A DNA stretch of 64,000 bases. It comes from Alphaproteobacteria bacterium (GTDB lineage: Bacteria > Planctomycetota > Phycisphaerae > UBA1845). The notes beneath the pieces are model-generated. The model had not been told where the DNA came from. It did not search any database and worked only from the letters and a program-made list of their open reading frames with translations. The stretch spans positions 819,856 to 883,855 of the forward strand of contig JANQQE010000011.1 of NCBI GenBank assembly GCA_028285105.1, read 5' to 3'. This document shows, piece by piece, positions 1 through 64,000 of the stretch. The number at the start of each line of letters is the position of its first letter. The first letter of the stretch is position 1. Both the position numbers and the translations under genes were made by a program.

Positions 1-1045
1 GCCAGAAGCGATCCCAATCCGGATGATTCGGCGCCCCCTCGTACATCATGCTGGTCACACCGTTTTGCAGGATACCGTATACGATGTAACTGTGACCGGT
101 CACCCAGCCAATGTCAGCTGTACACCAATAGATGTCGTCGGGTTGAAGATCGAACACGAACTTTGACGTCTGTTGCGTATAAATCATATAGCCAGCCGTC
201 GTGTGCATGATCCCCTTCGGCTTGCCCGTGGTCCCGGACGTATAAAGGATGTAGAGCAAGTCCTCCGAATCGCAGTGTTCAGCCGGACAATCGTCGGACT
301 TGCCATCGATCAAATCGTGCCACCATATGTCACGCCCTTCTTTCATGGTGACATCGTTTTCGGTGCGTTTGAGTACCACGACGGTTTGAATCAGGCTGCA
401 CAGTTCGGTCGCGTCATCGACATTTTGCTTCAGCGGTACGACTTTCCCACGACGCCATCCGCCATCGGCTGTGATGACCACAGAACTCGATGCGTCTTCA
501 ACTCGATCGGCGATGGCGGCTGCACTGAACCCACCGAAGATGATGCTGTGCGGCGCGCCGATTCGGGCACACGCGAGCATGGCCACGACAAGTTCCGGCA
601 CCATCGGCATGTATATCGTGACGCGGTCGCCCTTCTTAACGCCAAGCGATTTCAATGCGTTGGCGAACCTGCTGACTTCACTTAGCAATTCTTTGTAAGT
701 CAGCGTTCGGGTGTCGCCCGGTTCACCTTCCCAAAGAATCGCCGGATGATTGCCGCGCCCGTCGGCGATCTGCTTGTCGACGCAGCTGTAACAAACGTTG
801 GTCTTGCCACCGACGAACCACTTGGCATTCGGCGCGTCCCATTCAAGCACCTTCGAATACGGCTCAAACCAATGGAACCCCTTGGCCACGTCCTCCCAGA
901 ATCCTTCAGGGTCTTCGACGGAACGCTTGTGCATTCGCTCGTACTCGGCGAGGTCGGTGATGTGGGCTTGCGTCGCTAGGTCAGCCGGCGGAGGAAAAGT
1001 TCGGTTTTCGTGTAAAATCGATTCGATGCCGTGGTTGGTCGTCAT
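1..1045 (-). CDS. acs: Acetyl-CoA synthetase, N-terminal part (cut by window edge)
   Basis: AMP-forming acetate-CoA ligase, which activates acetate through acetyl-AMP to acetyl-CoA in the cytoplasm. Only the first ~348 codons are present because the gene runs off the left edge. The translated minus strand shows the ACAS N-terminal region ([18 protein letters not shown], then [10 protein letters not shown]), the segment [38 protein letters not shown], and the adenylate-forming P-loop [11 protein letters not shown]. All sit in the usual order. The ATG is at 1045-1043; no strong Shine-Dalgarno precedes it. It stands alone, divergent from the PEP-CTERM gene across a 600-bp gap. The C-terminal acetylatable-lysine domain lies outside the window. 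Confidence 0.93.
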
Positions 1046-1649
1046 GGGTGAGATCCCGTTCGTTTGAAATCCAATAATCCTGCCACCAGAAGCCGACCGC
1101 CTTGTCGAATTAGCCGCGAATCGGCATGAATCGACGATATTGCCGGAAATTGCCTCCGCAAGCAACGAATACCGCCCCTTCCATTTCACGAATCAGTTGC
1201 TAGCAGGGCGAATTGTCGGCATTGATGTAGTCGAGAATTATCTTCAAAAATCCCCATATTTTGATCTCTAAACGAGTTTCACAACTCGCGAAGAAACAGA
1301 CTCAACAAGGACTGAAGATTCCGTAGCAGTTAACCCTTTGATAAAACCGAACTTATGGATTTCACAGGACTCGCTGTTATGTGACGTTAAGATACGGTAA
1401 ATCCTGCCTCAATTAGGTTGTTTTACCTAGACAGGGGGTTTCCAATTCTGTTACGATTAACGGCAGACGTTAGGGAAGGGAAACGGAGTCAGCCAAGTCA
1501 AGTCGTTGCGAGGGCATTTCTTTGTCCAAGTAATTATTTCGGCGATGCTCCTTTTGAGAGAGAGAACCGTAGTTGCAGATTTCAGCGCGGGATGTTCCTG
1601 CGTTGAGACCAGGATTTTGTACGGCAAACTTTCTTTCAGGAGGAGAAAC
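1046..1649. other. Intergenic region between divergent genes
   Basis: About 600 bp separate acs and the PEP-CTERM gene. It should hold both promoters. The only structure I noticed is a short TAGGT/ACCTA hairpin around 1411-1427. I found no convincing coding sequence. Confidence 0.4.
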
Positions 1650-2429
1650 ATGGGACTTCGAAAGTCATTTCTAGCGGCCTCTCTCGCCGCACTGTTCCTC
1701 ACTGCATCGGCCGACGCCGCGCTGCATTGGAACGATGAGTTCAACTATGCAGATGGAGAATTGACCACGTATGACGGCACAGGTGCCGACGTTTCAGGTG
1801 GCCTTTGGTCGCCGCGAAGCGGTACTGGCTTTCCGACCGCCACCTTTGTCGCCAGCGGACAGGCTATTCTACGTCAAGGCAACCCGGCCAGTGAAGATTC
1901 AAATCGCACGATCCCGGCTTTGGGTGCAGGCGAAACAATCTACGTCAGCTACATTTTCTCAGTCGAAGATCTTCGCGCTGGAACTGCAGCATTCAATGGT
2001 GACCAGTCATACTTTGGTCATATTGATTTCAAATCGCGTATTCACCTTCGTGACGGCAGCGATCAGAATCACTACACCCTCGGACTCTCGGGTTCGTCCG
2101 GCGAGCCGGCAGTTGAGTGGGGTTCGGACCTCGATTTTGACACCCAATACCAAGTGATTGTTTCTTATGAATACGACACCGGTATTTCGAACCTGTGGGT
2201 TGATCCGACGGGCGAAGGCAGTTTGAGCATCAGTGACACCAGCGGACCGCTTACCGGCGTTGACTCAGTTGATATGCGACAGGATTTCATCAGCAGTGGC
2301 GATCACGGCGTGGTTTCGGTCGATGCAGTTGCAGCAGGTACCGACTTCGCTTCGGTTCTTCCGGAACCGGCATCACTCGCTTTGCTTGCACTCGGTGGCG
2401 TCACCGTCTTGCGTCGTCGCAGAGCCTAA
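1650..2429 (+). CDS. PEP-CTERM sorting-domain secreted protein
   Basis: Exported protein of 259 residues. An N-terminal signal peptide (MGLRKSFLAASLAALFLTAS, cut near ADA) leads into a beta-rich body with a LamG/concanavalin-like look: NDEFNYADGEL near the start, then a long Asp/Gly-rich stretch. The C-terminus is a PEP-CTERM tag: the PEP motif in VLPEPASLALLALGG, a short hydrophobic helix, and RRRRA. PEP-CTERM tags are handled by the exosortase system and are associated with surface or exopolysaccharide export. The ATG at 1650 follows a strong AGGAGG-type site (1638-1645); an upstream in-frame extension lacks both signal peptide and ribosome site. The body's function is not recognised. Confidence 0.85.
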   Translation: MGLRKSFLAASLAALFLTASADAALHWNDEFNYADGELTTYDGTGADVSGGLWSPRSGTGFPTATFVASGQAILRQGNPASEDSNRTIPALGAGETIYVSYIFSVEDLRAGTAAFNGDQSYFGHIDFKSRIHLRDGSDQNHYTLGLSGSSGEPAVEWGSDLDFDTQYQVIVSYEYDTGISNLWVDPTGEGSLSISDTSGPLTGVDSVDMRQDFISSGDHGVVSVDAVAAGTDFASVLPEPASLALLALGGVTVLRRRRA

Positions 2430-2493
2430 GTGATATCTGACTTGCCCCTTGGCTGGTTCGACCAGCGTTATTGGGCAATAGGTTAATATCAAA

Positions 2494-2528
2494 GCGGGCG
2501 AGTCGAACATTCGACTCGCCCGCTTCTT
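2494..2528. terminator. Bidirectional rho-independent terminator
   Basis: A perfect 13-bp GC-rich stem (2494-2506 with 2511-2523) and a 4-nt loop are followed by TTCTTTC on the plus strand. The minus-strand side has a short T run from 2493-2491. It sits between two converging genes. Confidence 0.8.
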
Positions 2529-2558
2529 TCGTGCCTTTCAATTGCCACCTACCGTGGG

Positions 2559-5045
2559 CTACTCAGTATACGGCGTCATTTCTTCAAACATGGTCAAACG
2601 TTGACGCATCTCATTCAGACTCGTTGCGTTTCGTTGCCCGTCGACCAGTTCCATGGCCTTGCGAATCGTCATAATCGCATCGTCAAATCGTTCATTTGCT
2701 GCGTACGCCACTGCCAGCGTGTCAAGGACTTGCGGCTGCCTGAACTGTGTTCGATTGGCGGCATGGTTGGCCAGAGTCAATGCTTCAGCGGGGTCACGAA
2801 GTTTCTCATCCGTCGTCGTCGCCAGAATCCACGCGATACCGTTTTGGGCAGCCGGGTTGCCTGGATCGAGTTTCAGCGTATTGCGAAATGCAGCCACGGC
2901 TCCGATCTTGTCCTGAGCAAGACTCAAACTCATACCGAGAACAAAATGAGCCTGCGAATCGTCGGGCGACAGTTCGGCTGACCTGGCAAAGCTCGATGTC
3001 GCGTCAGCATGACGCCCCATTCGCTGATACACCAATCCCAGGTTGTGATGCGCTTCAGCGTAGTCAGGACTGAGTTGCGTGGCTTTGGCGAAGTGTTCAA
3101 TCGCTTTCTCCGGTTGACCCAGAGCAGCAAGCGACACGCCATAATTGTTGTGAGCATCGGCGTATTCCGAATCAAGTTCGATCGCCTTGCGAAGTTCAGC
3201 AGCAGCCGTCGCATGGTCGCCCATCGCCCGAATGGCCATCGCCAGATTATGGTGCGCGACAGCGTTCTGAGGATCGAGGATCAAGAGTTTTCGGTACACG
3301 CCAGCCGACTCCTCCGCGCGACCAGCGAGTTGCAGCGTATCCGCGAGCGCCTGCATCGCCTCGGCGTAATCGCGATCAATACCGATCGCACGACGGTAGC
3401 TTTTGATGGCAACGACCAGATTCCCCTTTTTTTTCTGTATGTTACCCATCACAAAGGCAGGACGCGGGTACTCCGGTTTCAATTCGATGGCTTTCCGGCA
3501 CATTGCCTCGGCTTTCGTGACTTGCCCTGTTGCAAGAAATGCCAATGCAAGATTGCTGTATGCCGGTGCATATTTGGGGTCGAGATCGATGGCATTTTGA
3601 AGATGTAAAATGCCCTCGTCGAATTGACCCTCGCGGGCAAGCATCGATCCAAGGTTGTTTTGGGCCAAAGCATATTCGGGCATCCGCTCAACGGCATTTC
3701 GATACAACGCGATCGCCTCTTCCCGTCGCCCTTCTGCCTCGTACGCATCGGCAAGATTGACGAGAATTTGGGGTGTACCCGGCGCGAGCGCATCCATGTG
3801 TTCGCAGAGCGTTTTCGTGTCGGTCCATTTGGTGAGATAACTGCGAACGCCCATGGCTTCGAGACTGCAAACAATTAGTATGACCGCCACCAATCCGTTT
3901 CTGCGCGATGTACGCTTTGGCCACCATGTTTTTAGCGCCCATGCAATCGCCAACAAGATGCCGACGGCTGGCAGGTACAGATACTTATCCGAAGCATAGA
4001 TCCAACTGTATCGAACGAATCCCAATGTCGGAGCCAAACCCAATACGACGAGCATCGCCCCGCCAACAAGCACACGCGTCGATCGCGACGAATAGATCAA
4101 CAAAGCAATCGCGACGACCGTCACCAGTACACCGATCAAGATCGTCGGATTGGACAGTGATATCGGCGTAGGCGGCGGATACACCGAAGTTAGCCCTGTC
4201 GGAAAGATTAACTTCTGGCCGTAAAACGCCACAAGATGACACGTCAGCAACAGATTCTCGAAGAATCCCCTCTGCGTCGATTCAAGCAGTCCGGCTGTTC
4301 GGCTATGCGAAATCAACGTGATCGCCGCAAAGATGCCAGCCAACACAAGCAGCGGAATCTTTTCCACCAGTGACCGCTTGATGTCGCGACGCAGTGGCCA
4401 ATAGTCCATCGCGATGAGCATCGCTGGTAGCGGGACTGCCGTCGGTTTCGAAAGGAGTGCCAACAGGAACCCAAGCGTCGCGCCCACCAGCCAAATCCAG
4501 TGTCGCGCTCGCGTGTATCGAACGTAAAAAATGATCGTCACCAGCGCAAAGAACATCGCAAGCAGCGTCTTGCGCTCGCCGATCCATGCGACCGGCTCGA
4601 CGGTCAGCGGATGCAAACCGAACAGCAATCCGGCAAGCAAGGCGGCTGGCAAGTGACCGAACAGCATCCACAACAGTGCCGCAATCAAGGCGGTGTTCGC
4701 GACATGCAGAATCAAACCGGTTCGATGAAATGCGTAAAGATCGTCCGCCCGTCCTCCGGCAGCATAATCGGCCATGAGCGAGATCATCGAGACAGGCAGG
4801 TAATACCCGTCAACGGTGGAAGGTTCGAGTACTTCGACCAGGAATTGCTTTGTGGAATTCCAACCCGGATTCTGTACCAGCGGGTTATCGCGAAGAAAAT
4901 CACCGTCATCGAGATTCAATGCTTGCGCTGACAATACCGGCCAATGGACAAATGCCACGATCGCACACAGCAGCACAATGCCGACAACGCGCAGCGCCAC
5001 CGAGCCTCGATTGGCAGCCGATCGTTTTTCAGTAACCTCAGGCAT
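2559..5045 (-). CDS. TMTC-like integral membrane protein with C-terminal TPR array
   Basis: An 828-residue protein. The N-terminal ~420 residues form about ten hydrophobic segments with features of the glycosyltransferase-C/TMTC family: LNLDDGDFLRDNP, which holds an acidic pair in the first periplasmic loop, and FGLHPLTVEPVAWIGERK. The second half is about ten TPR units (for example ALAQNNLGSMLAREGQFDE and YADAHNNYGVSLAALGQPE). Families of this shape are membrane sugar transferases or scaffold proteins; the substrate is unknown. ATG 5045 is chosen because AGGAAG stands 12 nt upstream; a TTG eight codons earlier is the alternative. The gene follows waaA by ~50 bp, so co-transcription and a role in cell-envelope glycosylation are plausible inferences. 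Confidence 0.8.
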   Translation of the reverse strand: MPEVTEKRSAANRGSVALRVVGIVLLCAIVAFVHWPVLSAQALNLDDGDFLRDNPLVQNPGWNSTKQFLVEVLEPSTVDGYYLPVSMISLMADYAAGGRADDLYAFHRTGLILHVANTALIAALLWMLFGHLPAALLAGLLFGLHPLTVEPVAWIGERKTLLAMFFALVTIIFYVRYTRARHWIWLVGATLGFLLALLSKPTAVPLPAMLIAMDYWPLRRDIKRSLVEKIPLLVLAGIFAAITLISHSRTAGLLESTQRGFFENLLLTCHLVAFYGQKLIFPTGLTSVYPPPTPISLSNPTILIGVLVTVVAIALLIYSSRSTRVLVGGAMLVVLGLAPTLGFVRYSWIYASDKYLYLPAVGILLAIAWALKTWWPKRTSRRNGLVAVILIVCSLEAMGVRSYLTKWTDTKTLCEHMDALAPGTPQILVNLADAYEAEGRREEAIALYRNAVERMPEYALAQNNLGSMLAREGQFDEGILHLQNAIDLDPKYAPAYSNLALAFLATGQVTKAEAMCRKAIELKPEYPRPAFVMGNIQKKKGNLVVAIKSYRRAIGIDRDYAEAMQALADTLQLAGRAEESAGVYRKLLILDPQNAVAHHNLAMAIRAMGDHATAAAELRKAIELDSEYADAHNNYGVSLAALGQPEKAIEHFAKATQLSPDYAEAHHNLGLVYQRMGRHADATSSFARSAELSPDDSQAHFVLGMSLSLAQDKIGAVAAFRNTLKLDPGNPAAQNGIAWILATTTDEKLRDPAEALTLANHAANRTQFRQPQVLDTLAVAYAANERFDDAIMTIRKAMELVDGQRNATSLNEMRQRLTMFEEMTPYTE

Positions 5046-5093
5046 TCGCAATATTCTTCCTACCCGCAAGCAAGTAATGCCTCGGGACTTGGT

Positions 5094-6407
5094 CTAACCC
5101 GCTTTCAAGAACTCTAGAATCTTGCGCACACTGTCATCGGTAGCGCCACGATTCTTGAGGACTGTTTCTTTCGCGGCTTGGCCCATTTGTTTACGCGCGG
5201 TATCGTCCGATGCTATGGTAACAATTTGCAGCGCCAGCGCGCTGGATGAATCGACCTGCACCAATGCGCCGGCTTCTCGAAGCTGGCTGGATGCGTCACG
5301 AAAATTGGCCATGTCCAATCCGGTGACGATCGGCTTTGCGAGGGCTGCAACCTCCATCGGATCGGAACCTCCCATCGGAACCAACGACCGCCCCACGAAG
5401 ACTACATCAGCCAGTGCGTAAAACTTCCGAAGTTCTCCCATCGTATCCCCCAGGTAGACATGAGTGTGCCCCACCCTTTCAGGGTGGGGGATGGAAGAAT
5501 CTGAACCATCCGCCCGTTCACTTCGACGCACACAAGAGCATCCGCGCTTTTCAATCAACGCAGCCACCTCATCAAAACGCTCGGGCTTGCGGGGTATCAA
5601 CGCAAGTTGCAGATTCGGGAGCTTTGCTCTAACCGAGTCGAAGGCATCCAGAATCATCGCCTCTTCACCAGGACCGGTACTACCGCATACCCACAGCGGC
5701 GATTCGGCATCAATGCCCATGGCAGCCGCTAGTTCGTCTTGCCCGTCGATACGGTCCGCCACCTCTGCGGTATCCCACTTGACTGACCCCGTAACGTCGA
5801 TGCGATCATCGGTCACGCCCAATCGCATGAAGCGGCTGGCGATGGGGTCATCCTGCGCCCCAATCCAAGCCAACGCCTTGAACATTCTCCGAGACAGCGG
5901 TCCCAGCATCGCCAACCGTTTGCAACTTCGTTCGGTTAGGCGGCCATTGATAACGCAGACGGGAATCCCCCTCTTCGCCGCGATGATCGCCAGGTTGTAC
6001 CAAACCTCCAACTCCACCAGCACGATGACAGCCGGATCGATGGTGCGAATGGCATTTCGAACCGCCCAACTGAAATCGAGCGGGTATCGAAACACGCGAT
6101 CGGCACCGAACAACTGACAGCCGCGTGCGAAACCCGTATCCGTCGTCGTCGATATCACAACCTCCAGCGAGGGGTCGGCAGCTTCCAGCCGCTCGACGAA
6201 GAGTCTTGCAGCGTTGATCTCGCCAAGGGACACAGCGTGAACCCAGACCCGCCGCCGATCCGAAGTTTTGGCCAGCGATGACCTCGGACCGGTGAGTTTC
6301 TCACGCCAGCCGGTGCGGTTCTTGTGTTGGGCGATCATCTGGTAAGTCAAGACGGGGACGTACGCGAGTCCCGCGAAGACATAGACGATGTTGGCAAACC
6401 ATGACAT
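5094..6407 (-). CDS. waaA: 3-deoxy-D-manno-octulosonic acid (KDO) transferase
   Basis: Membrane-anchored GT30 glycosyltransferase that transfers KDO from CMP-KDO to the lipid A precursor. Visible family features: an N-terminal membrane helix (SWFANIVYVFAGLAYVPVL), RRVWVHAVSLGEINAAR with the catalytic-type Glu, STTTDTGF, a PLDFSWAVR segment, VELEVWYN, NGRLTERS, GSVKWD, and in the C-terminal Rossmann half YLGDTMGELRKFYALADVVFVG followed by GGSDPMEVAALAKP (typically GGHNPLE). Length from ATG 6407 is 437, near the family's ~425. A start 31 codons upstream (6500) is possible but adds a non-hydrophobic leader. A palindromic hairpin sits inside the coding region (separate entry). Presence implies LPS synthesis. 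Confidence 0.92.
   Translation of the reverse strand: MSWFANIVYVFAGLAYVPVLTYQMIAQHKNRTGWREKLTGPRSSLAKTSDRRRVWVHAVSLGEINAARLFVERLEAADPSLEVVISTTTDTGFARGCQLFGADRVFRYPLDFSWAVRNAIRTIDPAVIVLVELEVWYNLAIIAAKRGIPVCVINGRLTERSCKRLAMLGPLSRRMFKALAWIGAQDDPIASRFMRLGVTDDRIDVTGSVKWDTAEVADRIDGQDELAAAMGIDAESPLWVCGSTGPGEEAMILDAFDSVRAKLPNLQLALIPRKPERFDEVAALIEKRGCSCVRRSERADGSDSSIPHPERVGHTHVYLGDTMGELRKFYALADVVFVGRSLVPMGGSDPMEVAALAKPIVTGLDMANFRDASSQLREAGALVQVDSSSALALQIVTIASDDTARKQMGQAAKETVLKNRGATDDSVRKILEFLKAG
5469..5489. repeat. Perfect palindromic hairpin inside waaA
   Basis: A 9-bp GC-rich inverted repeat with a TTC loop (CCCCACCCT/AGGGTGGGG) lies in the waaA reading frame. It encodes part of a loop just before the conserved LGDTMGEL motif, where an extra IPHPERVGHTH-like segment appears. 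Confidence 0.75.
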
Positions 6408-6560
6408 TGGGCACGATGGTAGAGTCGAGCGAATCGGCAGGCAACCACCCGTCGCGAGTCGCCTTGACTTGATCGGAAGAAATTCTGAAGATGCGCCCAT
6501 TCGTGGCGGGAACGATCCCTGCGCTCAGCAATCTCTGAACCAGCTTTTGGACGATTGTCT

Positions 6561-7661
6561 ATGCCCCCTGAAAAGACACCGCTCGCCGCCCTGCCCACAG
6601 CAAAGCGGGTGGCTATGCTGAATCGCGACGACCGCCTGTTTCATGTGATTCTCGCCCAACAGGTACAGCGCGACACGATCGATCATCTCTGCAAACTTGC
6701 GGAAATGATCCGGACGGTCGCCGAGTCGCGGCAAGGCGTGCATTTTCTGCGCACGCTGCTAAGCCACAAACGGGCGATGCTCTACTTCATTCAGCCGTCC
6801 ACGCGTACATTCCTGTCGTTCGCGTCGGCATGTCAGATTCTGGGCATGCCCTACGACGAAGTGCGGAACCCCTCGGTTTCATCGGAGATCAAAGGCGAGA
6901 CCGAAGACGACACCATGCGGGTGTTGAGCCAATACTTCGACCTCATCATCATGCGGCACCCGGTCGAAGGGTTTGCCGAAACGATGGCCCACGAACTCGA
7001 CGCCCTGCACCTGTCGATTCCTATTGTTAATGGTGGATCGGGAAAAGATCAACATCCCACGCAGGCGCTGTTGGACATCTACACGTTGCAGCGAAGTTTT
7101 GCAGACGAGACAGGTCCGCAAGGTATACCCAGCTTTGCGCAGGACAAGATGTCCGAAAAGACGATTGCATTCGTCGGCGATTTGAAACGGGGTCGTACCG
7201 TGCGGAGCCTCGTCTATCTGCTTTGTCGTTATCCGGGTGTGCGGTTGATATTTGTCTCTCCACCGGAACTGGGATTGGAGCAGGACATCATCAGCTATTT
7301 GAAACGCAACGAGATGGCGTTCGACACAGCCAACGATCTTGGCGAAATCATAGGTCAATGCGATGCCGTTTACATGACCCGCCTTCAGGACGAGTACGAC
7401 GTCAAGGGCGAGTCAAAGGCTATCGATTACGATCGCTTTCGACTCTCAGCCGACATGGCACCAAAGTTCAAACCGAATCTTGCGATCCTGCATCCGCTGC
7501 CCCGTCGCAACGAACTCGACAGAGCGCTGGATACCGACCCGCGGGCTCGCTATTGGGATCAGGTGAAAAACGGCATGTGGATGCGGGCTGCGATTATTGC
7601 GTACATCTTCAATGCCGACGCCGCAATCCTCGACCACTTTCAAAGTCACTACACCTATTAG
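6561..7661 (+). CDS. pyrB: Aspartate/ornithine carbamoyltransferase family, likely aspartate carbamoyltransferase
   Basis: Catalyses carbamoyl phosphate + L-aspartate to N-carbamoyl-aspartate, the first committed step of pyrimidine synthesis. The protein (~366 aa) has the carbamoyl-phosphate loop FIQPSTRTFLSFASA (residues ~76-90), MRHPVEGF, the GGSGKDQHPTQALLDIYT motif, IAFVGDLKRGRTVRSL (typical of PyrB rather than ArgF), YMTRLQDEYD, and HPLPRRNELDRALDTDPRA near the C-terminus. It is longer than the E. coli catalytic chain (~310) because of an N-terminal extension and an insert (ADETGPQGIPSFAQDKMSEK). ATG 6561 is used; ATG 6615 is an alternative. No pyrI or other pyr gene is adjacent. Confidence 0.9.
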   Translation: MPPEKTPLAALPTAKRVAMLNRDDRLFHVILAQQVQRDTIDHLCKLAEMIRTVAESRQGVHFLRTLLSHKRAMLYFIQPSTRTFLSFASACQILGMPYDEVRNPSVSSEIKGETEDDTMRVLSQYFDLIIMRHPVEGFAETMAHELDALHLSIPIVNGGSGKDQHPTQALLDIYTLQRSFADETGPQGIPSFAQDKMSEKTIAFVGDLKRGRTVRSLVYLLCRYPGVRLIFVSPPELGLEQDIISYLKRNEMAFDTANDLGEIIGQCDAVYMTRLQDEYDVKGESKAIDYDRFRLSADMAPKFKPNLAILHPLPRRNELDRALDTDPRARYWDQVKNGMWMRAAIIAYIFNADAAILDHFQSHYTY

Positions 7662-7688
7662 GCATCTGCCGTGATCGTTACAAAAAAT

Positions 7689-7719
7689 GCCACCGCTGTT
7701 TCCAACGGTGGCCTTATTT
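7689..7719. terminator. Bidirectional terminator after pyrB
   Basis: GCCACCG (7689-7695) pairs with CGGTGGC (7706-7712), followed by CTTATTT. A six-A run at 7682-7687 supplies the U tract for the opposite strand. It serves the converging pyrB and lipoprotein genes. Confidence 0.8.
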
Positions 7720-7741
7720 GAATCCTAACGGGTGGCAAGGC

Positions 7742-10075
7742 TTACGGTCCCGGTGGTGGAGGTGGATCGTCGCCAAACGGATCGTCGCCCGGTGGTGGCG
7801 GGGGAAAATCATCTCCGAATGGATCGTCTCCAAACGGACCGTCGCCAAATGGATCGTCCCCGAACGGGTCATCGCCAAAAGGGTCATCTCCGAAAGGATC
7901 GTCACCGAATGGGTCATCGCCAAAAGGATCATCGCCGGCGGGGTCGCCGCCTTCGCAGAATACGGCTATACAGTCCTGAAGGATGAAGTCGCTCAGCGAA
8001 CCGCACTCGCCCGCCGTTCCGCCTGTATCTCGACAGATGGCTCGGGCTTCGTCCGCGTCTTGACGACACAGTTCCTTGCACTCTTCCAGCGAATCGCCGC
8101 CAAAGTCATCGGGATCGATCGGGTCGAGATCGTCATCGAGCGGTTCAAACCCACCATCGACACCGCAGTGTTCAAACAAACAGAAGTCCACGAAGTCCCG
8201 GGCGTCCTGTCGGCAGATTTGCGGATCAATACCGGCATCTTCGCATTCAAAGATGATCTGATCGCGCTGATCCTCGCAGACCGATTCGCAATCGAATTCG
8301 ACGTCGCACTGTTCAAACACGCAATCTTCGAAGGACCGGCGCGATCGGGCTGCGCATTCGTCAAACGATGCGCCACTGTCGCTGCACGAATCGAACAGCC
8401 GGTCGGATTGATCGGCGCAGTCGTCTTCGCATTCAAAATCGGCGTTGCATTCTTCGATGACGCACTGATCGACGGCTTCAACTGCCGCCACTTCGCAGTC
8501 AACGCCCCGGTCTTCGCTTTCCAAACATTCATCGACGAAGAGGTCTTGATCGTCTTTGCAGATATCGGGGCAGTTTGGCTCTTCATCGCACTGTTCGAGC
8601 GTGCAATACATTCGAGCCGCACGTCCGGCGGCTGCACAGAGGCGTCGGTTGCCTCCAGAGGCCATGCATTGGCGTCGAACCTTGGCACTGAATCGCTGGC
8701 AATGGAATCCGCAGTCCAATTCTTCGGTGCAGCGTTCTGCAAGGCATTGCGTCAGGACCGCGTTTGATCTGGCAGAGCAATTGGCATCGTCACCGACGTT
8801 GAAATCGCATTCAAAGAAAACCTGTTCAGCTCGGGTCTGACAGCCTTCCCAGCATTCGAGGTCCTCACCGACTCGAACGACGGTCGATGCGGTTTCGCGG
8901 CGGCCATCACCACGCAGCAGAGCCATGACGACAAACGCACCGCCTTCGTCAAAGACATGCGACGCTTCAGCCCCAATCGTTTCCGATCCATCGCCGAAGC
9001 GCCATTTGATGTTGGCCAGCACATCCTCGGGAATGTCTACTTCGGACTCGACGGTGAAGAATACTTCATCCCCCGGGGCAGCACTGGGCGGGTCTGCGAC
9101 GACGTTGATGACAGGCCGACGTGCTTCGCCAACCTCGACCTCGTGCGTCGCCGTGTCGCCTTTGGCATCGGTCACTGTCACTTTGAATGTGTGGGTTCCT
9201 GTTGGACCAACATCGCCAACTGCGACGCCTCCGGGAAGATTTTCGACCGGAGCGTCAGGACCGTCAGACAGTCCCCACACAATTGTTTCGATCGGTTTGG
9301 CACCACCGAACACCGTGGCGACCAACACAACCGTCGCGCCGCCGTCGCGCGGTCGGGTCGTGAAGAATCCTTTGACGCCGAGTGGAATCTCTTTGGGCGC
9401 GTCGGACAAGTTCGAATCGATTTGCGCGACTACGTCGGCTTGTGACGAACAGAACCGATCGATCACGTTCTTCACGCGCGGGGCGATTCCCTGACATGAC
9501 ACTTCGTCATCGCCCGAATTGTCCGTTTCGCAGGGGAACAGATTGCTCAGCACGCCTTGAGCGTTTTCCAATCGTTCGCACAACGACTCTGGAGTAGCCC
9601 GCAAGCGTCGTCCTGCCACCTTGGCTGAAGATTGCGCGGTCACGTCGCCTTCGAGAACGGATGTGCCGTTGGTGTCATCGACCTCGGCTTGAACGGTGGC
9701 TGTGTCGTCGTCATATGAGAAAGTCGTCTGGGCCTCTCCGCCATCGACTAGAACCGGACGCTCATTGTCATCGAGTTCTAGCGTCAGTGATTCGCCGTCG
9801 TCGAGAATGAGGTCGATCTGCGAAACCTGCTCGACATCGCCATCGCCGTTTTTCTCGCCAAAGACGGAAAATGAACTGCCGTCGCTGACTTTTGCCTGGG
9901 CGACGAGATTGCTGTCGGGATCGTCATTGACAGCCAACTGGTTCTTGCCATTGGTTTGATTGTTCCCGCCCGATGTTCCGTTGGAACTCGATCCGCTCTC
10001 ACAGCCTGGGATAACAATGCCCAATACGACGAACAATGAACAAAGGACAAAACTTTTGCGCAGCCATTCAGACAT
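7742..10075 (-). CDS. Large secreted lipoprotein with PKD-like domains, six Cys-rich modules and a Pro/Asp/Gly tail
   Basis: A 777-residue protein. The signal peptide ends in VIPGC (lipidated Cys25 predicted). It is followed by a Ser/Gly/Asn-rich linker, a beta-rich region, and two PKD-like domains (HTFKVTVTDAKGD and IKWRFGDGSETIG). Next come six Cys modules with invariant spacing C-x3-C-x10-C-x9-C-x10-C-x4-C. Five are in tandem at a 47-residue period; the sixth follows a 28-residue acidic linker. The tail is about a dozen DDPFG pentapeptides ending in polyproline. ATG 10075 has GGAG 8 nt upstream and precedes the signal peptide exactly. Surface display of a disulphide-rich array is inferred; no specific activity is recognised. 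Confidence 0.82.
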   Translation of the reverse strand: MSEWLRKSFVLCSLFVVLGIVIPGCESGSSSNGTSGGNNQTNGKNQLAVNDDPDSNLVAQAKVSDGSSFSVFGEKNGDGDVEQVSQIDLILDDGESLTLELDDNERPVLVDGGEAQTTFSYDDDTATVQAEVDDTNGTSVLEGDVTAQSSAKVAGRRLRATPESLCERLENAQGVLSNLFPCETDNSGDDEVSCQGIAPRVKNVIDRFCSSQADVVAQIDSNLSDAPKEIPLGVKGFFTTRPRDGGATVVLVATVFGGAKPIETIVWGLSDGPDAPVENLPGGVAVGDVGPTGTHTFKVTVTDAKGDTATHEVEVGEARRPVINVVADPPSAAPGDEVFFTVESEVDIPEDVLANIKWRFGDGSETIGAEASHVFDEGGAFVVMALLRGDGRRETASTVVRVGEDLECWEGCQTRAEQVFFECDFNVGDDANCSARSNAVLTQCLAERCTEELDCGFHCQRFSAKVRRQCMASGGNRRLCAAAGRAARMYCTLEQCDEEPNCPDICKDDQDLFVDECLESEDRGVDCEVAAVEAVDQCVIEECNADFECEDDCADQSDRLFDSCSDSGASFDECAARSRRSFEDCVFEQCDVEFDCESVCEDQRDQIIFECEDAGIDPQICRQDARDFVDFCLFEHCGVDGGFEPLDDDLDPIDPDDFGGDSLEECKELCRQDADEARAICRDTGGTAGECGSLSDFILQDCIAVFCEGGDPAGDDPFGDDPFGDDPFGDDPFGDDPFGDDPFGDGPFGDDPFGDDFPPPPPGDDPFGDDPPPPPGP
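7745..7944 (-). repeat. 15-bp tandem repeats encoding DDPFG
   Basis: The 3' end of the lipoprotein gene is an imperfect 15-bp tandem repeat (unit like GGATCGTCGCCAAAC on the plus strand) coding for Asp-Asp-Pro-Phe-Gly, interrupted by proline runs. Such short in-frame arrays can change length by slippage. Confidence 0.85.
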
Positions 10076-10265
10076 GTTTGATCTCCGATGTGTTTTTGCA
10101 GAGCGTTCCCGCTCTCCCGGACACGGATCATCGGCAGATGCATGCGTCATCTATATGAAGATTGATCGTGATGTTGATGAACCCGTCAGATATGAAATGA
10201 TCGGACATCGACTTGCCACACCAACGCCCAATAACCTGTGATTTGTGCTTGAAGGTTTGCCTGCA

Positions 10266-11384
10266 CTAAACGAGACCTTCGGTCGCGGTCTGGATGCCTT
10301 TAACTTTGCTGGCAAGGGCCTCGCGATTCGGGGCGTACTCCATCGCGGTGTCGTAATGGACACACTCGTTTTCGATGAGTTCTGCCAGGGAATGTGTAAA
10401 ACTACGCATTCCCTCTTCGGTGGATTGATTGATAATCGCGGGTAAGTCTTTGTCTTCTTCCTTGCGAATCTTGTCACGAACGATGGAGTTGGTTAAGAGT
10501 ACTTCGGTGGCAGGAAAACGCGAGCCTTCCTCGATTCCAGGAAGCAATCGCTGCACACAGATACCCCTCAAACTGTTGGCCATCGACGAGCGTATAAATG
10601 CGTGTTCCGCCCTCGGAAAGAATTCGAGGATTCGGTTAAACGATTGTTGGGCATCGCTACAATGCAGCGTTCCGAAAACCAGATGGCCCGTCTCCGCCGC
10701 CTGAAGCGCTGCGATCATCGTATCGCGATCGCGCATTTCGCCGATCAGGATGATGTCCGGGTCCTGACGCACGACGTAGCGCAGGGCTTCGGCATAACTG
10801 GGAATGTCGATACCCACTTCGCGTTGCGAGATGATGCATTTGTCGGGCGTGAAGCGATACTCCACCGGGTCTTCAATGGTAATGACATGGGCTGATCGAT
10901 CATGATTGATGTGATTGAGCATCGCAGCCAATGTACTGCTTTTACCTGAACCGGTAACACCGCTGATCAAGACCAGCCCATCGTACGAAATCTTGCAAAT
11001 CTTTTCGTAAACCTTGGGAAGACTCAAGTCCTCGAAGTTGGGAATCTTGCTCTGCACGCGACGGATCGCCGCGTTCATGTCGTTGCCCGAACGAAAGATA
11101 TTGATGCGGTAACGATCGCCCGTCGGTTCGCCGTAAGAAAAATCCAGATCGCCCCGCTCGTTGTATTCGGCCTTGCGCGAATCGGGAACCAACGGCAGCA
11201 TCATGTCGCGAACGTATTCGCTGCTGGGCAGCTTTGGCATGTCGAGTTTTCGAAGGTGACCGCCCACGCGATACGTTGGAATGTAACCGACTTTGAGATG
11301 AAGGTCGGAAGCACCGAATTTGCCCATGCCATCCAGAAGTTGCAAAACCACTTGCTTCGGTTCGCCCAATGCGTGGTGGGTCAT
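10266..11384 (-). CDS. pilT: Type IV pilus retraction ATPase
   Basis: Hexameric cytoplasmic ATPase that depolymerises type IV pili for twitching motility. The 372 residues carry the full set of PilT motifs. These are the N-terminal ASDLHLKVG, Walker A GVTGSGKSST (142-151), the Asp box VITIEDPVEY, Walker B PDIILIGEMRD, the His box GHLVFGTLH, and the arginine-finger region. The C-terminal GICVQRLLPG segment is also typical. Full length for the family (~345-370). The gene lies 61 bp downstream of a coiled-coil membrane protein and is probably co-transcribed with it. No other pil genes are nearby. Confidence 0.94.
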   Translation of the reverse strand: MTHHALGEPKQVVLQLLDGMGKFGASDLHLKVGYIPTYRVGGHLRKLDMPKLPSSEYVRDMMLPLVPDSRKAEYNERGDLDFSYGEPTGDRYRINIFRSGNDMNAAIRRVQSKIPNFEDLSLPKVYEKICKISYDGLVLISGVTGSGKSSTLAAMLNHINHDRSAHVITIEDPVEYRFTPDKCIISQREVGIDIPSYAEALRYVVRQDPDIILIGEMRDRDTMIAALQAAETGHLVFGTLHCSDAQQSFNRILEFFPRAEHAFIRSSMANSLRGICVQRLLPGIEEGSRFPATEVLLTNSIVRDKIRKEEDKDLPAIINQSTEEGMRSFTHSLAELIENECVHYDTAMEYAPNREALASKVKGIQTATEGLV

Positions 11385-11445
11385 GTTGCCCGTGCCTCCA
11401 TGATTTACACAACGTTCGTTCCCAGCCTAACCCTTCATTGCCAGC

Positions 11446-12243
11446 CTAGCCCCCGCGTGTAAACGCCAAAACACCCGTCACCAAAGCGACCAATGTCAGA
11501 GTCACCGTTAATGCAAACAACATCGTGAAGCGTTTGTTCTGCGCTTCCAATAGGTCGGCTGTCCGCTCGCTGTCTTCGATCGCAGTCATTTGCAAATTCT
11601 TCACCGCCACGCTCGATGCCGTTGTCGCATCGCCCAATGCGGTCACCGCATCGCGCAGCGAATCGAGCGATCCGGTCATCTTGTCGTCACGGTCGCCGAC
11701 GGCTTCCATCTGCCGCGTCACACTTATCAGCGCTTCGCGCTGGGCTTGCGCCGCTTTGGGAAACTCAGCCAGCACCTCTTGCCAGTGGTCGCCGCGTTTG
11801 TTTCCGGCTTTTAATTCTTCGGCGATGCTACCGAGTCGATCCACCTGCTGATGGTTGCCCTTTTCGATTTCGGTGAGAGCGCTGGCCATCTTGGTGAGCG
11901 ACGACGAGAATTCGATGGCCCGTTCGTCCTGGCGATCCTGGTGCTTGCGGATCGTTTCGACGAGTTCGATCACCTGCATGTAACCGTCTTGCAGTTTCTC
12001 CAATCGGTTTTGACCCGGCGCGAGCGAACCAATTTGCATGCCTTCCACCGGTTTGGGTTCTGGCGTTGCGGCATCCTCACGTTTTGGACCGCTCCATTGG
12101 TCGATCGTTCTGGGTTGCTTGCTGGGTTCATCCTGGTTGCTCTCTGCAACGGGAGATGGCGCGTCCATGACATCGGTGCCGCTGGCCGATGAACCCGGCT
12201 GAAACCAATCCTTTAGTCGTGACAACAACCGCTTGTTTTCCAT
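11446..12243 (-). CDS. Coiled-coil protein with one C-terminal membrane helix
   Basis: A 265-residue protein of unrecognised family. The N-terminus is polar and Pro/Glu-rich. The middle (about 80-230) is strongly heptad-like (RLEKLQDGYMQVIELVETIRK, then IGE/IAEELKAG), consistent with a long coiled coil. The last ~25 residues form a hydrophobic helix (FTMLFALTVTLTLVALVTGV) followed by FTRGG. The topology suggests a tail-anchored protein facing the cytoplasm. Its position directly upstream of pilT on the same strand suggests a link to pilus retraction or its localisation, which is inference only. Confidence 0.7.
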   Translation of the reverse strand: MENKRLLSRLKDWFQPGSSASGTDVMDAPSPVAESNQDEPSKQPRTIDQWSGPKREDAATPEPKPVEGMQIGSLAPGQNRLEKLQDGYMQVIELVETIRKHQDRQDERAIEFSSSLTKMASALTEIEKGNHQQVDRLGSIAEELKAGNKRGDHWQEVLAEFPKAAQAQREALISVTRQMEAVGDRDDKMTGSLDSLRDAVTALGDATTASSVAVKNLQMTAIEDSERTADLLEAQNKRFTMLFALTVTLTLVALVTGVLAFTRGG

Positions 12244-12445
12244 TTGAACTCAACTCCCCATATTGATCGCCATGCGATTAAGAGAATTCGCTGGCAATTA
12301 AACCCACGCTTTGCGCGCCGATTTGGTTGCCATGTGGCGCGTCATTTAATCTTAAGGATGGCATAGACTCAGGTCAACGAGATTACTCGGCGCGTATAGA
12401 GCGGAACGTGACGTATTCGCCAAACGTCTCTTGAGGAAAGAACGT

Positions 12446-13435
12446 TTATCCGCCGATTTGAAACATGCTGCGCTCAGCCGTCGAGATGCCTTCGTGAAGA
12501 CGATGGCCAGTGGGCTTGGCCTTGACGGCATTTAGCAGAATCTCGCGAACGCGGGCGTCGCCATCGTCACCACGGAGAGCGGCTCGCACGTCCATTTCGT
12601 CGTCATTGAGCAAACAAAGATGAAACCGCCCATCGGCAGTGAGTCGCATGCGATTGCATGTGCCGCAATATGGATCGCTAACCGGAGAAATAAACCCGAC
12701 GACGCCCTCGCCCTTTGGCAGTCGATAGTTCACCGCTTCGTCCGATGCATCTTGATTGTCGATCGGGGTCAACGTCCCCAACGCTTCTTCGACCCGCTTC
12801 ATGCTGTCTGCCGACGACACGAACTTGTCCTTCGCCAATCTGGCACAATCATTATCGCCCAATGGCATCAGTTCGATGAATCGAACGGTCCACGGTTTGC
12901 CGAGCGTCAATCGCGCAAGCTCGACAACGTCCTCTTCGTTGTGATCGCGCACGACGACCGCGTTGATTTTGATCGGAGTGAGACCTGCCGACTCCGCCGC
13001 TTCCAGACCCGCCCACGCCTCCGACAACGTTCCGAAGCGCATGACCTTTGCGAAACGTTGCGGGTCGAGCGAATCGATGTGGAGGTTCACGCGATCCAAT
13101 CCGCCGTCAGCCAACGGCTTCGCCAAGCGCGGTAGCAACACCCCATTGGTCGTCATCGAGATGTCTTTGATGCCATCAATGCGGGCAATCCGCTCGACGA
13201 TATCCACAAGGTCAGCCCGCAATGTCGGCTCGCCGCCAGTCAGGCGAATCTTTTCAAACCCAACGTCGGCAGCCGCCATGACAACGCGTTCGATTTCTTC
13301 AGCCGAAAGCAGCATCGAGCTTGGAACGTACTGCGACGTATCGAGCGGCATACAGTAGACGCACCGGAAGTTGCAGTGATCGATCACTGAAATGCGCAGG
13401 TAGTTGATGTTGCGACCAAAACGATCGAGAGGCAT
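12446..13435 (-). CDS. moaA: GTP 3',8-cyclase, molybdenum cofactor synthesis
   Basis: Radical SAM enzyme that converts GTP to 3',8-cyclo-GTP, the first step of molybdopterin synthesis. The N-terminal SAM cluster motif is CNFRCVYC (Cys21, 25, 28), followed by IRLTGGEPTLR and ISMTTNGVLL. The second, C-terminal cluster motif is CGTCNRMRLTADGRFHLC. The protein ends in GG as MoaA does, which fits its required C-terminal tail. ATG 13435 has GAGGAA 10 nt upstream and gives 329 residues, the standard length; a TTG 35 codons earlier is the only longer start. No other moa/moe genes lie nearby. Confidence 0.94.
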   Translation of the reverse strand: MPLDRFGRNINYLRISVIDHCNFRCVYCMPLDTSQYVPSSMLLSAEEIERVVMAAADVGFEKIRLTGGEPTLRADLVDIVERIARIDGIKDISMTTNGVLLPRLAKPLADGGLDRVNLHIDSLDPQRFAKVMRFGTLSEAWAGLEAAESAGLTPIKINAVVVRDHNEEDVVELARLTLGKPWTVRFIELMPLGDNDCARLAKDKFVSSADSMKRVEEALGTLTPIDNQDASDEAVNYRLPKGEGVVGFISPVSDPYCGTCNRMRLTADGRFHLCLLNDDEMDVRAALRGDDGDARVREILLNAVKAKPTGHRLHEGISTAERSMFQIGG

Positions 13436-13542
13436 ACCGAAAGATTCCTCTGCAAAGTCTTCGCGCCGAATTGTATTCAGGTGCGATGAAGCTGGCTGAG
13501 TTGCAACCGTTGTATACCTTTTGGGTACGCCAACGGGCAAAT

Positions 13543-13569
13543 ACCAGTGAACTTCTAGAAGTTCCTGGT
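13543..13569. repeat. 27-bp palindrome upstream of moaA
   Basis: Contains a perfect 16-bp core palindrome GAACTTCTAGAAGTTC extended by ACCAG/TGGT arms with one unpaired base. It lies ~108 bp upstream of the moaA start and ~30 bp after the end of the GHMP-family gene, so it could be an operator or a weak terminator. Confidence 0.5.
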
Positions 13570-13600
13570 TGATTTGACAAGTGTAAAGGTCTTACGGCAT

Positions 13601-15085
13601 CTAAGACTTGAGGACAGCCGCCGGTTGGACAGTCGTTGAGAGTCCGGTCTTTTGCTCGTATTGATTGATCGCACCCGCAATTGCAGAGCGTGTTTCATCC
13701 GCATCGCGAAGCAGCACGACAACAGTTCCCCCGGACCCAGCCCCAGAGATTCGTGCGCCGTAGACACCGGCGGCCGTTCCACGGTCCCGCAGCAACTTGA
13801 CCAGAATGTCGATCTCGCAACTTCCCAAACCGCAACGCTGCCCGTAACTCCAATGCGAGGCGTACATCAGGTCGCCGGCTTCGATGATCGCTTTGGATTT
13901 GCCAGTTCGAGTCGCCCACGCCAATCGCTCGACAAACTTCCGCACGCGTTCGTTTTCATAAATGTGATGCTCGGTGCGCGAGCGGATTTTGTAAGTGTCT
14001 TTTGGATCGATGGTGGCAGCTGGGTCGTCAAGCGAACCGAAGCGCTCCAGGAACTGCGCCCCTTTGATCTTCGTCGGCAAAATATCACGGAATTGATTGA
14101 CGTACTCCGAAACGGAGATGCCGGCCAAATGACCGTGCCACGGCTCCGGATTGCTTTTGGCAGCGTCAATCACTCGCGATATCAGAACCGTACCCATCTT
14201 CGACGTAGTACGGGCGTGGCGATATTTTTTGGCGGCGTTGGGATGAATCGTACCCGAGTCGATACCGAGCAACGTGACGCCTTCGGGCAATGCAACCTTG
14301 TCGCCGATGTCCAATGGCCGACAACAAATCGGTGCGAGGTGGCCCGGCAGGTCAATGAGCAAACCCGCAACAGTCGCCAGTCCAACCGGATACTCTCCGA
14401 TCTTTGCAAACGCGCTTTGTACAAGAGTCGCCGCATCGGAATCGCCGCACTCGACGCCGAATGCTTTCGTCACCGATTGCAAAACACCGAGCGCCATCGC
14501 CGAACGTACTCGCGTGACATCGCCCAATAGATTTGAATCAATTTGAATCGTCAACCCACCGTCGAAATGGGGCACGACGTTTTGCTCCAACAATTCCCGA
14601 AGGACCGTCAGCACCGTACCAGACAATTCGCAACCGTGTTTACTTCCGGTTTCGTAGACTCTGGCAGCAGTGATGAGTTCACCGACCCGCTCGCTATAGA
14701 AGACCTTCAAAGGCCAATCGACGTCCCCGGAAGTTTGTGCTGGAGCGTGTTGACCGTTTCCTTTCGCATTAACTACAACTTCTGCGGCATTGGTTCCGTT
14801 TGCCAATGCGCCGGATCTGTCCATGATTGTAATCACCACCCTTTGATCGCGCCGAAGGGTGGTTGTCACATCGACGTGATCTCTTGCAGAAGCGCTCAGC
14901 GTCAGCGAACCGCAGTACTCTGCGATGCCACCCATCACATCAAAGCCGCCTTGAACGCGGCTATTGCTCGATTCTGATTCGGATTGATCCGCGTGACGGG
15001 GAGCTTGCTGTGGGGCGGTATTTTCTCGAATGTTTACAGATTGCGTCGATGAAACCACAGTGCTTTGGCTCGAAACATCGCTCAT
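13601..15085 (-). CDS. GHMP-kinase family protein (arabinokinase/galactokinase-like), probable pseudokinase
   Basis: A 494-residue homologue of the GHMP sugar kinases. Motif 1 is clear (GGFDVMGGIAEYCGSLTL, residues 47-64), as are the LGIDSGTIHP...RTTSKMG segment and motif 3 (GARISGAGSGGTVVVLL, from 443). Motif 2, normally a Gly-rich phosphate loop of the kind GxGxSSSAAL, reads LLGDVTRVRSAMAL here (187-199). The segment that normally holds the catalytic Asp (GVMDQM-like) reads PVGLATVAG. The fold is therefore likely kept while catalysis is doubtful. The N-terminal ~45 residues are a low-complexity Ser/Gln leader. It may be read with the downstream moaA or the upstream bifunctional-nuclease-family gene; the role is unknown. 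Confidence 0.75.
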   Translation of the reverse strand: MSDVSSQSTVVSSTQSVNIRENTAPQQAPRHADQSESESSNSRVQGGFDVMGGIAEYCGSLTLSASARDHVDVTTTLRRDQRVVITIMDRSGALANGTNAAEVVVNAKGNGQHAPAQTSGDVDWPLKVFYSERVGELITAARVYETGSKHGCELSGTVLTVLRELLEQNVVPHFDGGLTIQIDSNLLGDVTRVRSAMALGVLQSVTKAFGVECGDSDAATLVQSAFAKIGEYPVGLATVAGLLIDLPGHLAPICCRPLDIGDKVALPEGVTLLGIDSGTIHPNAAKKYRHARTTSKMGTVLISRVIDAAKSNPEPWHGHLAGISVSEYVNQFRDILPTKIKGAQFLERFGSLDDPAATIDPKDTYKIRSRTEHHIYENERVRKFVERLAWATRTGKSKAIIEAGDLMYASHWSYGQRCGLGSCEIDILVKLLRDRGTAAGVYGARISGAGSGGTVVVLLRDADETRSAIAGAINQYEQKTGLSTTVQPAAVLKS

Positions 15086-15145
15086 GGATTTGCACTTACA
15101 GAAGAGATTGAACGCGCCTGCAATCTATCGGCTCAATTGACAACT

Positions 15146-15547
15146 TTACTCGCTACCGCTTGCTTCATCCAGCACGTGGCTTTCAACAAAAATCGGCGTG
15201 CCGCTCGACACACCCAACGCAATCGCATCCGACGGTCTTGAATCGACTTCAATCAAATGACCGTTTTGCCGAACGACCAACGTTGCATAAAACGTATGAT
15301 CCCGCAAGTCCGAGATGACGATTTGTTCCAACTCGCAGCCCAAGCGTTCGACAAGATGGGCAAGCAGGTCGTGCGTCATCGGGCGTGGCGTACTCAATCC
15401 CTTCAACCGCCGATCGATCGCGAGCGCTTCGTTCATACCGATTAAGATTGGCAAGTGGCGTTCGCCGGCGCGTTCTTTGAGTACGATCACCTGCGAATCG
15501 CTGGTCTCAACGATGATCGTGCGGACGAGGTCCATCGGAATGAGCAT
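15146..15547 (-). CDS. Bifunctional nuclease family protein (BFN/DUF151)
   Basis: Small protein (133 aa) of the family whose plant founder has RNase and DNase activity; bacterial members are widespread but poorly characterised. Diagnostic features are VLKERAGERHLPILIGMNEA near the N-terminus, the PMTHDLLAHLVERLG segment, and the C-terminal EVDSRPSDAIALGVSSGTPIF motif. ATG 15547 is chosen because AGGA lies 10 nt upstream; a GTG two codons earlier is possible. It lies 60 bp upstream of the GHMP-family gene on the same strand. Confidence 0.87.
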   Translation of the reverse strand: MLIPMDLVRTIIVETSDSQVIVLKERAGERHLPILIGMNEALAIDRRLKGLSTPRPMTHDLLAHLVERLGCELEQIVISDLRDHTFYATLVVRQNGHLIEVDSRPSDAIALGVSSGTPIFVESHVLDEASGSE

Positions 15548-15718
15548 GGACACACTTTCCTAAAAGACGCCCAAGAGAAAATCTGCGCGCAACAAACGAC
15601 CGTCGCACCAACCGAAAATCAATATAACTGCTCAAACAAAAAAGCGCCGGATGGCGCGGGAATCGCTTCAAACATCAATTGCTTATTCTACAACCGATCA
15701 ATTCTACGAATCATACTG

Positions 15719-16606
15719 CTACGAACTTCGGATGCCAGCCCTGCGAATATTGCGTTCATCCATCACAGTACAAAGCTTATCGTATTCGGCACTCGACATG
15801 CAAATACCGTTTTCTTCGATGGGGAATTGTCCCGTCTGAAGATCGTTGACATATTCGCGAAACGCACCCGTCAGCACCGAATGAAGATTGGCGTATCGCT
15901 TGACGCTGCGCGGCGGATGACCGGCAGAATACCCCAGCATGTCGTGCATCACCACCACCGTGCCATCACAATGCGGGCCAGCCACACATCCGATGACGGG
16001 CAGCGTTGTATTCTCGGCGATGATGCGTGCCACTTCGTTGGGCACTGCCTCCAATAAAAATCCCACGACGCCGGCCTCTTCCAAGAGCTGCGCATCTTCG
16101 ATCAATCGAAACGCGCTGTCCGCATCCTTGCCTTGTGCGCGGTATCCCCCATGTGCGTGAATCGATTGCGGACGCAAACCCAAATGGGCAATCACCGGAA
16201 TCGTCGCTGCCGACAATGCTTCAACCGTTTTCACCAATCGCCGGTCGACTTCAAGCTTCACGCAATCGCATCCAGCTTCTGACATGAAACGCCCGGCATT
16301 GCGAATCGCCTCTTCGTGCGACACTTGATACGTCAGGTACGGCATGTCGCCCATGAGGAACACATCGGGCGCGCCGCGTCGTACCGCCTCGGTAATCGTA
16401 AGTAAATGATCGAGTCTCACGGGCAACGTAGAGGCATGCCCGAGGCATACTTCACCATAGGTGTCACCGACAAGAATGACTTCGACGCCCGATTCGGCCA
16501 TCAACCTGGCGGTCGTATGGTCGTAGCAGGTAAGCACGCCGAATTTCTTGCTCTGCCGTTTGTAGGATTGAAGCGTCGCGATCGTGATTTTGTTTGCACT
16601 GGCCAT
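15719..16606 (-). CDS. panB: 3-methyl-2-oxobutanoate hydroxymethyltransferase
   Basis: Transfers a hydroxymethyl group from methylene-tetrahydrofolate to alpha-ketoisovalerate, giving ketopantoate for pantothenate and CoA. Family motifs: GVLTCYDHTTARLMAESGVEVILVGD, MGDMPYLTYQ, VKLEVDRR (metal/substrate site), HLGLRPQSIHAHGGYRAQG, and the catalytic-region FLLEAVPNEVARII. Length from ATG 16606 is 295, close to other PanB (~265-280). A GTG eight codons upstream lacks a better ribosome site. It starts ~180 bp from the divergent Hsp20 gene. panC is not in the window. Confidence 0.94.
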   Translation of the reverse strand: MASANKITIATLQSYKRQSKKFGVLTCYDHTTARLMAESGVEVILVGDTYGEVCLGHASTLPVRLDHLLTITEAVRRGAPDVFLMGDMPYLTYQVSHEEAIRNAGRFMSEAGCDCVKLEVDRRLVKTVEALSAATIPVIAHLGLRPQSIHAHGGYRAQGKDADSAFRLIEDAQLLEEAGVVGFLLEAVPNEVARIIAENTTLPVIGCVAGPHCDGTVVVMHDMLGYSAGHPPRSVKRYANLHSVLTGAFREYVNDLQTGQFPIEENGICMSSAEYDKLCTVMDERNIRRAGIRSS

Positions 16607-16784
16607 GATGCCATAAGGATACGCCCGCACCCTGTGCCAAACAAGTTATCCCATTGTGAAATGTTGTCGCCGTCAGGTTTGACCCTCGCCCGGGCGGCCT
16701 TATCATTGCGGTTTGGATTCACGGATACCGCTTTGGTTGGGGTACCATGCGAATTCGAGGTTTTATCGTAAGGCCGAAAACCAA

Positions 16785-17210
16785 ATGAGCCCGATTGAGG
16801 ACAGCTTCGACGAACTGGTCAAGAGCATGGAAGCGGTGATGGGCAGCATGTCCAGCCCCCACTTCTTCAGTTCGTCCGGTAAAGATTCCTGGGACCCTCG
16901 GGTCAACGTTTACGAACTTCGCGAGCAGATCGTCATCTGCGTGGAACTCGCCGGCATTCAACCGGGCGAACTTGATGTGCAGGTTCACGAAGGCATCCTG
17001 CACATTCGCGGGCATCGTGGCAAGCCGGTTTTGCCCGACGAGTCCGGACCGGTCAGCGTGCATCTGATGGAGATCGATTCAGGAAAGTTCCACCGCAAGA
17101 TTCCGGTCCCCAGCGATATCGATTTCGACCAATGCAAAGCCAGTTACAAAAACGGATATGTCTGGATCAACCTGCCCCGCCGGGGTGCGTCGGGCCCGCA
17201 ATCCGATTAG
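16785..17210 (+). CDS. Small heat-shock protein (Hsp20/alpha-crystallin family)
   Basis: ATP-independent holdase chaperone of 141 residues. The alpha-crystallin domain runs from about residue 38 to 130: DPRVNVYELREQIVICVELAGI, GELDVQVHEGILHIRG, then KFHRKIPVPSDIDFDQCKASYKNGYVWINLPRR, which is the family's A-x-x-x-N-G-x-L-like strand. ATG 16785 has a weak AAGG upstream; a longer in-frame opening has no family similarity. It is followed 65 bp later by lon on the same strand, a sensible pairing of a chaperone and a stress protease. Confidence 0.88.
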   Translation: MSPIEDSFDELVKSMEAVMGSMSSPHFFSSSGKDSWDPRVNVYELREQIVICVELAGIQPGELDVQVHEGILHIRGHRGKPVLPDESGPVSVHLMEIDSGKFHRKIPVPSDIDFDQCKASYKNGYVWINLPRRGASGPQSD

Positions 17211-17275
17211 GTGCGCTGTTTGAATTCGCGCGATAGCGCTCTCGCGCACCAATGCGACCATGACAGGATTTTCTA

Positions 17276-19996
17276 ATGACTGATGCCAACGACTTCGACC
17301 AAGAGGACATGACGTCGGGCCAATTCGCAGAGTCCAATGCCACGCTATCGATCAACACCGATGACGCGGCGGCTGACCTGGCGATTGACGACTCCGATGA
17401 TTCCGACGACGAAACGAAGATTCCCGAGAAACTCCCGATCCTTCCGGTGCGCGACAACGTCTCGTTTCCCGGAACGGTGATGCCGATCAACGTCGGACGG
17501 GCGAAGTCCAAACGGGTACTCGATCTTGCGTTGGCGTCGGATCGGATGATCGGCGTGTTCGCGCAACGCGTCTCCGAAACGGAAGACCCCAAGCTCGACG
17601 ACCTTTACCGCATCGGAACAGCCTGCCGCATCCTCAAGATGTTCAAACTTCCCGACGGTACAGAGACGATCATTGTCCATGGCGTTGCCCGAGTCGGTAT
17701 TGAATCGATCACACAGGAAACGCCATACGTCGAAGCCCGGGTCAATCACCATACCGACAAGGACGAAGAATCCACCGAAACCGAGGCGCTGGTACACAAT
17801 GTGCGTCATTCGGCTGAGCGTATCATGGAACTTTCGCCCAGCGTTCCGGAAGAAGCTCGGGTCGTGTTGGAAAACATCACCTCGCCAGGCGGGATGGCCG
17901 ACTTTCTCGCGGCGAACCTTTCGCTTTCATTGATTCACAAGCAGGAGTTGCTGGAAACGTTTGGCGTCTCAGAGCGATTGCGCAAGGTTTATTTGACTCT
18001 GTCAGGTCAACTTGAAGTGCTGGAGTTATCCAACAAGCTCAAGGAGCAAGTCGGCGAGCAGATGGATAAGTCGCAGCGCGAGTACTACCTACGCGAACAG
18101 TTAAAAGCGATTCAAACGGAACTGGGTCAGACCGACGCGCGCGGGAATGAACTTGACTCGCTAAAAGAAAAGGTCAAAGAAGCCAAGTTGCCGGAAGCAG
18201 CCGCCAAAGCTGCCGACCGCGAACTCGAACGTTTGGGCATCATTCCGCAGGCCTCGCCTGAGTATTCCGTCGCGCTCGATTATGTCGAGTGGTTGGCATC
18301 GCTGCCTTGGGAAACCAGCACCAAAGATCATTTCGATCTAAATCGAGCCGAGGGGGTGCTGAATGAGGACCACTATGGCTTGCTCAAGATCAAACGCCGC
18401 ATTCTTGAATTCCTGGCCGTCCGAAAGTTGAACCCCGAAGGACGCGGATCGATTCTTTGTTTCGCAGGACCGCCAGGTGTCGGTAAGACGTCGCTTGGGC
18501 GCAGCGTTGCTCGAGCGCTGGGACGCAACTTCATCCGCATGTCATTGGGCGGTGTGCGCGACGAGTCGGAAATTCGCGGACACCGTCGCACATACGTCGG
18601 CGCGATGCCCGGCCGCATCATTCAGGAAATCAAAAAATGCGGATCGAACAATCCGGTGTTTATGCTCGACGAAATCGACAAGATTGGTAAAGACTTTCGC
18701 GGCGATCCGGCATCGGCGCTGCTTGAAGTGCTCGATCCGCAGCAGAACGACACGTTCACTGATCATTATCTCGATGTGCCATTCGACTTGTCGGATGTGT
18801 TTTTCATCGCGACGGCCAACTACATGGAAGAAGTCCCGCACGCGCTGCACGATCGAATGGAAGTCATTACGCTTTCGAGTTACACACGTCGCGAAAAGCT
18901 TGAGATTGCCAGGAATTATCTTGTCCCGCGGCAGTTGGTTGCGAACGGTTTGTCGGCTGAAAAGATTACCTTCAAGGATGAGGCGCTCAGCGCGATCATC
19001 GGTGGGCACACCCGCGAGTCCGGTGTTCGCGAGTTGGAGCGGCGGATCGGAGCGGTGTGTCGGGCGCTGGCTGCCAAGACCGTTCGCGGCGATGTCGATC
19101 GCCATCGGGTTACGGTGAAGACAGTCGATAAAGAATTGGGACCGGCTCGCTTTGAGTCCGACATTGCATCGACCGTGGGCCTGCCCGGTGTTGCGACGGG
19201 CTTGGCGTTTACCTCCGTCGGCGGTGAGATTCTGTTCATCGAAGCCACCCGCATGCCGGGTCGCGGATCTATGACGTTGACTGGCCAGGTGGGCGATGTC
19301 ATGCGAGAAAGCGCCCAAGCCGCCCACACCTTGATTCGTGCCCGTGCCCGAAAGCTGCGCGTCAGCATTCGCGATATTTTTGAAACCGATCTACACGTTC
19401 ACCTGCCGGCTGGCGCGGTACCGAAGGATGGGCCGTCGGCAGGTACGGCGATGTTGGTCGCGATGATTTCGTGCTTAAAGAAGAAGGCGATCGACCCGCG
19501 GGTCGCGTTTACCGGCGAGATTACGCTTCGCGGTGCGGTGCTGCCCGTCGGCGGTATCAAAGAGAAATTTCTCGGTGCTCACCGTGCGGGCATCCGCAAG
19601 ATCATCTTGCCCAAAGCCAACATGAAAGACTTGGTCGACTTACCTGACGACGTTCGCAAAGACATGACCTTTGTTCCGGTTTCGCACATCGACGAAGTCA
19701 TCGTGGAAGCTTTCAAGAAAGTCAAAGCCAAGCGTAAAACGACGGTCAAGCGGAAAGTCGAAACCCGAAAGAAAACCACAAAGAAACCCAAGAAGAAAGC
19801 GCCGTCCAAAAAGAAGAATACGCCGAAAAAGAAAACCAAGAAATCGAAACGCAGCACAGTCAAGAAGAAATCTGGCAAGAAGAAATCTGGCAAGAAGAAA
19901 TCTGGCAAGAAGAAAACGAGTAAGAAAAAGACGGGCAAAAAGAAAACCGTCGAGAAAAAAGTGCGCAAGCGGGCCAATCGCCGTCGAGCCAAGTAA
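17276..19996 (+). CDS. lon: ATP-dependent Lon protease with a lysine-rich C-terminal extension
   Basis: Homohexameric AAA+ serine protease for damaged and regulatory proteins (906 aa). Domains in order: an acidic leader (1-50), the Lon N domain beginning LPILPVRDNVSFPG, a helical linker, the AAA module with Walker A GPPGVGKTS (~399) and VFMLDEIDKIG as Walker B, and the protease domain. That domain has PKDGPSAGTAM (catalytic Ser ~721) and GIKEKFLGAHRAG (catalytic Lys ~763). The normal Lon end is followed by ~90 residues that are mostly Lys/Thr/Ser, with SGKKK repeats and KKPKKKAP-like runs resembling histone H1 tails. The ATG has AGGA 8 nt upstream. DNA binding by the tail is an inference. Confidence 0.94.
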   Translation: MTDANDFDQEDMTSGQFAESNATLSINTDDAAADLAIDDSDDSDDETKIPEKLPILPVRDNVSFPGTVMPINVGRAKSKRVLDLALASDRMIGVFAQRVSETEDPKLDDLYRIGTACRILKMFKLPDGTETIIVHGVARVGIESITQETPYVEARVNHHTDKDEESTETEALVHNVRHSAERIMELSPSVPEEARVVLENITSPGGMADFLAANLSLSLIHKQELLETFGVSERLRKVYLTLSGQLEVLELSNKLKEQVGEQMDKSQREYYLREQLKAIQTELGQTDARGNELDSLKEKVKEAKLPEAAAKAADRELERLGIIPQASPEYSVALDYVEWLASLPWETSTKDHFDLNRAEGVLNEDHYGLLKIKRRILEFLAVRKLNPEGRGSILCFAGPPGVGKTSLGRSVARALGRNFIRMSLGGVRDESEIRGHRRTYVGAMPGRIIQEIKKCGSNNPVFMLDEIDKIGKDFRGDPASALLEVLDPQQNDTFTDHYLDVPFDLSDVFFIATANYMEEVPHALHDRMEVITLSSYTRREKLEIARNYLVPRQLVANGLSAEKITFKDEALSAIIGGHTRESGVRELERRIGAVCRALAAKTVRGDVDRHRVTVKTVDKELGPARFESDIASTVGLPGVATGLAFTSVGGEILFIEATRMPGRGSMTLTGQVGDVMRESAQAAHTLIRARARKLRVSIRDIFETDLHVHLPAGAVPKDGPSAGTAMLVAMISCLKKKAIDPRVAFTGEITLRGAVLPVGGIKEKFLGAHRAGIRKIILPKANMKDLVDLPDDVRKDMTFVPVSHIDEVIVEAFKKVKAKRKTTVKRKVETRKKTTKKPKKKAPSKKKNTPKKKTKKSKRSTVKKKSGKKKSGKKKSGKKKTSKKKTGKKKTVEKKVRKRANRRRAK
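19871..19915 (+). repeat. Three 15-bp tandem repeats in the lon tail
   Basis: Three exact copies of TCTGGCAAGAAGAAA encode SGKKK units in the basic tail of Lon. Confidence 0.9.
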
Positions 19997-20099
19997 CCGT
20001 CATCGCACTTTACGCTCACTGCCATTTAGATCACGCCACACACTACGGTGAGCCCAACGTCGCGTTGGTGGTCGCCACGGACTACAACCGGCTAGCACG

Positions 20100-21188
20100 A
20101 TGAAGCTTCCCATTCACAAAGCACCGCTCGAAACGCGATCCCTTCTTGGGGTTGCGCCGTCCGAGCTTGAGTCACTGATCGAAGAATGGGGCGAGAAGAA
20201 ATTTCGCGCCAAGCAAATCCTTGAATGGATCTACGAGCATCAGGTCGTCTCCATCGATGAGATGACCAACTTGTCTAAATCGCTTCGTGAACGAATGATC
20301 GCCGCATTTCACTTGTTTGAATCTCAAATCGTGACCGAATCGATCGCGACTGATGGAACCCGAAAGCTTCTGCTCTCTTGGTCGGACGGTCAAACCACAG
20401 AGTGCGTACTCATTCCGGGCGAAAACCGCCGCACCGCGTGCATCTCCACGCAGGTTGGCTGCCCTGTCGGTTGCGTTTTTTGCGCGAGCGGTCTCGACGG
20501 TGTGAAGCGAAATCTGCACGCGGGTCAAATCGTTGAGCAGGTAATGCGATTAAAACGATTGTGCGAACCCGAAAATCGATTATCCAACGTAGTGTTCATG
20601 GGTTTGGGCGAACCGCTCGCCAACTACGACAACACGGTTTCTGCGCTACGCCAGATCAACGGCAGCATCGGCATCGGAGCGCGGAAGATCACGATCAGCA
20701 CAGTCGGATTGCCCAAGCAGATGCGGCGATTGGCCGACGAACAATTGCAGTTCACTTTGGCCTTGTCATTGCACGCCCCCACCGACGAACTTCGCCAGAA
20801 GCTGATCCCCTGGGCTGAAGGCGTCACCATCGAAGAACTCGTCAGCGCCGCTCAACACTATTTTGAACGAACCGGCCGCGAGGTCACGCTGGAATACGTG
20901 CTGCTCGCAGATATCAACGACGCACCTCAACACGCCAAAGACGTCGCCAAAATCTGCATGAAAATGCGTGCAAACGTGAATCTGATTCTGTACAACCCCG
21001 TCCCCGACCTGCCGTATCGCCGGCCCGCCGACGCAACCGCCCGCCAGTTCTTGACGACGCTGAAAGAAAACGGCGTCAACGCACACCTGCGTCCAAGTCG
21101 CGGCTTGGACATCGATAGTGCCTGCGGACAATTGCGACGACGCACGCAGCAAACAGACACCACTCTTCCATGCACCGCACCTCAATGA
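20100..21188 (+). CDS. rlmN: Dual-specificity 23S rRNA (A2503)/tRNA (A37) C2-methyltransferase
   Basis: Radical SAM RNA methyltransferase. The SAM cluster motif is CPVGCVFC (Cys121, 125, 128), preceded by RTACISTQVG. Other family marks: RAKQILEWIYEHQV near the N-terminus, NVVFMGLGEPLANYDN, ISTVGLPKQMRRL, LALSLHAPTDELRQKLIPW, and the C-terminal RPSRGLDIDSACGQL with the catalytic methylated Cys (in place of the Cys-GQL core). Length 362, typical. It stands 103 bp after lon on the same strand and may be partly co-transcribed. Confidence 0.94.
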   Translation: MKLPIHKAPLETRSLLGVAPSELESLIEEWGEKKFRAKQILEWIYEHQVVSIDEMTNLSKSLRERMIAAFHLFESQIVTESIATDGTRKLLLSWSDGQTTECVLIPGENRRTACISTQVGCPVGCVFCASGLDGVKRNLHAGQIVEQVMRLKRLCEPENRLSNVVFMGLGEPLANYDNTVSALRQINGSIGIGARKITISTVGLPKQMRRLADEQLQFTLALSLHAPTDELRQKLIPWAEGVTIEELVSAAQHYFERTGREVTLEYVLLADINDAPQHAKDVAKICMKMRANVNLILYNPVPDLPYRRPADATARQFLTTLKENGVNAHLRPSRGLDIDSACGQLRRRTQQTDTTLPCTAPQ

Positions 21189-21306
21189 ATCGGGCGTCAA
21201 CCACGCGGTTTGGGTCAAACGCCAATGCCTGCTAAACTCCGCTGTCGGTATCGGGCTATGCGATCCATCGTTCAATCAACCAAACGCACCAGAAAGGAAG
21301 GTAAGT

Positions 21307-21774
21307 ATGACCGCCCCTATCCCTGAAGGACACGAAGGACTCATTCCTCATCTCGTCGTAGACAATGCCATCGAGGCCATGGAGTTTTATCGCAAGGCGT
21401 TTGGCGCCGAGGAAATCTGCCGCATGCCCACGCCCGACGGCAAAAAAATCATGCACGCGGAAATGTCGATCAATGGCAGCCCCTTCTATCTGTGCGACGA
21501 CTTCCCCGAATACTGCGAAGGCAAGTCGCGTACGCCCAAGGCCCTTGGCGGTTCAGCCGTCAACTTGCACCAATATGTTGAAGACTGCGATGCCGCGATG
21601 GAGAAAGCTGCCAACTGTGGCGCGATCGTTACGATGCCGGCAATGGATGCATTCTGGGGCGACCGCTACGGAAAGCTTCAGGATCCGTACGGACACGAAT
21701 GGTCGTTCGCGACGCACAAGAAAGACATGACGCCGGAAGAAATGGCCGAAGCCGCCAGCAAAGCATTCGGTTAA
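21307..21774 (+). CDS. VOC-superfamily protein (glyoxalase/PhnB-like)
   Basis: A 155-residue protein of the vicinal-oxygen-chelate fold: HLVVDNAIEAMEFYRKAFGAEE at the start, HAEMSINGSPFYLCDDF in the middle, and WGDRYGKLQDPYGHEWSFATH at the end. That layout is typical of PhnB-like and glyoxalase-type proteins whose substrates are usually unknown. ATG 21307 follows GGAAGG closely; the in-frame extension upstream is unlikely. A C-terminal helix (MTPEEMAEAASKAF) is common in this subgroup. It may be read through from rlmN (118 bp gap). Confidence 0.85.
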   Translation: MTAPIPEGHEGLIPHLVVDNAIEAMEFYRKAFGAEEICRMPTPDGKKIMHAEMSINGSPFYLCDDFPEYCEGKSRTPKALGGSAVNLHQYVEDCDAAMEKAANCGAIVTMPAMDAFWGDRYGKLQDPYGHEWSFATHKKDMTPEEMAEAASKAFG

Positions 21775-21816
21775 GGATTCTCCTAAGAATTACGATCAAA
21801 GAATCGATTCACCAAT

Positions 21817-21888
21817 CAACGCATCGTCGCGATTCAATCAATCGAGTTTGGTTTCTGCCTCGATTGCCCTGATCGCGACGATGCGTTG
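21817..21888. repeat. 72-bp nested inverted repeat
   Basis: A perfect 17-bp outer arm (21817-21833 with 21872-21888) encloses an 8-bp inner arm (21839-21846 with 21859-21866). It lies in the 340-bp gap between the converging VOC and GHL10 genes. No T run follows on either strand, so it is not a standard terminator. The rest of the gap shows nothing else convincing. Confidence 0.8.
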
Positions 21889-22113
21889 GTCTGTGTACGT
21901 TTGCCCAAACACATCCGCGACGCGAAAGTGCATCAAGTGGCTGCCAATAGGTACGTCGGCTGGCCCGTAGGCCTGCCCAGATGCGCTTTGACTTGATGAC
22001 TTTCGCCTAGTCCCCCGCAATTCCCACCTTTGGCGCGATTGCAATCAGTCGCGTTCAATCCTGGACGAGTCGATACATCTATGGCCATTGAGAGCGCTTC
22101 CCGCTTGGCCGTA

Positions 22114-24435
22114 TCAAGGTGCTGCATTCATCGCCTGCTCAAACTGTGCAAAGTCCTCCAGGTCCACGTCATCGTCAACATCAAAATCCAACACGTCGCA
22201 ACCTGCGATCATCTGGCCCGCGATCGGTCCGGTAAGGCATCCGGCTAATTTCGCGTAGTCTTCCATGTCCACGTCGCCGTCCGCGTCGTAATCGCCAGTC
22301 AACCACACACCCAATCCGAAGTTGGCTTCGGTGTAGCCACCCGCTTCCACAATAACAGCAGTACGTTTCACATCTGCATATCCGTTGTATCTCGCAGCGA
22401 CCTCTCTTGTCTGACCGCCAGCGCCAGTTGCTATGTGAGTCAGCAGATAGTAGCCGTTGCCATCGGTCCGCATGCCCGTGTCCAAGTTATCCAACAAAAT
22501 GGTGGCATCGTCGATCGGCTCACCGGTGGATCCATCGGTTACGCGACCCCACACGTTCCCCTCCGTCGCAACTTCAGGATCGCGCCACGGCATTGAAGGG
22601 ACTTCGACGGATTCGGCGAACAAATTCGTTTTGATGTGCGGATACCAATCGGTCCAAGTCGTACCCAAATCGTTTGTGCTGCGATACGAATAAGTGCAAA
22701 GTCCATCGACTCCGGCATCGTGGGCATACTGCATCTGCGAAACGCTGTCGGCGAAAGAGTTGAGATAGATCCCCGGACCCGTATAGATGTGCCGATCGTA
22801 GCGCCAACCCATCGAAGCATCCACCCAGTTGCGATACCACGTCGGATGACTCGTGTCGCTGTAGTACGTCATTGGAATACCCGCATCGAGATAGCCCATC
22901 TCGATCCAATGCCGCCAATTCTGAAAAATCGAGTATGCACTACTCGAAGTGAAACTCGCCGGCGCATTGCCCCAGGTGATCAAAGCGGCAGTGTGGCGTA
23001 ACGGCTGCTGTGGGTTGTCCAGCGTCGCCACTTCGGTCATCGCTCGGCGGGCAAATTCGGTGATTGTTCTCCGCCGGAAATCGTTCCACTGACTGTCGCC
23101 AGTGGTCGGCACATCGCCGCGTCCGGTGATATCTTGAAAGCGTGCCAGACTCGATTTGTCGTAACCCATGTCGGCTGGGTAACCGGCATCGGTTGACGTG
23201 TAGCGAATGTAATCCCAATGAATACCGTCGATGTCGTAATTGCTCACGAGTTCGCGAACAATGCTGATCAGATATTCCTGCGCCCCAGCCGCCCCCGGAT
23301 CGAGCGTGTACTTGCCATCCACCGTTGAAGGCCCTCCGTCGCGATCAACCCGCGGAACGATCAACCACTCCGGATGGGCGGTCATGATCGTGTTGCCGCT
23401 CGGCGGCCAGGAATTGCTGACCCGGAATGATACCAACCAACAATGAACTTCAATCCCATTCGCGTGTGCAGTCTCGACCAGATACGCGAGTGGATCGATT
23501 GTCCCGCTGATGTCGGTCGCCTTAGGCACGATTGCTGAATTCCAGTACGCCCCGTGTCCGTTGCCAACGTTGTCCTGATAAGCCAGCACTTCAGGGATAA
23601 TTGCGTTGTATTTTCCGGCAACGGCCATCGCCACCATCTGATCGATTTGGGCGGTACTTTTGAAACCGGTGCCAAACGCATCGGCCCAGAAACCGCGAAA
23701 CGACGGTGTTGTGTCACTCACCTCTAAAACTGCGGTCACCGTCTTCGTTTGATCGACGACGACCGTTGTCGCCGATGAAAATGGGGAAGCCGGCAATAAA
23801 CCGGCTGACGTCTCCCAATGATCGAACACCATCCCAGCCGCCGGCGTCGCTTGGATATTCACCGTCTCGCCTACGAGATACGAATTTGCTACGCCAGCCG
23901 CGGGGTTCGTCGTCCCGGTGCCAGGCTGTGACACTGCCATCGTAAGATCGGCTGTCCCGCCTGAAAGCGATGTGAAACGAATTGCGTCGGCGATCACCAC
24001 CGTCGAACTCGCATCGTTCGACAGCGTCACGTAACCCGTCGTTCCAGCGTCGAAGCTGAACGAACCGAGTACATTCCATTGACTACCGTTGCCCTGTTGA
24101 TTAACCGTAATCGGTGTCGAACCGGTTGAATGGTTCACTGTGAAAACCGCATCCGATGCGCGGTTCGTGCCATGGACGTACCATACCGAAACCTCGTATA
24201 CACCCGCAGTCGGAAGATTGGGACGCCATTCAACCTCTGCAAAAGGCTCATTGACAGTCAACGCCCAACGGTAATCGGAACCATGAGGCGTCGGAAACGA
24301 ACCGGAATTCCAAGCACCAGCCAGCACGGTAAACCCCGGATCGAGGTTGTCTACCGTGACAATCTGGGCCATACCCGGTAAAACCGTCAGACCGATCATC
24401 AGTGAAGTTAAGACGGCGAGACGGCGATTGAGCAT
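22114..24435 (-). CDS. Secreted GHL10-type glycosyl hydrolase-like protein with golvesin-like, CPD and dockerin-like parts
   Basis: A 773-residue exported protein. Order: signal peptide (MLNRRLAVLTSLMIGLTVLP), then a golvesin C-terminal-like sandwich (AEVEWRPNLPTAGVYEVSVW and YVTLSNDASSTVVIADAIRF). Next is a Bacon/InlB-like linker with the GxVFDHWE motif. The GHL10 (DUF187) barrel follows: FRGFWADAFGTGFKS, YNAIIPEVLAY, HCWLVSFRVSN, DGIHWDYIRY, and later IPMTYYSDTSHPTWYRNW. After it come a carboxypeptidase-regulatory-like domain (VWGRVTDGSTGEPIDDATIL) and a final pair of dockerin-type calcium loops (DYDADGDVDMEDYAKL, DFDVDDDVDLEDFAQF). GGAGG lies 10 nt before the ATG. Likely extracellular polysaccharide processing; the substrate is unknown. 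Confidence 0.87.
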   Translation of the reverse strand: MLNRRLAVLTSLMIGLTVLPGMAQIVTVDNLDPGFTVLAGAWNSGSFPTPHGSDYRWALTVNEPFAEVEWRPNLPTAGVYEVSVWYVHGTNRASDAVFTVNHSTGSTPITVNQQGNGSQWNVLGSFSFDAGTTGYVTLSNDASSTVVIADAIRFTSLSGGTADLTMAVSQPGTGTTNPAAGVANSYLVGETVNIQATPAAGMVFDHWETSAGLLPASPFSSATTVVVDQTKTVTAVLEVSDTTPSFRGFWADAFGTGFKSTAQIDQMVAMAVAGKYNAIIPEVLAYQDNVGNGHGAYWNSAIVPKATDISGTIDPLAYLVETAHANGIEVHCWLVSFRVSNSWPPSGNTIMTAHPEWLIVPRVDRDGGPSTVDGKYTLDPGAAGAQEYLISIVRELVSNYDIDGIHWDYIRYTSTDAGYPADMGYDKSSLARFQDITGRGDVPTTGDSQWNDFRRRTITEFARRAMTEVATLDNPQQPLRHTAALITWGNAPASFTSSSAYSIFQNWRHWIEMGYLDAGIPMTYYSDTSHPTWYRNWVDASMGWRYDRHIYTGPGIYLNSFADSVSQMQYAHDAGVDGLCTYSYRSTNDLGTTWTDWYPHIKTNLFAESVEVPSMPWRDPEVATEGNVWGRVTDGSTGEPIDDATILLDNLDTGMRTDGNGYYLLTHIATGAGGQTREVAARYNGYADVKRTAVIVEAGGYTEANFGLGVWLTGDYDADGDVDMEDYAKLAGCLTGPIAGQMIAGCDVLDFDVDDDVDLEDFAQFEQAMNAAP

Positions 24436-24575
24436 GGCAATGAACCTCCCATTGTTGATGACAATGGTGCCATTTTAGCAGGTCTGGAGCGGGTGCGCCC
24501 ATGCCCGATCCGCATCAAGTGTCGAACATTTCCTCCATTGGCAAAGAATTGCTCCAGGTAAGGAATTGCTTCGCA

Positions 24576-25490
24576 TTATTGATGCTGTTGAATGACCTTA
24601 AAGTCTTCGATGTCGACGTCGAGGTCGTCGTCCTGATCGGCGCATCGACACGGTGTTGTGTCCGGTGATGCGATTTCGGGTCCTGTCAGGCAGGCGTTAA
24701 AGAATTGCGACTGTGCGGGCAGACAGGTCGCAGCCCATAAGATGCCACCGAGCAAGTGCTTCTTAAAGTCATCGTTTTCAAAGGTCTGGCTTCGATGTCC
24801 GAGGGCGGTGTACCAAACCCTGCCGCCGTCGAATTCGTGGAACCAGGCCATCGGATGAAACGCGCCCATGTTCCCACCCGAGTAGCTCGTTTCATCGATC
24901 GTCAGCACGACATTCACATCCGGATCGTCCGTGGGTTGATTCTGAAAGTTGTACCACTCGTCCTGAAAGCTGAAGGTGGAAGGGAAGTGTTTTGATGAAA
25001 CGTGCTTGTCATCTTCGCGCGACAACGTCGCCGTTTGAATCGAAGGATGGTTGTTAAACCAGGCATCGCCACCGAGCAGTTGTCCATACCAGGGCCAGCC
25101 GTACTCGCAATCGGCTGCTGCGTGTACGCCAACGTAACCGCCACCATCTTGAATATACGCCTCGAACGCCGATTGCTGCACGTTGTTGAGTACATCACCC
25201 GTCGTACTCAACCAAACCACAACGGCATATTGAGCCAGATTCGATTCATTAAAATCCGAAGCATCCTCGGTTAAATCGACTCCGAAATCATTATCAGTTC
25301 CAAGTTGCTCAATGAGGCTGATGCCATCGACAATTGAGTTGTGTCGGAAACCGGCGGTCTTGCTGAACACGAGAACGCGAAAGTCTTCGGCGTTGCTTTG
25401 CCCGGCAACCAAGCCGATCAATACGATCGCGCCGATCAAGATTCTACCTGGCGCTTTCTTCAGATGCGGACGATGGTTCAGCAGATTCAT
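24576..25490 (-). CDS. Secreted ThuA-like domain protein with dockerin-like tail
   Basis: A 304-residue exported protein. A long signal peptide (LIGAIVLIGLVAGQSNAE) precedes a ThuA/trehalose-utilisation-type flavodoxin-like domain: RVLVFSKTAGFRHNSI, YAVVVWLSTTGDVL, GGGYVGVHAAADCEYGWPWYGQLLGG and RVWYTALGHRSQTF. These domains are common in planctomycete secreted glycoside-related proteins. The end (CRCADQDDDLDVDIEDFKVI) is one dockerin-like calcium loop, shared in style with the neighbouring GHL10 protein on the same strand 140 bp away. ATG 25490 is preferred because AGGA lies 11 nt upstream and the signal peptide fits. Substrate unknown. Confidence 0.85.
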   Translation of the reverse strand: MNLLNHRPHLKKAPGRILIGAIVLIGLVAGQSNAEDFRVLVFSKTAGFRHNSIVDGISLIEQLGTDNDFGVDLTEDASDFNESNLAQYAVVVWLSTTGDVLNNVQQSAFEAYIQDGGGYVGVHAAADCEYGWPWYGQLLGGDAWFNNHPSIQTATLSREDDKHVSSKHFPSTFSFQDEWYNFQNQPTDDPDVNVVLTIDETSYSGGNMGAFHPMAWFHEFDGGRVWYTALGHRSQTFENDDFKKHLLGGILWAATCLPAQSQFFNACLTGPEIASPDTTPCRCADQDDDLDVDIEDFKVIQQHQ

Positions 25491-25816
25491 CACGTGCCAA
25501 TCCTTTCTGATTACCGACGATTCCCACGTGGGAACGCCCATTCTACGACATCACCCACGGATCGCACGTCTCACCCTCTTGTGAAGCGTTCATCGATCGT
25601 CAGATGGCCATACGAGCAGGCTCAGCAGCGAAAATGGTCGCAGAGATGGTTGGAGGTCACGGTTGGTGAGTGTCACGGCTGTTGCGCGCCACGACCTCCT
25701 GTCGATAATTCTGTATCACGAGTTTGAAACATGAGGCGTCACATTCGGGCGTCTACCCTGCCGGTTCAAATCTAGCTTTCGGCACACTTCAATTCACAGA
25801 TTCAACCCGATCAACG

Positions 25817-25863
25817 AACACGCCAGGCAGGACTCGAACCTGCGACCGCCGGATTAGAAATCC
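25817..25863 (-). repeat. Left attachment repeat: truncated tRNA-Arg(TCT)
   Basis: 47 bp identical to 37091-37137. It holds the discriminator, 3' acceptor strand, T arm, variable loop and anticodon arm 3' half of tRNA-Arg(TCT); the 5' half is absent, so it is not a functional tRNA. Confidence 0.9.
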
Positions 25864-25972
25864 AAGGTGGTGAAATGCTAAGCAACGTCACTAAATCAAG
25901 TTACGAATTACATGAACGCGACTGGGGGTCAGGCTGGGGATTCTTGTCGAGTTAAACCGTTTCGTCTGTGCT

Positions 25973-26269
25973 TTACTCAACGCACTCAGCTAGTGTCAAA
26001 ATGCTAATTGAACCAATCGCATCGCCGCGTGTACACTCATTTGTCGCGTTTGCTCGCACATTAGCCAGCAGACTCCTTTTTTTGGATATGAAAAGGTTGG
26101 CCGGAAGAATGAAGAATAGGACCGCCCGAACAAGACCAGCCCGATTCGCAGTACTAAGCTTCAAGAATAGATCAATCAGCGCGTCGAAATGCATCCTCTC
26201 TGCATCGCTGAGATTGCGCACCCGCTCGGTCAGTCGGACATCGTTTTCTGAAACCGATTCATTGCTCAT
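25973..26269 (-). CDS. Small hypothetical protein at the island's left end
   Basis: A 98-residue opening beginning MSNESVSENDVRLTERVRNL, with an amphipathic helix (FDALIDLFLKLSTANRAG) and one hydrophobic stretch (LVRAVLFFILPANLFI). It is not recognised. It is divergent from the sigma factor gene. An opening on the other strand over the same bases looks less protein-like. Ribosome site weak. Confidence 0.45.
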   Translation of the reverse strand: MSNESVSENDVRLTERVRNLSDAERMHFDALIDLFLKLSTANRAGLVRAVLFFILPANLFISKKRSLLANVRANATNECTRGDAIGSISILTLAECVE

Positions 26270-26462
26270 GTTGCGACTTTCACCATCCATATACTTAGAC
26301 GATGTCCGCGCCCAACATTGGCCGCGGCACCAGAATGGGCACAAAATATCCTTTTTTTGAAGGGAATCCGAACGCAACAACAATGTTGTTTAACTCCATA
26401 TACGCCTTAATATATGATTAAGGGTGATCACTTGGACAGCGAACTGCCACAGGACTGATGCT

Positions 26463-27038
26463 TTGAACGAATCCGCAATTGAAAAAGCGATCGATGAACT
26501 TGCACCCACGATCCTTCGCTACATAGAACAACGAATGCCGCCATCGCTTCGGACCGGTGCCGACGCCGACGACATCCTCCAGGAAGTGCGGATGCGAATG
26601 CTCGAGCGCCGGAGCATGATTCGCCACAGTTCAAAACAGGTCATCGCGGGCTACTTAAAACGCACAGCCGACTCCATCTTGATCGACAAGTCCCGAAAAA
26701 AGAACCGCGTCTTCAATTCAAGTTCCGAGTTATTGCTTCGTTCCGAGTTCAAAGGCGCTATCGATGCATTCCCGGCAAAACGCAAAACCCCAAGCGCTGA
26801 GGCGCGTGCCATCGAAATCACCGAAATTATCCACGAAACGATCGATACTCTCCCAGAATCACAACAGGAACCTGTGCGGCTGTTCTACATTGAGCGCAAA
26901 TCTTATGAGCAGATCGGCGAGCAGCTCCAACTGACGCGCGGCGCTGTTCAAGGACTCTTGCGTCGGGGCGTCGCCAAACTTACGGAGAGGTTGAAGCGCC
27001 GTCTGTCCGAAGACATATTCCCCGAAGAGGATGACTAG
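26463..27038 (+). CDS. ECF-family RNA polymerase sigma factor
   Basis: A 191-residue sigma-70-family protein of the extracytoplasmic-function type found paired with Ser/Thr kinases in planctomycetes. Region 2 is ADADDILQEVRMRMLE followed by VIAGYLKRTADSILIDKSRKKNR. Region 4 is ESQQEPVRLFYIERKSYEQIGEQLQLTRGAVQGLLRRGVAKL, a clear helix-turn-helix. I place the start at TTG 26463 because AGGA stands 8 nt upstream; a GTG at 26424 is the alternative. The stop overlaps the start of the kinase gene, so the two are translationally coupled. The kinase probably controls this sigma factor, in place of a classical anti-sigma. Confidence 0.88.
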   Translation: MNESAIEKAIDELAPTILRYIEQRMPPSLRTGADADDILQEVRMRMLERRSMIRHSSKQVIAGYLKRTADSILIDKSRKKNRVFNSSSELLLRSEFKGAIDAFPAKRKTPSAEARAIEITEIIHETIDTLPESQQEPVRLFYIERKSYEQIGEQLQLTRGAVQGLLRRGVAKLTERLKRRLSEDIFPEEDD

Positions 27039-29595
27039 CGTGTCAGATCAACATCACAACATCGGCCAAATGCTGGACGAAGGACTCCTAAGAGCCGGAT
27101 ACTCTGTCGTAACCATTCTGAAAGCAGGTGGCAACGGGGCAGTCCTGAAGGCAACGCAGATTTCGACTGGCCGCGATGTCGCCGTCAAAGTACTTCCCAA
27201 TCCGCCGGCAGGCGATCAAAACCTATTCGACCCGAAGCGCGCGAAGCGATTCCGGCGCGAAATCAAAGTTGCGTCGCATCTGAACTCACAAAATCTGATT
27301 CCGGTGATCGACTACGGCGTTATCGAAGACCAGCCCTATTTCGTGATGCCGTTCATAGATGGCTTGCCTGTTGACGAGTATTGTTTCTTTCAAGGATTGT
27401 CGCTCAACGAGCGTCTCAAGCTATTTGTCAAGGTCCTGCGCGCCGTCGAACGCGCCCATCAAGCTGGCGTCCTTCACCGCGACCTTAAGCCTTCCAACAT
27501 CCTCGTTGACGCAGACGGCGAGCCATGCATTCTCGACTTTGGTTTGGCCAAGGCGATTGACGGAATTCGCTCAATCAAGGAAGTCGGCACAATCAGCAAT
27601 CCGCTCAACATAGTCGGAACGTTTCCCTACGTTAGCCCGGAACGCATTTTGGGCCCTTCACTCGAAGATGTTAGGGGAGATGTTTACGCATTGGGCGTGG
27701 TGTTGTTTCAAATGATCACACGATCAATGCCGATTGAGGTTACCGGCACCGCGTCTGATGTCGCCAAGAATATCACCTCACAGAAACCTCGGAAATTGCG
27801 CGACTCAATGGTTCCAGGCAACTGGGAATCGGACATCAATCCATACGAGATCAGCAGCGACTTGCAGGCCATCGTCTCCACCGCCCTTGAGAAAAAAATC
27901 GATGACCGCTACCAGTCCACAGGTGCATTTGCCGACGACATCGAGCGCCACCTTCAGGGACGCATTGTGCTGGCCCGATCTGAGCAAAGGTTAATCATGG
28001 CCCGCCGCGTCATTCGGCGGTTTCGCGTTCCGATTGCGGCCGCCTTGATTGCCATCGCCGTGCTGACTTGGTCGATCATCAAAGTCCGTGGCGAACGTAA
28101 TGCCGCCCGCACCGCAATGGCGGTGGCCCTTCAAGATCTGGACAACACCATCAACAACATAGATCGCGAATTGGAATTCGTCGCAGGCGGTAAGAAACTC
28201 CGCGAGCGTATACTCGCAAACGCCGAGGACTCGATCGAATTGCTGGCCACTTATGCTGCCGAGGATCCCAGTCTTGAGTCGCTCGGACTCGCATTGCTCG
28301 AAAGACAGGGAGATTTGGCTCGATCCAGTGGGGACGCCATAAAGGCCGAATCGTACTACCTGCGTGCCGCCGCTCGGCAACCCCATGATCCAACAGCCCG
28401 GGCGAGATTGCTTCGCAAGACCGGAAATGCGTTGGATGATGGAACCGAATACTTCCGGTCCGCGTTGGCAATCGCCCGTTCGGAGACTGTGACCGAAGAT
28501 GAACTGGCCCGCATTCTGATCGATACGTCTCGTGACGATTTTCTCAATGGCGAACATGCCCGCGCAGGTGAACGCATCGACGAAGCATTAGCTCTATTGC
28601 GCACAGAATTGAATGACGATGCGCTCCTCGCTACAGCGCTGGAATGGGATGGCGAATTGCAGGTCAAGCTCGGCAAACTCGCTCGCTCGCGTCGATCCCT
28701 TGAACGTTCCCTAAAGATTCGCGGTCAAGCACTCAAACAGGATCCAACGAATCTTTGGTTGAAAAGACGCCATATGATCTCATCGACTTGCCTGGCGACA
28801 TACATCGCGATGTCCCGCGAATTCGATCGTGCCATCTACCACGCAGAATCGGCAATCAAGACCGGCGAATTGCTGCACGAACTGGACCACAGCAATCCGG
28901 ACTACCGAAAAGGTCTGGTTTCAGCGAAAACACGTCTCGCCCGCATTCATCGCCAAGCCGGTCAATTGGAGCAGGCGAGATCGGCCTGCAAAGGTTCGAT
29001 CGAACTTGCGAAAAGATTCCCCTATGATGCCGCTGTTCAACGGCAATTGGGCTTTGCACTCGAGGAGAGCCGCAGAATTCTGTTGAAGTTGGATCTTCCA
29101 GATGAAGCGCTCGAGGATGCGAAGTTAGCACTTTCCGTTAGAACTTCCCTGGCCAATCGAAGGTTTGACGACGCCGAGTACCAAACCGAGGCGGCACGTT
29201 CGCATCAATCGGTTGCATCTTGCCTCCAAGAACTGGATCGCCATGACGATGCATTCGAACATCTGAGAGAAGCCGTGCGGATCAATGCAAAATTGCTCGA
29301 AAAACATCCGACGGTGCCAGACCGCATCGACCGCATCGCCGAAGCGGAGATCAATCTTGCGGCCTGGCACATTCGTCGAAGAACCCAGCGAGACGATCAA
29401 CTCGCCACCGTTTCACTGGATTCGGCGGAGCATGCGTTGCTCTCGCTGGAAGATCCGAGTCCCAATAGAAAACGATACTTGAGACTCATTGAGGAAGCCC
29501 GTTCAGTTATCGCCGAACGGAAGTACGATGACCCTATGCCGGCGGAATTGCCTCGCCGTCCGCTTCTTCAGGCTCGTCTTCACCCTCCGCGATAG
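27031..29595 (+). CDS. Transmembrane Ser/Thr protein kinase with C-terminal TPR/helical repeats
   Basis: An 854-residue Hanks-type kinase. The kinase domain (~24-310) has the Gly loop KAGGNGAVLKA, the ATP-binding Lys in VAVKVLP (Lys53), HRDLKPSN (149-156) and DFGLA (169-173), then GTFPYVSPER as the activation/P+1 segment. All catalytic residues are present. A single membrane helix follows (FRVPIAAALIAIAVLTWSII). The remaining ~500 residues form TPR-like helical pairs facing the periplasm, with a conserved look shared by planctomycete kinases. The start overlaps the sigma gene's stop. The 3' end overlaps by 62 bp the end of a converging gene. Confidence 0.9.
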   Translation: MTSVSDQHHNIGQMLDEGLLRAGYSVVTILKAGGNGAVLKATQISTGRDVAVKVLPNPPAGDQNLFDPKRAKRFRREIKVASHLNSQNLIPVIDYGVIEDQPYFVMPFIDGLPVDEYCFFQGLSLNERLKLFVKVLRAVERAHQAGVLHRDLKPSNILVDADGEPCILDFGLAKAIDGIRSIKEVGTISNPLNIVGTFPYVSPERILGPSLEDVRGDVYALGVVLFQMITRSMPIEVTGTASDVAKNITSQKPRKLRDSMVPGNWESDINPYEISSDLQAIVSTALEKKIDDRYQSTGAFADDIERHLQGRIVLARSEQRLIMARRVIRRFRVPIAAALIAIAVLTWSIIKVRGERNAARTAMAVALQDLDNTINNIDRELEFVAGGKKLRERILANAEDSIELLATYAAEDPSLESLGLALLERQGDLARSSGDAIKAESYYLRAAARQPHDPTARARLLRKTGNALDDGTEYFRSALAIARSETVTEDELARILIDTSRDDFLNGEHARAGERIDEALALLRTELNDDALLATALEWDGELQVKLGKLARSRRSLERSLKIRGQALKQDPTNLWLKRRHMISSTCLATYIAMSREFDRAIYHAESAIKTGELLHELDHSNPDYRKGLVSAKTRLARIHRQAGQLEQARSACKGSIELAKRFPYDAAVQRQLGFALEESRRILLKLDLPDEALEDAKLALSVRTSLANRRFDDAEYQTEAARSHQSVASCLQELDRHDDAFEHLREAVRINAKLLEKHPTVPDRIDRIAEAEINLAAWHIRRRTQRDDQLATVSLDSAEHALLSLEDPSPNRKRYLRLIEEARSVIAERKYDDPMPAELPRRPLLQARLHPPR

Positions 29596-30097
29596 GCGTG
29601 CTTTCGTTGACCTTGGTGAAGTCGTACGTCATGCCTGCAACATTACCGCTGTACATAGCCGCCTCTGTTCGGGTCAGCGAGCCCGGAGCGATGTCGTAAT
29701 CGAGATCGTCGCCAGTCCCATCGACATCAGCAGTTCCGACCAAGTCTGGAATGTCACCGAACTCATCGGATTCAGGATTGTCGATGTCATCGTGTTCGAC
29801 CCACCAGAATCCATCGGAGGTGTTGATTGTCGGAGAGGACTTCGTCCAGGACTCGACTGTCGCACCTTGTGCATCAACGTCGAGGATCTGAATTTTCGAC
29901 ACCTCCCACTTGACCCAGTCGTCTTCGCTCGACACCGCTTTGACGGTAAACTGGACCTCGAAATCCGGATCACTCTGTTCGTCCGATGGGTCCACCCGGA
30001 TGGTGTATGTCACCAGATGGTCGTCCGGCAGTGCCAGGGCCACACAGCTCCACAGGCAGCACCAAGCCGCCAACATCAACTTTGCGTACGTCTTCAT
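29534..30097 (-). CDS. Secreted acidic hypothetical protein
   Basis: A 187-residue exported protein of no recognised family. Its signal peptide (MKTYAKLMLAAWCCLWSCVA, then LALP) is followed by a beta-rich acidic domain with YTIRVDPSDEQSDPDF, FTVKAVSSEDDWVKWEVSKI and FWWVEHDDIDNP, ending in an acidic/Pro tail. ATG 30097 is well supported by AAGGAG 7 nt upstream; an upstream in-frame extension has no signal peptide. It converges with the kinase gene and overlaps its last 62 bp, so one of the two coding ends may be recently extended. It belongs to the island cargo. Confidence 0.7.
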   Translation of the reverse strand: MKTYAKLMLAAWCCLWSCVALALPDDHLVTYTIRVDPSDEQSDPDFEVQFTVKAVSSEDDWVKWEVSKIQILDVDAQGATVESWTKSSPTINTSDGFWWVEHDDIDNPESDEFGDIPDLVGTADVDGTGDDLDYDIAPGSLTRTEAAMYSGNVAGMTYDFTKVNESTPIAEGEDEPEEADGEAIPPA

Positions 30098-30303
30098 GGG
30101 GAACTCTCCTTGTGAAAATGGGGGAAAAAGGTAGGCAGGAGTCACTTTGACTCCGAAACGCCCGCCTGATTCTTGATTCACAAGGAACCCGATTCCCGAT
30201 TTCCAGAAAAATGGGCGCAAAAAATCCAGATTTTTCAGATTTTTTTTTCAAATCGGGGATGTTCGAGGTTAAAGTGGTGGCGAATACCCCACGCACGCCG
30301 GAA

Positions 30304-30424
30304 AGCCAGCCGGTTTTTGAGATGTAAATTAGCTGGCTGGAAGGAAAGGTTTGGTCGGTCGAGCAAAAGCAAAGGCCGAGGTGCACCCGACCTGCTCCAA
30401 GGGCCGGTGAATGCTCGACCGACC
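30304..30424. ncRNA. Two-hairpin structured intergenic element (RNA candidate)
   Basis: A 7-bp hairpin (30304-30310 with 30332-30338) precedes a 13-bp perfect arm pair (30353-30365 with 30412-30424, GGTCGGTCGAGCA and its complement). It sits in the ~450-bp gap between the secreted hypothetical and the PH-domain gene. Nothing else convincing is in that gap. It could be a leader, a small RNA or a relic inverted repeat. Confidence 0.4.
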
Positions 30425-30548
30425 ACATTTCTTTCTATCGGACCAAGTCTCTAGGCGTCAAGCGAATTCTGGAAACGGCGACATCGGTGGGTTTCTCGCG
30501 TCGATGCTCTATTCGACTTGACGGTCTCTCTTTCTAGAGGTCAGGGAG

Positions 30549-31043
30549 TTGTTCAGATGCCTACTAAATCCAGTGATGGTTACGGGGCTTTTTGAGGGAT
30601 CCGCTTCTCAACTCAACAATCTAGCGCTGTATTTGTGCTTCTTTGAAGCGATTTATTCTGGCGCAGTCGCTGAGGGATTTGAGGTTGACAGTAAATGGAT
30701 TCGACTTGGGATCCCAACATTTTTCATCCTTGTTGCCATAAACGCTTTCATCTCCGTTCGATTCAAGGTCTACCGGGTAACCAACGAAAGAATCGAAGTC
30801 GAAAAAGGACTGATCTCGAAACGGATAGATCACATCGATCTCTTTCAGGTGAAGGATACGAAGCTCAAGGTCGGGATCATCGATCGCTTGTTTGGCATTG
30901 GTGACGTGATCATTATTTCCGAAGACTCAACCGATTCAGAATTGACGGTACAAGACATCCGGTGGCCGCGGGCCCTTTACGATCAACTCAAGAAGGAAGC
31001 CGTCCGGGCCGATCGCCGCCGCGGTATTTTGCACTTGGATTGA
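30549..31043 (+). CDS. PH-domain (bPH2/YdbS-like) membrane protein
   Basis: A ~164-residue protein. Two hydrophobic segments (LALYLCFFEAIYSGAVA and GIPTFFILVAINAFISV) precede a bacterial PH domain: FKVYRVTNERIEVEKGLISK, DLFQVKDTKLKVGIIDRLFGIGDVIII, then STDSELTVQDIRWPRALYDQLKK. That last part is the family's usual end. Likely inner-membrane anchored with the PH domain inside; function unknown. A TTG start at 30549 with AGAGG upstream is my best reading; ATG 30576 is possible. It is the only gene in the window of this family. Confidence 0.72.
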   Translation: MFRCLLNPVMVTGLFEGSASQLNNLALYLCFFEAIYSGAVAEGFEVDSKWIRLGIPTFFILVAINAFISVRFKVYRVTNERIEVEKGLISKRIDHIDLFQVKDTKLKVGIIDRLFGIGDVIIISEDSTDSELTVQDIRWPRALYDQLKKEAVRADRRRGILHLD

Positions 31044-31049
31044 TGCCGT

Positions 31050-31541
31050 TCAGGTCGTTGGCTCACTCTTATATGACTGCGAATCGCCAGCTGGTTCCCC
31101 GCACTCAGAGCAAATATTGCTTTCATTGCCTCGCAAGTCGTATCCGCACTTTGTGCACAAGCCTCTTTTGCGACGAATCCTTCGACGTCGAATGGGCGCG
31201 TAAACGAACATGGCGAGACCGCTAAAAACAACAGCGGGAACCCACAGCGGCAGGATGTAATGACGGTACTGTTGTCCGTAGACTCCCGGAATAACAACAG
31301 ACATGATTCCGTAACCGCGAGAGTACTCCCTTGCCGTCTCGTACCCATACCACGTAAAGAGTGTGCGTGGATGCTTTGAAGCCCGTTCCTGACACCTGAA
31401 TGTTCCGTTAAAGAGTCGCCAGATATAGTTGGCCGAGTTGTACGCGATGTATGTGTAACTTAACCCCCATGACACAAACGTGACGAAATTCATCGTCACC
31501 AAGAACACGAGAATTGAACGCCGAATCTTCATTTTTGCCAC
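31050..31541 (-). CDS. Zinc-ribbon membrane protein
   Basis: A 163-residue protein with an N-terminal membrane helix (ILVFLVTMNFVTFVSWGLSY), a large outside loop, a second helix (LPLWVPAVVFSGLAMFVYA), and a cytoplasmic C-terminal zinc ribbon: CTKCGYDLRGNESNICSECG. That ribbon is the sort common in Phycisphaerae. Function is unknown; a metal-binding sensor or structural role is possible. It converges with the PH-domain gene (6-bp gap). It is one of several related proteins in the island. Confidence 0.7.
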   Translation of the reverse strand: MAKMKIRRSILVFLVTMNFVTFVSWGLSYTYIAYNSANYIWRLFNGTFRCQERASKHPRTLFTWYGYETAREYSRGYGIMSVVIPGVYGQQYRHYILPLWVPAVVFSGLAMFVYAPIRRRRIRRKRGLCTKCGYDLRGNESNICSECGEPAGDSQSYKSEPTT

Positions 31542-31679
31542 AATGGAAAGAGTTTCGTTGATTCATACACAACACCAAGGGCTTGGTTGCGACTTGATCT
31601 AGATTCGTATTTGATCACCCAATAGGCGTAGAATGATTTGACGCTAAGCGAAGGCGATGCCATCTTCAACGCATGTCAT

Positions 31680-32516
31680 TCAAATAGATGATCCTGGCGA
31701 TTGTGCCTGACGATCTCGACGATAGAACCAAACAGTTAGCCCGGTCAAGGGTGCCAAGAACATCCAGAGCGGTATGGTGACTCTGAGTTTGGACTTTCTC
31801 CAAGAAAGCCTCGGTAGCATCATTGCGCGATTCGAGAATTTTCCCTCGCACGATAGATGTGATGCCTCAATGTTTTCCGAGAACTTTAGCCCTACAGCGC
31901 TCCAATGAACCCCGCCGGTGTGATTTGGAAACCACCCGCCGACGGCCCACTTGAACGCAACAAATTGCGTAACCAACATGAATGCGCCGAGCATGATGCA
32001 GGTCACAAGACTGATCTTCTTCAGACGCCGAACGCGTACACCAAACACCCGGTCGCTCTTCCTTGGAGCCAAAGCCACAACTGTCCCGCACTCCGGACAT
32101 ACCCCTGATTCATTGCCCGTCAAGTTATAGCCACACTTACGGCAGCAACATGAGGTTTGTCTAGGATCGAGACGAAAGAGCACGGCTGTGACAACGGTCA
32201 ATGGCGTGAGAATCAACCACAGCGGAATCTCAACGCTTGAGTGATTGCCTACTCGGCGTATGTTCGGAAAGACTAACCAAATTTTCAAAGGACGAGAAAA
32301 CCACGATATGCGCCAGTTGTAATACTCTCCGGGGTTTACGATTATTGAGCCCGCTGTGAGCTTCCCGTGGTGGTCGAACCTCCACCAATTGACAGTCCAC
32401 TCAATCGTGCCTACGAAGGTAATCAGCATTGCAGTTGCAATCACGGCAGACGCAGTGAGAAATAACCACTTGAGGCGTCTGCGATGGCGAAGAACGGATG
32501 GAGCGTGAAGTTTCAT
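31680..32516 (-). CDS. Duplicated zinc-ribbon membrane protein (two fused copies)
   Basis: A 278-residue protein made of two related halves. The first has a membrane helix (LFLTASAVIATAMLITFVG), a loop, a second helix (IPLWLILTPLTVVTAVLF) and the zinc ribbon CCRKCGYNLTGNESGVCPECG. The second repeats the order (LVTCIMLGAFMLVTQFVAF, loop, IPLWMFLAPLTGLTVWFY) but ends with no ribbon cysteines. So the gene looks like an in-frame tandem duplication with loss of one ribbon. It is the same family as the neighbours at 31050 and 32689. Function unknown. Confidence 0.68.
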   Translation of the reverse strand: MKLHAPSVLRHRRRLKWLFLTASAVIATAMLITFVGTIEWTVNWWRFDHHGKLTAGSIIVNPGEYYNWRISWFSRPLKIWLVFPNIRRVGNHSSVEIPLWLILTPLTVVTAVLFRLDPRQTSCCCRKCGYNLTGNESGVCPECGTVVALAPRKSDRVFGVRVRRLKKISLVTCIMLGAFMLVTQFVAFKWAVGGWFPNHTGGVHWSAVGLKFSENIEASHLSCEGKFSNRAMMLPRLSWRKSKLRVTIPLWMFLAPLTGLTVWFYRRDRQAQSPGSSI

Positions 32517-32688
32517 TACGTGTTGGTAACCGTGTTAGGGCGGGAGGATGCAGCTTAATTCGATTGTCTTCGAAGAACTATTCTAGGCGTGTAATTCGCT
32601 AACGGACGAAATGGAACTTAGGACACTACCCAGCGATTCAGTTACTTGCAAGAATTGACCGCCGAATACGATAGCAGATAATCTCGTC

Positions 32689-32958
32689 ATGCGCACTTCA
32701 CATGAACATGTCACTTTTTTCCTGGTCGCCTTCACCTTGATCGGTTGGACAGCTTGGATCCTCTCTACGCTAACGGGCTACACGCCGTTAATTCGGATGT
32801 TGCCGTTTGTATACGCACTAACCGCAACATCCTGTGTTGGGTGGGTCATGTCAGTTTTTGCACCCTCTCGTGATCAATACACTCGGTGCAGAAAATGCAA
32901 TCACATCCTTTGGGGATTGAGCGAACCTCGATGTCCAGAATGCGGAACGCCGATTTGA
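32689..32958 (+). CDS. Short zinc-ribbon membrane protein
   Basis: An 89-residue protein with two membrane helices (FFLVAFTLIGWTAWILSTL and LPFVYALTATSCVGWVMSVF) and a C-terminal ribbon CRKCNHILWGLSEPRCPECG. It is a compact relative of the 31050 and 31680 proteins on the opposite strand, without the large outside loop. Function unknown. Confidence 0.6.
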   Translation: MRTSHEHVTFFLVAFTLIGWTAWILSTLTGYTPLIRMLPFVYALTATSCVGWVMSVFAPSRDQYTRCRKCNHILWGLSEPRCPECGTPI

Positions 32959-33345
32959 ATGGGTTCCTTTCGCTTCAATACCATTCACCTGCAGCTAGCT
33001 TAACGTCGTTGTTATTCATTAACGTACGTTACCTAGGGAGTTTTACGGATACGAGTTCGCGCCGAAAGGCATCACTCCAGAAATTCCCTCTCTTATCCAT
33101 GATTAATCCCCACTGCCTGTTCGGAAAATCTCGCGGGGTAGATTCCCAATTGTATTCAAGAATATGTCTTCTTAGAATACTGCTTCACCTTGGTCGGGTG
33201 GAGCAACCATTTGCAATTCAGATCGTCGATTCAGTTCCTCGCACCTCAACGGTGCATAGCTCAGTCGAGTAAGCGGGCTAAGCCAGGAATCGTTCTGCGC
33301 ACAACTTTCGATTTTCCGAGCCGTGAAACAGAAAGGAGTAGCATT
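32959..33345. other. Gap without a convincing gene
   Basis: About 390 bp between the short zinc-ribbon gene and the next secreted protein. Open frames here lack ribosome sites and protein-like composition. AAAGGAG just before 33346 is the ribosome site of the next gene. Confidence 0.4.
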
Positions 33346-34836
33346 ATGTCACTTTTCCCTCGACGGACAGCTAACGCCAGAGTCGCAATCCTATGCCTGC
33401 TTTTTTCGCTCGCGTTTTCGCCCAAATCATCGAGCGTGCTAGCCGACCCTCCTCAACAATGGACCGATGTGAAAGAAGGACTTGCTGACCACGTTCCGGC
33501 AAATAGGTCTATTCGAATTGGGCCGATCAATGGCCTGACGACAGAGTGGCACCCTGTACCTCAAAACTGTTGCGTACCGATTGGAACAAAACTTCAACTC
33601 GAATTGGCCGGCCTATCAAAGACTGACAAAGTTCAATGGAACGGAGCGCGGGAATTTGCCCGATCAAATTCGTCTTCCAAATCGGCGTGCATGCTAATGA
33701 ATGAAGGAGAGCAAACAATCGAAGTTGTTGTGACGCCCAGAGAAGGGAATACTTGGAATCGATCGATTCAAGTGCAGGTCATCGATGTTCGACCACAAGA
33801 CATCTCATGCAACGTTGAAGTCAGTGCTTCACCATTTGATGTGGATGAGGATTCTTCAAACGAAACAACGCTTGAATATTTCTTTCCAGTCAGTGAATCG
33901 ATCGCACATATTGGACGCATTGGGCCTAATCATTACCGAACTTCAGTTGCACGGACATTCGATCTAAGAGTGGCAACTGAGCCCGCGGGATTTGAGTCGA
34001 TGATGGAATGGCGGCGCGGGGATTCCACGATTGAATTTGGCGAAAAGCTGACGCGGCAGGTTTTTGATTCGCCGGGCACGCGCACATTCTCGACAGGCGC
34101 GATCGATCGCCAAGAGGATGTCCGCGTCGACATCTATAATGTGGAGATCACAAGTCACCAAACCGACCTTGACGAGATACCCGAAGGGCAGATGGTTACG
34201 TTCGTCGTTTCAACAGATCCACCGGGCCACGAAGAAGACGTGAGATGGTTGTCCAGCACCAAGTTTGGATCCGCGATGCCGGTTGTCGGCCACGGACCGA
34301 CGTTTTCAGTTCGGTTTGAAGATACTTGGGGAGAACTACCTGACGGATCTCAATTTCGATGGCTAGGCGTCAGGGCAGATAATGCGGCATTCGGGAACGA
34401 CAACAACTGCTCAGCGAACGAGAGCATTATTGTCTCCGGCGTGCAAGTCAACGGAAGCGACAATGCAAATATTTCCGCGTTCGTTGAAAATGCAAGTCAA
34501 GACACCGATTACTCCCTTTGTCTTAGACTTGCTCAAGGAGGTCTGAGTTGCCATCCGTTGTCAATCAACCCTTCTGGAACTTCCAACACCGTTGAATGGC
34601 TTGACGTGGCCCCAACGCTTCCTGGACAAGGATTTCATTTTGTTCAACTAACAGGCTGCGCAATTGTGCCAGCCGGGAGCATCTCGCCGATTGCCTTCGG
34701 GTCGTGCAACGTGCAAGGATGCGATCCGGGGCCTTCGAATTGCGAGGGGTGGTTCTTTTGCGGCGCCTTTTTTGCACCTTGCTGCGAGTGTACTGACACT
34801 GGTGCATCATGCGGATGCGCTTTGTTTTGCGGTTAA
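33346..34836 (+). CDS. Secreted Ig-like protein with a Cys-rich C-terminus
   Basis: A 496-residue exported protein. The ATG has AGAAAGGAG 7-8 nt upstream and opens a signal peptide (MSLFPRRTANARVAILCLLF, then SLAFS). The body has two or three beta-sandwich-like stretches (for example HQTDLDEIPEGQMVTFVVST). The last ~45 residues are unusually Cys-rich: CNVQGCDPGPSNC, FCGAFFAPCCECTDTGASCGC and a final FCG, about ten cysteines. This resembles the compact Cys tails seen in several exported bacterial peptides, but no family is recognised. It is the largest exported cargo of the island. Confidence 0.68.
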   Translation: MSLFPRRTANARVAILCLLFSLAFSPKSSSVLADPPQQWTDVKEGLADHVPANRSIRIGPINGLTTEWHPVPQNCCVPIGTKLQLELAGLSKTDKVQWNGAREFARSNSSSKSACMLMNEGEQTIEVVVTPREGNTWNRSIQVQVIDVRPQDISCNVEVSASPFDVDEDSSNETTLEYFFPVSESIAHIGRIGPNHYRTSVARTFDLRVATEPAGFESMMEWRRGDSTIEFGEKLTRQVFDSPGTRTFSTGAIDRQEDVRVDIYNVEITSHQTDLDEIPEGQMVTFVVSTDPPGHEEDVRWLSSTKFGSAMPVVGHGPTFSVRFEDTWGELPDGSQFRWLGVRADNAAFGNDNNCSANESIIVSGVQVNGSDNANISAFVENASQDTDYSLCLRLAQGGLSCHPLSINPSGTSNTVEWLDVAPTLPGQGFHFVQLTGCAIVPAGSISPIAFGSCNVQGCDPGPSNCEGWFFCGAFFAPCCECTDTGASCGCALFCG

Positions 34837-35343
34837 AGCATAGATCTAGTTTGAGTAGTGTCCTAATTCGATATATGAATGGATTCTAATTAGAATTCAC
34901 CGACTGGACACGGCAACCAACTCGTCGCAACGACAACATCGATCTGAACCGTCTTGGCCGCTTCATTCCCCGCGCATCGACAACGCTTCTTGCAAATGCG
35001 AACGCCGCTCGAATGCTGCTGATTCCACTTGCACGGATCGCATGATCTTCTACGTTCCTCCCGATCATTGGCTTCGAGGTCGTTGAATCGCAGAATAACC
35101 TGCGTACTTTGTGTTTCTTCCTGGTTCGGTGCGTTGAAACGCTTGAGCGCCGAAGCTGGAAGGCGGTCCTTGTGATCTTCGATCAGCCTGTCGATTTGCG
35201 TTGATCTCAACTCAGCGTCACCTGCATTGAGGGACGGTTCGGCAGCGATGGCGTTGTCAGCGTGTATGTGCCCGCCAAAACCTCATAAACCAGTCGGTAG
35301 TGCCTAATTTGGATCAAGGCCAAAGCGTCTAACAAGCAAACCC
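34837..35343. other. Gap with only doubtful openings
   Basis: About 500 bp. A minus-strand opening at 34890-35210 begins with TTG, is Arg/Cys-rich and overlaps another opening, so I do not call it. The region contains two copies of the motif TAGTG(T)CCTAATT, at 34856 and about 35298. Confidence 0.4.
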
Positions 35344-35529
35344 CTAAGCGAGCATACGCACGACAAAAATAAGCAGTGCGACAAACGCAAGGCCCATGAC
35401 GGACATACCGACCCTGAAAAACACTTTCTGACCGAATTGCACATAGACGAATATCGCGAGAAAGATGAGAACAAAAGGGCTTCCATATACAAGGAAGAGG
35501 CCCACCCACAGGCTGTCCCAATTACACAT
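35344..35529 (-). CDS. Small two-helix membrane protein
   Basis: A 61-residue protein, MCNWDSLWVGLFLVYGSPFV then LIFLAIFVYVQFGQ and a second helix (MSVMGLAFVALLIFVVRML). GGGGA is 9 nt before ATG 35529. It is the last of a run of small minus-strand membrane genes in the island. Not recognised. Confidence 0.55.
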   Translation of the reverse strand: MCNWDSLWVGLFLVYGSPFVLIFLAIFVYVQFGQKVFFRVGMSVMGLAFVALLIFVVRMLA

Positions 35530-35646
35530 CGCCAAGTCCCCAATTACGACGATCTAAATACGGGCATGCTAACCGCGATACGCCGAGTGTCGGCTGCAAA
35601 TGATGTGATTTCAATGGCCCAAGTGTTATTCATGGCGGAAGCCGGG

Positions 35647-35659
35647 TAGTGTCCTAATT
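35647..35659. repeat. Recurring TAGTGTCCTAATT motif
   Basis: The 13-mer is exact here and at 34856-34868. It occurs with one base missing at about 35298-35311, partly at 35786-35797, and 10 nt of it in reverse at 32619-32628. In the small-gene cluster it marks the 3' ends of minus-strand frames. Confidence 0.6.
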
Positions 35660-35770
35660 TGGTTTGTTTTCTTTTCGCTTCGCGATCGCCATGAACAGCC
35701 AGTACAGCATGGCCATAAATGCCAAATCGAACACGATGAACACAAGGGTGACTACAATAGCCTCTGCCAT
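35654..35770 (-). CDS. Very small single-helix membrane protein
   Basis: A 38-residue reading frame. A hydrophobic helix (AIVVTLVFIVFDLAFMAMLY) is followed by a basic end (AKRKENKPN). Its TAG stop lies within the recurring TCCTAATT motif. It follows the 34-residue gene by 19 bp, same strand. Not recognised; too short to be certain. Confidence 0.45.
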   Translation of the reverse strand: MAEAIVVTLVFIVFDLAFMAMLYWLFMAIAKRKENKPN

Positions 35771-35789
35771 CTAAAGCCCTTTGTGGGTC

Positions 35790-35894
35790 CTAATTTCCTT
35801 TTCGTCGCAAAATCAGCCAGAGCACAAGCCCAACACCAACCATGAATGAGATGGTGAACGACGGCGAGGCACCTGGTCTAATGTAAGCCATCAT
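35790..35894 (-). CDS. Very small single-helix membrane protein
   Basis: A 34-residue frame: a polar start (MMAYIRPGASPSFT), one helix (ISFMVGVGLVLWLIL) and RRKGN. Its ATG overlaps the TGA stop of the upstream gene (ATGA) and has GAGGAG about 9 nt before it, a translational-coupling arrangement. The stop also lies in a CCTAATT motif. Confidence 0.5.
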   Translation of the reverse strand: MMAYIRPGASPSFTISFMVGVGLVLWLILRRKGN

Positions 35895-36124
35895 GGCAGC
35901 AACTCCTCAATTGACGAAACCGAATCAGCCAATCCCATCGCCATCGCTGGCGTAGCCTTAATCGTGGTGTGCTTCTTACACCCATTGTACCACACGATAA
36001 ACTGGATTTCAGGGATTGCCATCGTCTCTCTTATAATTGCGATTGCAACGGTGAAATGTTGGCCACGCGACAGGTCAAACCCATCGACTAAGAAGAAGGT
36101 GCGGGTAAGGCTCTTGATGAACAA
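35891..36124 (-). CDS. Small hypothetical protein, first gene of a mini-operon
   Basis: A 77-residue frame (MFIKSLTRTFFLVDGFDLSR, then QHFTVAIAIIRETMAIPEIQ) with mixed alpha/beta character; ends SSIEELLP. Its TGA overlaps the next gene's ATG. The TTG start at 36124 has TAGG a few bases upstream; the true start could be elsewhere. Not recognised. Confidence 0.45.
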   Translation of the reverse strand: MFIKSLTRTFFLVDGFDLSRGQHFTVAIAIIRETMAIPEIQFIVWYNGCKKHTTIKATPAMAMGLADSVSSIEELLP

Positions 36125-36275
36125 GCGCGCCTAAACGTTGTGAATCCTCAACCAGTGACCGATCGATCGGTCGCATGAAGCTGAAGTATTTCGCAGTGGG
36201 TCAGATTTCGCATTTCAACCCTCAATCGGCGTAGAATGATTTGACGCTTCGAGTAGGCGCAGCCATCATCACAGC

Positions 36276-36598
36276 ATGTCAATCAAACCGATGATTCTGG
36301 CGGTTGTTGTCGGCTTGGCGTTGAACGGCTTGTTGTTCATTACGGCCGGCGAAAGGGTGTTCTTCTGGACGCAGGAATTGATCGCATTAGCCCTTCCGGA
36401 ATCGGCATCGGTCAAGCCTTTCGTTCCGTTGTGGTTGTTGTGATTCAGTCTGTTTTCGCGATTCCGTCGCTCGTGGTGGCGTTGCTGATAGGTTGTCAAG
36501 CCAACGGGAACGAGCACGGACCGCCCCGTTGCTCGAAGTGCGGGTACATCCTCAAGGGGCTCACCGAACTTCGCTGCCCGTGCTTCGACGCGACTTGA
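36276..36598 (+). pseudogene. Frameshifted zinc-ribbon membrane protein
   Basis: Frame one begins MSIKPMILAVVVGLALNGLL and stops at 36443. The protein continues in another frame (VIQSVFAIPSLVVALLIG) to a ribbon CSKCGYILKGLTELRCP whose last Cys is CF rather than CG, then stops at 36598. It is thus a broken member of the island's zinc-ribbon family. Its upstream 21 bp (36228-36248) are identical to 31625-31645, where a more decayed copy starts. The 3' end runs into the recombinase fragment. Confidence 0.6.
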
Positions 36599-36912
36599 AG
36601 TTTGCGGAGATCGAGGAAGTCTCGGACGACGGCGTCGTTTTAGACGTGTACAGCCTTCGGTACACCACTGCAATGCTGCTCTTTCGCGCCGGCATTCATC
36701 CACGAATGGCACAACGGATCATGCGTCATTCGTCTATCAATTTGACGATGAATCTCTACACGCAGATGCGGGTGGCTGATGAAGACGCTTCGAGGGATGC
36801 TGATTACATGTTTCCAACGGCATCCAGCCAAGCCGAATCTACAGACCTTTGCCCCCCCTTTTTGAACTGTGAGATTAGAGCAGCCAACCGTTTGAATGAG
36901 CGCTTGGTTTGA
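36580..36912 (+). pseudogene. Tyrosine recombinase (integrase) C-terminal remnant
   Basis: About 110 codons match the end of a phage-type integrase: VLRRDLKFAEIEEV, YSLRYTTAMLLFRAGIHPRM, IMRHSSINLTMNLYTQM. The catalytic Tyr (in LYTQ) and box-II Arg are visible, but the conserved His of HxLRHT is Tyr on both sides (YSLRYT), and the N-terminal two thirds are missing. It lies 180 bp from the intact tRNA-Arg, as expected for the element's original integrase. Confidence 0.75.
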
Positions 36913-37090
36913 ACGGTTTGTGCGTAGTCGTTACGGGCTAGCAGGTGAGTCCGCGCTGGGGGCGGCGCTGGGGATTTTTACCACTCGTTTGCGCACTTTT
37001 AGGTTCGCTTGCGCGTTTTCGTGTTTTACGGGATGCGTCAAAATCTTCGTTGTCTGCCTTGAAAAACAGCATTTTCCAACTCAAAAACTA

Positions 37091-37137
37091 AACACGCCAG
37101 GCAGGACTCGAACCTGCGACCGCCGGATTAGAAATCC
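37091..37137 (-). repeat. Right attachment repeat inside tRNA-Arg(TCT)
   Basis: 47 bp identical to 25817-25863; here it is part of the intact tRNA gene. Confidence 0.9.
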
Positions 37138-37166
37138 GGTGCTCTATCCAACTGAGCTACTGGCGC
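37093..37166 (-). tRNA. tRNA-Arg(TCT)
   Basis: 74 nt, class I cloverleaf. The acceptor GCGCCAG pairs with CTGGCGT; the anticodon stem CCGGA/TCCGG holds loop TTTCTAA with anticodon TCT; the T arm is GCAGG TTCGAGT CCTGC. No CCA is encoded. It is the integration target of the island. Confidence 0.95.
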
Positions 37167-37351
37167 TTGGCGCTGCGGCGCTTTGATAATTTCGAATCTT
37201 ATGCACTTGATTTCGATTTTCAACGAGTTCTGTAATCTGCATTTGTTGCATCATGTCGCAATTCAGATTAAATGCCGCAGATAAGCCCATCCGTTAATCA
37301 ATTCCGGTATCTCTCGCGGGCAACGATTGAAACCACATTGGAAACTCTACC

Positions 37352-39034
37352 ATGAATTCGATTCGATGCATTACACAAACGAGTTTAGTCGCCGTCATTC
37401 TCGCACACGCTTCCGGCTGCATAATGGGAGGCAGATTTATGCCTGCCTATGGCGGCGGGAAGGCCCAATTATTTGAGGGGATGGGTTCCTACTCACGCGA
37501 AATCACGACGGATTCCGAAGAAGCAGCGAAGTATTTCAACCAAGGTTTGAATTGGGCTTACGGTTTCAACCACGATGAAGCGGTCCGTTCATTCACGAAG
37601 GCGACGGAGCTTGATCCCGACTGCGCAATCGCCTGGTGGGGAATCGCCTACGCTCAAGGACCGAACTACAACTCGCCAAAGATGGGCCATCCTAGGTCAA
37701 CTGCTGCGTGGGTTGCACTGCAGGAAGCCCTCAAGCGCGTGGATCAAGCGTCTCCCGTCGAGCGGGCACTGATCGAAGCGCTGTCGAATCGTTACGCCGA
37801 GAAAGAACCAGACGAGCGTAAGGATCTCGACAAATCGTTCGCCGACGCGATGAAGGAAGTATATGCGAAGTTTCCGAACGATCCGGAGGTCGCAACGATT
37901 AGTGCTGAAGCGATGATGATCCGGTTTCCGTGGAAACTCTACGAACGCGATGGAACACCTGCTCGGGGCGAAACGACTGAGATTGTTTCGGCGTTGGAGC
38001 ATGTGTTGAAACGATTTCCTACCCATCCAGGCGCGAATCATCTCTATATTCACGCGATCGAACCGAGCAACAACAAAATCCGAGGCATCCCAGCCGCCGA
38101 TGCATTGTGCGACTCGATTCCCGCGAGCGGTCATTTGTTGCACATGCCATCGCACATCTATGCGCAAGTCGGCATGTGGGAGAAATCCATCGAGCAAAAC
38201 AAGAAGGCTAACGCAGCCGATGCGAAATATCGCGAATTGGTCAGTAACATGGGTATGCAGTTTGGATATGCCTTGCACAACACGCACATGCTCGCGTTTT
38301 CGGCCATGATGGTTGGCCGTGAAGACGAATCGATCGCCGCAACGCGCGACATTCAGAATAACATCCCCTGGTTTGTCAAAATGATGGCGGGAAACTTCCT
38401 CGATATCGGTATGTGGCCCGTGTACTCCGTTCAAAAACGTTTCGGACGATGGGACGAATTGCTTGCAGAACCAGCCCCACCGAGCAGCTTTCGGGTATCG
38501 ACTGCCGTCTGGCACGCCCACCGCGCGATCGCTTTCGCTGCAAAGAAAGACTTTGCCAACGCCAAGCGCGAACAAACTGCTTTTCGGGCGGCAATCAAAA
38601 AAGTGCCGCATAAGACTCGGTTCCGCGAGTTTGACTTGGCGCTAAAATTCTTGATGACCAGCGAGCTATTCATCTCGGGTGAGATTGCTTTACACAAAGG
38701 CGAACTCGACGAAGCAATCCGCTACCTCAAAGATGCCGTCGTCATCGAGGACATGTTGGGATACGGTGAACCTCCGCTTTGGTTGCAGCCGACCCGACAT
38801 GCGCTCGGGGCTGTTTACTTGAAGGCAGGACAATTCGCCAATGCCGAACGCACCTATCGTGAAGACCTTGCGAAATGGCCGGGCAACGGCTGGTCGCTGT
38901 ACGGCTTAAGTCGGGCGCTCGAAGAACAGGGCAAAACTGGTGAAGCCAAAAGCATCCGCGCGGAGTACGAACGGGTATGGGCCAATGCAAATGAACCGCT
39001 CACGACAAGTTGTAAGTGCGTTCCAACGCTTTGA
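37352..39034 (+). CDS. TPR lipoprotein
   Basis: A 560-residue protein with a signal peptide ending in HASGC (lipid Cys at 23) and TPR-type helical repeats across the mature part: YFNQGLNWAYGFNHDEAVRS, CAIAWWGIAYAQGPNYN, then late repeats AERTYREDLAKWPGNGWSLY and RALEEQGKTGEAKSI. The middle has conserved motifs HLYIHAIEPS and GHLLHMPSHIY, typical of a conserved bacterial TPR protein family of unknown job. Periplasmic or outer-membrane anchored. It is the first gene after the tRNA-Arg, outside the island. Confidence 0.82.
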   Translation: MNSIRCITQTSLVAVILAHASGCIMGGRFMPAYGGGKAQLFEGMGSYSREITTDSEEAAKYFNQGLNWAYGFNHDEAVRSFTKATELDPDCAIAWWGIAYAQGPNYNSPKMGHPRSTAAWVALQEALKRVDQASPVERALIEALSNRYAEKEPDERKDLDKSFADAMKEVYAKFPNDPEVATISAEAMMIRFPWKLYERDGTPARGETTEIVSALEHVLKRFPTHPGANHLYIHAIEPSNNKIRGIPAADALCDSIPASGHLLHMPSHIYAQVGMWEKSIEQNKKANAADAKYRELVSNMGMQFGYALHNTHMLAFSAMMVGREDESIAATRDIQNNIPWFVKMMAGNFLDIGMWPVYSVQKRFGRWDELLAEPAPPSSFRVSTAVWHAHRAIAFAAKKDFANAKREQTAFRAAIKKVPHKTRFREFDLALKFLMTSELFISGEIALHKGELDEAIRYLKDAVVIEDMLGYGEPPLWLQPTRHALGAVYLKAGQFANAERTYREDLAKWPGNGWSLYGLSRALEEQGKTGEAKSIRAEYERVWANANEPLTTSCKCVPTL

Positions 39035-39155
39035 CTTGACACAATGTGATCGAGACTTGATTCGCCAACATGAGAATTCGACCCTCATCGTCGCAGCCAT
39101 TGCGGGTTTCTCTTTTCTTTGAGCTGCGTGATTGTTGGCGAGTATACTTGGTGGC

Positions 39156-39446
39156 ATGAATAACGAAGATTCAAACAAATGGGGAAGCGGTATCGTCATT
39201 CCCTTGCTATTTGTTGCCTGCGGAGTCTATTGCCTCTTTTTCGATACATTACCGAGGCTTCGACGACTAGGGCGTCCGATTGATGTTTCAGGAACACGGG
39301 GGATTCTGTTTGCCTTCGCATTATTTCTATTTGCCATTAGCGCGCACATTCGCAAATTCTACGACTTTCCGCAGCGAATCTTAGTCGGTAGGACGATTAC
39401 CATTGTCGCAATTGCGTTAACTGTACTGTCCGTTTTTGCAACGTAG
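39156..39446 (+). CDS. Small three-helix membrane protein
   Basis: A 96-residue protein beginning MNNEDSNKWGSGIVIPLLF, with three hydrophobic helices (about 11-29, 48-64, 74-94). Not recognised. It lies ~120 bp after the TPR lipoprotein, same strand. ATG 39156 avoids an unlikely upstream extension; ribosome site weak. Confidence 0.55.
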   Translation: MNNEDSNKWGSGIVIPLLFVACGVYCLFFDTLPRLRRLGRPIDVSGTRGILFAFALFLFAISAHIRKFYDFPQRILVGRTITIVAIALTVLSVFAT

Positions 39447-39550
39447 TACAATGACATTGCCTGGAACGTATCGATCGATTCCGCCACCTCCCAATTGCAT
39501 GCAGATTTTGGACAGGTGTTGTCAATGAGAACCAACAGAGGAACAGCTTA

Positions 39551-40987
39551 ATGAGTACCGCCGCAATCAATAGATACGCGATGGTCGCGCCGTTAGTCGC
39601 GGCTTCGTGCTTGTGTAGCGTTGCCTGTAGCGAGCACACGTACGATTTCAGTCATCATGACACAGCCACTCAATCAGAAATCGCTCGACGTCAGAGCATG
39701 GATTTTTCGCTCGACGATCGGGCAATGCTCGCTAAATTGCAAGACCAGATGCCCGATGCAACGCTTGCGCATTTGCACCGATGGCGTGACCGGGGATTCC
39801 TGCAACACAAAATGATTGACGGACAGACGCGGTACTTCAAGCGAGAACCAGTTAATCTAATGCGATTTTGTGCCGAGGCGCGAGAGTTGGTTCAATCCAA
39901 TCGCAACCAGGAAGCCGCCAACTCAGAACATTCGCACTTTTCGCTTCACGAACACATCCGCCAACTGGTAGCAGAGTCGGAGCAGTCGGATACCGTCCAA
40001 ATACACCCGATGCACCACCGCGTTCGCTACGCCCTCGTCGTACCTGCCGGGCATCCAAAGGTCGTACCGGGCGCCAAGGTCCGATGCTGGCTGCCATTCC
40101 CGCAGGAAGTCGATCAACAAGAAAATATTCGGCTTATCTCAAGCAACGTCCCCGTTACTGAAGTCGCCCCGAATCTGCACCCGCAACGAAGCGCGTACTT
40201 CGAACACACAGCCACCACGAACGGTGAGCCGCTTCGCTTTGAAATCACGGTCGAATTCGTCACGTCAGCCATTTGCCCGAAACTCGATCCTGCAATGGCC
40301 AAGAGCCATGACCCCCACGATAAAAAACTCGCTGAATACCTGCGCCCCCGCCCGCCACACATCCCGCTGGATTCCAAAGTGCGCCGGCTGGCCAGCACGA
40401 TCGTCGAGGGCGAAAGCAATCCCCTAGAGCGCGCCCGCCGTGTGTTTCGTTGGGTCTGCGAGAACATCGATTACTGTGCTGAAATGGAATACTCGACGAT
40501 CCCAAGCCTGACTGTGAAAGCACTGAACTCCGGCAAGGGGGACTGCGGCGTTCAGGCGATGACTTTTATATCGCTTTGTAGGGCGGCAGGCATTCCCGCA
40601 CGGTGGCAATCGGGATGGGAATCGTTACCGGGCCAGCGCAACATGCACGACTGGGCGCAGTTCTATGTGGAACCATGGGGCTGGTTGCCAGCCGACCCGT
40701 CATATGGCCTATACAAGGACGATGACGAGCGCGTCGCCGAATTCTATTTCGGACACATGGACCCCTACCGCATGATCGTCAATCTCGATTATGGCCGCGA
40801 ATTCTCACCGCCGAAGAAGAGCTTTCGCAGTGAGCCCAACGATTTCCAACGCGGAGAAATCGAAATCGACGGCGAGAACCTGTATTTCGACGAATGGAAA
40901 TGGGAATGCGACATGGAGACCAAACCTGTAGATTCTTCGATATCGCGCGTGGCGAATAAGGTCAGTTTGGAGTCGTCGGAGCTTTAA
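39551..40987 (+). CDS. Secreted transglutaminase-like protein
   Basis: A 478-residue exported protein. The signal peptide (MVAPLVAASCLCSVAC) may end in a lipobox Cys. After an ~270-residue N-terminal part comes a transglutaminase-like core: ERARRVFRWVCENIDYCAEM, then GKGDCGVQAMTFISLCRAAG with the catalytic Cys (~332), MHDWAQFYVEPWGWLPADPS with His (~366) and Asp (~382). So the triad is intact. Such bacterial proteins are usually proteases or amidases rather than crosslinkers. Its last 26 bp overlap the end of the converging zinc-ribbon/TPR gene. Confidence 0.85.
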   Translation: MSTAAINRYAMVAPLVAASCLCSVACSEHTYDFSHHDTATQSEIARRQSMDFSLDDRAMLAKLQDQMPDATLAHLHRWRDRGFLQHKMIDGQTRYFKREPVNLMRFCAEARELVQSNRNQEAANSEHSHFSLHEHIRQLVAESEQSDTVQIHPMHHRVRYALVVPAGHPKVVPGAKVRCWLPFPQEVDQQENIRLISSNVPVTEVAPNLHPQRSAYFEHTATTNGEPLRFEITVEFVTSAICPKLDPAMAKSHDPHDKKLAEYLRPRPPHIPLDSKVRRLASTIVEGESNPLERARRVFRWVCENIDYCAEMEYSTIPSLTVKALNSGKGDCGVQAMTFISLCRAAGIPARWQSGWESLPGQRNMHDWAQFYVEPWGWLPADPSYGLYKDDDERVAEFYFGHMDPYRMIVNLDYGREFSPPKKSFRSEPNDFQRGEIEIDGENLYFDEWKWECDMETKPVDSSISRVANKVSLESSEL

Positions 40988-43535
40988 CCGCTGTCCCCTT
41001 CTCGATCAATTCGGTGATCGTCAAATGCGGAAATCGTCGATCAAAACTGATCTTATTGGCCAATTCGAGAAACCGTTCGCTGCTTTCCGGAAGCTTCCGG
41101 GCCATCGCGACCAGTGCGACTGATTTCAATTCGCAGTCCAACGCGCAACGTATCACTTCATCCTCCGTCGGTAAGGAGTCACCGGCCAACCATCCAGCCA
41201 TTCGCCTTTCGTCAAATCCGGAATCGTGCATCTTGGTCCGAGCAACGTCTTCGTAGTGCCTCGCTCCGACTTCATCGCCTTTGTCAGCCAACAGAAGCGA
41301 TAGCAGCAGGGCATGAATCGATTCCATCGATGGGTCCGTGTCGAGTACATTGCCCGCCGCTGAAAGGTCATCCGACATGATGGCGTGCGCCAGCGTCGTG
41401 ACCGAATCGTCAACCGATTTGGACGCTTCAATCGCCCGCTCAACGTCACCATCGACGTATGCCGTCATGAACTTGCTGATGGCTTTGAATCGTTCCGCGA
41501 ACCCTGAGTCTGACGGGTCGGCTTGTTCGCCAAGTACGCGTTTGACATACCTGTCGAGCAACGATCGATCCTCGGAGAGACAATAGTAGTAGAGTTGATC
41601 GTTGGTGAATGCGAGCAGGGTCGAGTGAACGTTTTGAACTTCTTTGAGCGCTTCATCAAGTCGCCCGTTTGCGGCCAGACATTCGACGTACTGATACTGC
41701 ATGTATGAATGCTTTGGTGCCAACGCGCGACCCTTCTCAATGATTTCCAGTGCTTCCTCAAACCGCCCCGTCCCGAGCCTTTTATATGCCAGCGAAATGT
41801 ACGCGCGAGGACATGGTGGATCGCCACGCACGGATTGCTTCATCAACTGCTCTGATTCGTCCGGGTTGGCTGCCACCCGCCCAAGCAGATACGCGCGACT
41901 GGCGTCCGTGGGCTCGTCGGCCAGGAACGATCTGTACTCGGCGATGATGTCATCGGCATCCTGAGTTTGATACGCCATGTATTGATAGATCCGATGGGCC
42001 TCCACACGAACGGGGCGTAATTGTCGCAACCGCTCAATCAGCGCGAGCAATTGCTCCCTTGGCAACAGAGCGCCAGCCAATCCAAGTGTCGTCTCACTAT
42101 CGGAACCGTATTCCGCATAGCGCGCCAGAAAATCCAAGGCGGCTTGCTCGTTGACTTCGCTTTGAAGCACGCCGCCTGTTGTTGCGACGGTCCAGTCTCT
42201 GAGGAACTCCAATCGACTTTTGTACACCGCCCCACTCGAATCGGTCGAAATCGTTCTGGGAAGCGATTCAAATGGGTAGTCGACATCTGAAATGCGATGG
42301 AGCAGTTTGCCGCAATGATACGCATATTCGTAATCGACATCGTCAACGACTCGCACCGAGTATTCCACTTTTTCCCAAAAAAGCAGCGCCGTACGGTCGG
42401 GGTTGATGACGTAGACGTCGTCATCAAACAGTCGCGTGAAGAACCCCGATTGGATGTTCACCGTTTCGTCTGGTATCGAGATATCGTATTTGTTGGGCGA
42501 CACGCTGATGTCGCCTTCCGCAAGCTTGAGGACTTTTCGACCCTTTGGATGCAGCTTGATCGTTGTGCCAGCGATTGACACTCGATACGGCACATCCAAA
42601 CCGTTGACCACATGAACCTTGCGACTCTTTTGTCTCTCGAGGGATGCAATCGAGAAGGTCATCACCCCTACGCCAAGGACAATCGCCAGGAATCCCAACT
42701 TCACATACCGCCCGATGCTCTTTCCCTTTTTGGCTTTCGACTTTGGTACCTTAAGAAGTTTTGGCTTTAGCTTCTTGTCCGTACCTTGATACTTGGTTGC
42801 GCTCTTGCGTAGCTTTTTGTAATCCTTATCCGTCGCCAAATGCGGCAACACGTCGATGGTCTGATCCAACACGGTCTGCGCCGCATCGTGCATCCCCCAC
42901 GTCTGGTAAGATTCCGCAATCAACAATGCCAAACCGCCCCGCATGTTCGGCGACTCATTTAAGTCATGGGCGATCATCTCCCAGGCGTCGTCAGGCCGCT
43001 CCAAATGAAGCAGCGTGCGCGACAGCGCATTGCGCAAATCCGGATCGTCTTGCGCGGTGATCGACGCACGAAACGCCTCTTCGGCTCGCTCGAAGCTTGA
43101 GAAGTATTCGTGAGCAGAACCGAGCAGACCTTGCATCTCCGCATCGGTCGCCAAAGAAACTGCGGCGATGCGGGTTGCTTCATCCAATGCTTCTACGTCT
43201 TGAGCTGCCACACACATATTGATCGCTTCTGCGCACTTTTCGCGGTCTTGCGGCGACGCCCGAAACGCATCAATAGCAGCCGGCAAATCAACATCCTTCA
43301 ACTGCCGCCAATCCTTGTACTTAACGACCCGATGCTTTCTGCAAGCCGGGCATTCCTCAAGGACACGTTTGCGACCGAGCGGAATGATCGGAACAAAGAA
43401 CACGACAACATAACTGCGTGTGTCATACGAAAGCAATTCGCCGGATCGTCCGCACGACTCGCAAACACTGTTGACGCCATGAAGGTTTTTCTTACCCCAA
43501 TACCAGGTTCCGATTCCGTTAATGACCTGTGGCAT
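40962..43535 (-). CDS. Zinc-ribbon/TPR membrane protein
   Basis: An 857-residue protein. The N-terminus has a ribbon-like pair CESCGRSGELLSYDTRSYVV...CPACRKHRVV, similar to the YD-loop zinc ribbons of many planctomycete proteins. TPR-like helices follow (90-250), then a Lys-rich linker and one membrane helix (LGFLAIVLGVGVMTFSIA, ~290). A beta-rich outside domain comes next (KVHVVNGLDVPYRVSIAGT). The last ~350 residues are TPR repeats again (RAYISLAYKRLGTGRFEEAL). A scaffold role across the membrane is plausible. The last 26 bp overlap the convergent transglutaminase-like gene. Confidence 0.78.
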   Translation of the reverse strand: MPQVINGIGTWYWGKKNLHGVNSVCESCGRSGELLSYDTRSYVVVFFVPIIPLGRKRVLEECPACRKHRVVKYKDWRQLKDVDLPAAIDAFRASPQDREKCAEAINMCVAAQDVEALDEATRIAAVSLATDAEMQGLLGSAHEYFSSFERAEEAFRASITAQDDPDLRNALSRTLLHLERPDDAWEMIAHDLNESPNMRGGLALLIAESYQTWGMHDAAQTVLDQTIDVLPHLATDKDYKKLRKSATKYQGTDKKLKPKLLKVPKSKAKKGKSIGRYVKLGFLAIVLGVGVMTFSIASLERQKSRKVHVVNGLDVPYRVSIAGTTIKLHPKGRKVLKLAEGDISVSPNKYDISIPDETVNIQSGFFTRLFDDDVYVINPDRTALLFWEKVEYSVRVVDDVDYEYAYHCGKLLHRISDVDYPFESLPRTISTDSSGAVYKSRLEFLRDWTVATTGGVLQSEVNEQAALDFLARYAEYGSDSETTLGLAGALLPREQLLALIERLRQLRPVRVEAHRIYQYMAYQTQDADDIIAEYRSFLADEPTDASRAYLLGRVAANPDESEQLMKQSVRGDPPCPRAYISLAYKRLGTGRFEEALEIIEKGRALAPKHSYMQYQYVECLAANGRLDEALKEVQNVHSTLLAFTNDQLYYYCLSEDRSLLDRYVKRVLGEQADPSDSGFAERFKAISKFMTAYVDGDVERAIEASKSVDDSVTTLAHAIMSDDLSAAGNVLDTDPSMESIHALLLSLLLADKGDEVGARHYEDVARTKMHDSGFDERRMAGWLAGDSLPTEDEVIRCALDCELKSVALVAMARKLPESSERFLELANKISFDRRFPHLTITELIEKGTAVKAPTTPN

Positions 43536-43656
43536 GATCGCTCTCGCAGAAATTCTGATCCGATGTGTAGAACGTGCTGTCGAAACATAAGGTAATTGAG
43601 CAACGACGCATGTGTAAAGCCGTCAATAAAAACCTTGCGTATCACCATCTTAGGAG

Positions 43657-43684
43657 TTGCATGCGCACCATTGTGTTGTATACT
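43657..43684 (+). promoter_or_regulatory. Predicted promoter of the leader/tRNA locus
   Basis: A near-consensus pair TTGCAT - 16 bp - TATACT predicts a start at about 43691, just before a ribosome site and the leader peptide. The ~150 bp between 43536 and 43690 show no gene. Confidence 0.5.
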
Positions 43685-43704
43685 TCCAGCAGAGGTACAC
43701 ATTC

Positions 43705-43764
43705 ATGAATCGCAACGCGCTATATTATTATTTACCGCTGCTGCCCGGAGGTGGGTTCGCCTAG
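43705..43764 (+). CDS. Putative leader peptide rich in Leu and Tyr codons
   Basis: A 19-residue frame, MNRNALYYYLPLLPGGGFA, with AGAGG 9 nt upstream of the ATG. Codons run CTA, TAT x3, TTA, CCG, CTG, CTG. It ends 38 bp before a strong terminator hairpin, the layout of a transcription-attenuation leader. The next features downstream are tRNAs with anticodons TAG and TAA that read CTA and TTA, and a GTA-bearing tRNA-like element. That the leader senses those tRNAs is inference. I could not find a convincing antiterminator pairing. Confidence 0.45.
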   Translation: MNRNALYYYLPLLPGGGFA

Positions 43765-43801
43765 ATTGCGCGCGATGATTCTTTAGTTGCAGGTGCGATG
43801 T

Positions 43802-43833
43802 CTCGGTGGTTCTCACAACGACCGAGGCTTTTT
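43802..43833 (+). terminator. Rho-independent terminator after the leader peptide
   Basis: CTCGGT (43802-43807) pairs with ACCGAG (43821-43826), followed by GCTTTTTTT. A second ACCGAG followed by six T lies at 43887-43898, offering an alternative partner for the same CTCGGT. Confidence 0.75.
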
Positions 43834-43982
43834 TTGTGTCCGCACGTTTCCAGGTGAACACACGCTGCCCAGGTCGTTCGACACACACCGAGTTTTTTAA
43901 TTCGCGTTAACGGTTGATTGGAAACAAGTCCAATTCACTGCACGGAGAATGTACATCTCGAATTTGGGTTTTACTTAAACGC

Positions 43983-44056
43983 GACCAGGTAGCCCAACTG
44001 GCAGAGGCACGGCGCTTAGAACGTCGGCAGTGTGGGTTCGACTCCCACCCTGGTCA
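43983..44056 (+). tRNA. Class-I-shaped tRNA with leucine anticodon TAG
   Basis: 74 nt. Acceptor GACCAGG/CCTGGTC, discriminator A, 3-bp D stem, anticodon stem CGGCG/CGTCG with loop CTTAGAA (anticodon TAG), a 5-nt variable loop (GCAGT), T arm GTGGG TTCGACT CCCAC. Bacterial tRNA-Leu normally has a long variable arm; this one does not. The amino acid it carries is therefore uncertain, though A73 is a leucine identity base. Confidence 0.8.
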
Positions 44057-44086
44057 ATTCGAATGCGCAGAAGCTGCGCGCAAACA

Positions 44087-44160
44087 TGCCGGGTAGCCCA
44101 ATTGGCAGAGGCACTCGATTTAAGCTCGAGCAGTTGAGGGTTCGACTCCCTCCCCGGCGA
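44087..44160 (+). tRNA. Class-I-shaped tRNA with leucine anticodon TAA
   Basis: 74 nt. Acceptor TGCCGGG/CCCGGCG, A73, anticodon stem CTCGA/TCGAG with loop TTTAAGC (anticodon TAA), 5-nt variable loop CAGTT, T arm GAGGG TTCGACT CCCTC. The same anticodon is on a normal long-arm tRNA-Leu at 57699-57782, so decoding is duplicated. Confidence 0.8.
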
Positions 44161-44180
44161 ACAAGACATGAGTGAGTGGC

Positions 44181-44254
44181 GGCTGAGTAGCCCAATCGGC
44201 AGAGGCGCTCGATTCAAAATCGAGTCGTTGGGGGTTCGACTCCCCCCTCAGCCA
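44181..44254 (+). tRNA. Class-I-shaped tRNA with leucine anticodon CAA
   Basis: 74 nt. Acceptor GGCTGAG/CTCAGCC, A73, anticodon stem CTCGA/TCGAG with loop TTCAAAA (anticodon CAA, reads TTG), 5-nt variable loop TCGTT, T arm GGGGG TTCGACT CCCCC. It shares the same D-arm sequence as its neighbours. Confidence 0.8.
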
Positions 44255-44279
44255 TTGCAAATGAATGGAGATCGTTGCC

Positions 44280-44354
44280 GCGGTGGTAGCCCAATTGGCA
44301 GGAGGCACGAGAATGAGGTTCTCGACAGTGTGGGTTCGAATCCCTCCCACCGCA
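44280..44354 (+). tRNA. Class-I-shaped tRNA with leucine anticodon GAG
   Basis: 75 nt. Acceptor GCGGTGG/CCACCGC, A73, anticodon stem CGAGA/TCTCG with loop ATGAGGT (anticodon GAG, reads CTC), 5-nt variable loop, T stem GTGGG/CCCTC with one T-T mismatch. The D loop is one base longer than in the other three. Confidence 0.72.
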
Positions 44355-44374
44355 TTGCAGGATTTATCGAATCC

Positions 44375-44460
44375 GGGAACTGTTCCTCACGGCGGATTGT
44401 AATCCCGTTGTCGAAAAACAGTGAGGTGGCCGACAAGAGGTTCAATTCCTCCAGTTCCCA
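44375..44460 (+). tRNA. Degenerate tRNA-like element with long variable region
   Basis: 86 nt. The 7-bp acceptor GGGAACT/AGTTCCC is perfect, A73 present, T arm GAGG TTCAATT CCTC intact. The core is non-canonical. GTA appears in a GGATTGTAATCC hairpin; a TTGTCG/CGACAA stem and a CCTCAC/GTGAGG complementarity also form. It could be a decayed or rearranged tRNA-Tyr-like gene. Isoacceptor identity is not assigned. Confidence 0.35.
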
Positions 44461-44498
44461 ATGCGGGGCAGTCGTACTCTAGATGTCATTTGTGCAAA

Positions 44499-44783
44499 TC
44501 AAGTTTGAACGATTTCATAAAGCCCCTGCCCAACGTACCTTAGACGTTCCAGCCGCACCAACTCATCCCACACGGCTTTCGGGAACTGACGCGGCGGAAC
44601 AATGGAAACAATGCCCGAACTCTTACCGCCAGACATCGCACTGCGCCCAAGCGTAGACTCCGCATCAAGTCGAGAAAGCTTCAACCGCTTACGAAAAGCC
44701 TTCATCGCCCGTCGCAATTCCTCAGCAGGTATCGCATCAGCCGGCGTCCCTCCATCATCCAATTGCGGTGATTCAGATGTCAC
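44499..44783 (-). CDS. Small conserved-looking hypothetical protein
   Basis: A 94-residue protein. A polar start (TSESPQLDDGGTPADAIP) precedes a helical basic segment (EELRRAMKAFRKRLKLSRLD) and a folded end (SGIVSIVPPRQFPKAVWDEL...RYVGQGLYEIV). The GTG start at 44783 has AAGGAG 7-8 nt upstream, much better than any upstream ATG in frame. Not recognised; the helix plus Trp-containing end suggests a small nucleic-acid-binding fold, which is a guess. Confidence 0.6.
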   Translation of the reverse strand: MTSESPQLDDGGTPADAIPAEELRRAMKAFRKRLKLSRLDAESTLGRSAMSGGKSSGIVSIVPPRQFPKAVWDELVRLERLRYVGQGLYEIVQT

Positions 44784-44961
44784 TGCATGACTCCTTTTGA
44801 TTTGCGTCACGATACCAGACTTCAACAGACCGATCCTACCAGATCGCCGGATTTGTAGTTGCAAAAAATTCTCTGGAACCCCACACTCGCCCGGTGGCTT
44901 CAAGTGCCTCCGACGGGATACAGTCGGATAGAATTCGAACGAGGTGCCGCCAGGAACCTTC

Positions 44962-45741
44962 ATGGAACGCTCTCAAGAAATCTTCAATGCCATCAAGAAC
45001 GGAGACTTGGCCACTTTGCAGGACGCCTTGGGTGACACCCATCCAGATGAGCCCAGAGACTCGGATGGCTCGACGCCGTTGCTTGAGGCGTGTCGTTTCA
45101 AGAGCGAAAAAGTAGTTCGCTTCCTGCTCTCAAATGGGGCAGACCCCAATCTTGTTGTGGACGGATGCACACCACTCGCGGAGGCCGTTATGCTTTCCGA
45201 AAACTTCTTGATCGTAAAGGAGTTGCTTGCTCACGGCGCCAACGCCAATCTTAACGAAGCCGAATTCGGAACCACGCTGATCACGGCCGCCGCCAATGGA
45301 TTCACCCAAATTCTCCATGAACTCCTCCAGGGCGGCGCAGACACAAGCATCAAGAACAGCGAAGGAGAATGCGCGTTGAGCTTTGCCGCGTGCTACGGAC
45401 ACCTTGACTGCGTCAAAGCGCTATTGACCGCTGGCGCAGACCCGAACAGCCGCGATCTCGACGAAGGCACGCCCCTGCTCTACGCGGTCATGCAACAAGA
45501 CCAGCACGTTGAACTTGTGAACGAATTGCTTTCAGCTGGCGCCGACGTGAATGCACGCGACAAAAGCGGAATGACACCCTTGGGCGTTGCTGCTGACTAT
45601 GCCCATGATGACATCGCGATCCTACTGCTAAGGAATGGTGCAAGACCCAAATGCTGCCGGCCTGACGGTCGTGATTTGAAACAGGTTGCCGCCGAGAAGG
45701 GGCTTACGCAATTGGTATCTTACCTGTCTGACAAAGGCTAG
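44962..45741 (+). CDS. Ankyrin-repeat protein
   Basis: A 259-residue cytoplasmic protein of about seven ankyrin repeats: DGSTPLLEACRFKSEKVVRF, LIVKELLAHGANANLNEAEF, GHLDCVKALLTAGADPNSRD, VELVNELLSAGADVNARDKS. No signal peptide. ATG 44962 has AGGAA 7 nt upstream. Ankyrin repeats mediate protein contacts; the partner is unknown. It is divergent from the 44499 gene. Confidence 0.85.
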   Translation: MERSQEIFNAIKNGDLATLQDALGDTHPDEPRDSDGSTPLLEACRFKSEKVVRFLLSNGADPNLVVDGCTPLAEAVMLSENFLIVKELLAHGANANLNEAEFGTTLITAAANGFTQILHELLQGGADTSIKNSEGECALSFAACYGHLDCVKALLTAGADPNSRDLDEGTPLLYAVMQQDQHVELVNELLSAGADVNARDKSGMTPLGVAADYAHDDIAILLLRNGARPKCCRPDGRDLKQVAAEKGLTQLVSYLSDKG

Positions 45742-45854
45742 GTCCGCGCGAATCGCTCTATTGACTATGATCTTGTGCCGGGTCGTTGATGAATTGAGCG
45801 AACGTCTTCTACGTGGGTAACTCAGAATCTCGAATGATTCTCCGTCCCGCTGCC

Positions 45855-46919
45855 TCAAATATTAAACTTGATATTCAAAATATCCCCATCCTGCACTTGG
45901 TATGTCTTGCCTTCCTGGCGCACCTTGCCTGCCGCCTTGGCTCCTTTCAGGTCGCCGCACTCCATCAAGTCGTCGTAAGACACGGTTTCCGCTCGGATGA
46001 AACCTCTTGCCAGGTCGGAGTGGATCTTGCCAGCCGCATCGACCGCGAGCGTTCCTTTGGGAATGGTCCATGCCCGCACTTCGTCGGGGCCCATCGTTAG
46101 GAAGGACATCAGGTTCATTGCGTCGTAGCAGCTTTGGATCAAGCGATCGCGGGCTGGGACTTCAACGCCGATGTCGGCTAGGAATGTGGCTTTGTCTTCG
46201 TCGTCGAGTTCGTTGATTTGCGCTTCGATGTCGGCGCACAGGGGAATCGCGCTGTGAAAGTGTTCGGGGATATCCTTGATCGGTTCTGCCGCACGATCGT
46301 CGTCTACGTTGAAAACCGCGATCGCCGGCTTCTCGGTGACGAATGCGAAGCTTGCGATCGCCCGGGCGTCCTCCTCGCTTTGAACGACAGTGGACAGTGG
46401 CTTGCTGGCTTCGAGCGCTTCGGCGCATCGCTGCAAGACAGCCAGTTCCTTCTTGTCCTGCTCCTGGGTCTTGGTCGGTTTGTTTTTCGATTTTTCGAGT
46501 TTCTCGATCCGTTTGGTGACGGCATCCAAGTCAGCGAACATCAACTCCTCGTGCATGTCGGCCAGGTCGCCCAACGCGTCGATCCGGTTGCGGTATTCTG
46601 GGACTGAAGGGTTCTTGAAGTCCCGAACCACGATGACCAGCACATCGCTCTTTCTGACACTGGGCATGTACTTGGCAAATTCTGCCCGTCCGTGGGCATC
46701 GGTCATCGAAACGCCGGGCACATCGACGAATTCAACATTGGCAAACGTGGTTTTCTTGGGATTGCACATCTCGACAAGCTGGTTAATTCGGGGGTCTGGG
46801 ACGCCCACCGTGGCCATCTGCTCCTGCGGCATTTGGGCGGGATCCGGCTTTATATTGGTGACGGCATAAAAAAGCGTCGATTTACCTGACTGAGGGAATC
46901 CAATGATGGTGGCTTTCAT
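45855..46919 (-). CDS. ychF: Ribosome-binding ATPase/GTPase YchF (OLA1 family)
   Basis: TRAFAC P-loop NTPase of 354 residues associated with ribosomes and oxidative-stress response. Features: MKATIIGFPQSGKSTLFYAV as P-loop (GxxxxGKST form), VEFVDVPGVS as switch II/G3, a coiled-coil insertion (DLDAVTKRIEKLEKSKNK), FNVDDD in the G4 position (NVxE usually), and the C-terminal TGS region WTIPKGTLAVDAAGKIHSDL, ending FIRAETVSYDDLME...GDILNIKFNI. It is slightly divergent in the P-loop (PQSGKS instead of PNVGKS). ATG 46919 matches the family start exactly. Confidence 0.88.
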   Translation of the reverse strand: MKATIIGFPQSGKSTLFYAVTNIKPDPAQMPQEQMATVGVPDPRINQLVEMCNPKKTTFANVEFVDVPGVSMTDAHGRAEFAKYMPSVRKSDVLVIVVRDFKNPSVPEYRNRIDALGDLADMHEELMFADLDAVTKRIEKLEKSKNKPTKTQEQDKKELAVLQRCAEALEASKPLSTVVQSEEDARAIASFAFVTEKPAIAVFNVDDDRAAEPIKDIPEHFHSAIPLCADIEAQINELDDEDKATFLADIGVEVPARDRLIQSCYDAMNLMSFLTMGPDEVRAWTIPKGTLAVDAAGKIHSDLARGFIRAETVSYDDLMECGDLKGAKAAGKVRQEGKTYQVQDGDILNIKFNI

Positions 46920-47161
46920 TAAGGGTGGCTCTCTTTTGAGGTGATTCAGAATCGAAACGGACAATCGCGCCAGTCTGCCCCGATTCGCGATTTTGCTGAT
47001 CGGTGTCGCCCGATAAAATAACACAGGGTCCGGTAGATTGTCGCTTACAATGCGGTTGTCCAGGTCCAGATAACGGGCTAATATTAATCGGATGGAGCGT
47101 TTTGCTCCAGACGGGCATTTGCTTTAGACAGCCTTTGCCCCAGATGGATGGAACCCGAAGA

Positions 47162-48529
47162 ATGAACGACTGGTACGAAGCAGAATCGCGTGTGGAAAAG
47201 GCCCACCAGTTGGCCGAGTCGCGCCAATGGCCCGAAGCCCTTTCCGAAATCGACGCTGCCCTCGAAATCAATCCTGAACACAGCACGTGGCAGGCGCATC
47301 GCGGTTACATCCTCGACCAGATGGAGCGCTTCGACGAAGCCATCGAGGCATACCGCATTTCGGCGAAGCTCGACCCGGGCGATGTCGATGTCTTGATGGC
47401 CCTCGGTGTCGATCTTGCGCGCATCCTCCGCTGCGAAGAAGCCAACGAAGTGTTGGAACAAGCCGAACGCCTTGATCCCGAAATCGAAGCCAGTTACTGC
47501 TATCGCATTTTGACGTACACCGAACTCGGCGATCATGAGAAAGCCGAGGAAATGTTCTACCTCGCCCAGCAAATCAAAGACGATTGCCCGGTGTGCTTTT
47601 ACCACATCGGTGGATCGCTCGCCGCCCGCGGTCAGTTTGACCGGGCGATTTATTGCTGGAACCGCACGCTCGATATTGACCCGACCTATCGTGGAGCCAA
47701 GCAATCGATCGCATTGGCTTATCGCGAATTGGGCAAGCTCGACCGTGCCCGCGAATATTTCCTGGCCGAAATCCGCGAAGATCCCGGCAATGTCGATTTG
47801 CTCTTTGACGTCGCCGAGTTGGAGATTGAAGCGAAAAACCCGACGCGGTCGGCATCGAAGTTACAGCAGATCGTCGAGTTGGAACCCGACTACGCCCAGG
47901 CGCATTTCTCGCTGGGCGAAGTGCTGCTCGATTTGGACAAACCTGCCGAAGCATTGGAAGCGTTGCGCACGGCGCACGAACTCGATCCCGACATGCCGCG
48001 AATCGATTTGCGAACGGGTCAGGCGTTGTTCGGTCTGGCCAAGTACGCCGATGCAGCCCGTCACCTGGCGGCTGCCCACCGTGAAGAACCGCAAAATGAA
48101 TCGGCACTGCTGGCCTGGGGCGGGTGCTTACTTCGACTGGAATCGGTCGATGAAGCCGCCCACAAATTCAGAAAGGTGCTTGATGTTGACAGTGCCTGTT
48201 CTCAGGGGCATCACAACCTTGCCGTATGCCGGTTTCTGCAAGGGCGATATGACGACGGCTTGACCCATTTGAACAAGGCCATCGAACTGAACCCGAGCGA
48301 CCTAACCGCGATGCACAAAGCCGTTCTGGTCCTGATGCACACCCGTCGCTGGGCCGAAGCTCGAACCATGATTGACCGGGCGATCGAGGTCGATCCCAAA
48401 GACACCGCCCTTCAGGAATTGCGGAATCGCATGTGGAAGTTGCGTCTATGGGCCGCCTGCAAGCGGGTCCACGCCCAAATCAAGCGCATCTTCAACCGAC
48501 GCCAGCCCACTCAGAAGAAATCGGCCTAG
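47162..48529 (+). CDS. TPR protein
   Basis: A 455-residue cytoplasmic protein made almost wholly of TPR units: LAESRQWPEALSEIDAALEI, AYRISAKLDPGDVDVLMALG, RAIYCWNRTLDIDPTYRGAK, AHFSLGEVLLDLDKPAEALE, ending in a basic helix (RVHAQIKRIFNRRQPTQKK). No signal peptide or membrane helix. ATG 47162 is chosen at the family-like MNDWYEAESRVEKA. Protein-protein scaffold; partner unknown. It is divergent from ychF. Confidence 0.82.
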   Translation: MNDWYEAESRVEKAHQLAESRQWPEALSEIDAALEINPEHSTWQAHRGYILDQMERFDEAIEAYRISAKLDPGDVDVLMALGVDLARILRCEEANEVLEQAERLDPEIEASYCYRILTYTELGDHEKAEEMFYLAQQIKDDCPVCFYHIGGSLAARGQFDRAIYCWNRTLDIDPTYRGAKQSIALAYRELGKLDRAREYFLAEIREDPGNVDLLFDVAELEIEAKNPTRSASKLQQIVELEPDYAQAHFSLGEVLLDLDKPAEALEALRTAHELDPDMPRIDLRTGQALFGLAKYADAARHLAAAHREEPQNESALLAWGGCLLRLESVDEAAHKFRKVLDVDSACSQGHHNLAVCRFLQGRYDDGLTHLNKAIELNPSDLTAMHKAVLVLMHTRRWAEARTMIDRAIEVDPKDTALQELRNRMWKLRLWAACKRVHAQIKRIFNRRQPTQKKSA

Positions 48530-48822
48530 ATTTTGAACCCCTCCGTTGCGGGTCAACATACTGCATCCACGCGCCACTTTCCGGTCCGGTTCTTAAATTC
48601 ACAGCCCATTGCACCGATTTCGCCAACAATCGGCGATGGAACCTGCGAAAGATTGCAACCTGGACAGAACAATCGCAATATAATGGGCAGAGAGCAGCCG
48701 GATTTGCGTCCGATAAAGCTGCCGAGAAGTCAGATTGGGCTGAGGGAGGCCCGGACGATAAAACAAGGATGCGGGTCGCGTTTGCCCCGGATTCGTTTGA
48801 ACAAGTTAGTGTGCGGTAAATT

Positions 48823-49869
48823 ATGATGAATGCAAAAAAATCAATCCAACTGATGCTGGCTGTCCTGTTTCTGGTGCCTGTCACCGCCCGTGCGGAAGAC
48901 CCCAAGGAAGCAGAACAGGAATTCCGTGGCCTCTGGAACGTTGACTCCATGATGGAGCAAGCCGTCGAGAACATTTCTCGGCGCTACAACCTCAACGACA
49001 AGCAGAAGGAAACCACGAAAGCAATGCTCGTCAAAGAGGTGTCCAAGTTTCTCGATGAGCATGACAACATCTGGCCGCTCGTCCGCGATCTCGGTCGTTA
49101 CCAGATCAAAGGCAAAGCGCCCGAAGGCGAGATCGCTCGTCGGATCGGTCAAAACGCCCTGCCGCTAATGCAGGACATCCGCGAAACCATCCTCCGTTGC
49201 AACGAAGATTGGGACAGCATCCTGAACGAAGAACAACGCGCCCTGCATGAATGGGACCTGAAGGACATGGAGATGACGTTCGCCAAGATGGACGACAACT
49301 TCACCGCGATGAGCCAGGGCAAGCCGCGCAACCCCGGCATCTTCCCCGGTCCAAACGAGCACACAGATAAAGCGCCGCGCGTTAACAAAAAGCCAAGTCC
49401 GGATTTCGATCCGCCGCTTCTAAAAGTTGCACGAGAATTCCGACCGCAGGAAGACAAGTGGGAAGCTTATGTCCGGGCCTTTATCAAGAAGTACCAACTA
49501 ACCGAAGGCCAAAGCGAATCGGCATTCTCAATCTTGCGTGAATGCAAAACCCGCGCTTCGGCATACCGTTTGTCGAAAGAGCGCGACTTTGCAGAAGCCA
49601 AAAAGCGATTGAAGGACGTCAGTTCGTCGAAGCAGCCGGCAAAAGTCAAGGCGACCAAGGAAAAGGTTTGGAAGACCGTGCTTCAGAAACTGCGCAAACC
49701 AATCGACGATCTGGAACAGGAATTGAAGGACCGCCTTGCAAAGATTCCGTCATCGACGCAGAAGAAACGCGCCGGTGACGTTCCGGATTCGAGTCCACCG
49801 AAGCCCGCAAAAACGGCAAGCAAGACATCGCCCGCCGAAAGCGAAAAATCGACGGATGTTGACGGCTAG
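48823..49869 (+). CDS. Secreted charged helical hypothetical protein
   Basis: A 348-residue exported protein: signal peptide (KKSIQLMLAVLFLVPVTARA, cut near RAED) then long charged helices (YNLNDKQKETTKAMLVKEVS; YQLTEGQSESAFSILRECKT). Their LTxxQ-type pattern resembles the LTXXQ/Spy-like periplasmic chaperones, but only loosely. A Pro/Lys tail ends it. A strong hairpin terminator follows at 49958. Not otherwise recognised. Confidence 0.68.
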   Translation: MMNAKKSIQLMLAVLFLVPVTARAEDPKEAEQEFRGLWNVDSMMEQAVENISRRYNLNDKQKETTKAMLVKEVSKFLDEHDNIWPLVRDLGRYQIKGKAPEGEIARRIGQNALPLMQDIRETILRCNEDWDSILNEEQRALHEWDLKDMEMTFAKMDDNFTAMSQGKPRNPGIFPGPNEHTDKAPRVNKKPSPDFDPPLLKVAREFRPQEDKWEAYVRAFIKKYQLTEGQSESAFSILRECKTRASAYRLSKERDFAEAKKRLKDVSSSKQPAKVKATKEKVWKTVLQKLRKPIDDLEQELKDRLAKIPSSTQKKRAGDVPDSSPPKPAKTASKTSPAESEKSTDVDG

Positions 49870-49957
49870 ACTTTGTGCGAAATAACGATTGCGTTGGGTT
49901 GCGAAGTAACGCATCGTCATTGCCCCGTTACATTCAAGCATCAGGCGACAACGCCAT

Positions 49958-50008
49958 GTCCGATAGCTCCCCCGCTTCTCAAGAGCGGAGGAGCTATCGG
50001 ACGTTTTG
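49958..50008 (+). terminator. Strong terminator hairpin
   Basis: GTCCGATAGCTCC pairs perfectly with GGAGCTATCGGAC over 13 bp (49958-49970 with 49990-50002), with an inner CCGCT/AGCGG stem, then GTTTTGG. It ends the secreted charged-protein transcript. Confidence 0.8.
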
Positions 50009-50081
50009 GATGGCAACTGCGAAATACTGTTTGCTTCGCGCCGTTGCGGGAACATAGAATCATTCTGGAGGCCATGGCGAT

Positions 50082-50789
50082 TTGGACGCTAATAAGGCGG
50101 TTCTGATCGAACAGAGCCTCCGAAACTTGGGGTACTCGTTTGGGGGTACTGGCCAGACGGTTCGACAAAGAGTTGTCCGGTCGGATTTTGATGCCTGGCG
50201 GATAGATGTACAGACGGACAGATGGATCAACGGAGACGACGTTATGCTTCCGATACGCGACGACCATCCATTGAAACGATTGTTCACCGGCTTGGTGGAG
50301 CACGCCTTCCAGACCGAGTTGGGAATCTGCGATCCTGCTCTTGCCGACTATGTGTCGGACTTGCTCGTGGATTTCGTCCGCATCGACGAAATGGTCATTG
50401 CCAACGAAGCCACCGGAAAACCCGTCAGCGAAATTGCGGAGATGATCGCCCGTTTTGAAGGAAGCGAATCCATCACCGACACCACACGCGACCCGTACAT
50501 CCATCGCCGCATCGGAGACTACACGCTGTTCTGGACGGGCGTATATCCCGAGGGCGTCCGCCGTTCAACGAAAGCCACTTGGAGCGACCGTGTCAGCGAT
50601 TACGTGACATTCGGCAAGCGCTCATACGCCATCGCCTCGGAATTAACTCCGCCCGATGTTGACCCGCCGTCGCGAATACTGCGGCGATTGAGCGAAGATT
50701 TCGAGACCTGCGCCTGCGGGCTGGGCATCGTTCGCCACAGCCTCGATAACCAGAGGGCCGACGGCGACCCCGGCGACCTGATCTACTGA
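50082..50789 (+). CDS. Hypothetical protein
   Basis: A 235-residue soluble protein, no signal peptide. A TTG start at 50082 is supported by GGAGG (50067-50071) 10 nt upstream. Features: RDDHPLKRLFTGLVEHAFQT near the N-terminal third, LADYVSDLLVDFVRI, then YIHRRIGDYTLFWTGVYPEG and SYAIASELT. These look like a conserved fold, but I do not recognise the family. It precedes tRNA-Gly. Confidence 0.7.
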   Translation: MDANKAVLIEQSLRNLGYSFGGTGQTVRQRVVRSDFDAWRIDVQTDRWINGDDVMLPIRDDHPLKRLFTGLVEHAFQTELGICDPALADYVSDLLVDFVRIDEMVIANEATGKPVSEIAEMIARFEGSESITDTTRDPYIHRRIGDYTLFWTGVYPEGVRRSTKATWSDRVSDYVTFGKRSYAIASELTPPDVDPPSRILRRLSEDFETCACGLGIVRHSLDNQRADGDPGDLIY

Positions 50790-50895
50790 TTTCAAGCCTG
50801 AAGCAAGGCGGAATTTGCGGCTTGGACATGGCAGACAAAGTCGCCGAGGCACCACTTGTCAGCCGCCACAAAACGGGTATAACAATGGGCCCGAC

Positions 50896-50967
50896 GCGGG
50901 TGTAGCTCAGTGGTAGAGCGTCACGTTGCCAACGTGAATGTCGTGAGTTCGAATCTCATCACCCGCT
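50896..50967 (+). tRNA. tRNA-Gly(GCC)
   Basis: 72 nt, class I: acceptor GCGGGTG/CACCCGC, anticodon stem TCACG/CGTGA with loop TTGCCAA (GCC), T arm GTGAG TTCGAAT CTCAT, discriminator T. No encoded CCA. Confidence 0.94.
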
Positions 50968-51173
50968 TTCATTCCTTGCGAGCAAAGATTGATCCGGCAA
51001 GCCAAAAAACCGTGTCATTCGTAAAGTCTTGAAATGATGCCTAATGCGGCTAAGCCCGAAAAGACGTTCTTGACTTAAATGATAAAGAGTGGGCGCCTCA
51101 ACAGAAATCACCCACTCTTGTCCAAGTTTTGGATGTGTACAACAAAAGAGCTCTTCGCTACTCGATTGCAATA

Positions 51174-51701
51174 CTACCGAGGTTCAAGCAAATCCTTGAT
51201 TGATTCCACTATCGCATCCCGCAAGGCGACCGGATCGTCATAAGGCAAAGGCGTCACAACTGAAAGCGAAACCCAGCTCTCCGTCTCGTAGTCTAAATAA
51301 CTCGGATCGATAATTGCAATATCCGAGTGGAGACTTCCCAGTGGCTCGGCATGGAACTGGAGGATGCTGCCAGCTTGAATGCTGTTGACCGCAGAGTCAA
51401 ACTGGGATCGAAAGGCCTCCGGAATAATCCCCTCAACGCCCAAGTAATAGCGCGCGCCACGCGGCCGTTCGGGTTTTAAAATCTCCTCGCTAACGATTTC
51501 GAGAGGCTCTGCTTGAGTGAGCATTGATGACAAAGTGTCAAAGTCTTGAATCATCTGAATGATCTTTGAATCGCTGATTCCAAGTTCTTTCAGAACGGCA
51601 ACCTCATCCTTTAGGTCAACTTTTTTTCCGGCGAGCATCATCCAGATCGTGTTGGCTTTTCCGTTCGCACTCAATATTTCTTGCACTTCTTCGAGTTTCA
51701 T
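51174..51701 (-). CDS. Hypothetical protein
   Basis: A 175-residue soluble protein starting MKLEEVQEILSANGKANTIW; GGAG stands 9 nt before ATG 51701. An in-frame ATG at 51788 would add 29 plausible residues. It has an N-terminal helical region (EVAVLKELGISDSKIIQMIQ) and a later alpha/beta part (ARYYLGVEGIIPEAFRSQFD, HSDIAIIDPSYLDYETESWV). Not recognised. It lies ~160 bp downstream of the ribbon-helix-helix-like gene on the same strand. Confidence 0.6.
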   Translation of the reverse strand: MKLEEVQEILSANGKANTIWMMLAGKKVDLKDEVAVLKELGISDSKIIQMIQDFDTLSSMLTQAEPLEIVSEEILKPERPRGARYYLGVEGIIPEAFRSQFDSAVNSIQAGSILQFHAEPLGSLHSDIAIIDPSYLDYETESWVSLSVVTPLPYDDPVALRDAIVESIKDLLEPR

Positions 51702-51859
51702 TTTGGAATTCTCCGTAAGCGAGTGACTTATCCAATCCTTGATCAATTCACCATTTACGGCTGATTGATCCGCCAACAGACCCTCCATTTTGGGAATCGC
51801 ACGCCCCCATTAAGTGACACTTCTGGATAATGCGAAACACGGGTAGCCGTGGCGTTATT

Positions 51860-52210
51860 CTATACTTGCGTCTTTGCTACCGTCATATTTGGTAGATCCA
51901 CCTCAGTGGCATACGGGATGTCAACTGCAACAAATCGACCTGTGCTCCGATCATACGCCCCTACGTCGTAGCCAGCCCGTACCTGCTGGCATGACCAGAC
52001 GTAAACCCGCCACGCGGAGCGTATGACTTCTGCCTTTGACACTTGGAAGTAACGACTTTTTTGATCAACAGTTTTCCCGGAAACAGAATCAAAGGTCACC
52101 TGGATCTTCTTTTCCACGTCGCCTGGGACGTGGGGATCCGGGCCCTTCGAGTCCGTTGCGCCGTTCTTTGCGCCCCTCCGAGCTCGATTGGCTCTATCGT
52201 TCTGTGCCAT
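51860..52210 (-). CDS. Ribbon-helix-helix-like small protein
   Basis: A 116-residue protein. A disordered basic start (AQNDRANRARRGAKNGATDS) precedes KKIQVTFDSVSGKTVDQKSR and FQVSKAEVIRSAWRVYVWSC. That pattern matches the beta-strand, helix, helix layout of ribbon-helix-helix proteins (xVTFD...VSxxEVIRxA). A C-terminal piece RFVAVDIPYATEVDL follows. GGAGG lies 10 nt before the ATG. DNA binding is a plausible inference; no target is known. It may be an operon with the next gene. Confidence 0.6.
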   Translation of the reverse strand: MAQNDRANRARRGAKNGATDSKGPDPHVPGDVEKKIQVTFDSVSGKTVDQKSRYFQVSKAEVIRSAWRVYVWSCQQVRAGYDVGAYDRSTGRFVAVDIPYATEVDLPNMTVAKTQV

Positions 52211-52919
52211 TAGTCAAAAACCTCCGCGAAAAAAGTAAATGATCGTCCCCTCCGACACACAAATGTGTCATATTGCGTATTTAAGTCTACCAATAGCGTC
52301 ATTTGCATGTCAAGTGCTGATTTCTGTTTTTTTGATTAGTGAATCCATGCTTGAAAGTGTCAACAAGCGCAGGTCCCAGGAACCTCAAGAGAGTGGCAAA
52401 ACCCCCGCAAAATCGACCACCCGATTGGGCCTGTACACGTGAAATTTGATGGTATTTGCGGCAGTTTTGAACTATTTGCCGTTGGACAACTCAGTAAAGT
52501 TTATTCCGCATGAAATAGTGTTTATGAGCTACGGATTATTCGCCCATGCGTTTGACTCGTCGAAATGCGACTCAATTTTTGCAGGTCCGGCGGGAATGCG
52601 AACGTTTTGGACCCATCCTTTGGACCGACTCGAGTGGCGGTGACGTTCATCGCGAAACGGTAAACGTCATCACGAATATCGAATGGCTCAACGATTCAAA
52701 CAACATTCGAGCATACTTGTAAGTCGTCATCGACTGCGGAATCGAATGCCCTGAATGTTCCCGATCGTCAAGTAAGCTTGCTTGCCGGGCATTCTGCGGG
52801 AATCAAAGACGTATACGTTGTCCCGAAAAACATCGAGCTTGCCTGTGAAGCCATCGAGGACCAATATTTCGGGAATTCCAAGAAATCGGGGAAGACAAGA
52901 GAACCTCGGGGAAGAAACA
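52211..52919. other. ~700-bp gap without a convincing gene
   Basis: Several short plus-strand frames exist (for example 52239-52442 and 52446-52643) but lack ribosome sites and family-like sequence. GGGGAAG at 52909-52915 is the ribosome site of the next gene. Confidence 0.4.
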
Positions 52920-53438
52920 ATGGGCGGCCAACGACAGATGAATGCATCAGATATTTTGGATAAACTGTTAGTTGAGGCTTATGTTCCGCCCCTCTCTCTT
53001 ATCCGCGAGGATGGCCGGATTTCCGACCTTGCGAATCCGTTGAGCGTCATCATGTTGATCATTGATTTGGAGACTGAAATCTCGATGAACGGCATTCAAG
53101 GCTATATCGGCAATAGCACGGGGAGGCATGCCTCCACTACCGTTGATGCCCTAAGAGTCATAGGGTGCAACGATGCGGCAAAGACACTTGCGGCCATACT
53201 CAAGAAGGCGGACGACTGCGGAATGACCCACGACGCCATTCAACGTGATCGGAGAGACCTTGAAGAATTCGCCATCACCCAGTTTCGCCAGATGCACGGC
53301 TCGAAATGGGACGGAATCAACGATGAGCTTAACAACAAAGTAATCCAGATAGATTTTGAGCAAGTATTCCACCAAGCTGAGACGTTCATCGAAACTCGCA
53401 AGAATGCCTTTGTCACTGCCCTCTCCGCAGTAAAATAG
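52920..53438 (+). CDS. DUF4375 (DMP19-like) domain protein
   Basis: A 172-residue protein. The central part fits the DMP19/DUF4375 pattern: VIMLIIDLETEISMNGIQGY, GNSTGRHASTTVDALRVIGC and AKTLAAILKKADDCG, corresponding to the family's E(V)NNGGFxQYFxNSSG...A..AL..IGA.....L segment. Here GI replaces GGF and the Gln-Tyr is kept as QGY. The founder Neisseria protein is a DNA mimic; most relatives are uncharacterised. ATG 52920 has GGGGAAG 5-6 nt upstream. Confidence 0.65.
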   Translation: MGGQRQMNASDILDKLLVEAYVPPLSLIREDGRISDLANPLSVIMLIIDLETEISMNGIQGYIGNSTGRHASTTVDALRVIGCNDAAKTLAAILKKADDCGMTHDAIQRDRRDLEEFAITQFRQMHGSKWDGINDELNNKVIQIDFEQVFHQAETFIETRKNAFVTALSAVK

Positions 53439-53746
53439 AGTCGCCCCGCCGACTACGATCCTAATCCCTTCGCGAGAAATGAAATCCATTCCGATTGCAA
53501 CCCAAAGAGAAGCCCGACCGACCACGAGAATTAGCACGCAAGCCCTCCAATGGCGATCGACCAAATTGAGGCCTCGAAGCAACTCACTGGTCGCTTCCCA
53601 ATTCCTTTCCGCATCAGATTTCAAACCTCTCCAAGCTGAAAACATCAAGAACACGCCGAGAATCACGCTCTTGAAATCTACGGGACAGCACGAGGCGACT
53701 CAGCCTAACCCTGTGTCGATTCCGTAGTCGTGTCGAGTTGGATGCC
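53439..53746. other. Gap between converging genes
   Basis: About 300 bp. A minus-strand opening (53151-53666) has two hydrophobic stretches in this gap but then runs antisense through most of the DUF4375 gene, so it is not called. No terminator found. Confidence 0.35.
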
Positions 53747-54283
53747 TTACTCATTTGGAAGTCCAGCGTCGATCAGCGTCAGCGGCATGGTTTGATTTAC
53801 TTCTTTACCGCGCATGGTTCCGATGATTTGAATCACCAGTTCGTCGGGCTTGGTGCGTTCGTAGATCAGCGTGTTTGGAAAGTCATGTTCGGGGTTGGCG
53901 AAGACGACTCTTTTTTTCGTCTTGTCGTATTCGCTTAACGTAAATGATGTGTTGCTTTTTTTGCCAAACGGGTATGGCGTCACGACGACTTGGCCATTTA
54001 CCGTATTGAAGTGTTCAAACTCAATCATCACGACGCGGTCACCGCGAAATTCCTTGCTTGCGCTGAGGATCATTCCGCCGTCGGGCGACGTGTATGCCGA
54101 CTCCCACCTGCCACCGGGAAACGTACCGCTCCAATTGCCGGTTAAGAATGACAACTGTTCGATCGTGACCTCCGGTGCGGGTGCCTCGTTACCATCTTTG
54201 GATTCATCGGCGATGAGTGCATTCAAACCCGCGAACAACAAAACCGCGAGCATCATCGCAAACGTCATTCTCAGTCGTTTCAT
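53747..54283 (-). CDS. Secreted DUF6265-like protein
   Basis: A 178-residue exported protein with signal peptide MKRLRMTFAMMLAVLLFAGL. The mature part begins IEQLSFLTGNWSGTFPGGRW and continues SPDGGMILSASKEFRGDRVV and VFANPEHDFPNTLIYERTKP, a lipocalin-like beta pattern typical of DUF6265 (a W-x-G-x..GxW..E..W start and NPEHDFP motif). Ligand unknown. It converges with the DUF4375 gene region. Confidence 0.75.
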   Translation of the reverse strand: MKRLRMTFAMMLAVLLFAGLNALIADESKDGNEAPAPEVTIEQLSFLTGNWSGTFPGGRWESAYTSPDGGMILSASKEFRGDRVVMIEFEHFNTVNGQVVVTPYPFGKKSNTSFTLSEYDKTKKRVVFANPEHDFPNTLIYERTKPDELVIQIIGTMRGKEVNQTMPLTLIDAGLPNE

Positions 54284-54580
54284 GATTGTGGCTCCTTGTT
54301 TTCGGTTCGTCTGTTTGATGGCAGTATTCTGCTATACCGTCCACGAAGCGGTCAACGCCGACAGGGTCTTCTCTTGATATCGCTCCCATGCGCCAGATAA
54401 GGCCGAAAATGCCAAATCTTGGGCTACCAGCCGCCTCAAGATGCACTTCGTTTCTTCCGATAAAAACCGAGTTGGCGTACGCATTCTGCCCGTCGCAAAA
54501 GATTAGTGAACTACCGGGTCGATGCAACAGCATGATTCAGTCTACCCAGGCACAATTGATGCTATTCCGGAGCAGTGTTG

Positions 54581-55636
54581 ATGGCCGACGTTCTTGATCA
54601 AAACGAAGTCGATGCCCTGTTGGCGGCTGTCGATACCGGTGGCGGTGACAGCGGTGGTTCATCACCCAAGGTGACCTACGCCAGTTCGTCGCCAGCCACA
54701 CCGCAAAAGGAATCCCGTACCTACGACTTCAAGCGTCCGGAGCGCGTCAGCAAAGATCAGATGCGCTCGCTGGAAAGTCTGCACGACAGCTTTTCAAGAA
54801 ACCTCGGCGCGTCGCTCTCGAGTTTTCTGCGCACGATCGTCGAAGTCCGCGTGTCCACCATCGAACAATTGACGTACAGCGAGTTCATTCATTCCCTTCC
54901 CAACCCGACGAATTTCAACCTGCTCTCGTGCGAACCGCTCGAAGGGCAGATGTGCCTGGAGATCAGCCCGCTGATTATCTATCCGATCATCGATCGGCTG
55001 CTGGGAGGGTCGAGCAATGAGATCTTTGTACCGCAGCGGCCACTGACTTCGATCGAATTGCGCCTTATTCAAAAGATGACCGACCGGGCACTGGCAGAGT
55101 TGACCGAAGTGTGGTCAAACCTGATCGAAGTGAAGTTCGGGCTGAGCGAAACGGAAAGCAACCCGCACCTCGTTCAGATCGTCGCGCCGAACGAAGTCGT
55201 CGTGGTGATCGGTTTTGAGCTTCGCATGGGCCCGCGCGCGGGAACGATGAGCCTGTGCATTCCGTTCAACGTCATCGAACCGGCTATGTCGAAGCTGGCG
55301 ACGCAGGGTTGGTTGTCTTACAGCCGCAGCGCCAATCAAGAAGCCCAAGCCGACGCCATCATGAGTCGAATCGACTCCGCAAAGATTGAAATTTGCGCCG
55401 ATCTGGCAGAGACTTCCATGACGGTCGAGGAACTGCTGGCCCTTCAAGCCGGCGACATCATTCAAACCACCAAGCCAGCCAAAGAAGAACTCCTTATTCG
55501 CGTCGAGGGCAAGAACAAATTCGCCGCAACGGTCGGTAGGCACCGCCAGAACCGAGCCGTCAAAATCACCCGAGCCATCAAACCAGGCGACCCACTGGAA
55601 CGCCCAGTCGCCGAAGTCACGCTGGACCCCACCTAA
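54581..55636 (+). CDS. fliM: Flagellar motor switch protein FliM
   Basis: C-ring protein (351 aa) that binds CheY-P and sets rotation sense. The N-terminal CheY-binding motif is DVLDQNEVDALLAAV (usually LSQxEIDALL). The middle domain has YDFKRPERVSKDQMRSLESL, LPNPTNFNLLSCEPL, IIYPIIDRLLGG and RPLTSIELRLIQ. The C-terminal FliN-like domain has ICADLAETSMTVEELLALQA and GDIIQTTKP. ATG 54581 has CGGAG 10 nt upstream. No other flagellar gene is present in the window, so the gene is isolated here. Confidence 0.92.
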   Translation: MADVLDQNEVDALLAAVDTGGGDSGGSSPKVTYASSSPATPQKESRTYDFKRPERVSKDQMRSLESLHDSFSRNLGASLSSFLRTIVEVRVSTIEQLTYSEFIHSLPNPTNFNLLSCEPLEGQMCLEISPLIIYPIIDRLLGGSSNEIFVPQRPLTSIELRLIQKMTDRALAELTEVWSNLIEVKFGLSETESNPHLVQIVAPNEVVVVIGFELRMGPRAGTMSLCIPFNVIEPAMSKLATQGWLSYSRSANQEAQADAIMSRIDSAKIEICADLAETSMTVEELLALQAGDIIQTTKPAKEELLIRVEGKNKFAATVGRHRQNRAVKITRAIKPGDPLERPVAEVTLDPT

Positions 55637-55825
55637 CCAATCAAGAGAATCAAACGCCGGGCACCACCGGACGCACATTACCCGACGAATCCGGAATCGC
55701 ATTCTTTGCAATTCATTTTGCAACGAATTCAAGCATCACACATCTTGACGGCCCGCAACCCAAAAGGCAGCATAGGCCTTGGTGTACAGAACAAGTCTGA
55801 TGCGTAGGCCAAACATGTGCGCAAA

Positions 55826-55899
55826 ATCCCCGTAGTTCAATTGGATAGAACGCCGGTTTCCGAAGCCGGAGGTTACAGGTTCAAGTCCTGTCGGGGATA
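55826..55899 (+). tRNA. tRNA-Arg(CCG)
   Basis: 74 nt: acceptor ATCCCCG/CGGGGAT, anticodon stem CCGGT/GCCGG with loop TTCCGAA (CCG), T arm ACAGG TTCAAGT CCTGT, discriminator A. Class I. No encoded CCA. Confidence 0.94.
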
Positions 55900-55963
55900 T
55901 TAAGGGTGTCTCGTCATTATTGGAGCGAGAAACTATTCCCGCATCACCGGGTACAGGTCGCCA

Positions 55964-56914
55964 CTATGTGGGTGCATTGGCTGGCAATGGTCCCAACTCG
56001 CCAGCGTGTGCATTTTCGGTGGCCTGCGCAGGCGTCTTGGCGCCTGGAATTGCGACGTTACATGCAGGGTGAGAAATGCAAAAACGCAGGCTGACTTGAG
56101 CCATGCTTTGGTCAGGGAACGTCTCATACAGCGGGTCAAGCGATTCAAGTTGCGACAGGAACACATCAAGCTTTTCGGCTGACAGGTTCATCTTGCGGTG
56201 ATCGTCTTCGCCGAATTTGGAGTCGCGGGTGAACTTGCCTGTCAGCAAACCGAAAAGAATTGGTATGCGCACGATGACGCCGGTTCCATATTTCTCAGCC
56301 TTGGGAAACAAAACCTTTTCGGCTTCGCGTTCGAGCAGGTTGTAGCGCACCTGGATCACGTCGATCAAATCGTGATGGGCGTCGAGGATGTGGGCCTGCG
56401 TCGATTCCTGAAACGACTGGATGCTCCAGCCGGCATGTTTGATCTTGCCCTGCTTCTTGAGTAACTCCAGCGCTTCCCAAGGATCGTCGCGCTCGAGCTG
56501 CTCCAAGTCGCCACTGTGCAGTTGTAAGATATCGAGCGCCTCAACGTTTAAGCGCCTGAGGCTTTGCTCGGCTGCGTAGACGATGTAGTCCTTGTCGTAC
56601 GTTTGTTTGATCGGACCGTACCCGGCATCGTCGCCGTCACCGGCATTGTAGAAATCGTTGCCAGCTTTCGTCGCGATGACGAGGTCTTTGGGCTGGCGAT
56701 CGCGAACCAACTGCTCGATGAGCTTTTCCGAATGACCGAAACCATACACATCCGCCGTATCGATGAACGTCACACCAGCATCGAGCGCCGCATTCAACGC
56801 TGCAAGCGACACGCCATCGTCGGTCGGTCCCCAGTTCATCCCACCAATCGCCCACGCCCCAAACCCCAAGCGTGAAACCATGGGCCCGCGTTCGCCCAGT
56901 CGTACATATTGCAT
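55964..56914 (-). CDS. Aldo/keto reductase
   Basis: NAD(P)H-dependent oxidoreductase, TIM barrel, 316 residues. Motifs: MVSRLGFGAWAIGGMNWG, the catalytic Asp/Tyr in FIDTADVYGFGHSE, Lys in DLVIATKAG, His in ILQLHSGDLE, then KIKHAGWSIQSF, IQVRYNLLER, RIPILFGLLTGKF, and the cofactor end VAIPGAKTPAQATENA. All four catalytic-tetrad residues are present. Substrate cannot be predicted. It sits on the strand opposite to tRNA-Arg(CCG). Confidence 0.92.
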   Translation of the reverse strand: MQYVRLGERGPMVSRLGFGAWAIGGMNWGPTDDGVSLAALNAALDAGVTFIDTADVYGFGHSEKLIEQLVRDRQPKDLVIATKAGNDFYNAGDGDDAGYGPIKQTYDKDYIVYAAEQSLRRLNVEALDILQLHSGDLEQLERDDPWEALELLKKQGKIKHAGWSIQSFQESTQAHILDAHHDLIDVIQVRYNLLEREAEKVLFPKAEKYGTGVIVRIPILFGLLTGKFTRDSKFGEDDHRKMNLSAEKLDVFLSQLESLDPLYETFPDQSMAQVSLRFCISHPACNVAIPGAKTPAQATENAHAGELGPLPANAPT

Positions 56915-57103
56915 GTCGACATGCTAAGCATCTTGCATGCCCCCAACAAGTCGGAGTGCCCAGCAAGGGTGAGAGTTCGACTAACTTCGACAGCTCAAGA
57001 AATCCAATTCGAATCGTCGAGTTATTTGATATTCATGGTAGGATGCAGCATTAACAACCGAAGCGGCTGGACTCATTTCCTTCCACCGATGAGACTCACT
57101 GAG

Positions 57104-57403
57104 ATGACGCAAGACGACGAAAAGGCAGTCGCCGAAAACGGCATAGAAATCGTCGTCAAGAATGCAAAGCGCTTGATCGTCTTGGTCGTCGGCGGAACAG
57201 TTGTTTTGGTGGGAATCGCCCTGCTTGTACTTCCCGGCCCGGCATTTATCGTCATCCCTGCAGGCCTGGCCATCCTCGCCACTGAATTCGTCTGGGCGAA
57301 AAGACTGCTCAAAAAAGTAAGCGATTCGGCGAGCGATGTCGGGAGGATGATCTCAGGAAACAAATCGGAGGAAACTGATCGCAGAAAAGAAAGCATCGGT
57401 TAG
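57104..57403 (+). CDS. Small PGPGW-type membrane protein
   Basis: A 99-residue protein: an acidic start (TQDDEKAVAENGIEIVVKNA), two close hydrophobic segments (LIVLVVGGTVVLVGIALLVL and PAFIVIPAGLAILATEFVWA), and a basic tail. LPGPAFIVIPAGLAIL fits the PGPGW/TIGR02611 family whose core Pro-Gly-Pro motif is here PGPAF. Start may instead be ATG 57089. Function unknown. Confidence 0.65.
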   Translation: MTQDDEKAVAENGIEIVVKNAKRLIVLVVGGTVVLVGIALLVLPGPAFIVIPAGLAILATEFVWAKRLLKKVSDSASDVGRMISGNKSEETDRRKESIG

Positions 57404-57413
57404 ATGACCCGTA

Positions 57414-57662
57414 CTAGTCATGCGGAATCTCATTGGCTGTCGCAGGACGCACGAATGTTTGGAATTCGGCTGAACATGCGCCGAGTTTTTGAAAGTTGAC
57501 CCACGCCTGCCGTAAACTAACAACATTCGCACCACCGCGAATATCAATGTCATCAAACTGAACGCCATCATCTTGCCAATAGCACACGGGACAAATGTCA
57601 TGCGTACCCGGCGGCGGATTTTCCATGGTTAGCGAACGACAACATGGACACTGGTGATTCAT
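57414..57662 (-). CDS. Cysteine-rich CPCC domain protein
   Basis: An 82-residue protein. The start CPCCRSLTMENPPPGTHDIC followed by PVCYWQDDGVQFDDIDIRGG and NVVSLRQAWVNFQKLGACS fits the Cys_rich_CPCC family: a CPxC pair and a CPVC(Y/F)WxDD pair likely binding zinc. Such genes often occur in accessory or toxin-immunity-like settings, but nothing here proves that. ATG 57662 is chosen from the family start. Confidence 0.78.
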   Translation of the reverse strand: MNHQCPCCRSLTMENPPPGTHDICPVCYWQDDGVQFDDIDIRGGANVVSLRQAWVNFQKLGACSAEFQTFVRPATANEIPHD

Positions 57663-57698
57663 GGTTAAGCCTAAACTGAACAATTCGTGCAAAAGAAC

Positions 57699-57782
57699 TG
57701 GGCAAGGCGGGAGTCGAACCCGCACGAGGTTTACCCTCGGGGGATTTTAAATCCCCTGCGTCTGCCATTCCGCCACTCGCCC
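57699..57782 (-). tRNA. tRNA-Leu(TAA), canonical class II
   Basis: 84 nt: acceptor GGGCGAG/CTTGCCC, A73, anticodon stem GGGGA/TCCCC with loop TTTAAAA (TAA), long variable arm CGAGGGTAAACCTCG, T arm GCGGG TTCGACT CCCGC. A normal bacterial leucine tRNA, which makes the class-I array at 44 kb unusual. Confidence 0.95.
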
Positions 57783-58085
57783 GGAGTGATTCAAACGAGG
57801 TTTTTGCATTTTTTCGGTCGCTTGGCAAGCCCCAGTCTGAAATCGGTCTGTAAACTAAGCTATCTTTATTGCCGCTCTGACATCTTCAACGTCAATGTCA
57901 TTGTAATCGCTCAATGTTGTCTGAATGAACCGATGGCCGAGCGCTTTGAAAACGCGAGGCAACGCATCCACGTCCAGACGCAGCAGTGACTGCGCTTATA
58001 GTGGCATCTGAGGACTGGCATGGCTTCGAAGCATTGATTGAAGAGGTGCTGCCGAGCAGCCTGACATGCAACTGTTCATGGTAAA
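57783..58085. other. Gap between tRNA-Leu and the ankyrin gene
   Basis: About 300 bp; no convincing gene or terminator seen. Confidence 0.35.
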
Positions 58086-59138
58086 CTATTCTGACGAGAC
58101 TTGATTATCGTCGTCCGTTGATTGCTCGTCGATGCATGGCGACAGCTCAATCGGATCGGTCGGACGCTCGCCGTGCCCATCAGGTGGGGGTTGCTTAGTG
58201 GGCTGACTGCCGGGCTCCCGCGTCTGACTAACTTCCGGATGCACTTCTTCGACACTGTTCAGCAGCCCCTGGATCTCCTTTGAAGAATGCTGGTGTGCAT
58301 AATCCAAGATGGTCGGATAATACTTCCCGCCAGTTGCATCCGTTGTAGCCCCGTATTCGATCAGTAGCCTGACTACCTTTTCGTGCTTGCCCCAGACCGC
58401 ATTGCATAAGGCGGTGGCGTCCCCGCCAGCGTTCGGCATGTGCGTGCCTCGGTCAACACTCGCGCCTGCCTCCAAGAAGAATTTGACAAGATCAGTGTCC
58501 CCTTGCCCGGCGGCAATGCCCAGTGGCGTCTTGCAGCCCCAGAGATCGTCCCCACCACCGGCGCGATCAAGGAGCGTGGGGTCGTCTTTGACCATTCGCT
58601 TGGCGAGATCGCGTTTGCCAAGCATGACGGCACTGGCGAGGTCGATCTTATGGCCCGAATCGATGATGACGTCGATGACTGCGGTGTTTCTGTTATACCG
58701 CGCCAGTTCTTGCAACGGCGTGCTGCCCCAATTGTCTGATTGATCCAGGTCAGCTCCTGCCTTTATCAACCGTCGCGCGATTTCAGGGTCCGAGACCAGA
58801 TGCATCGGCGTGAAACCGTTGTATGCAACGGCATTGACATCCGATCCGTGATCCAATAGCCACTCGACTATATCAACCGGGCCAAACCGGGCGGCGATGT
58901 GCAGTGGCACTCGCTGAGAACCGTCTCGTGAGTGGACGAGTTTCGGATTTGCTTCGAGTAGTTTCTTCGCCTTGGTAAGGTCCTGATCGGGCCACAATGC
59001 GTCATGAATCTCGCTGCCATATAGCTGCGCTGCCAAGGGACACAGGATCAATAACATCGGTAAGAGAATCGGCGATGGCTGGATTGTCCGGCGCGTTTGT
59101 GAGTTGGCCGACATAACACCAAATCGTAGACGGGCCAT
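58086..59138 (-). CDS. Secreted ankyrin-repeat protein
   Basis: A 350-residue protein with an N-terminal hydrophobic signal (ILLPMLLILCPLAAQLYGSE) and about six ankyrin repeats: RVPLHIAARFGPVDIVEWLL, GFTPMHLVSDPEIARRLIKA, GDTDLVKFFLEAGASVDRGT, DATALCNAVWGKHEKVVRLL. It ends in a Pro/Glu/Asp tail. GGAG lies 9 nt before the ATG. It lies between the intact tRNA-Leu and a partial tRNA-Leu copy. Confidence 0.8.
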   Translation of the reverse strand: MARLRFGVMSANSQTRRTIQPSPILLPMLLILCPLAAQLYGSEIHDALWPDQDLTKAKKLLEANPKLVHSRDGSQRVPLHIAARFGPVDIVEWLLDHGSDVNAVAYNGFTPMHLVSDPEIARRLIKAGADLDQSDNWGSTPLQELARYNRNTAVIDVIIDSGHKIDLASAVMLGKRDLAKRMVKDDPTLLDRAGGGDDLWGCKTPLGIAAGQGDTDLVKFFLEAGASVDRGTHMPNAGGDATALCNAVWGKHEKVVRLLIEYGATTDATGGKYYPTILDYAHQHSSKEIQGLLNSVEEVHPEVSQTREPGSQPTKQPPPDGHGERPTDPIELSPCIDEQSTDDDNQVSSE

Positions 59139-59220
59139 CGGTCGATCTCCTAAATTTATTCCATCAAATTATACCGTTCGAACGCGATGAAAGTCGAACT
59201 GAATCGCACCAACTCGGACT

Positions 59221-59257
59221 ATAAATCCCTTGCGTCTGCCATTTCGCCACTCGCCCG
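59221..59257 (-). repeat. Partial copy of tRNA-Leu (5' half)
   Basis: On the minus strand, about 38 of 43 bases agree with the 5' half of the tRNA-Leu at 57699-57782: acceptor, D arm and start of the anticodon arm. The similarity stops at the anticodon loop. Not a functional tRNA. Confidence 0.7.
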
Positions 59258-59289
59258 TATGAAATTGTTGCGCCTGCTTAGTGTTGCGT

Positions 59290-59883
59290 CTAGTCCCTTA
59301 CTTCGATTTCCAATTCTATAAAGTCGAAGCTTGGTGTGTCTTGGAACAGGACGCCGAACTCATCCGATGCGATCACTTCGCGGATGACGTCGTTTTCCAC
59401 GGTCAAGCGGATGTAGTGGAAACCGGTGGCCAACGCCACTTCTTCTGTTTCGTCGTCGGAGAACACCATGCCCGGTGCCAGTGTTGTTGGGTCTTCATCC
59501 GTTGCGCCGAAGCTCCACTCGAATGAGGTCAGGGTTGGCCGTTCGCCTTCCTGCTCCTCCGGGATGCTGTGCGCGATGCTGTCCGTACCGACCAATCGCA
59601 CGGTCTCCTGCCCGTTACCATCGGACCCTTCGACGAGGTAACCCGTATCGGTCAGCGTCACCGTCTGCCCGTTTCTGGCCTCGACCATGATGACGGCTTC
59701 CGGCCAGGTTGTGGTGCAATTGATGACGTTCTGGGCGCACTGACTTTGAATCGCCACGCGCGCCGTCTCCGGCGCGAGTGCCTGCGGAAGCACCTCTACG
59801 CAACTGCCCGTGGCCATCAAAGCAAGGCTTGCGGCTGACATGCTGAGCATTCCGATAAGACGCCGATTTGCGTGAAGATTCAT
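59290..59883 (-). CDS. Secreted hypothetical protein, possible lipoprotein
   Basis: A 197-residue exported protein. ATG 59883 has AAGGG 8-9 nt upstream. Signal peptide MNLHANRRLIGMLSMSAASL then ALMATGSC, a possible but imperfect lipobox. The mature part is beta-rich with SFEWSFGATDEDPTTLAPGM and ATGFHYIRLTVENDVIREVI, which resembles a PKD-like fold. Not otherwise recognised. Confidence 0.68.
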   Translation of the reverse strand: MNLHANRRLIGMLSMSAASLALMATGSCVEVLPQALAPETARVAIQSQCAQNVINCTTTWPEAVIMVEARNGQTVTLTDTGYLVEGSDGNGQETVRLVGTDSIAHSIPEEQEGERPTLTSFEWSFGATDEDPTTLAPGMVFSDDETEEVALATGFHYIRLTVENDVIREVIASDEFGVLFQDTPSFDFIELEIEVRD

Positions 59884-60146
59884 GTCGATTTTCCCTTCTG
59901 GGCAGTCTGCCATTCGTTTAGGCCCTGCCCCGGATTTCTACCCTGACGGGGCCATTTTGGCGGTTTTTCCGATTTTACGGACAGTTGGTGTCCCGCAAGA
60001 TTCGGTTGATCTGGTGAAAGATTATACCGATGCGGCGACAACAGCCTAGTACCGGGTCACTGTTTAGGCTTGCGTCGCCCGAACCGGTGACCTAAGAATT
60101 GATTGTCGTCGGCGGGTGCCGACCTTTCGGATAAACGGGGAGAACC

Positions 60147-60935
60147 ATGAGAAAGCAGGCATCACAAGCCGTCCTCATCGCGACACTGGCCCTCTGCGCC
60201 AGTGGCGGATGCTCGCAGATTCAAACGGTTTTCCACAAGCCAGGCAATTGTGCGCCGGCACAATCGACCCAAGTGTCCAGCCGTTCGCAGACGGTTGTTC
60301 GTGAAGAACCAAGAAGTCTTCGTGAGCAAACCAATCGAACGGGCCAGGTTCGCGTGACGAAGGTCGCGTCGTATCAACCGGCAGAGGTTCGCACCGGATC
60401 GGTTCGGACTGAATCGAAGCCCGCAACGGCGCAACAATCAACCAAAAACAACCCGGCATCCTCCGAATCTAAAGTGCCGGCGAAGAACATAGATACCAAT
60501 GGCGCGCAGAGAACGCGCCCGGACAATCAAGTGGATACGAAAACCGCCGACGCAACGAAGCGTCCATACACAAGACCAAGTGCCGGCATTCGAAGTGCAG
60601 GATTGATGGCCGGACCGGTGGCTGCGTTCGCGCTGGGTTCAACCGAGAACCGATCCGGTGCAGACCTTTCACAGTCATTAATCACCGGTGCACAAGGTAT
60701 TCAGGGGGCTGCTGGGTTGACTGCCCCGTCACCGTCAGTTGGCGGCGTAACTGTTGGCAATACGGGGATTCAGGCCGGTTTGCAAACCGGTTTGGCGTCC
60801 GCCAATCCGAACCGGAATTTATTTACACCGCAGGTGAATCGAGCCTCAGGTCCCAACGGCGCATTGTGCGACTTGGCGCGTGCGGGGTTGCTTGGAAACA
60901 ACCGTTCTTGTCAGAACCTGCGGCATCGGCGTTAA
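60147..60935 (+). CDS. Low-complexity lipoprotein
   Basis: A 262-residue protein with a signal ending LCASGGC (lipid Cys ~22). The mature part is disordered, rich in Ser/Thr/Gln/Arg, then a Gly/Ala-rich segment (GLTAPSPSVGGVTVGNTGIQ). Its end has FTPQVNRASGPNGALCDLAR and two Cys. GGGGAG precedes the ATG. Not recognised. It converges with ffh (7-bp gap). Confidence 0.65.
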   Translation: MRKQASQAVLIATLALCASGGCSQIQTVFHKPGNCAPAQSTQVSSRSQTVVREEPRSLREQTNRTGQVRVTKVASYQPAEVRTGSVRTESKPATAQQSTKNNPASSESKVPAKNIDTNGAQRTRPDNQVDTKTADATKRPYTRPSAGIRSAGLMAGPVAAFALGSTENRSGADLSQSLITGAQGIQGAAGLTAPSPSVGGVTVGNTGIQAGLQTGLASANPNRNLFTPQVNRASGPNGALCDLARAGLLGNNRSCQNLRHRR

Positions 60936-60942
60936 TCGCGCC

Positions 60943-62382
60943 TTACCTTCTCTTGCGTTTGCGGGCTTTGCGTTTGTCTTTGGTGTGGACCCGGCGCTTT
61001 GACGTGGTGCTGGATTTGCTTCTTACGCTTGGCATCTGACCTGCCGCGGCCATCTGCGACATTTGCGAACCGAAGCGCATGCGGTCGCGCATGCCCATTC
61101 CGGCCATCCCCTTCATCATGTCGCGCATTTGCGAGAATGACTTCACCAAACCGCTGACGTCTGCCGTCGCTGCCCCGCTGCCTTTTGCGATGCGCCTTCT
61201 GCGCGAGGTGTCGATAATCGACGGATTCGCCCGCTCGCTTTTGGTCATCGACAACACAATCGCCTCCATGCGGCTGATCTCTTTGTCGTCGACCTTCAGG
61301 TCCGAACCCATCCCGCCGAAACCGGGCAGTTTCTTGAGGATGTCGCGCATCGAGCCCATCTTCTGAACCTTGCGCATCTGATCGAGAAAATCGTCAAGGG
61401 TCATCGAACCCTTGGCCATCTTCTTTTCGAGCTTGGCCTGCTCTTCGGCGTCGAATTGTTCCTGGGCCTTTTCGACGAGCGAAAGCATGTCGCCCATGCC
61501 GAGGATGCTGCCAGCCACCCGATCAGGATGGAACGGTTCAATCGCGTCGAGCTTTTCGCCCATACCAACGAACTTGATCGGCTTGCCGGTCACGTGCTTG
61601 AGCGACAGCGCCGCACCACCGCGCGTGTCACTGTCGAGCTTCGTCAGAATGCACCCGTCAAGTTCCAACCGATCGTTAAACGCTTTCGCCGTGGCGACTG
61701 CGTCCTGACCGGTCATCGCGTCGAGCACGAGGTAAATCTGCTGCGGTTTGCAGGTGGTCGCGATCTTAGCGACCTCGGACATCATCTCTTCGTCGATTGC
61801 AAGGCGGCCAGCCGTATCGAGAATGACAACGTCACGATCGGTCTTGCGTGCGTGGCTGATGCCGTTTCGACAGACCTTCACAGCGTTGAGATGTCCGCGC
61901 TCTGTATAAACCGGCACGCCAATTTGCTCGCCGAGAACCTCAAGCTGATCGATGGCTGCCGGTCGCTTCAAGTCGGCAGCGACCAATAGCGGACGCTTGG
62001 CGTTACCGATGATTTTTTTTGCAAGCTTTCCGCAGGTCGTCGTCTTACCGGAACCTTGCAGACCGGCCATCATGAGGACAGTGGGTGCGCCAGAGATGAA
62101 CGGAATCTTCGGATCGACCGGGCCCATCAACTCGACGAGTTCGTCATGAACGATTTTGATGATGAGTTGATCGGGCTTGAGCGTGTTGATGACTTCCGCG
62201 CCGATCGCCTTTTCGTAGACCTGGTTGCAGAAGTCGCGGGCGACGTCGATGTGAACGTCGGCTTCCAAGAGCGCGGTGCGCACTTCGCGCATCGCCTCGC
62301 GAACGTTGTCTTCGGAGATACGGCCCCTACCACGGAGCCCCTTGAATACGCCGCTGAACCGCTGCGTGAGTGAATCGAACAT
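60943..62382 (-). CDS. ffh: Signal recognition particle protein Ffh
   Basis: SRP54 GTPase for co-translational membrane targeting (479 aa). N domain MFDSLTQRFSGVFKGLRGRG; G domain with GLQGSGKTTTCGKLA (107-121), VAADLKRPAAIDQL, DVVILDTAGRLAIDEEMM, LTKLDSDTRGGAALS and KFVGMGEKLDAIEPFHPDR. The M domain is Met-rich (FLDQMRKVQKMGSMRDILKK, SRRRRIAKGSGA, MRDMMKGMAGMGMR) and binds SRP RNA. Strongly basic C-terminus. No SRP RNA was found in the window. Confidence 0.96.
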   Translation of the reverse strand: MFDSLTQRFSGVFKGLRGRGRISEDNVREAMREVRTALLEADVHIDVARDFCNQVYEKAIGAEVINTLKPDQLIIKIVHDELVELMGPVDPKIPFISGAPTVLMMAGLQGSGKTTTCGKLAKKIIGNAKRPLLVAADLKRPAAIDQLEVLGEQIGVPVYTERGHLNAVKVCRNGISHARKTDRDVVILDTAGRLAIDEEMMSEVAKIATTCKPQQIYLVLDAMTGQDAVATAKAFNDRLELDGCILTKLDSDTRGGAALSLKHVTGKPIKFVGMGEKLDAIEPFHPDRVAGSILGMGDMLSLVEKAQEQFDAEEQAKLEKKMAKGSMTLDDFLDQMRKVQKMGSMRDILKKLPGFGGMGSDLKVDDKEISRMEAIVLSMTKSERANPSIIDTSRRRRIAKGSGAATADVSGLVKSFSQMRDMMKGMAGMGMRDRMRFGSQMSQMAAAGQMPSVRSKSSTTSKRRVHTKDKRKARKRKRR

Positions 62383-62532
62383 TGATATTGGTTACCTCGT
62401 TAGTCGAAATTCTCGCTCAAACAGATTGTGTACAATGGGCGGAATTTCGTCAACGCGAGCGGGCGTAAGATGCTGTCGCCACCGAACTGAATGCGACCAA
62501 ACGCATAAATAGCAGCCGCAAACGAAAGCACG

Positions 62533-62565
62533 ACGTCCGATGCGGTGGAATTCCACGTCGGACGC
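62533..62565 (-). terminator. Hairpin between ffh and the next gene
   Basis: CGTCCGA pairs with TCGGACG around a perfect 12-bp palindrome GTGGAATTCCAC (62545-62556). It lies just after the end of the minus-strand 62615 gene; its T run is poor, so its use as a terminator is uncertain. Confidence 0.45.
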
Positions 62566-62614
62566 CGCGAATAAAATCTACTTGCAAGTCCTCGTACGAC
62601 AAATCTTGAGTCAG

Positions 62615-63520
62615 CTAATCTTCGACTTCGTTGTCCATCTCTTGCGGTTCGCCGGGTTCACCCAATTCCGGAATGGCGACAGATTCGCGTCGCTCGCGAC
62701 CTTTCTTGAAACCGCGACGCTTGCGCTCACGACCGAGACGCTCGCCTCTGGGCTCCTTACCTTCCAGCACGTCGGCGAAAGACTGCTCGATTTCGGCATC
62801 GCGGTTATCCGCACGCTTGGCAATGTGGTTGCGAAGACCTTCGAGGCGCTTTTCGAGACGCACGACTTCCTTCTCCATGCGTGATTGTTGGGCGTCGAAA
62901 GCAGCTTCGACCAGCGGTTTGATTTGTGTGCTTAGCTCGTCTTTGGTTTCGTCATCGTCGGCTTGTCGATACTCGCGGATCAGACGGCGCAGTTCAAAGC
63001 GGCTTTGCTGTTCGGCAACTTTGATCTCGAACATCGCCGGATCTTCCTCCGACAATTCGTGCATCCGCAGAATTTCTGGAAGCATGCGGGCGTGGCGACG
63101 GTTCAACTTTGGCTCGCCTTCTTCGCCATCGACCGCTTCGAGCGACTCTGCCACCTCGGGGTAATGTTCGGTCATGAAATCCAAAACCTCGTCGCGTTCT
63201 TCTTCGGTCATGCGGTTCCAAAGCATCACTCCCGGACGCCGACCACCGCGCTTTCCGCGACGACCCTTCGCACCTCTGCGTACTCCCGGCTCGAACCCTT
63301 CATCGCCGAAACGGTCTCGGCGAAAACCACGACGCCCGCGGTGGCCTCGCTCGCCTGCTTCCGCTGCATCGCCATCGTCAGCCGTGACGGCTGCTTCGTC
63401 CGGTTCGGGCTCGTCCACACCAACAGCCCATACCGGTGACGCGACGAACACCAAAGCCAACGACGCCATCGCAATGTGCATCCAATTGAATCGAATCATC
63501 TTGCTCATATACATCTTCAT
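62615..63520 (-). CDS. Secreted charged helical protein
   Basis: A 301-residue exported protein. ATG 63520 has AAGGG closely upstream and opens a signal peptide (WMHIAMASLALVFVASPVWA). The mature part starts with an acidic/Arg-Gly stretch (RRGFRRDRFGDEGFEPG), then long charged helices (MTEEERDEVLDFMTEHYPEV; FEIKVAEQQSRFELRRLIRE). The layout is loosely like Spy/CpxP-type or LTXXQ periplasmic helical proteins, but no clear family is recognised. It is 80 bp after the gene cut by the right edge, same strand. Confidence 0.65.
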   Translation of the reverse strand: MKMYMSKMIRFNWMHIAMASLALVFVASPVWAVGVDEPEPDEAAVTADDGDAAEAGERGHRGRRGFRRDRFGDEGFEPGVRRGAKGRRGKRGGRRPGVMLWNRMTEEERDEVLDFMTEHYPEVAESLEAVDGEEGEPKLNRRHARMLPEILRMHELSEEDPAMFEIKVAEQQSRFELRRLIREYRQADDDETKDELSTQIKPLVEAAFDAQQSRMEKEVVRLEKRLEGLRNHIAKRADNRDAEIEQSFADVLEGKEPRGERLGRERKRRGFKKGRERRESVAIPELGEPGEPQEMDNEVED

Positions 63521-63600
63521 CCACCCTTTCACGATTTGATGGAGACGTTTTCCGTCGTCCCCAGCCATTCCAGTTATCCAAAATCCATCCGCCTTATCGT

Positions 63601-64000
63601 TTAAGAATCCAAAAGCGAATCGCTATCGCTGTACAGTTGATCAATCGCGTCGTCGATATCATCGAAACCCAATTCGTCGGCGAAGTCCTGCGACGATGCG
63701 AACGTATCGCGGAGGTCATCGATGTCCGACTTGAAACCGGCAACACGCTCGTCGAACTCGCCACTCGATGCTGCCGTCAAAACATAAGCCCAATCCTCCA
63801 CGGCAGAGACTTCTGCCACCGCGTCATTTTCTTGATCCGGCTTCGTCGAATTCAAAACACCCGGAATGACAACCAGAGCAATCATTGCCGCCGACGCAAA
63901 CGTGGCCAATGCTCCCCACGCCATACCCTTACCCTTTGCAGCAACCGGTCGATCACCGTTCGCAACCGTTGCAACCTCAGCCAGTTCGCGACGAACAGCC
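63601..64000 (-). CDS. Membrane-anchored hypothetical, C-terminal part (cut by window edge)
   Basis: The reading frame stays open to the right edge, so the N-terminus is missing. The visible 132 residues have a polar part (AVRRELAEVATVANGDRPVA), one membrane helix (LATFASAAMIALVVIPGVL) and an acidic outside tail with Asp/Ser repeats. The layout resembles anti-sigma or regulatory transmembrane proteins (short cytoplasmic head, one helix, outside tail), but the deciding head domain is off the window. Likely co-transcribed with the 62615 gene. Confidence 0.6.
   Translation of the reverse strand, partial: AVRRELAEVATVANGDRPVAAKGKGMAWGALATFASAAMIALVVIPGVLNSTKPDQENDAVAEVSAVEDWAYVLTAASSGEFDERVAGFKSDIDDLRDTFASSQDFADELGFDDIDDAIDQLYSDSDSLLDS

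Follow-up and report, generated by a model that had tools for sequence, protein, structure and literature searches.

The window, i.e., the whole stretch of 64,000 nucleotides analysed here, very probably carries an operon of auxiliary tRNA genes whose transcription is attenuated in a ribosome-dependent manner, and in which a leader peptide would sense the decoding of Leu and Tyr codons; no RNA or ribosome data are at hand for this reading. Attenuators that sense tRNA charging are known to control enzyme output, and here the output would be the very tRNA isotype that is sensed, which would make a closed loop on decoding capacity. The first-pass annotation of this DNA had proposed that the array is attenuated by ribosome stalling in response to the supply of its own tRNAs. 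This proposal is now supported by the match between leader and array, by synonymous changes in the Leu codons, by an antiterminator, and by short gaps between terminator and tRNAs, and it has become a strong inference, made without transcript or stalling data. An operon with the order promoter, leader, terminator and tRNAs was found in the window and in 11 other genomes, which represent at least five families and several classes of the phylum.

Leader, promoter and terminator

The putative elements that form the operon in the window are listed in Table 1. The promoter, the ribosome binding site and the 19-codon frame with its CTA, three TAT, TTA and two CTG codons had already been recognized in the first-pass annotation, as had the T-tailed hairpin that follows the leader, and all of them were recovered where it had placed them. 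Regarding the tRNAs, its CTA- and TTA-reading genes and the GTA-containing element were correct, and the Leu CAA and Leu GAG genes have to be added.

Table 1. Location of the predicted elements of the tRNA operon within the window
Feature	Position	Strand	Basis
Promoter TTGCAT-16-TATACT (TTGCAT 43657-43662, TATACT 43679-43684)	43657..43684	+	Sequence
Ribosome binding site AGAGG	43691..43695	+	Sequence
Leader peptide ORF MNRNALYYYLPLLPGGGFA, 19 codons, ATG at 43705, stop TAG at 43762-43764	43705..43764	+	Sequence; leaders of relatives
Regulatory codons CTA TAT TAT TAT TTA (Leu, three Tyr, Leu), then CCG CTG CTG	43720..43734	+	Sequence
Antiterminator strand GCCCGG..GTGGG.TCGCC.AGAT, pairs with 43800-43828	43743..43766	+	Constrained folding, invariant nucleotides, shuffle tests
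Hairpin from leader stop to terminator	43765..43799	+	Fold
Intrinsic terminator: imperfect stem 43800-43828, CTCAC loop, T7 at 43829-43835	43800..43835	+	Folds; genus-wide invariance
Covarying hairpin, then invariant 18-nt GCACGGAGAATGTACRTC, directly 5' of first tRNA	43912..43957	+	Three-genome alignment, genus
Class I-shaped tRNA-Leu (UAG)	43983..44056	+	ARAGORN, alignment
Class I-shaped tRNA-Leu (UAA)	44087..44160	+	ARAGORN, alignment
Class I-shaped tRNA-Leu (CAA)	44181..44254	+	ARAGORN, alignment
Class I-shaped tRNA-Leu (GAG)	44280..44354	+	ARAGORN, alignment
D-armless pseudoknotted tRNA-Tyr (GUA)	44375..44460	+	Covariation over relatives

A consensus scan of the window listed neither the leader promoter nor the terminator hairpin, and the numbers of promoter-like sites (1 versus 3.1 expected) and terminator-like sites (5 versus 5.7 expected) were not remarkable. 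By the scan alone these two elements are not above chance; it is their conservation, as judged from the aligned sequences, that lifts the feature above it. In the window the terminator hairpin starts 35 nt 3' of the leader stop, and when 36 further tRNA genes of the same genome were checked, only two proved to be preceded, within 250 nt, by a hairpin with a T tail.

The order of leader, terminator and array is complete in two further genomes of the genus, G004 and G002. Their leaders, MNRNALYYYLLLLPGGGFA and MNRNALHFDLQNYYLLNLPGGGTA respectively, precede Leu and Tyr arrays, and that of G002 has an in-frame insertion of 15 nt that shifts the codon run. A search of the family with the leader pattern gave only two matches, because this insertion is longer than the gap that was allowed. 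Neither the terminator stem nor the T-run varies across the genus, and the same is true of CCCGGAGGTGG, a segment of the leader; the promoter -10 is kept in one relative, G004. Alignment with the relatives bears out the first-pass annotation with regard to the leader codons and the first hairpin; the second ACCGAG-T6 copy (approx. 43887-43898), which it had offered as an alternative hairpin, is present in the window and absent from both relatives of the same genus, and was discarded. The antiterminator is predicted instead to be formed by the last codons of the leader and the stop region.

The operon in distant relatives

A covariance model of the fifth element of the array, the one that resembles tRNA-Tyr, allowed the operon to be located in other families and classes. 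Besides the two relatives of the genus, a leader and a hairpin were found in nine genomes that belong to other families (Table 2).

Table 2. Predicted leaders and arrays of operons outside the genus
Genome	Leader	Array
G102	MTNFAVYYGLLNLLRGGTA	Leu UAA, UAG, CAA, GAG and Tyr
G087	MKKFAVYYFLLTLLRGGTV	Leu CAG, GAG and Tyr
G172	MNRESCKPSYRLLTTGRSVG	Leu CAG, GAG and Tyr
G103	MKTPCEARAFYYYRHLRLKAG, Tyr run without Leu run	Tyr alone, without a further tRNA detected in 6 kb
G101	G103 type, Tyr run lost or eroded	
G167	MTRARFTFAYRLTLLGSDGWCMD, Phe codons	Phe, Tyr, Leu CAG, Leu GAG
G433	MMIACSYTLLVSLLAGGCGGMG, Cys and Ser codons	Leu, Tyr, Leu, Cys, Ser, Ser
G526	MKTWTLYLTLTGSGLGLGGGDGTG	Leu, Tyr, Leu, Ser
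G634	MATRTSYSTLTCSGTSLGDGIGTG	Leu, Tyr, Leu, then contig end

Across independent lineages the sequences reveal that in most operons the codons of the leader follow the isotypes of its own array, this agreement being weak in G101, G172 and G634. The composition of the leader is individually significant for the window, G004, G002, G087, G102, G103 and G433; taken alone, it is not significant for G101, G172, G167, G526 and G634. The leader frames were picked by position and their codons were also inspected, and a degree of bias in their selection may therefore exist. Between the leaders of G087 and G102, each of the four Leu codons has changed and still encodes Leu. When the codons with a single change were pooled from this pair and from the pair formed by the window and G004, nine synonymous and four non-synonymous changes were counted (P 0.002); no excess of synonymous changes was detected for the pair G103/G101. 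The anatomy of the operon, its conservation and the correspondence between leader and array are established by these comparisons.

Other elements of the operon are likewise found at comparable positions. In most of the 12 operons a -35/-10 pair ends 7-27 nt before the leader ATG, and the fit is best in six of them, which score 10 or more out of 12 positions once the spacing bonus is included. The distance from leader to terminator is 19-51 nt, and both this spacing and the promoter are retained over class-level distances.

The distance from the terminator to the first tRNA of the array bears on a different explanation, i.e., that the leader and the terminator are a separate unit (a small RNA or a peptide gene) and that the tRNAs are expressed from their own promoter located after the terminator. 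A gap of 123-154 nt in the genus of the window is compatible with this idea, as is the presence, within the gap, of the conserved covarying hairpin and the invariant 18-nt motif. However, G433 has a gap of only 16 nt and G172 one of 31 nt, both too short for a second promoter; in addition, the consensus scan did not find a promoter between the terminator and the first tRNA of the window, and the codons of the leader track the isotypes of the array in independent lineages. For these reasons we consider a separate unit quite improbable.

As a separate observation, the sequence TTTGACAACT is found right after the attenuator terminator in L343, L344 and L346; it presumably resembles boxA, which serves antitermination in rRNA operons.

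Predicted competing structures of the leader RNA

When the terminator of the window was forbidden in a constrained folding, the antiterminator strand paired with the sequence of the terminator to give a structure of -32.2 kcal/mol versus -34.3 kcal/mol for the terminator state. The predicted pairings are GCCCGG with CCGAGGC, GTGGG with the loop CTCAC, TCGCC with GGTGG, and AGAT with GTCT. The loop of the terminator of G004 is CCCGC, and its pairing with GTGGG is preserved; in the relatives the codon run also keeps its position relative to the antiterminator.

Folding with the RNA free to pair on both sides of the ribosome was noisy, and two restricted models were clearer: an equilibrium model, in which only the RNA downstream of the stalled ribosome is folded, and a co-transcriptional model, in which the RNA is folded only as far as the loop of the terminator. 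According to the equilibrium model, the probability of the terminator in G004, G002, G087, G103 and G167 is approx. 0-0.2 with the ribosome at the Leu/Tyr run, and 0.94-0.98 with the ribosome near the stop. In this model the drop tracks the shifted run of G002, it falls at the YYY of the G103 leader, and in G167 the transition is sharp, with its limit just past the last Leu codon. The switch of the window is weaker, given that its terminator probability goes down only to approx. 0.3, and with some footprints only. The terminators of G102 and G172 are too stable to be displaced at equilibrium, and these leaders would switch only co-transcriptionally.

In the co-transcriptional model, the 5' arm of the terminator was captured in 12 of 12 leaders with the ribosome at the run, and was freed (0.00) with the ribosome at the stop. 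The capture was compared with that of dinucleotide shuffles, and for six leaders combined a Fisher P of 3e-5 was obtained. For the three leaders of family f50 the capture was no stronger than in the shuffles (approx. 100/400 each), and for the window the effect was modest (27/1000 in one test and 40/400 co-transcriptionally). A competing antiterminator is therefore present, as far as the folding models go, in every leader that was modelled, in some of them only co-transcriptionally or no better than in shuffled sequences.

Proposed mechanism of attenuation

Leader translation, stalling, read-through, the charging of the array tRNAs with Leu and Tyr and the feedback are all inferred, and the following sequence of events is proposed. 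RNA polymerase would start at approx. 43691, and a ribosome would follow on the leader. If charged Leu- and Tyr-tRNA are plentiful, the ribosome would reach the stop codon and cover 43743-43766, and the hairpin at 43800-43828 would then terminate transcription. If the decoding of Leu or Tyr fails, the ribosome would stall at CTA-TAT-TAT-TAT-TTA, the end of the leader would capture the 5' arm of the terminator, and transcription would read through into the four tRNA-Leu genes and the tRNA-Tyr gene. Whichever of the sensed codons the ribosome stalled on, the whole array would be expressed, and the new tRNAs would restore decoding and turn the operon off again, i.e., a negative feedback.

The principle of the attenuator, in which read-through depends on a stalled ribosome, is well described (PMC1183508). 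The attenuators of the amino-acid operons (trp, his, leu, ilv and thr) and of pheST likewise have a short codon-rich leader ORF, a competing antiterminator and an intrinsic terminator; the amino-acid operon attenuators, however, control enzymes, whereas the genes controlled here would be tRNAs of the sensed isotypes, and the loop would act on tRNA supply. T-box riboswitches also respond to the charging of tRNA and act through an intrinsic terminator, but they bind the tRNA directly, without a translated leader, in contrast to the coding leader of this operon. A T-box or another leader of Rfam was considered and rejected for the window and six relatives, given that there was no Rfam match above threshold; the leader of G433 gave a weak score of 31.1 bits (E 0.046) against the Thr operon leader of Rfam, for which the cut-off is 55. 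Literature searches, which left subscription papers and preprints outside their scope, did not reveal a description of an attenuated tRNA operon.

Short tRNA-Leu genes

The four tRNA-Leu genes of the array have 74-75 nt and a variable region of 4-5 nt. In comparison with canonical class II tRNA-Leu, they share the anticodons, A73, and the acceptor, anticodon and T arms, but lack the long variable arm. The Leu features A14, A15, G18G19, U48, A73, the anticodon and the D-loop are retained, and pair 1-72 of the UAA tRNA covaries over the three genomes of the genus (T.G, G-C and A-T). The genome of the window also encodes, elsewhere, a separate set of ordinary Leu tRNAs of class II as well as a tRNA-Tyr of normal build, and the array is therefore extra. 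The differences between these host tRNAs and those of the array are mainly in the variable and D arms; regarding the anticodon loops, some differ, e.g., that of the UAA tRNA (TTTAAGC versus TTTAAAA in the host), and others are identical, e.g., that of the CAA tRNA.

These genes are members of a large family, recognizable by the signature TAGCCCAAYTGGCAGAGGCA, which is found in many Actinomycetota, in a few other phyla and in many phage contigs. The family contradicts the statement, made in a 2023 review, that the long variable arm of tRNA-Leu is retained everywhere but in animal mitochondria (PMC9976931). No leader was found before the short tRNA-Leu genes of Actinomycetota, nor before single ones in genomes of the same order; therefore, members of this tRNA family do not in general come with a leader.

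Some members of this family and other tRNA-Leu genes were noted in passing. The class I-shaped tRNA-Leu genes of 74-77 nt with TAGCCCAAYTGGCAGAGGCA are widespread in Actinomycetota, i.e., in Nocardia, Mycobacterium, Corynebacterium, Arthrobacter and others (L085-L203). The short tRNA-Leu (GAG) of G526 (L343, 2674-2794) has a hairpin insert of approx. 50 nt in the variable region and is missed by ARAGORN. A Myxococcales metagenome contig (L144, reverse strand, approx. 1560-2060) contains arrayed tRNA-Leu genes with T-loop inserts of approx. 75 nt that share ACTAGGGTCCTGCGGACCCG, apparently an intron-like family.

A tRNA-Tyr without a D-arm

The last gene of the array was not detected by ARAGORN and scored far below the gathering thresholds of Rfam. 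It retains the acceptor, anticodon (CUGUAAA in most genomes) and T arms, and a linker of 10 nt replaces the D-arm. Six bases of this linker pair with the loop of the long variable arm, and the pair changes from one genome to another (CCTCAC/GTGAGG, CCCCAC/GTGGGG, CCTCGC/GCGAGG, CCCCGC/GCGGGG, CCCGCA/TGCGGG and others); in the window CCTCAC (44385-44390) pairs with GTGAGG of the variable-arm loop, and TGTCG with CGACA. The stem of the variable arm also covaries, and in nine sequences none of 500 shuffles showed as many double changes as were observed. This covariation indicates that linker and variable arm make a pseudoknot in place of the D-arm. The loss of the D-arm is shared with an engineered tRNA-His (PMC11551756) and with mitochondrial tRNA-Ser; unlike in these tRNAs, a covarying pseudoknot to the loop of the variable arm would substitute for it. 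The array tRNA-Tyr shares with canonical tRNA-Tyr the anticodon, A73, and the acceptor, anticodon and T arms.

The identity elements of tRNA-Tyr, as reviewed in PMC9976931, i.e., GUA, A73, G1-C72 and the long variable arm, are present in the window and in most relatives; the exceptions are A1-U72 in G101, G103 and G433, and the anticodon GCA in the truncated copy of G001. According to a study from 2024, every tRNA known from bacteria is a cloverleaf (PMC11551756), and the D-armless pseudoknotted tRNA-Tyr contradicts this statement. Natural bacterial tRNAs without a D-arm were not described in the literature searched, subscription papers and preprints having been outside the search.

An exact pattern of the tRNA-Tyr of the window gave no match in viral contigs, and a looser one detected D-armless tRNA-Tyr genes in seven of them (L358-L364). 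Most of these viral genes encode the CCA and are part of large arrays of phage tRNAs, with no other tRNA-Tyr detected nearby by ARAGORN; this argues for a working tRNA-Tyr, its charging being inferred. The annotation of the tRNA sets of phages will miss this kind of tRNA.

The viral genes raise the possibility that the operon is what is left of a phage tRNA array and is no longer regulated, its resemblance to an attenuated operon being incidental. In agreement with this, besides the seven viral contigs with D-armless tRNA-Tyr, the short tRNA-Leu genes are present in phages of Rhodococcus, Streptomyces and Erwinia and in more than 100 viral contigs, no leader is visible in front of the large arrays of G718, G755, G605 and G595, and truncated or degenerate copies occur (L004 and L005). 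On the contrary, the acceptor and other stems of the tRNAs covary between genomes, and the tRNAs are therefore under selection; furthermore, the leader, the promoter and the terminator spacing have been kept over class-level distances, so a remnant appears very improbable.

Two minor observations concern other arrays. Chromosomal arrays of at least 17 tRNAs (L337, L355, L356 and L357), for which no leader was seen, include D-armless tRNA-Tyr genes and odd members, e.g., a Cys tRNA with the anticodon ACA. In a prophage-like contig (L363, 3200-3950), the sequence MMMPNLQRSYLLYR, which contains codons for Leu, Gln and Tyr, may be the leader of an array of Leu, Leu, Tyr-like, Gln and Leu tRNAs; the hairpin there lacks a T-run and, as judged by eye, there is an integrase-like ORF nearby.

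Possible purpose of the operon

The condition that turns on the operon is the least certain part of the model. Loss of the Leu/Tyr tRNAs of the host, e.g., by tRNA-cutting toxins or phage-defence nucleases, is favoured as the trigger because extra tRNA cannot cure amino-acid starvation, and we hold this view with a confidence just short of even. It is conceivable, on a still more tentative basis, that this is an emergency operon for tRNA loss, whose attenuator monitors the decoding of selected codon families and releases unusual replacement tRNAs, namely the short tRNA-Leu and the pseudoknotted D-armless tRNA-Tyr, that would be functional in translation and poor targets for nucleases. If so, bacteria would have in this D-armless tRNA-Tyr, which is shared with phages, their first natural tRNA that is not a cloverleaf.

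Attenuation could also be correct and the operon nevertheless report Leu/Tyr starvation, in which case the tRNAs would be competitors, alternatively charged tRNAs or signals, and not replacements. The leader would indeed react whenever charged Leu- or Tyr-tRNA is short, whatever the cause, and the sensing of several amino acids together, which we count in favour of starvation, is normal for attenuator leaders, as in the ilv operon. However, the operon has no biosynthetic gene, extra uncharged tRNA would not relieve starvation, and the tRNAs retain the Leu and Tyr features described above, which makes starvation an unlikely purpose. The presence in a chromosome of phage-type tRNAs under a decoding sensor fits an emergency supply; this purpose is an inference, and the anatomy of the operon is better supported.

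Phage tRNA arrays have been proposed to evade host tRNA nucleases or to replace the tRNAs lost to them (PMC10264068, eLife 2023). The operon shares with these arrays the short tRNA-Leu and the D-armless tRNA-Tyr genes, but unlike them it is found in bacterial chromosomes, with few tRNAs of certain isotypes only and a dedicated attenuator in front. One phage array with short tRNA-Leu genes is located near genes for an RNA ligase and a polynucleotide kinase.

Follow-up and report, generated by a model that had tools for sequence, protein, structure and literature searches.

Short-arm tRNA-Leu genes and a D-armless tRNA-Tyr-like gene behind a predicted attenuator in a planctomycete

Why should a bacterium carry a second set of tRNA-Leu genes, built differently from the canonical one? 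The question is raised by a 64,000-nucleotide stretch (the window) of the 4.8-Mb planctomycete genome G000 (36 contigs). On its forward strand lie four tandem cloverleaves of 74-75 nt with leucine anticodons: UAG (43983-44056), UAA (44087-44160), CAA (44181-44254), and GAG (44280-44354). The original prediction, based on the sequence alone, suggested that these tRNAs are charged with leucine by an unusual rule, carry another amino acid, or have a non-translational tRNA-like role. Its description of the four tRNAs was right but incomplete, since a fifth gene (44375-44460) and an upstream leader and terminator had been missed.

ARAGORN and Rfam RF00005 found all four genes at the same coordinates (50.7-60.3 bits in Rfam, against a gathering threshold of 29), and in every one the fold shows A73 and a variable loop of 5 nt. 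Among 24 chromosomal relatives, the computed class I cloverleaf was paired in 99.4% of cells, and covariation was seen in 15 of its 20 pairs, a level reached by none of 500 shuffles. A long-arm interpretation was ruled out, because the cloverleaf with the 5-nt loop covaries. The long variable arm of class II is absent, and the array tRNAs are a class I variant of tRNA-Leu, not canonical bacterial tRNA-Leu. An ordinary counterpart, the class II tRNA-Leu(UAA) that had been noted at 57699-57782 (reverse strand), was also found by both programs. As the host has a complete class II set (CAA, CAG, TAG, GAG, and TAA), the short-arm array is redundant, and it had correctly been called a second, differently built leucine set.

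The array is present in G002 and G004, from the same genus, with compensatory stem changes among the members of the three genomes. The GAG gene has the same sequence in both, the CAA gene is missing from both, and a UAG anticodon is switched to CAG in G004. By pattern search, no array was seen in G001 and G003, for which the stretches at hand lacked the flanking genes, and an array-specific pattern matched none of the genome contigs. The neighbors examined within the window encode YchF, TPR, ankyrin-repeat, and uncharacterized proteins; YchF and a transglutaminase are common to the G000 and G002 loci. A prophage location was considered and rejected, as no phage-like gene was seen among these neighbors and the neighborhood is conserved in G002. 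Adjoining the array is a gene for a conserved 154-aa protein (44499-44963; 93% over 86 aa in G002), which had no NCBIfam match.

In bacteria, leucine identity depends on A73, A14, the A15-U48 pair, G18G19, and A20a, together with tertiary contacts and U8:A14, and not on the long arm; tRNA-Leu variants lacking this arm remain active, and bacterial LeuRS does not need it (PMC9976931). Across the 24 chromosomal short tRNAs, A73, A14, G18G19, A20a, and U48 do not vary, and 23 have A15. The host has one LeuRS gene, and no second LeuRS-like gene was found in its genome. Judged by their leucine anticodons and LeuRS determinants, the four short tRNAs very probably carry ordinary leucine. Leucine charging, as originally suggested, is therefore retained, and the unusual rule is dropped, since the determinants are kept and the ordinary rule fits.

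The array does not stand alone: phages, Actinobacteria, and further Planctomycetota also have short tRNA-Leu. A pattern built from the D and T arms of the four tRNAs, with the anticodon unconstrained, matched at least 120 viral stretches. Among the matches listed, 128 of the 129 tRNAs bearing this D-arm motif have leucine anticodons; the remaining one was called 'Stop' and, with the loop sequence CTTTAAACC, is probably a misread UAA. BLAST relatives, mostly annotated as tRNA-Leu, lie in named phages of Rhodococcus, Mycobacterium, Streptomyces, Prochlorococcus, Salmonella, and Escherichia. Chromosomal short tRNA-Leu(UAA) genes were found in Phycisphaerae, Nocardia, Rhodococcus, Corynebacterium, Kocuria, Mycolicibacterium, and Rubrobacter, with many actinobacterial cases (L313-L428). 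Short tRNA-Leu is already known, at least in passing; a short variable loop was remarked in the tRNA-Leu(TAG) of a mycobacterial tRNA cluster (PMC6582537).

In f4, a sister family of planctomycetes, UUA is apparently read by no tRNA other than the short tRNA-Leu(UAA), with the full tRNA list coming from one genome. A class II UAA tRNA was found by pattern in 0 of 27 f4 genomes and in 71 of 87 genomes from the other families of the order (Fisher 2e-15); the sensitivity of this pattern is imperfect (206 of 392 genomes overall), so that single absences are weak and the family-wide result, together with G038, is strong. The full list of G038 (99% complete) includes class II CAA, GAG, TAG, and CAG, and UAA in the short form only. 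The tRNAs examined in G453 agree with this, and most other carriers of short UAA across the phylum also lack class II UAA by pattern. From the genomes with a short tRNA-Leu as sole UUA reader, we infer charging with leucine; the UUA codons in the f4 LeuRS genes are too few to tell whether UUA means leucine. If this is right, f4 indicates that a bacterial LeuRS can work with a class I tRNA-Leu even where, throughout whole lineages, no other tRNA reads UUA, which is relevant to tRNA identity and to orthogonal tRNA design. G038 also carries an extra short tRNA-Leu(CAG) beside its class II CAG (L264, 278-352), for which no leader or terminator was found.

These data bear on the proposed recoding of leucine codons by another amino acid, for which the unusual architecture is the only point. 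We rejected this explanation and consider it very improbable: every leucine determinant is kept, the class II set reads all leucine codons in the same genome, a second LeuRS-like gene was not found, all but one of the viral tRNAs among the matches listed have leucine anticodons, and this tRNA type is the sole UUA reader found in f4. The last two observations also disfavor a non-translational role.

The fifth gene (44375-44460, forward strand) encodes a D-armless RNA resembling tRNA-Tyr(GUA). It has acceptor, anticodon, long variable, and T arms, the GUA anticodon (44399-44401) in a 7-nt loop, and A73, and a 10-nt linker replaces the D arm. Because the D arm and thus the canonical cloverleaf are absent, we call it tRNA-Tyr-like. 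Neither ARAGORN nor Rfam at the gathering threshold detected it; the best Rfam match was tRNA-Sec, at 19.8 bits against a gathering threshold of 47. A covariance model (R1) gave it 107 bits, the model having been built on this very gene. Nearly identical copies occur in G002 and G004, and a homologue follows the array of G057, from another family; further R1 homologues were found in G086, G081, G130 (partial), and viral contigs. A broader viral pattern (at least 120 matches) gave no convincing addition after a structure filter, the matches being mostly due to chance.

The linker pairs with the loop of the variable arm (CCTCAC, 44385-44390, with GTGAGG, 44421-44426), forming a predicted pseudoknot. 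In the homologues, the helix reads CCTCAC/GTGAGG, CCCCAC/GTGGGG, CCCCCC/GGGGGG, CCCGCG/CGCGGG, GTCACA/TGTGAC, CCGTAC/GTACGG, and CCGGTC/GATCGG. Thus, 41 of 42 pairs are Watson-Crick over seven independent homologues, which only the true arrangement reached among 5040 permutations; this test, which we take as decisive, used a fixed register and excluded the viral copy L558 (5 of 6 pairs), and a free-register length test was uninformative. Compensatory changes are seen in both the acceptor stem and the pseudoknot. The pairing of a D linker with a variable-arm loop adds a tRNA architecture that ARAGORN and Rfam miss.

The element could instead be a regulatory tRNA mimic or a processing signal that is not aminoacylated, as the lost D arm, C33 in place of T33 in G081, and the degenerate-looking copy in G130 might suggest. 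We regard this as somewhat unlikely, given that the GUA anticodon in its 7-nt loop, A73, the long variable arm, and the T arm are conserved among the homologues, some of which encode the 3' CCA, and that tyrosine codons occur in the leaders of arrays containing the gene.

These leaders belong to a control region upstream of the array, also on the forward strand. Its putative elements are a sigma70-like promoter read from the sequence (TTGCAT-16-TATACT, 43657-43684; TTGCGT-16-TATACT in G004 and TTGCTC-16-TAAAGT in G002), a Shine-Dalgarno-like AGAGGT (43691-43696; GAGAGGT in G004 and AAGGAT in G002), and an ORF for the leader peptide MNRNALYYYLPLLPGGGFA (43705-43764, stop codon included) with the codons CTA TAT TAT TAT TTA CCG CTG CTG. 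An intrinsic terminator (GTCTCGGTGGTT..AACGACCGAGGC followed by T7; 43800-43836; -17.5 kcal/mol) starts 36 nt past the leader stop codon. A stricter consensus scan reported no promoter or terminator in this region. A leader ORF rich in the relevant codons precedes an intrinsic terminator here, as in a ribosome-mediated attenuator.

The reading frame of the leader is kept in G002 (MNRNALHFDLQNYYLLNLPGGGTA) and G004 (MNRNALYYYLLLLPGGGFA), the differences being synonymous substitutions and a 15-nt insertion that leaves the frame intact, and leaders rich in YY or LL precede homologous arrays in other families. The leader and terminator were found before the orthologous arrays of G000, G002, and G004 (family f1), G057 (f4; leader MKKFAVYYFLLTLLRGGTV), and G494 and G496 (f8), with the terminator at the homologous place and a compensatory terminator change between G494 and G496. 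They also precede related arrays in G081, G195, and G106 (f37), G156 and G138 (f24), and the viral contigs L162 and L140; in all, we count nine such loci, spread over five families of planctomycetes, plus two contigs from viruses. In a leader-terminator scan of 131 viral arrays, 2 clear cases were found, compared with 0 in random segments. Where short tRNA-Leu(UAA) is a singleton gene, in f4 as in Actinobacteria, no leader or terminator was found before it. Five tRNA-Leu genes in G124 follow a Leu-rich leader, but no clear terminator was seen there.

The composition of the leaders varies with the arrays. The G494 and G496 leaders are Leu-rich and their arrays Leu-only. The other leaders are MMIACSYTLLVSLLAGGCGGMG in G081 (array Leu, Tyr-like, Leu, Cys, Ser, Ser), MYMELPHSSLLSHSRLFGGLSVERA in G156 (Leu, Ser), MKHLLSQLSSLCYLRTYSSGVNIG in G138 (Leu, Cys, Leu, Ser), VNTGLSSLLSSYLSSYRNTGDGGAL with a GTG start in L162 (Leu, Tyr-like, Ser), and MKALFSLSSLYLSSLLEEAS in L140 (Phe, Tyr, Leu x3, Ser x2), in which 14 of 19 residues are Leu, Ser, Phe, or Tyr. 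Over ten independent loci, the non-Leu composition of the leaders tracks the tRNA isotypes encoded behind them (permutation P 0.0003), with array contents that include tRNAs read by eye. The P-values for Leu itself are biased, because several leaders were picked by Leu/Tyr richness or by eye. The match is imperfect: the G195 and G106 leaders contain Ser and Cys, and the array found was one tRNA-Leu. In the attenuated array of G081 (L559, 6041-6285), the tRNA-Ser(GCT), tRNA-Ser(CGA), and tRNA-Cys are divergent, with unusual D arms.

The effect of a stalled ribosome was modeled by an equilibrium fold in which the RNA under a ribosome at the Tyr/Leu codons was hidden. The predicted terminator probability fell from 0.98 to 0.34 in G000 (stall at Y8; matched by 4 of 200 shuffles), from 0.66 to 0.005 in G002 (18 of 200), from 0.98 to 0.001 in G004 (0 of 200), and from 0.94 to 0.009 in G057 (3 of 200). 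It also dropped in G195 and L140 (0 of 100 shuffles each). The model gave no switch at G494, G496, G081, G156, G106, G138, and viral L162, so only some of the loci support an antiterminator.

Attenuation, taken by itself, is the best reading of the locus and seems to us likely; with a trigger included, the best explanation, an operon of backup tRNAs controlled by ribosome-mediated attenuation of transcription, is still probable. RNA polymerase would start at about 43690, and a ribosome would translate the leader. With ample leucyl- and tyrosyl-tRNA, translation would run to the stop codon and transcription would end at the terminator. A shortage of canonical tRNA-Leu or tRNA-Tyr would instead stall the ribosome at the Leu or Tyr codons; the leader RNA would then refold, the terminator would fail, and RNA polymerase would go on to transcribe all five tRNA genes, four for short-arm tRNA-Leu and one for the D-armless tRNA-Tyr. 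The single ordinary LeuRS would charge the four leucine tRNAs through their retained determinants, and the fifth tRNA would receive tyrosine. We infer attenuation in vivo, and also its trigger, which may be damage inflicted on the canonical tRNAs, whether by a toxin or nuclease that targets tRNA or by a phage function. Damage is a likely trigger because the backup tRNAs lack canonical features, namely the long arm of tRNA-Leu and the D arm of tRNA-Tyr.

Classical attenuators sense amino-acid supply, and the same attenuator might respond to ordinary starvation for leucine or tyrosine, with backup tRNAs that are preferentially charged or read rare codons; indeed, no Leu codons are used less often in the window genes than CUA and UUA (19 and 15 of 318). 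However, an extra tRNA makes no extra amino acid, whereas making tRNA answers a loss of tRNA, and starvation does not explain the structural divergence of the tRNAs; moreover, the long-arm isotypes Leu, Ser, and Tyr recur in the arrays. We therefore think starvation an unlikely trigger. Distinctly unlikely, in our judgment, is the view that the array came from phage and is expressed constitutively to add tRNAs for codon supply, with a terminator that serves some transcript from upstream and a leader ORF that arose by chance. Short tRNA-Leu is common in phage arrays and the singleton UAA genes have no leader or terminator, but the leader frame, the Tyr/Leu run, and the terminator are conserved with the array across families, leader composition matches array composition, and the terminator change between G494 and G496 is compensatory. 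As to tRNA damage, toxins that recognize the long variable arm exist, as MenT3 needs it in tRNA-Ser (PMC11541572), and phage tRNAs have been proposed to evade anticodon nucleases and replace cut host tRNAs (PMC10264068).

The proposed role is like that of the latter tRNAs, in replacing inactivated ones, but the array also occurs in bacterial chromosomes and its transcription is predicted to respond to shortage. As in the ribosome-mediated attenuators of the trp, his, leu, and pheST leaders, a leader rich in the relevant codons is followed by an intrinsic terminator, with alternative folds predicted on stalling; unlike in these, the downstream genes are tRNAs reading the same codons. We know of no attenuator with downstream tRNAs that read the leader's own codons. 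D-arm loss, with compensating tertiary contacts or pseudoknots, is seen in D-armless mitochondrial tRNA-Ser and plant-virus tRNA-like structures, whereas the Tyr-like gene is bacterial or phage-borne, with a Tyr anticodon and, at the tip of a long variable arm, a loop that pairs with the D linker. A limited literature search found no description of either the D-armless tRNA-Tyr architecture or an attenuator that governs tRNA genes through a leader in the codons those tRNAs read, and to our knowledge neither has been described.

The short tRNA-Leu class and D-arm motif are shared with phage tRNA arrays (T5-like phages and actinobacteriophages), and the short variable loop with the mycobacterial cluster; in contrast to these, the array described here is chromosomal, in a neighborhood common with G002, behind a predicted attenuator. 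Metazoan mitochondrial tRNA-Leu likewise has a class I shape recognized via A73 and A14 and is charged without a long arm (PMC9976931), but the array tRNAs are bacterial, have a full cloverleaf, and exist alongside class II tRNA-Leu.

If the proposal is true, attenuation is joined to tRNA biology, with tRNA genes switched on by a shortage of the tRNAs that they back up, and the redundant, oddly shaped tRNAs of some bacteria and phages are explained. More tentatively, and with slightly less than even confidence, we suggest a self-sensing emergency tRNA system in which leaders written in the codons of the controlled tRNAs detect their loss and switch on disguised replacements (short-arm Leu, D-armless pseudoknotted Tyr, and divergent Ser and Cys), countering tRNA-targeting toxins or defenses in bacteria and phages.

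Two other tRNA clusters were observed. The host genome has a second tRNA island (G000:C12:95289-103186; L036), possibly a mobile element, with extra class II Leu(GAG) and Leu(TAG), Gln, Pro, Arg(GCG), His, and Phe genes. In G123, an array in a phage-like element includes a CTA-anticodon (amber-reading) tRNA (L217, 674-749) that is close in sequence to the tRNA-Gly(TCC) of the same array, suggesting possible stop-codon recoding in this element.
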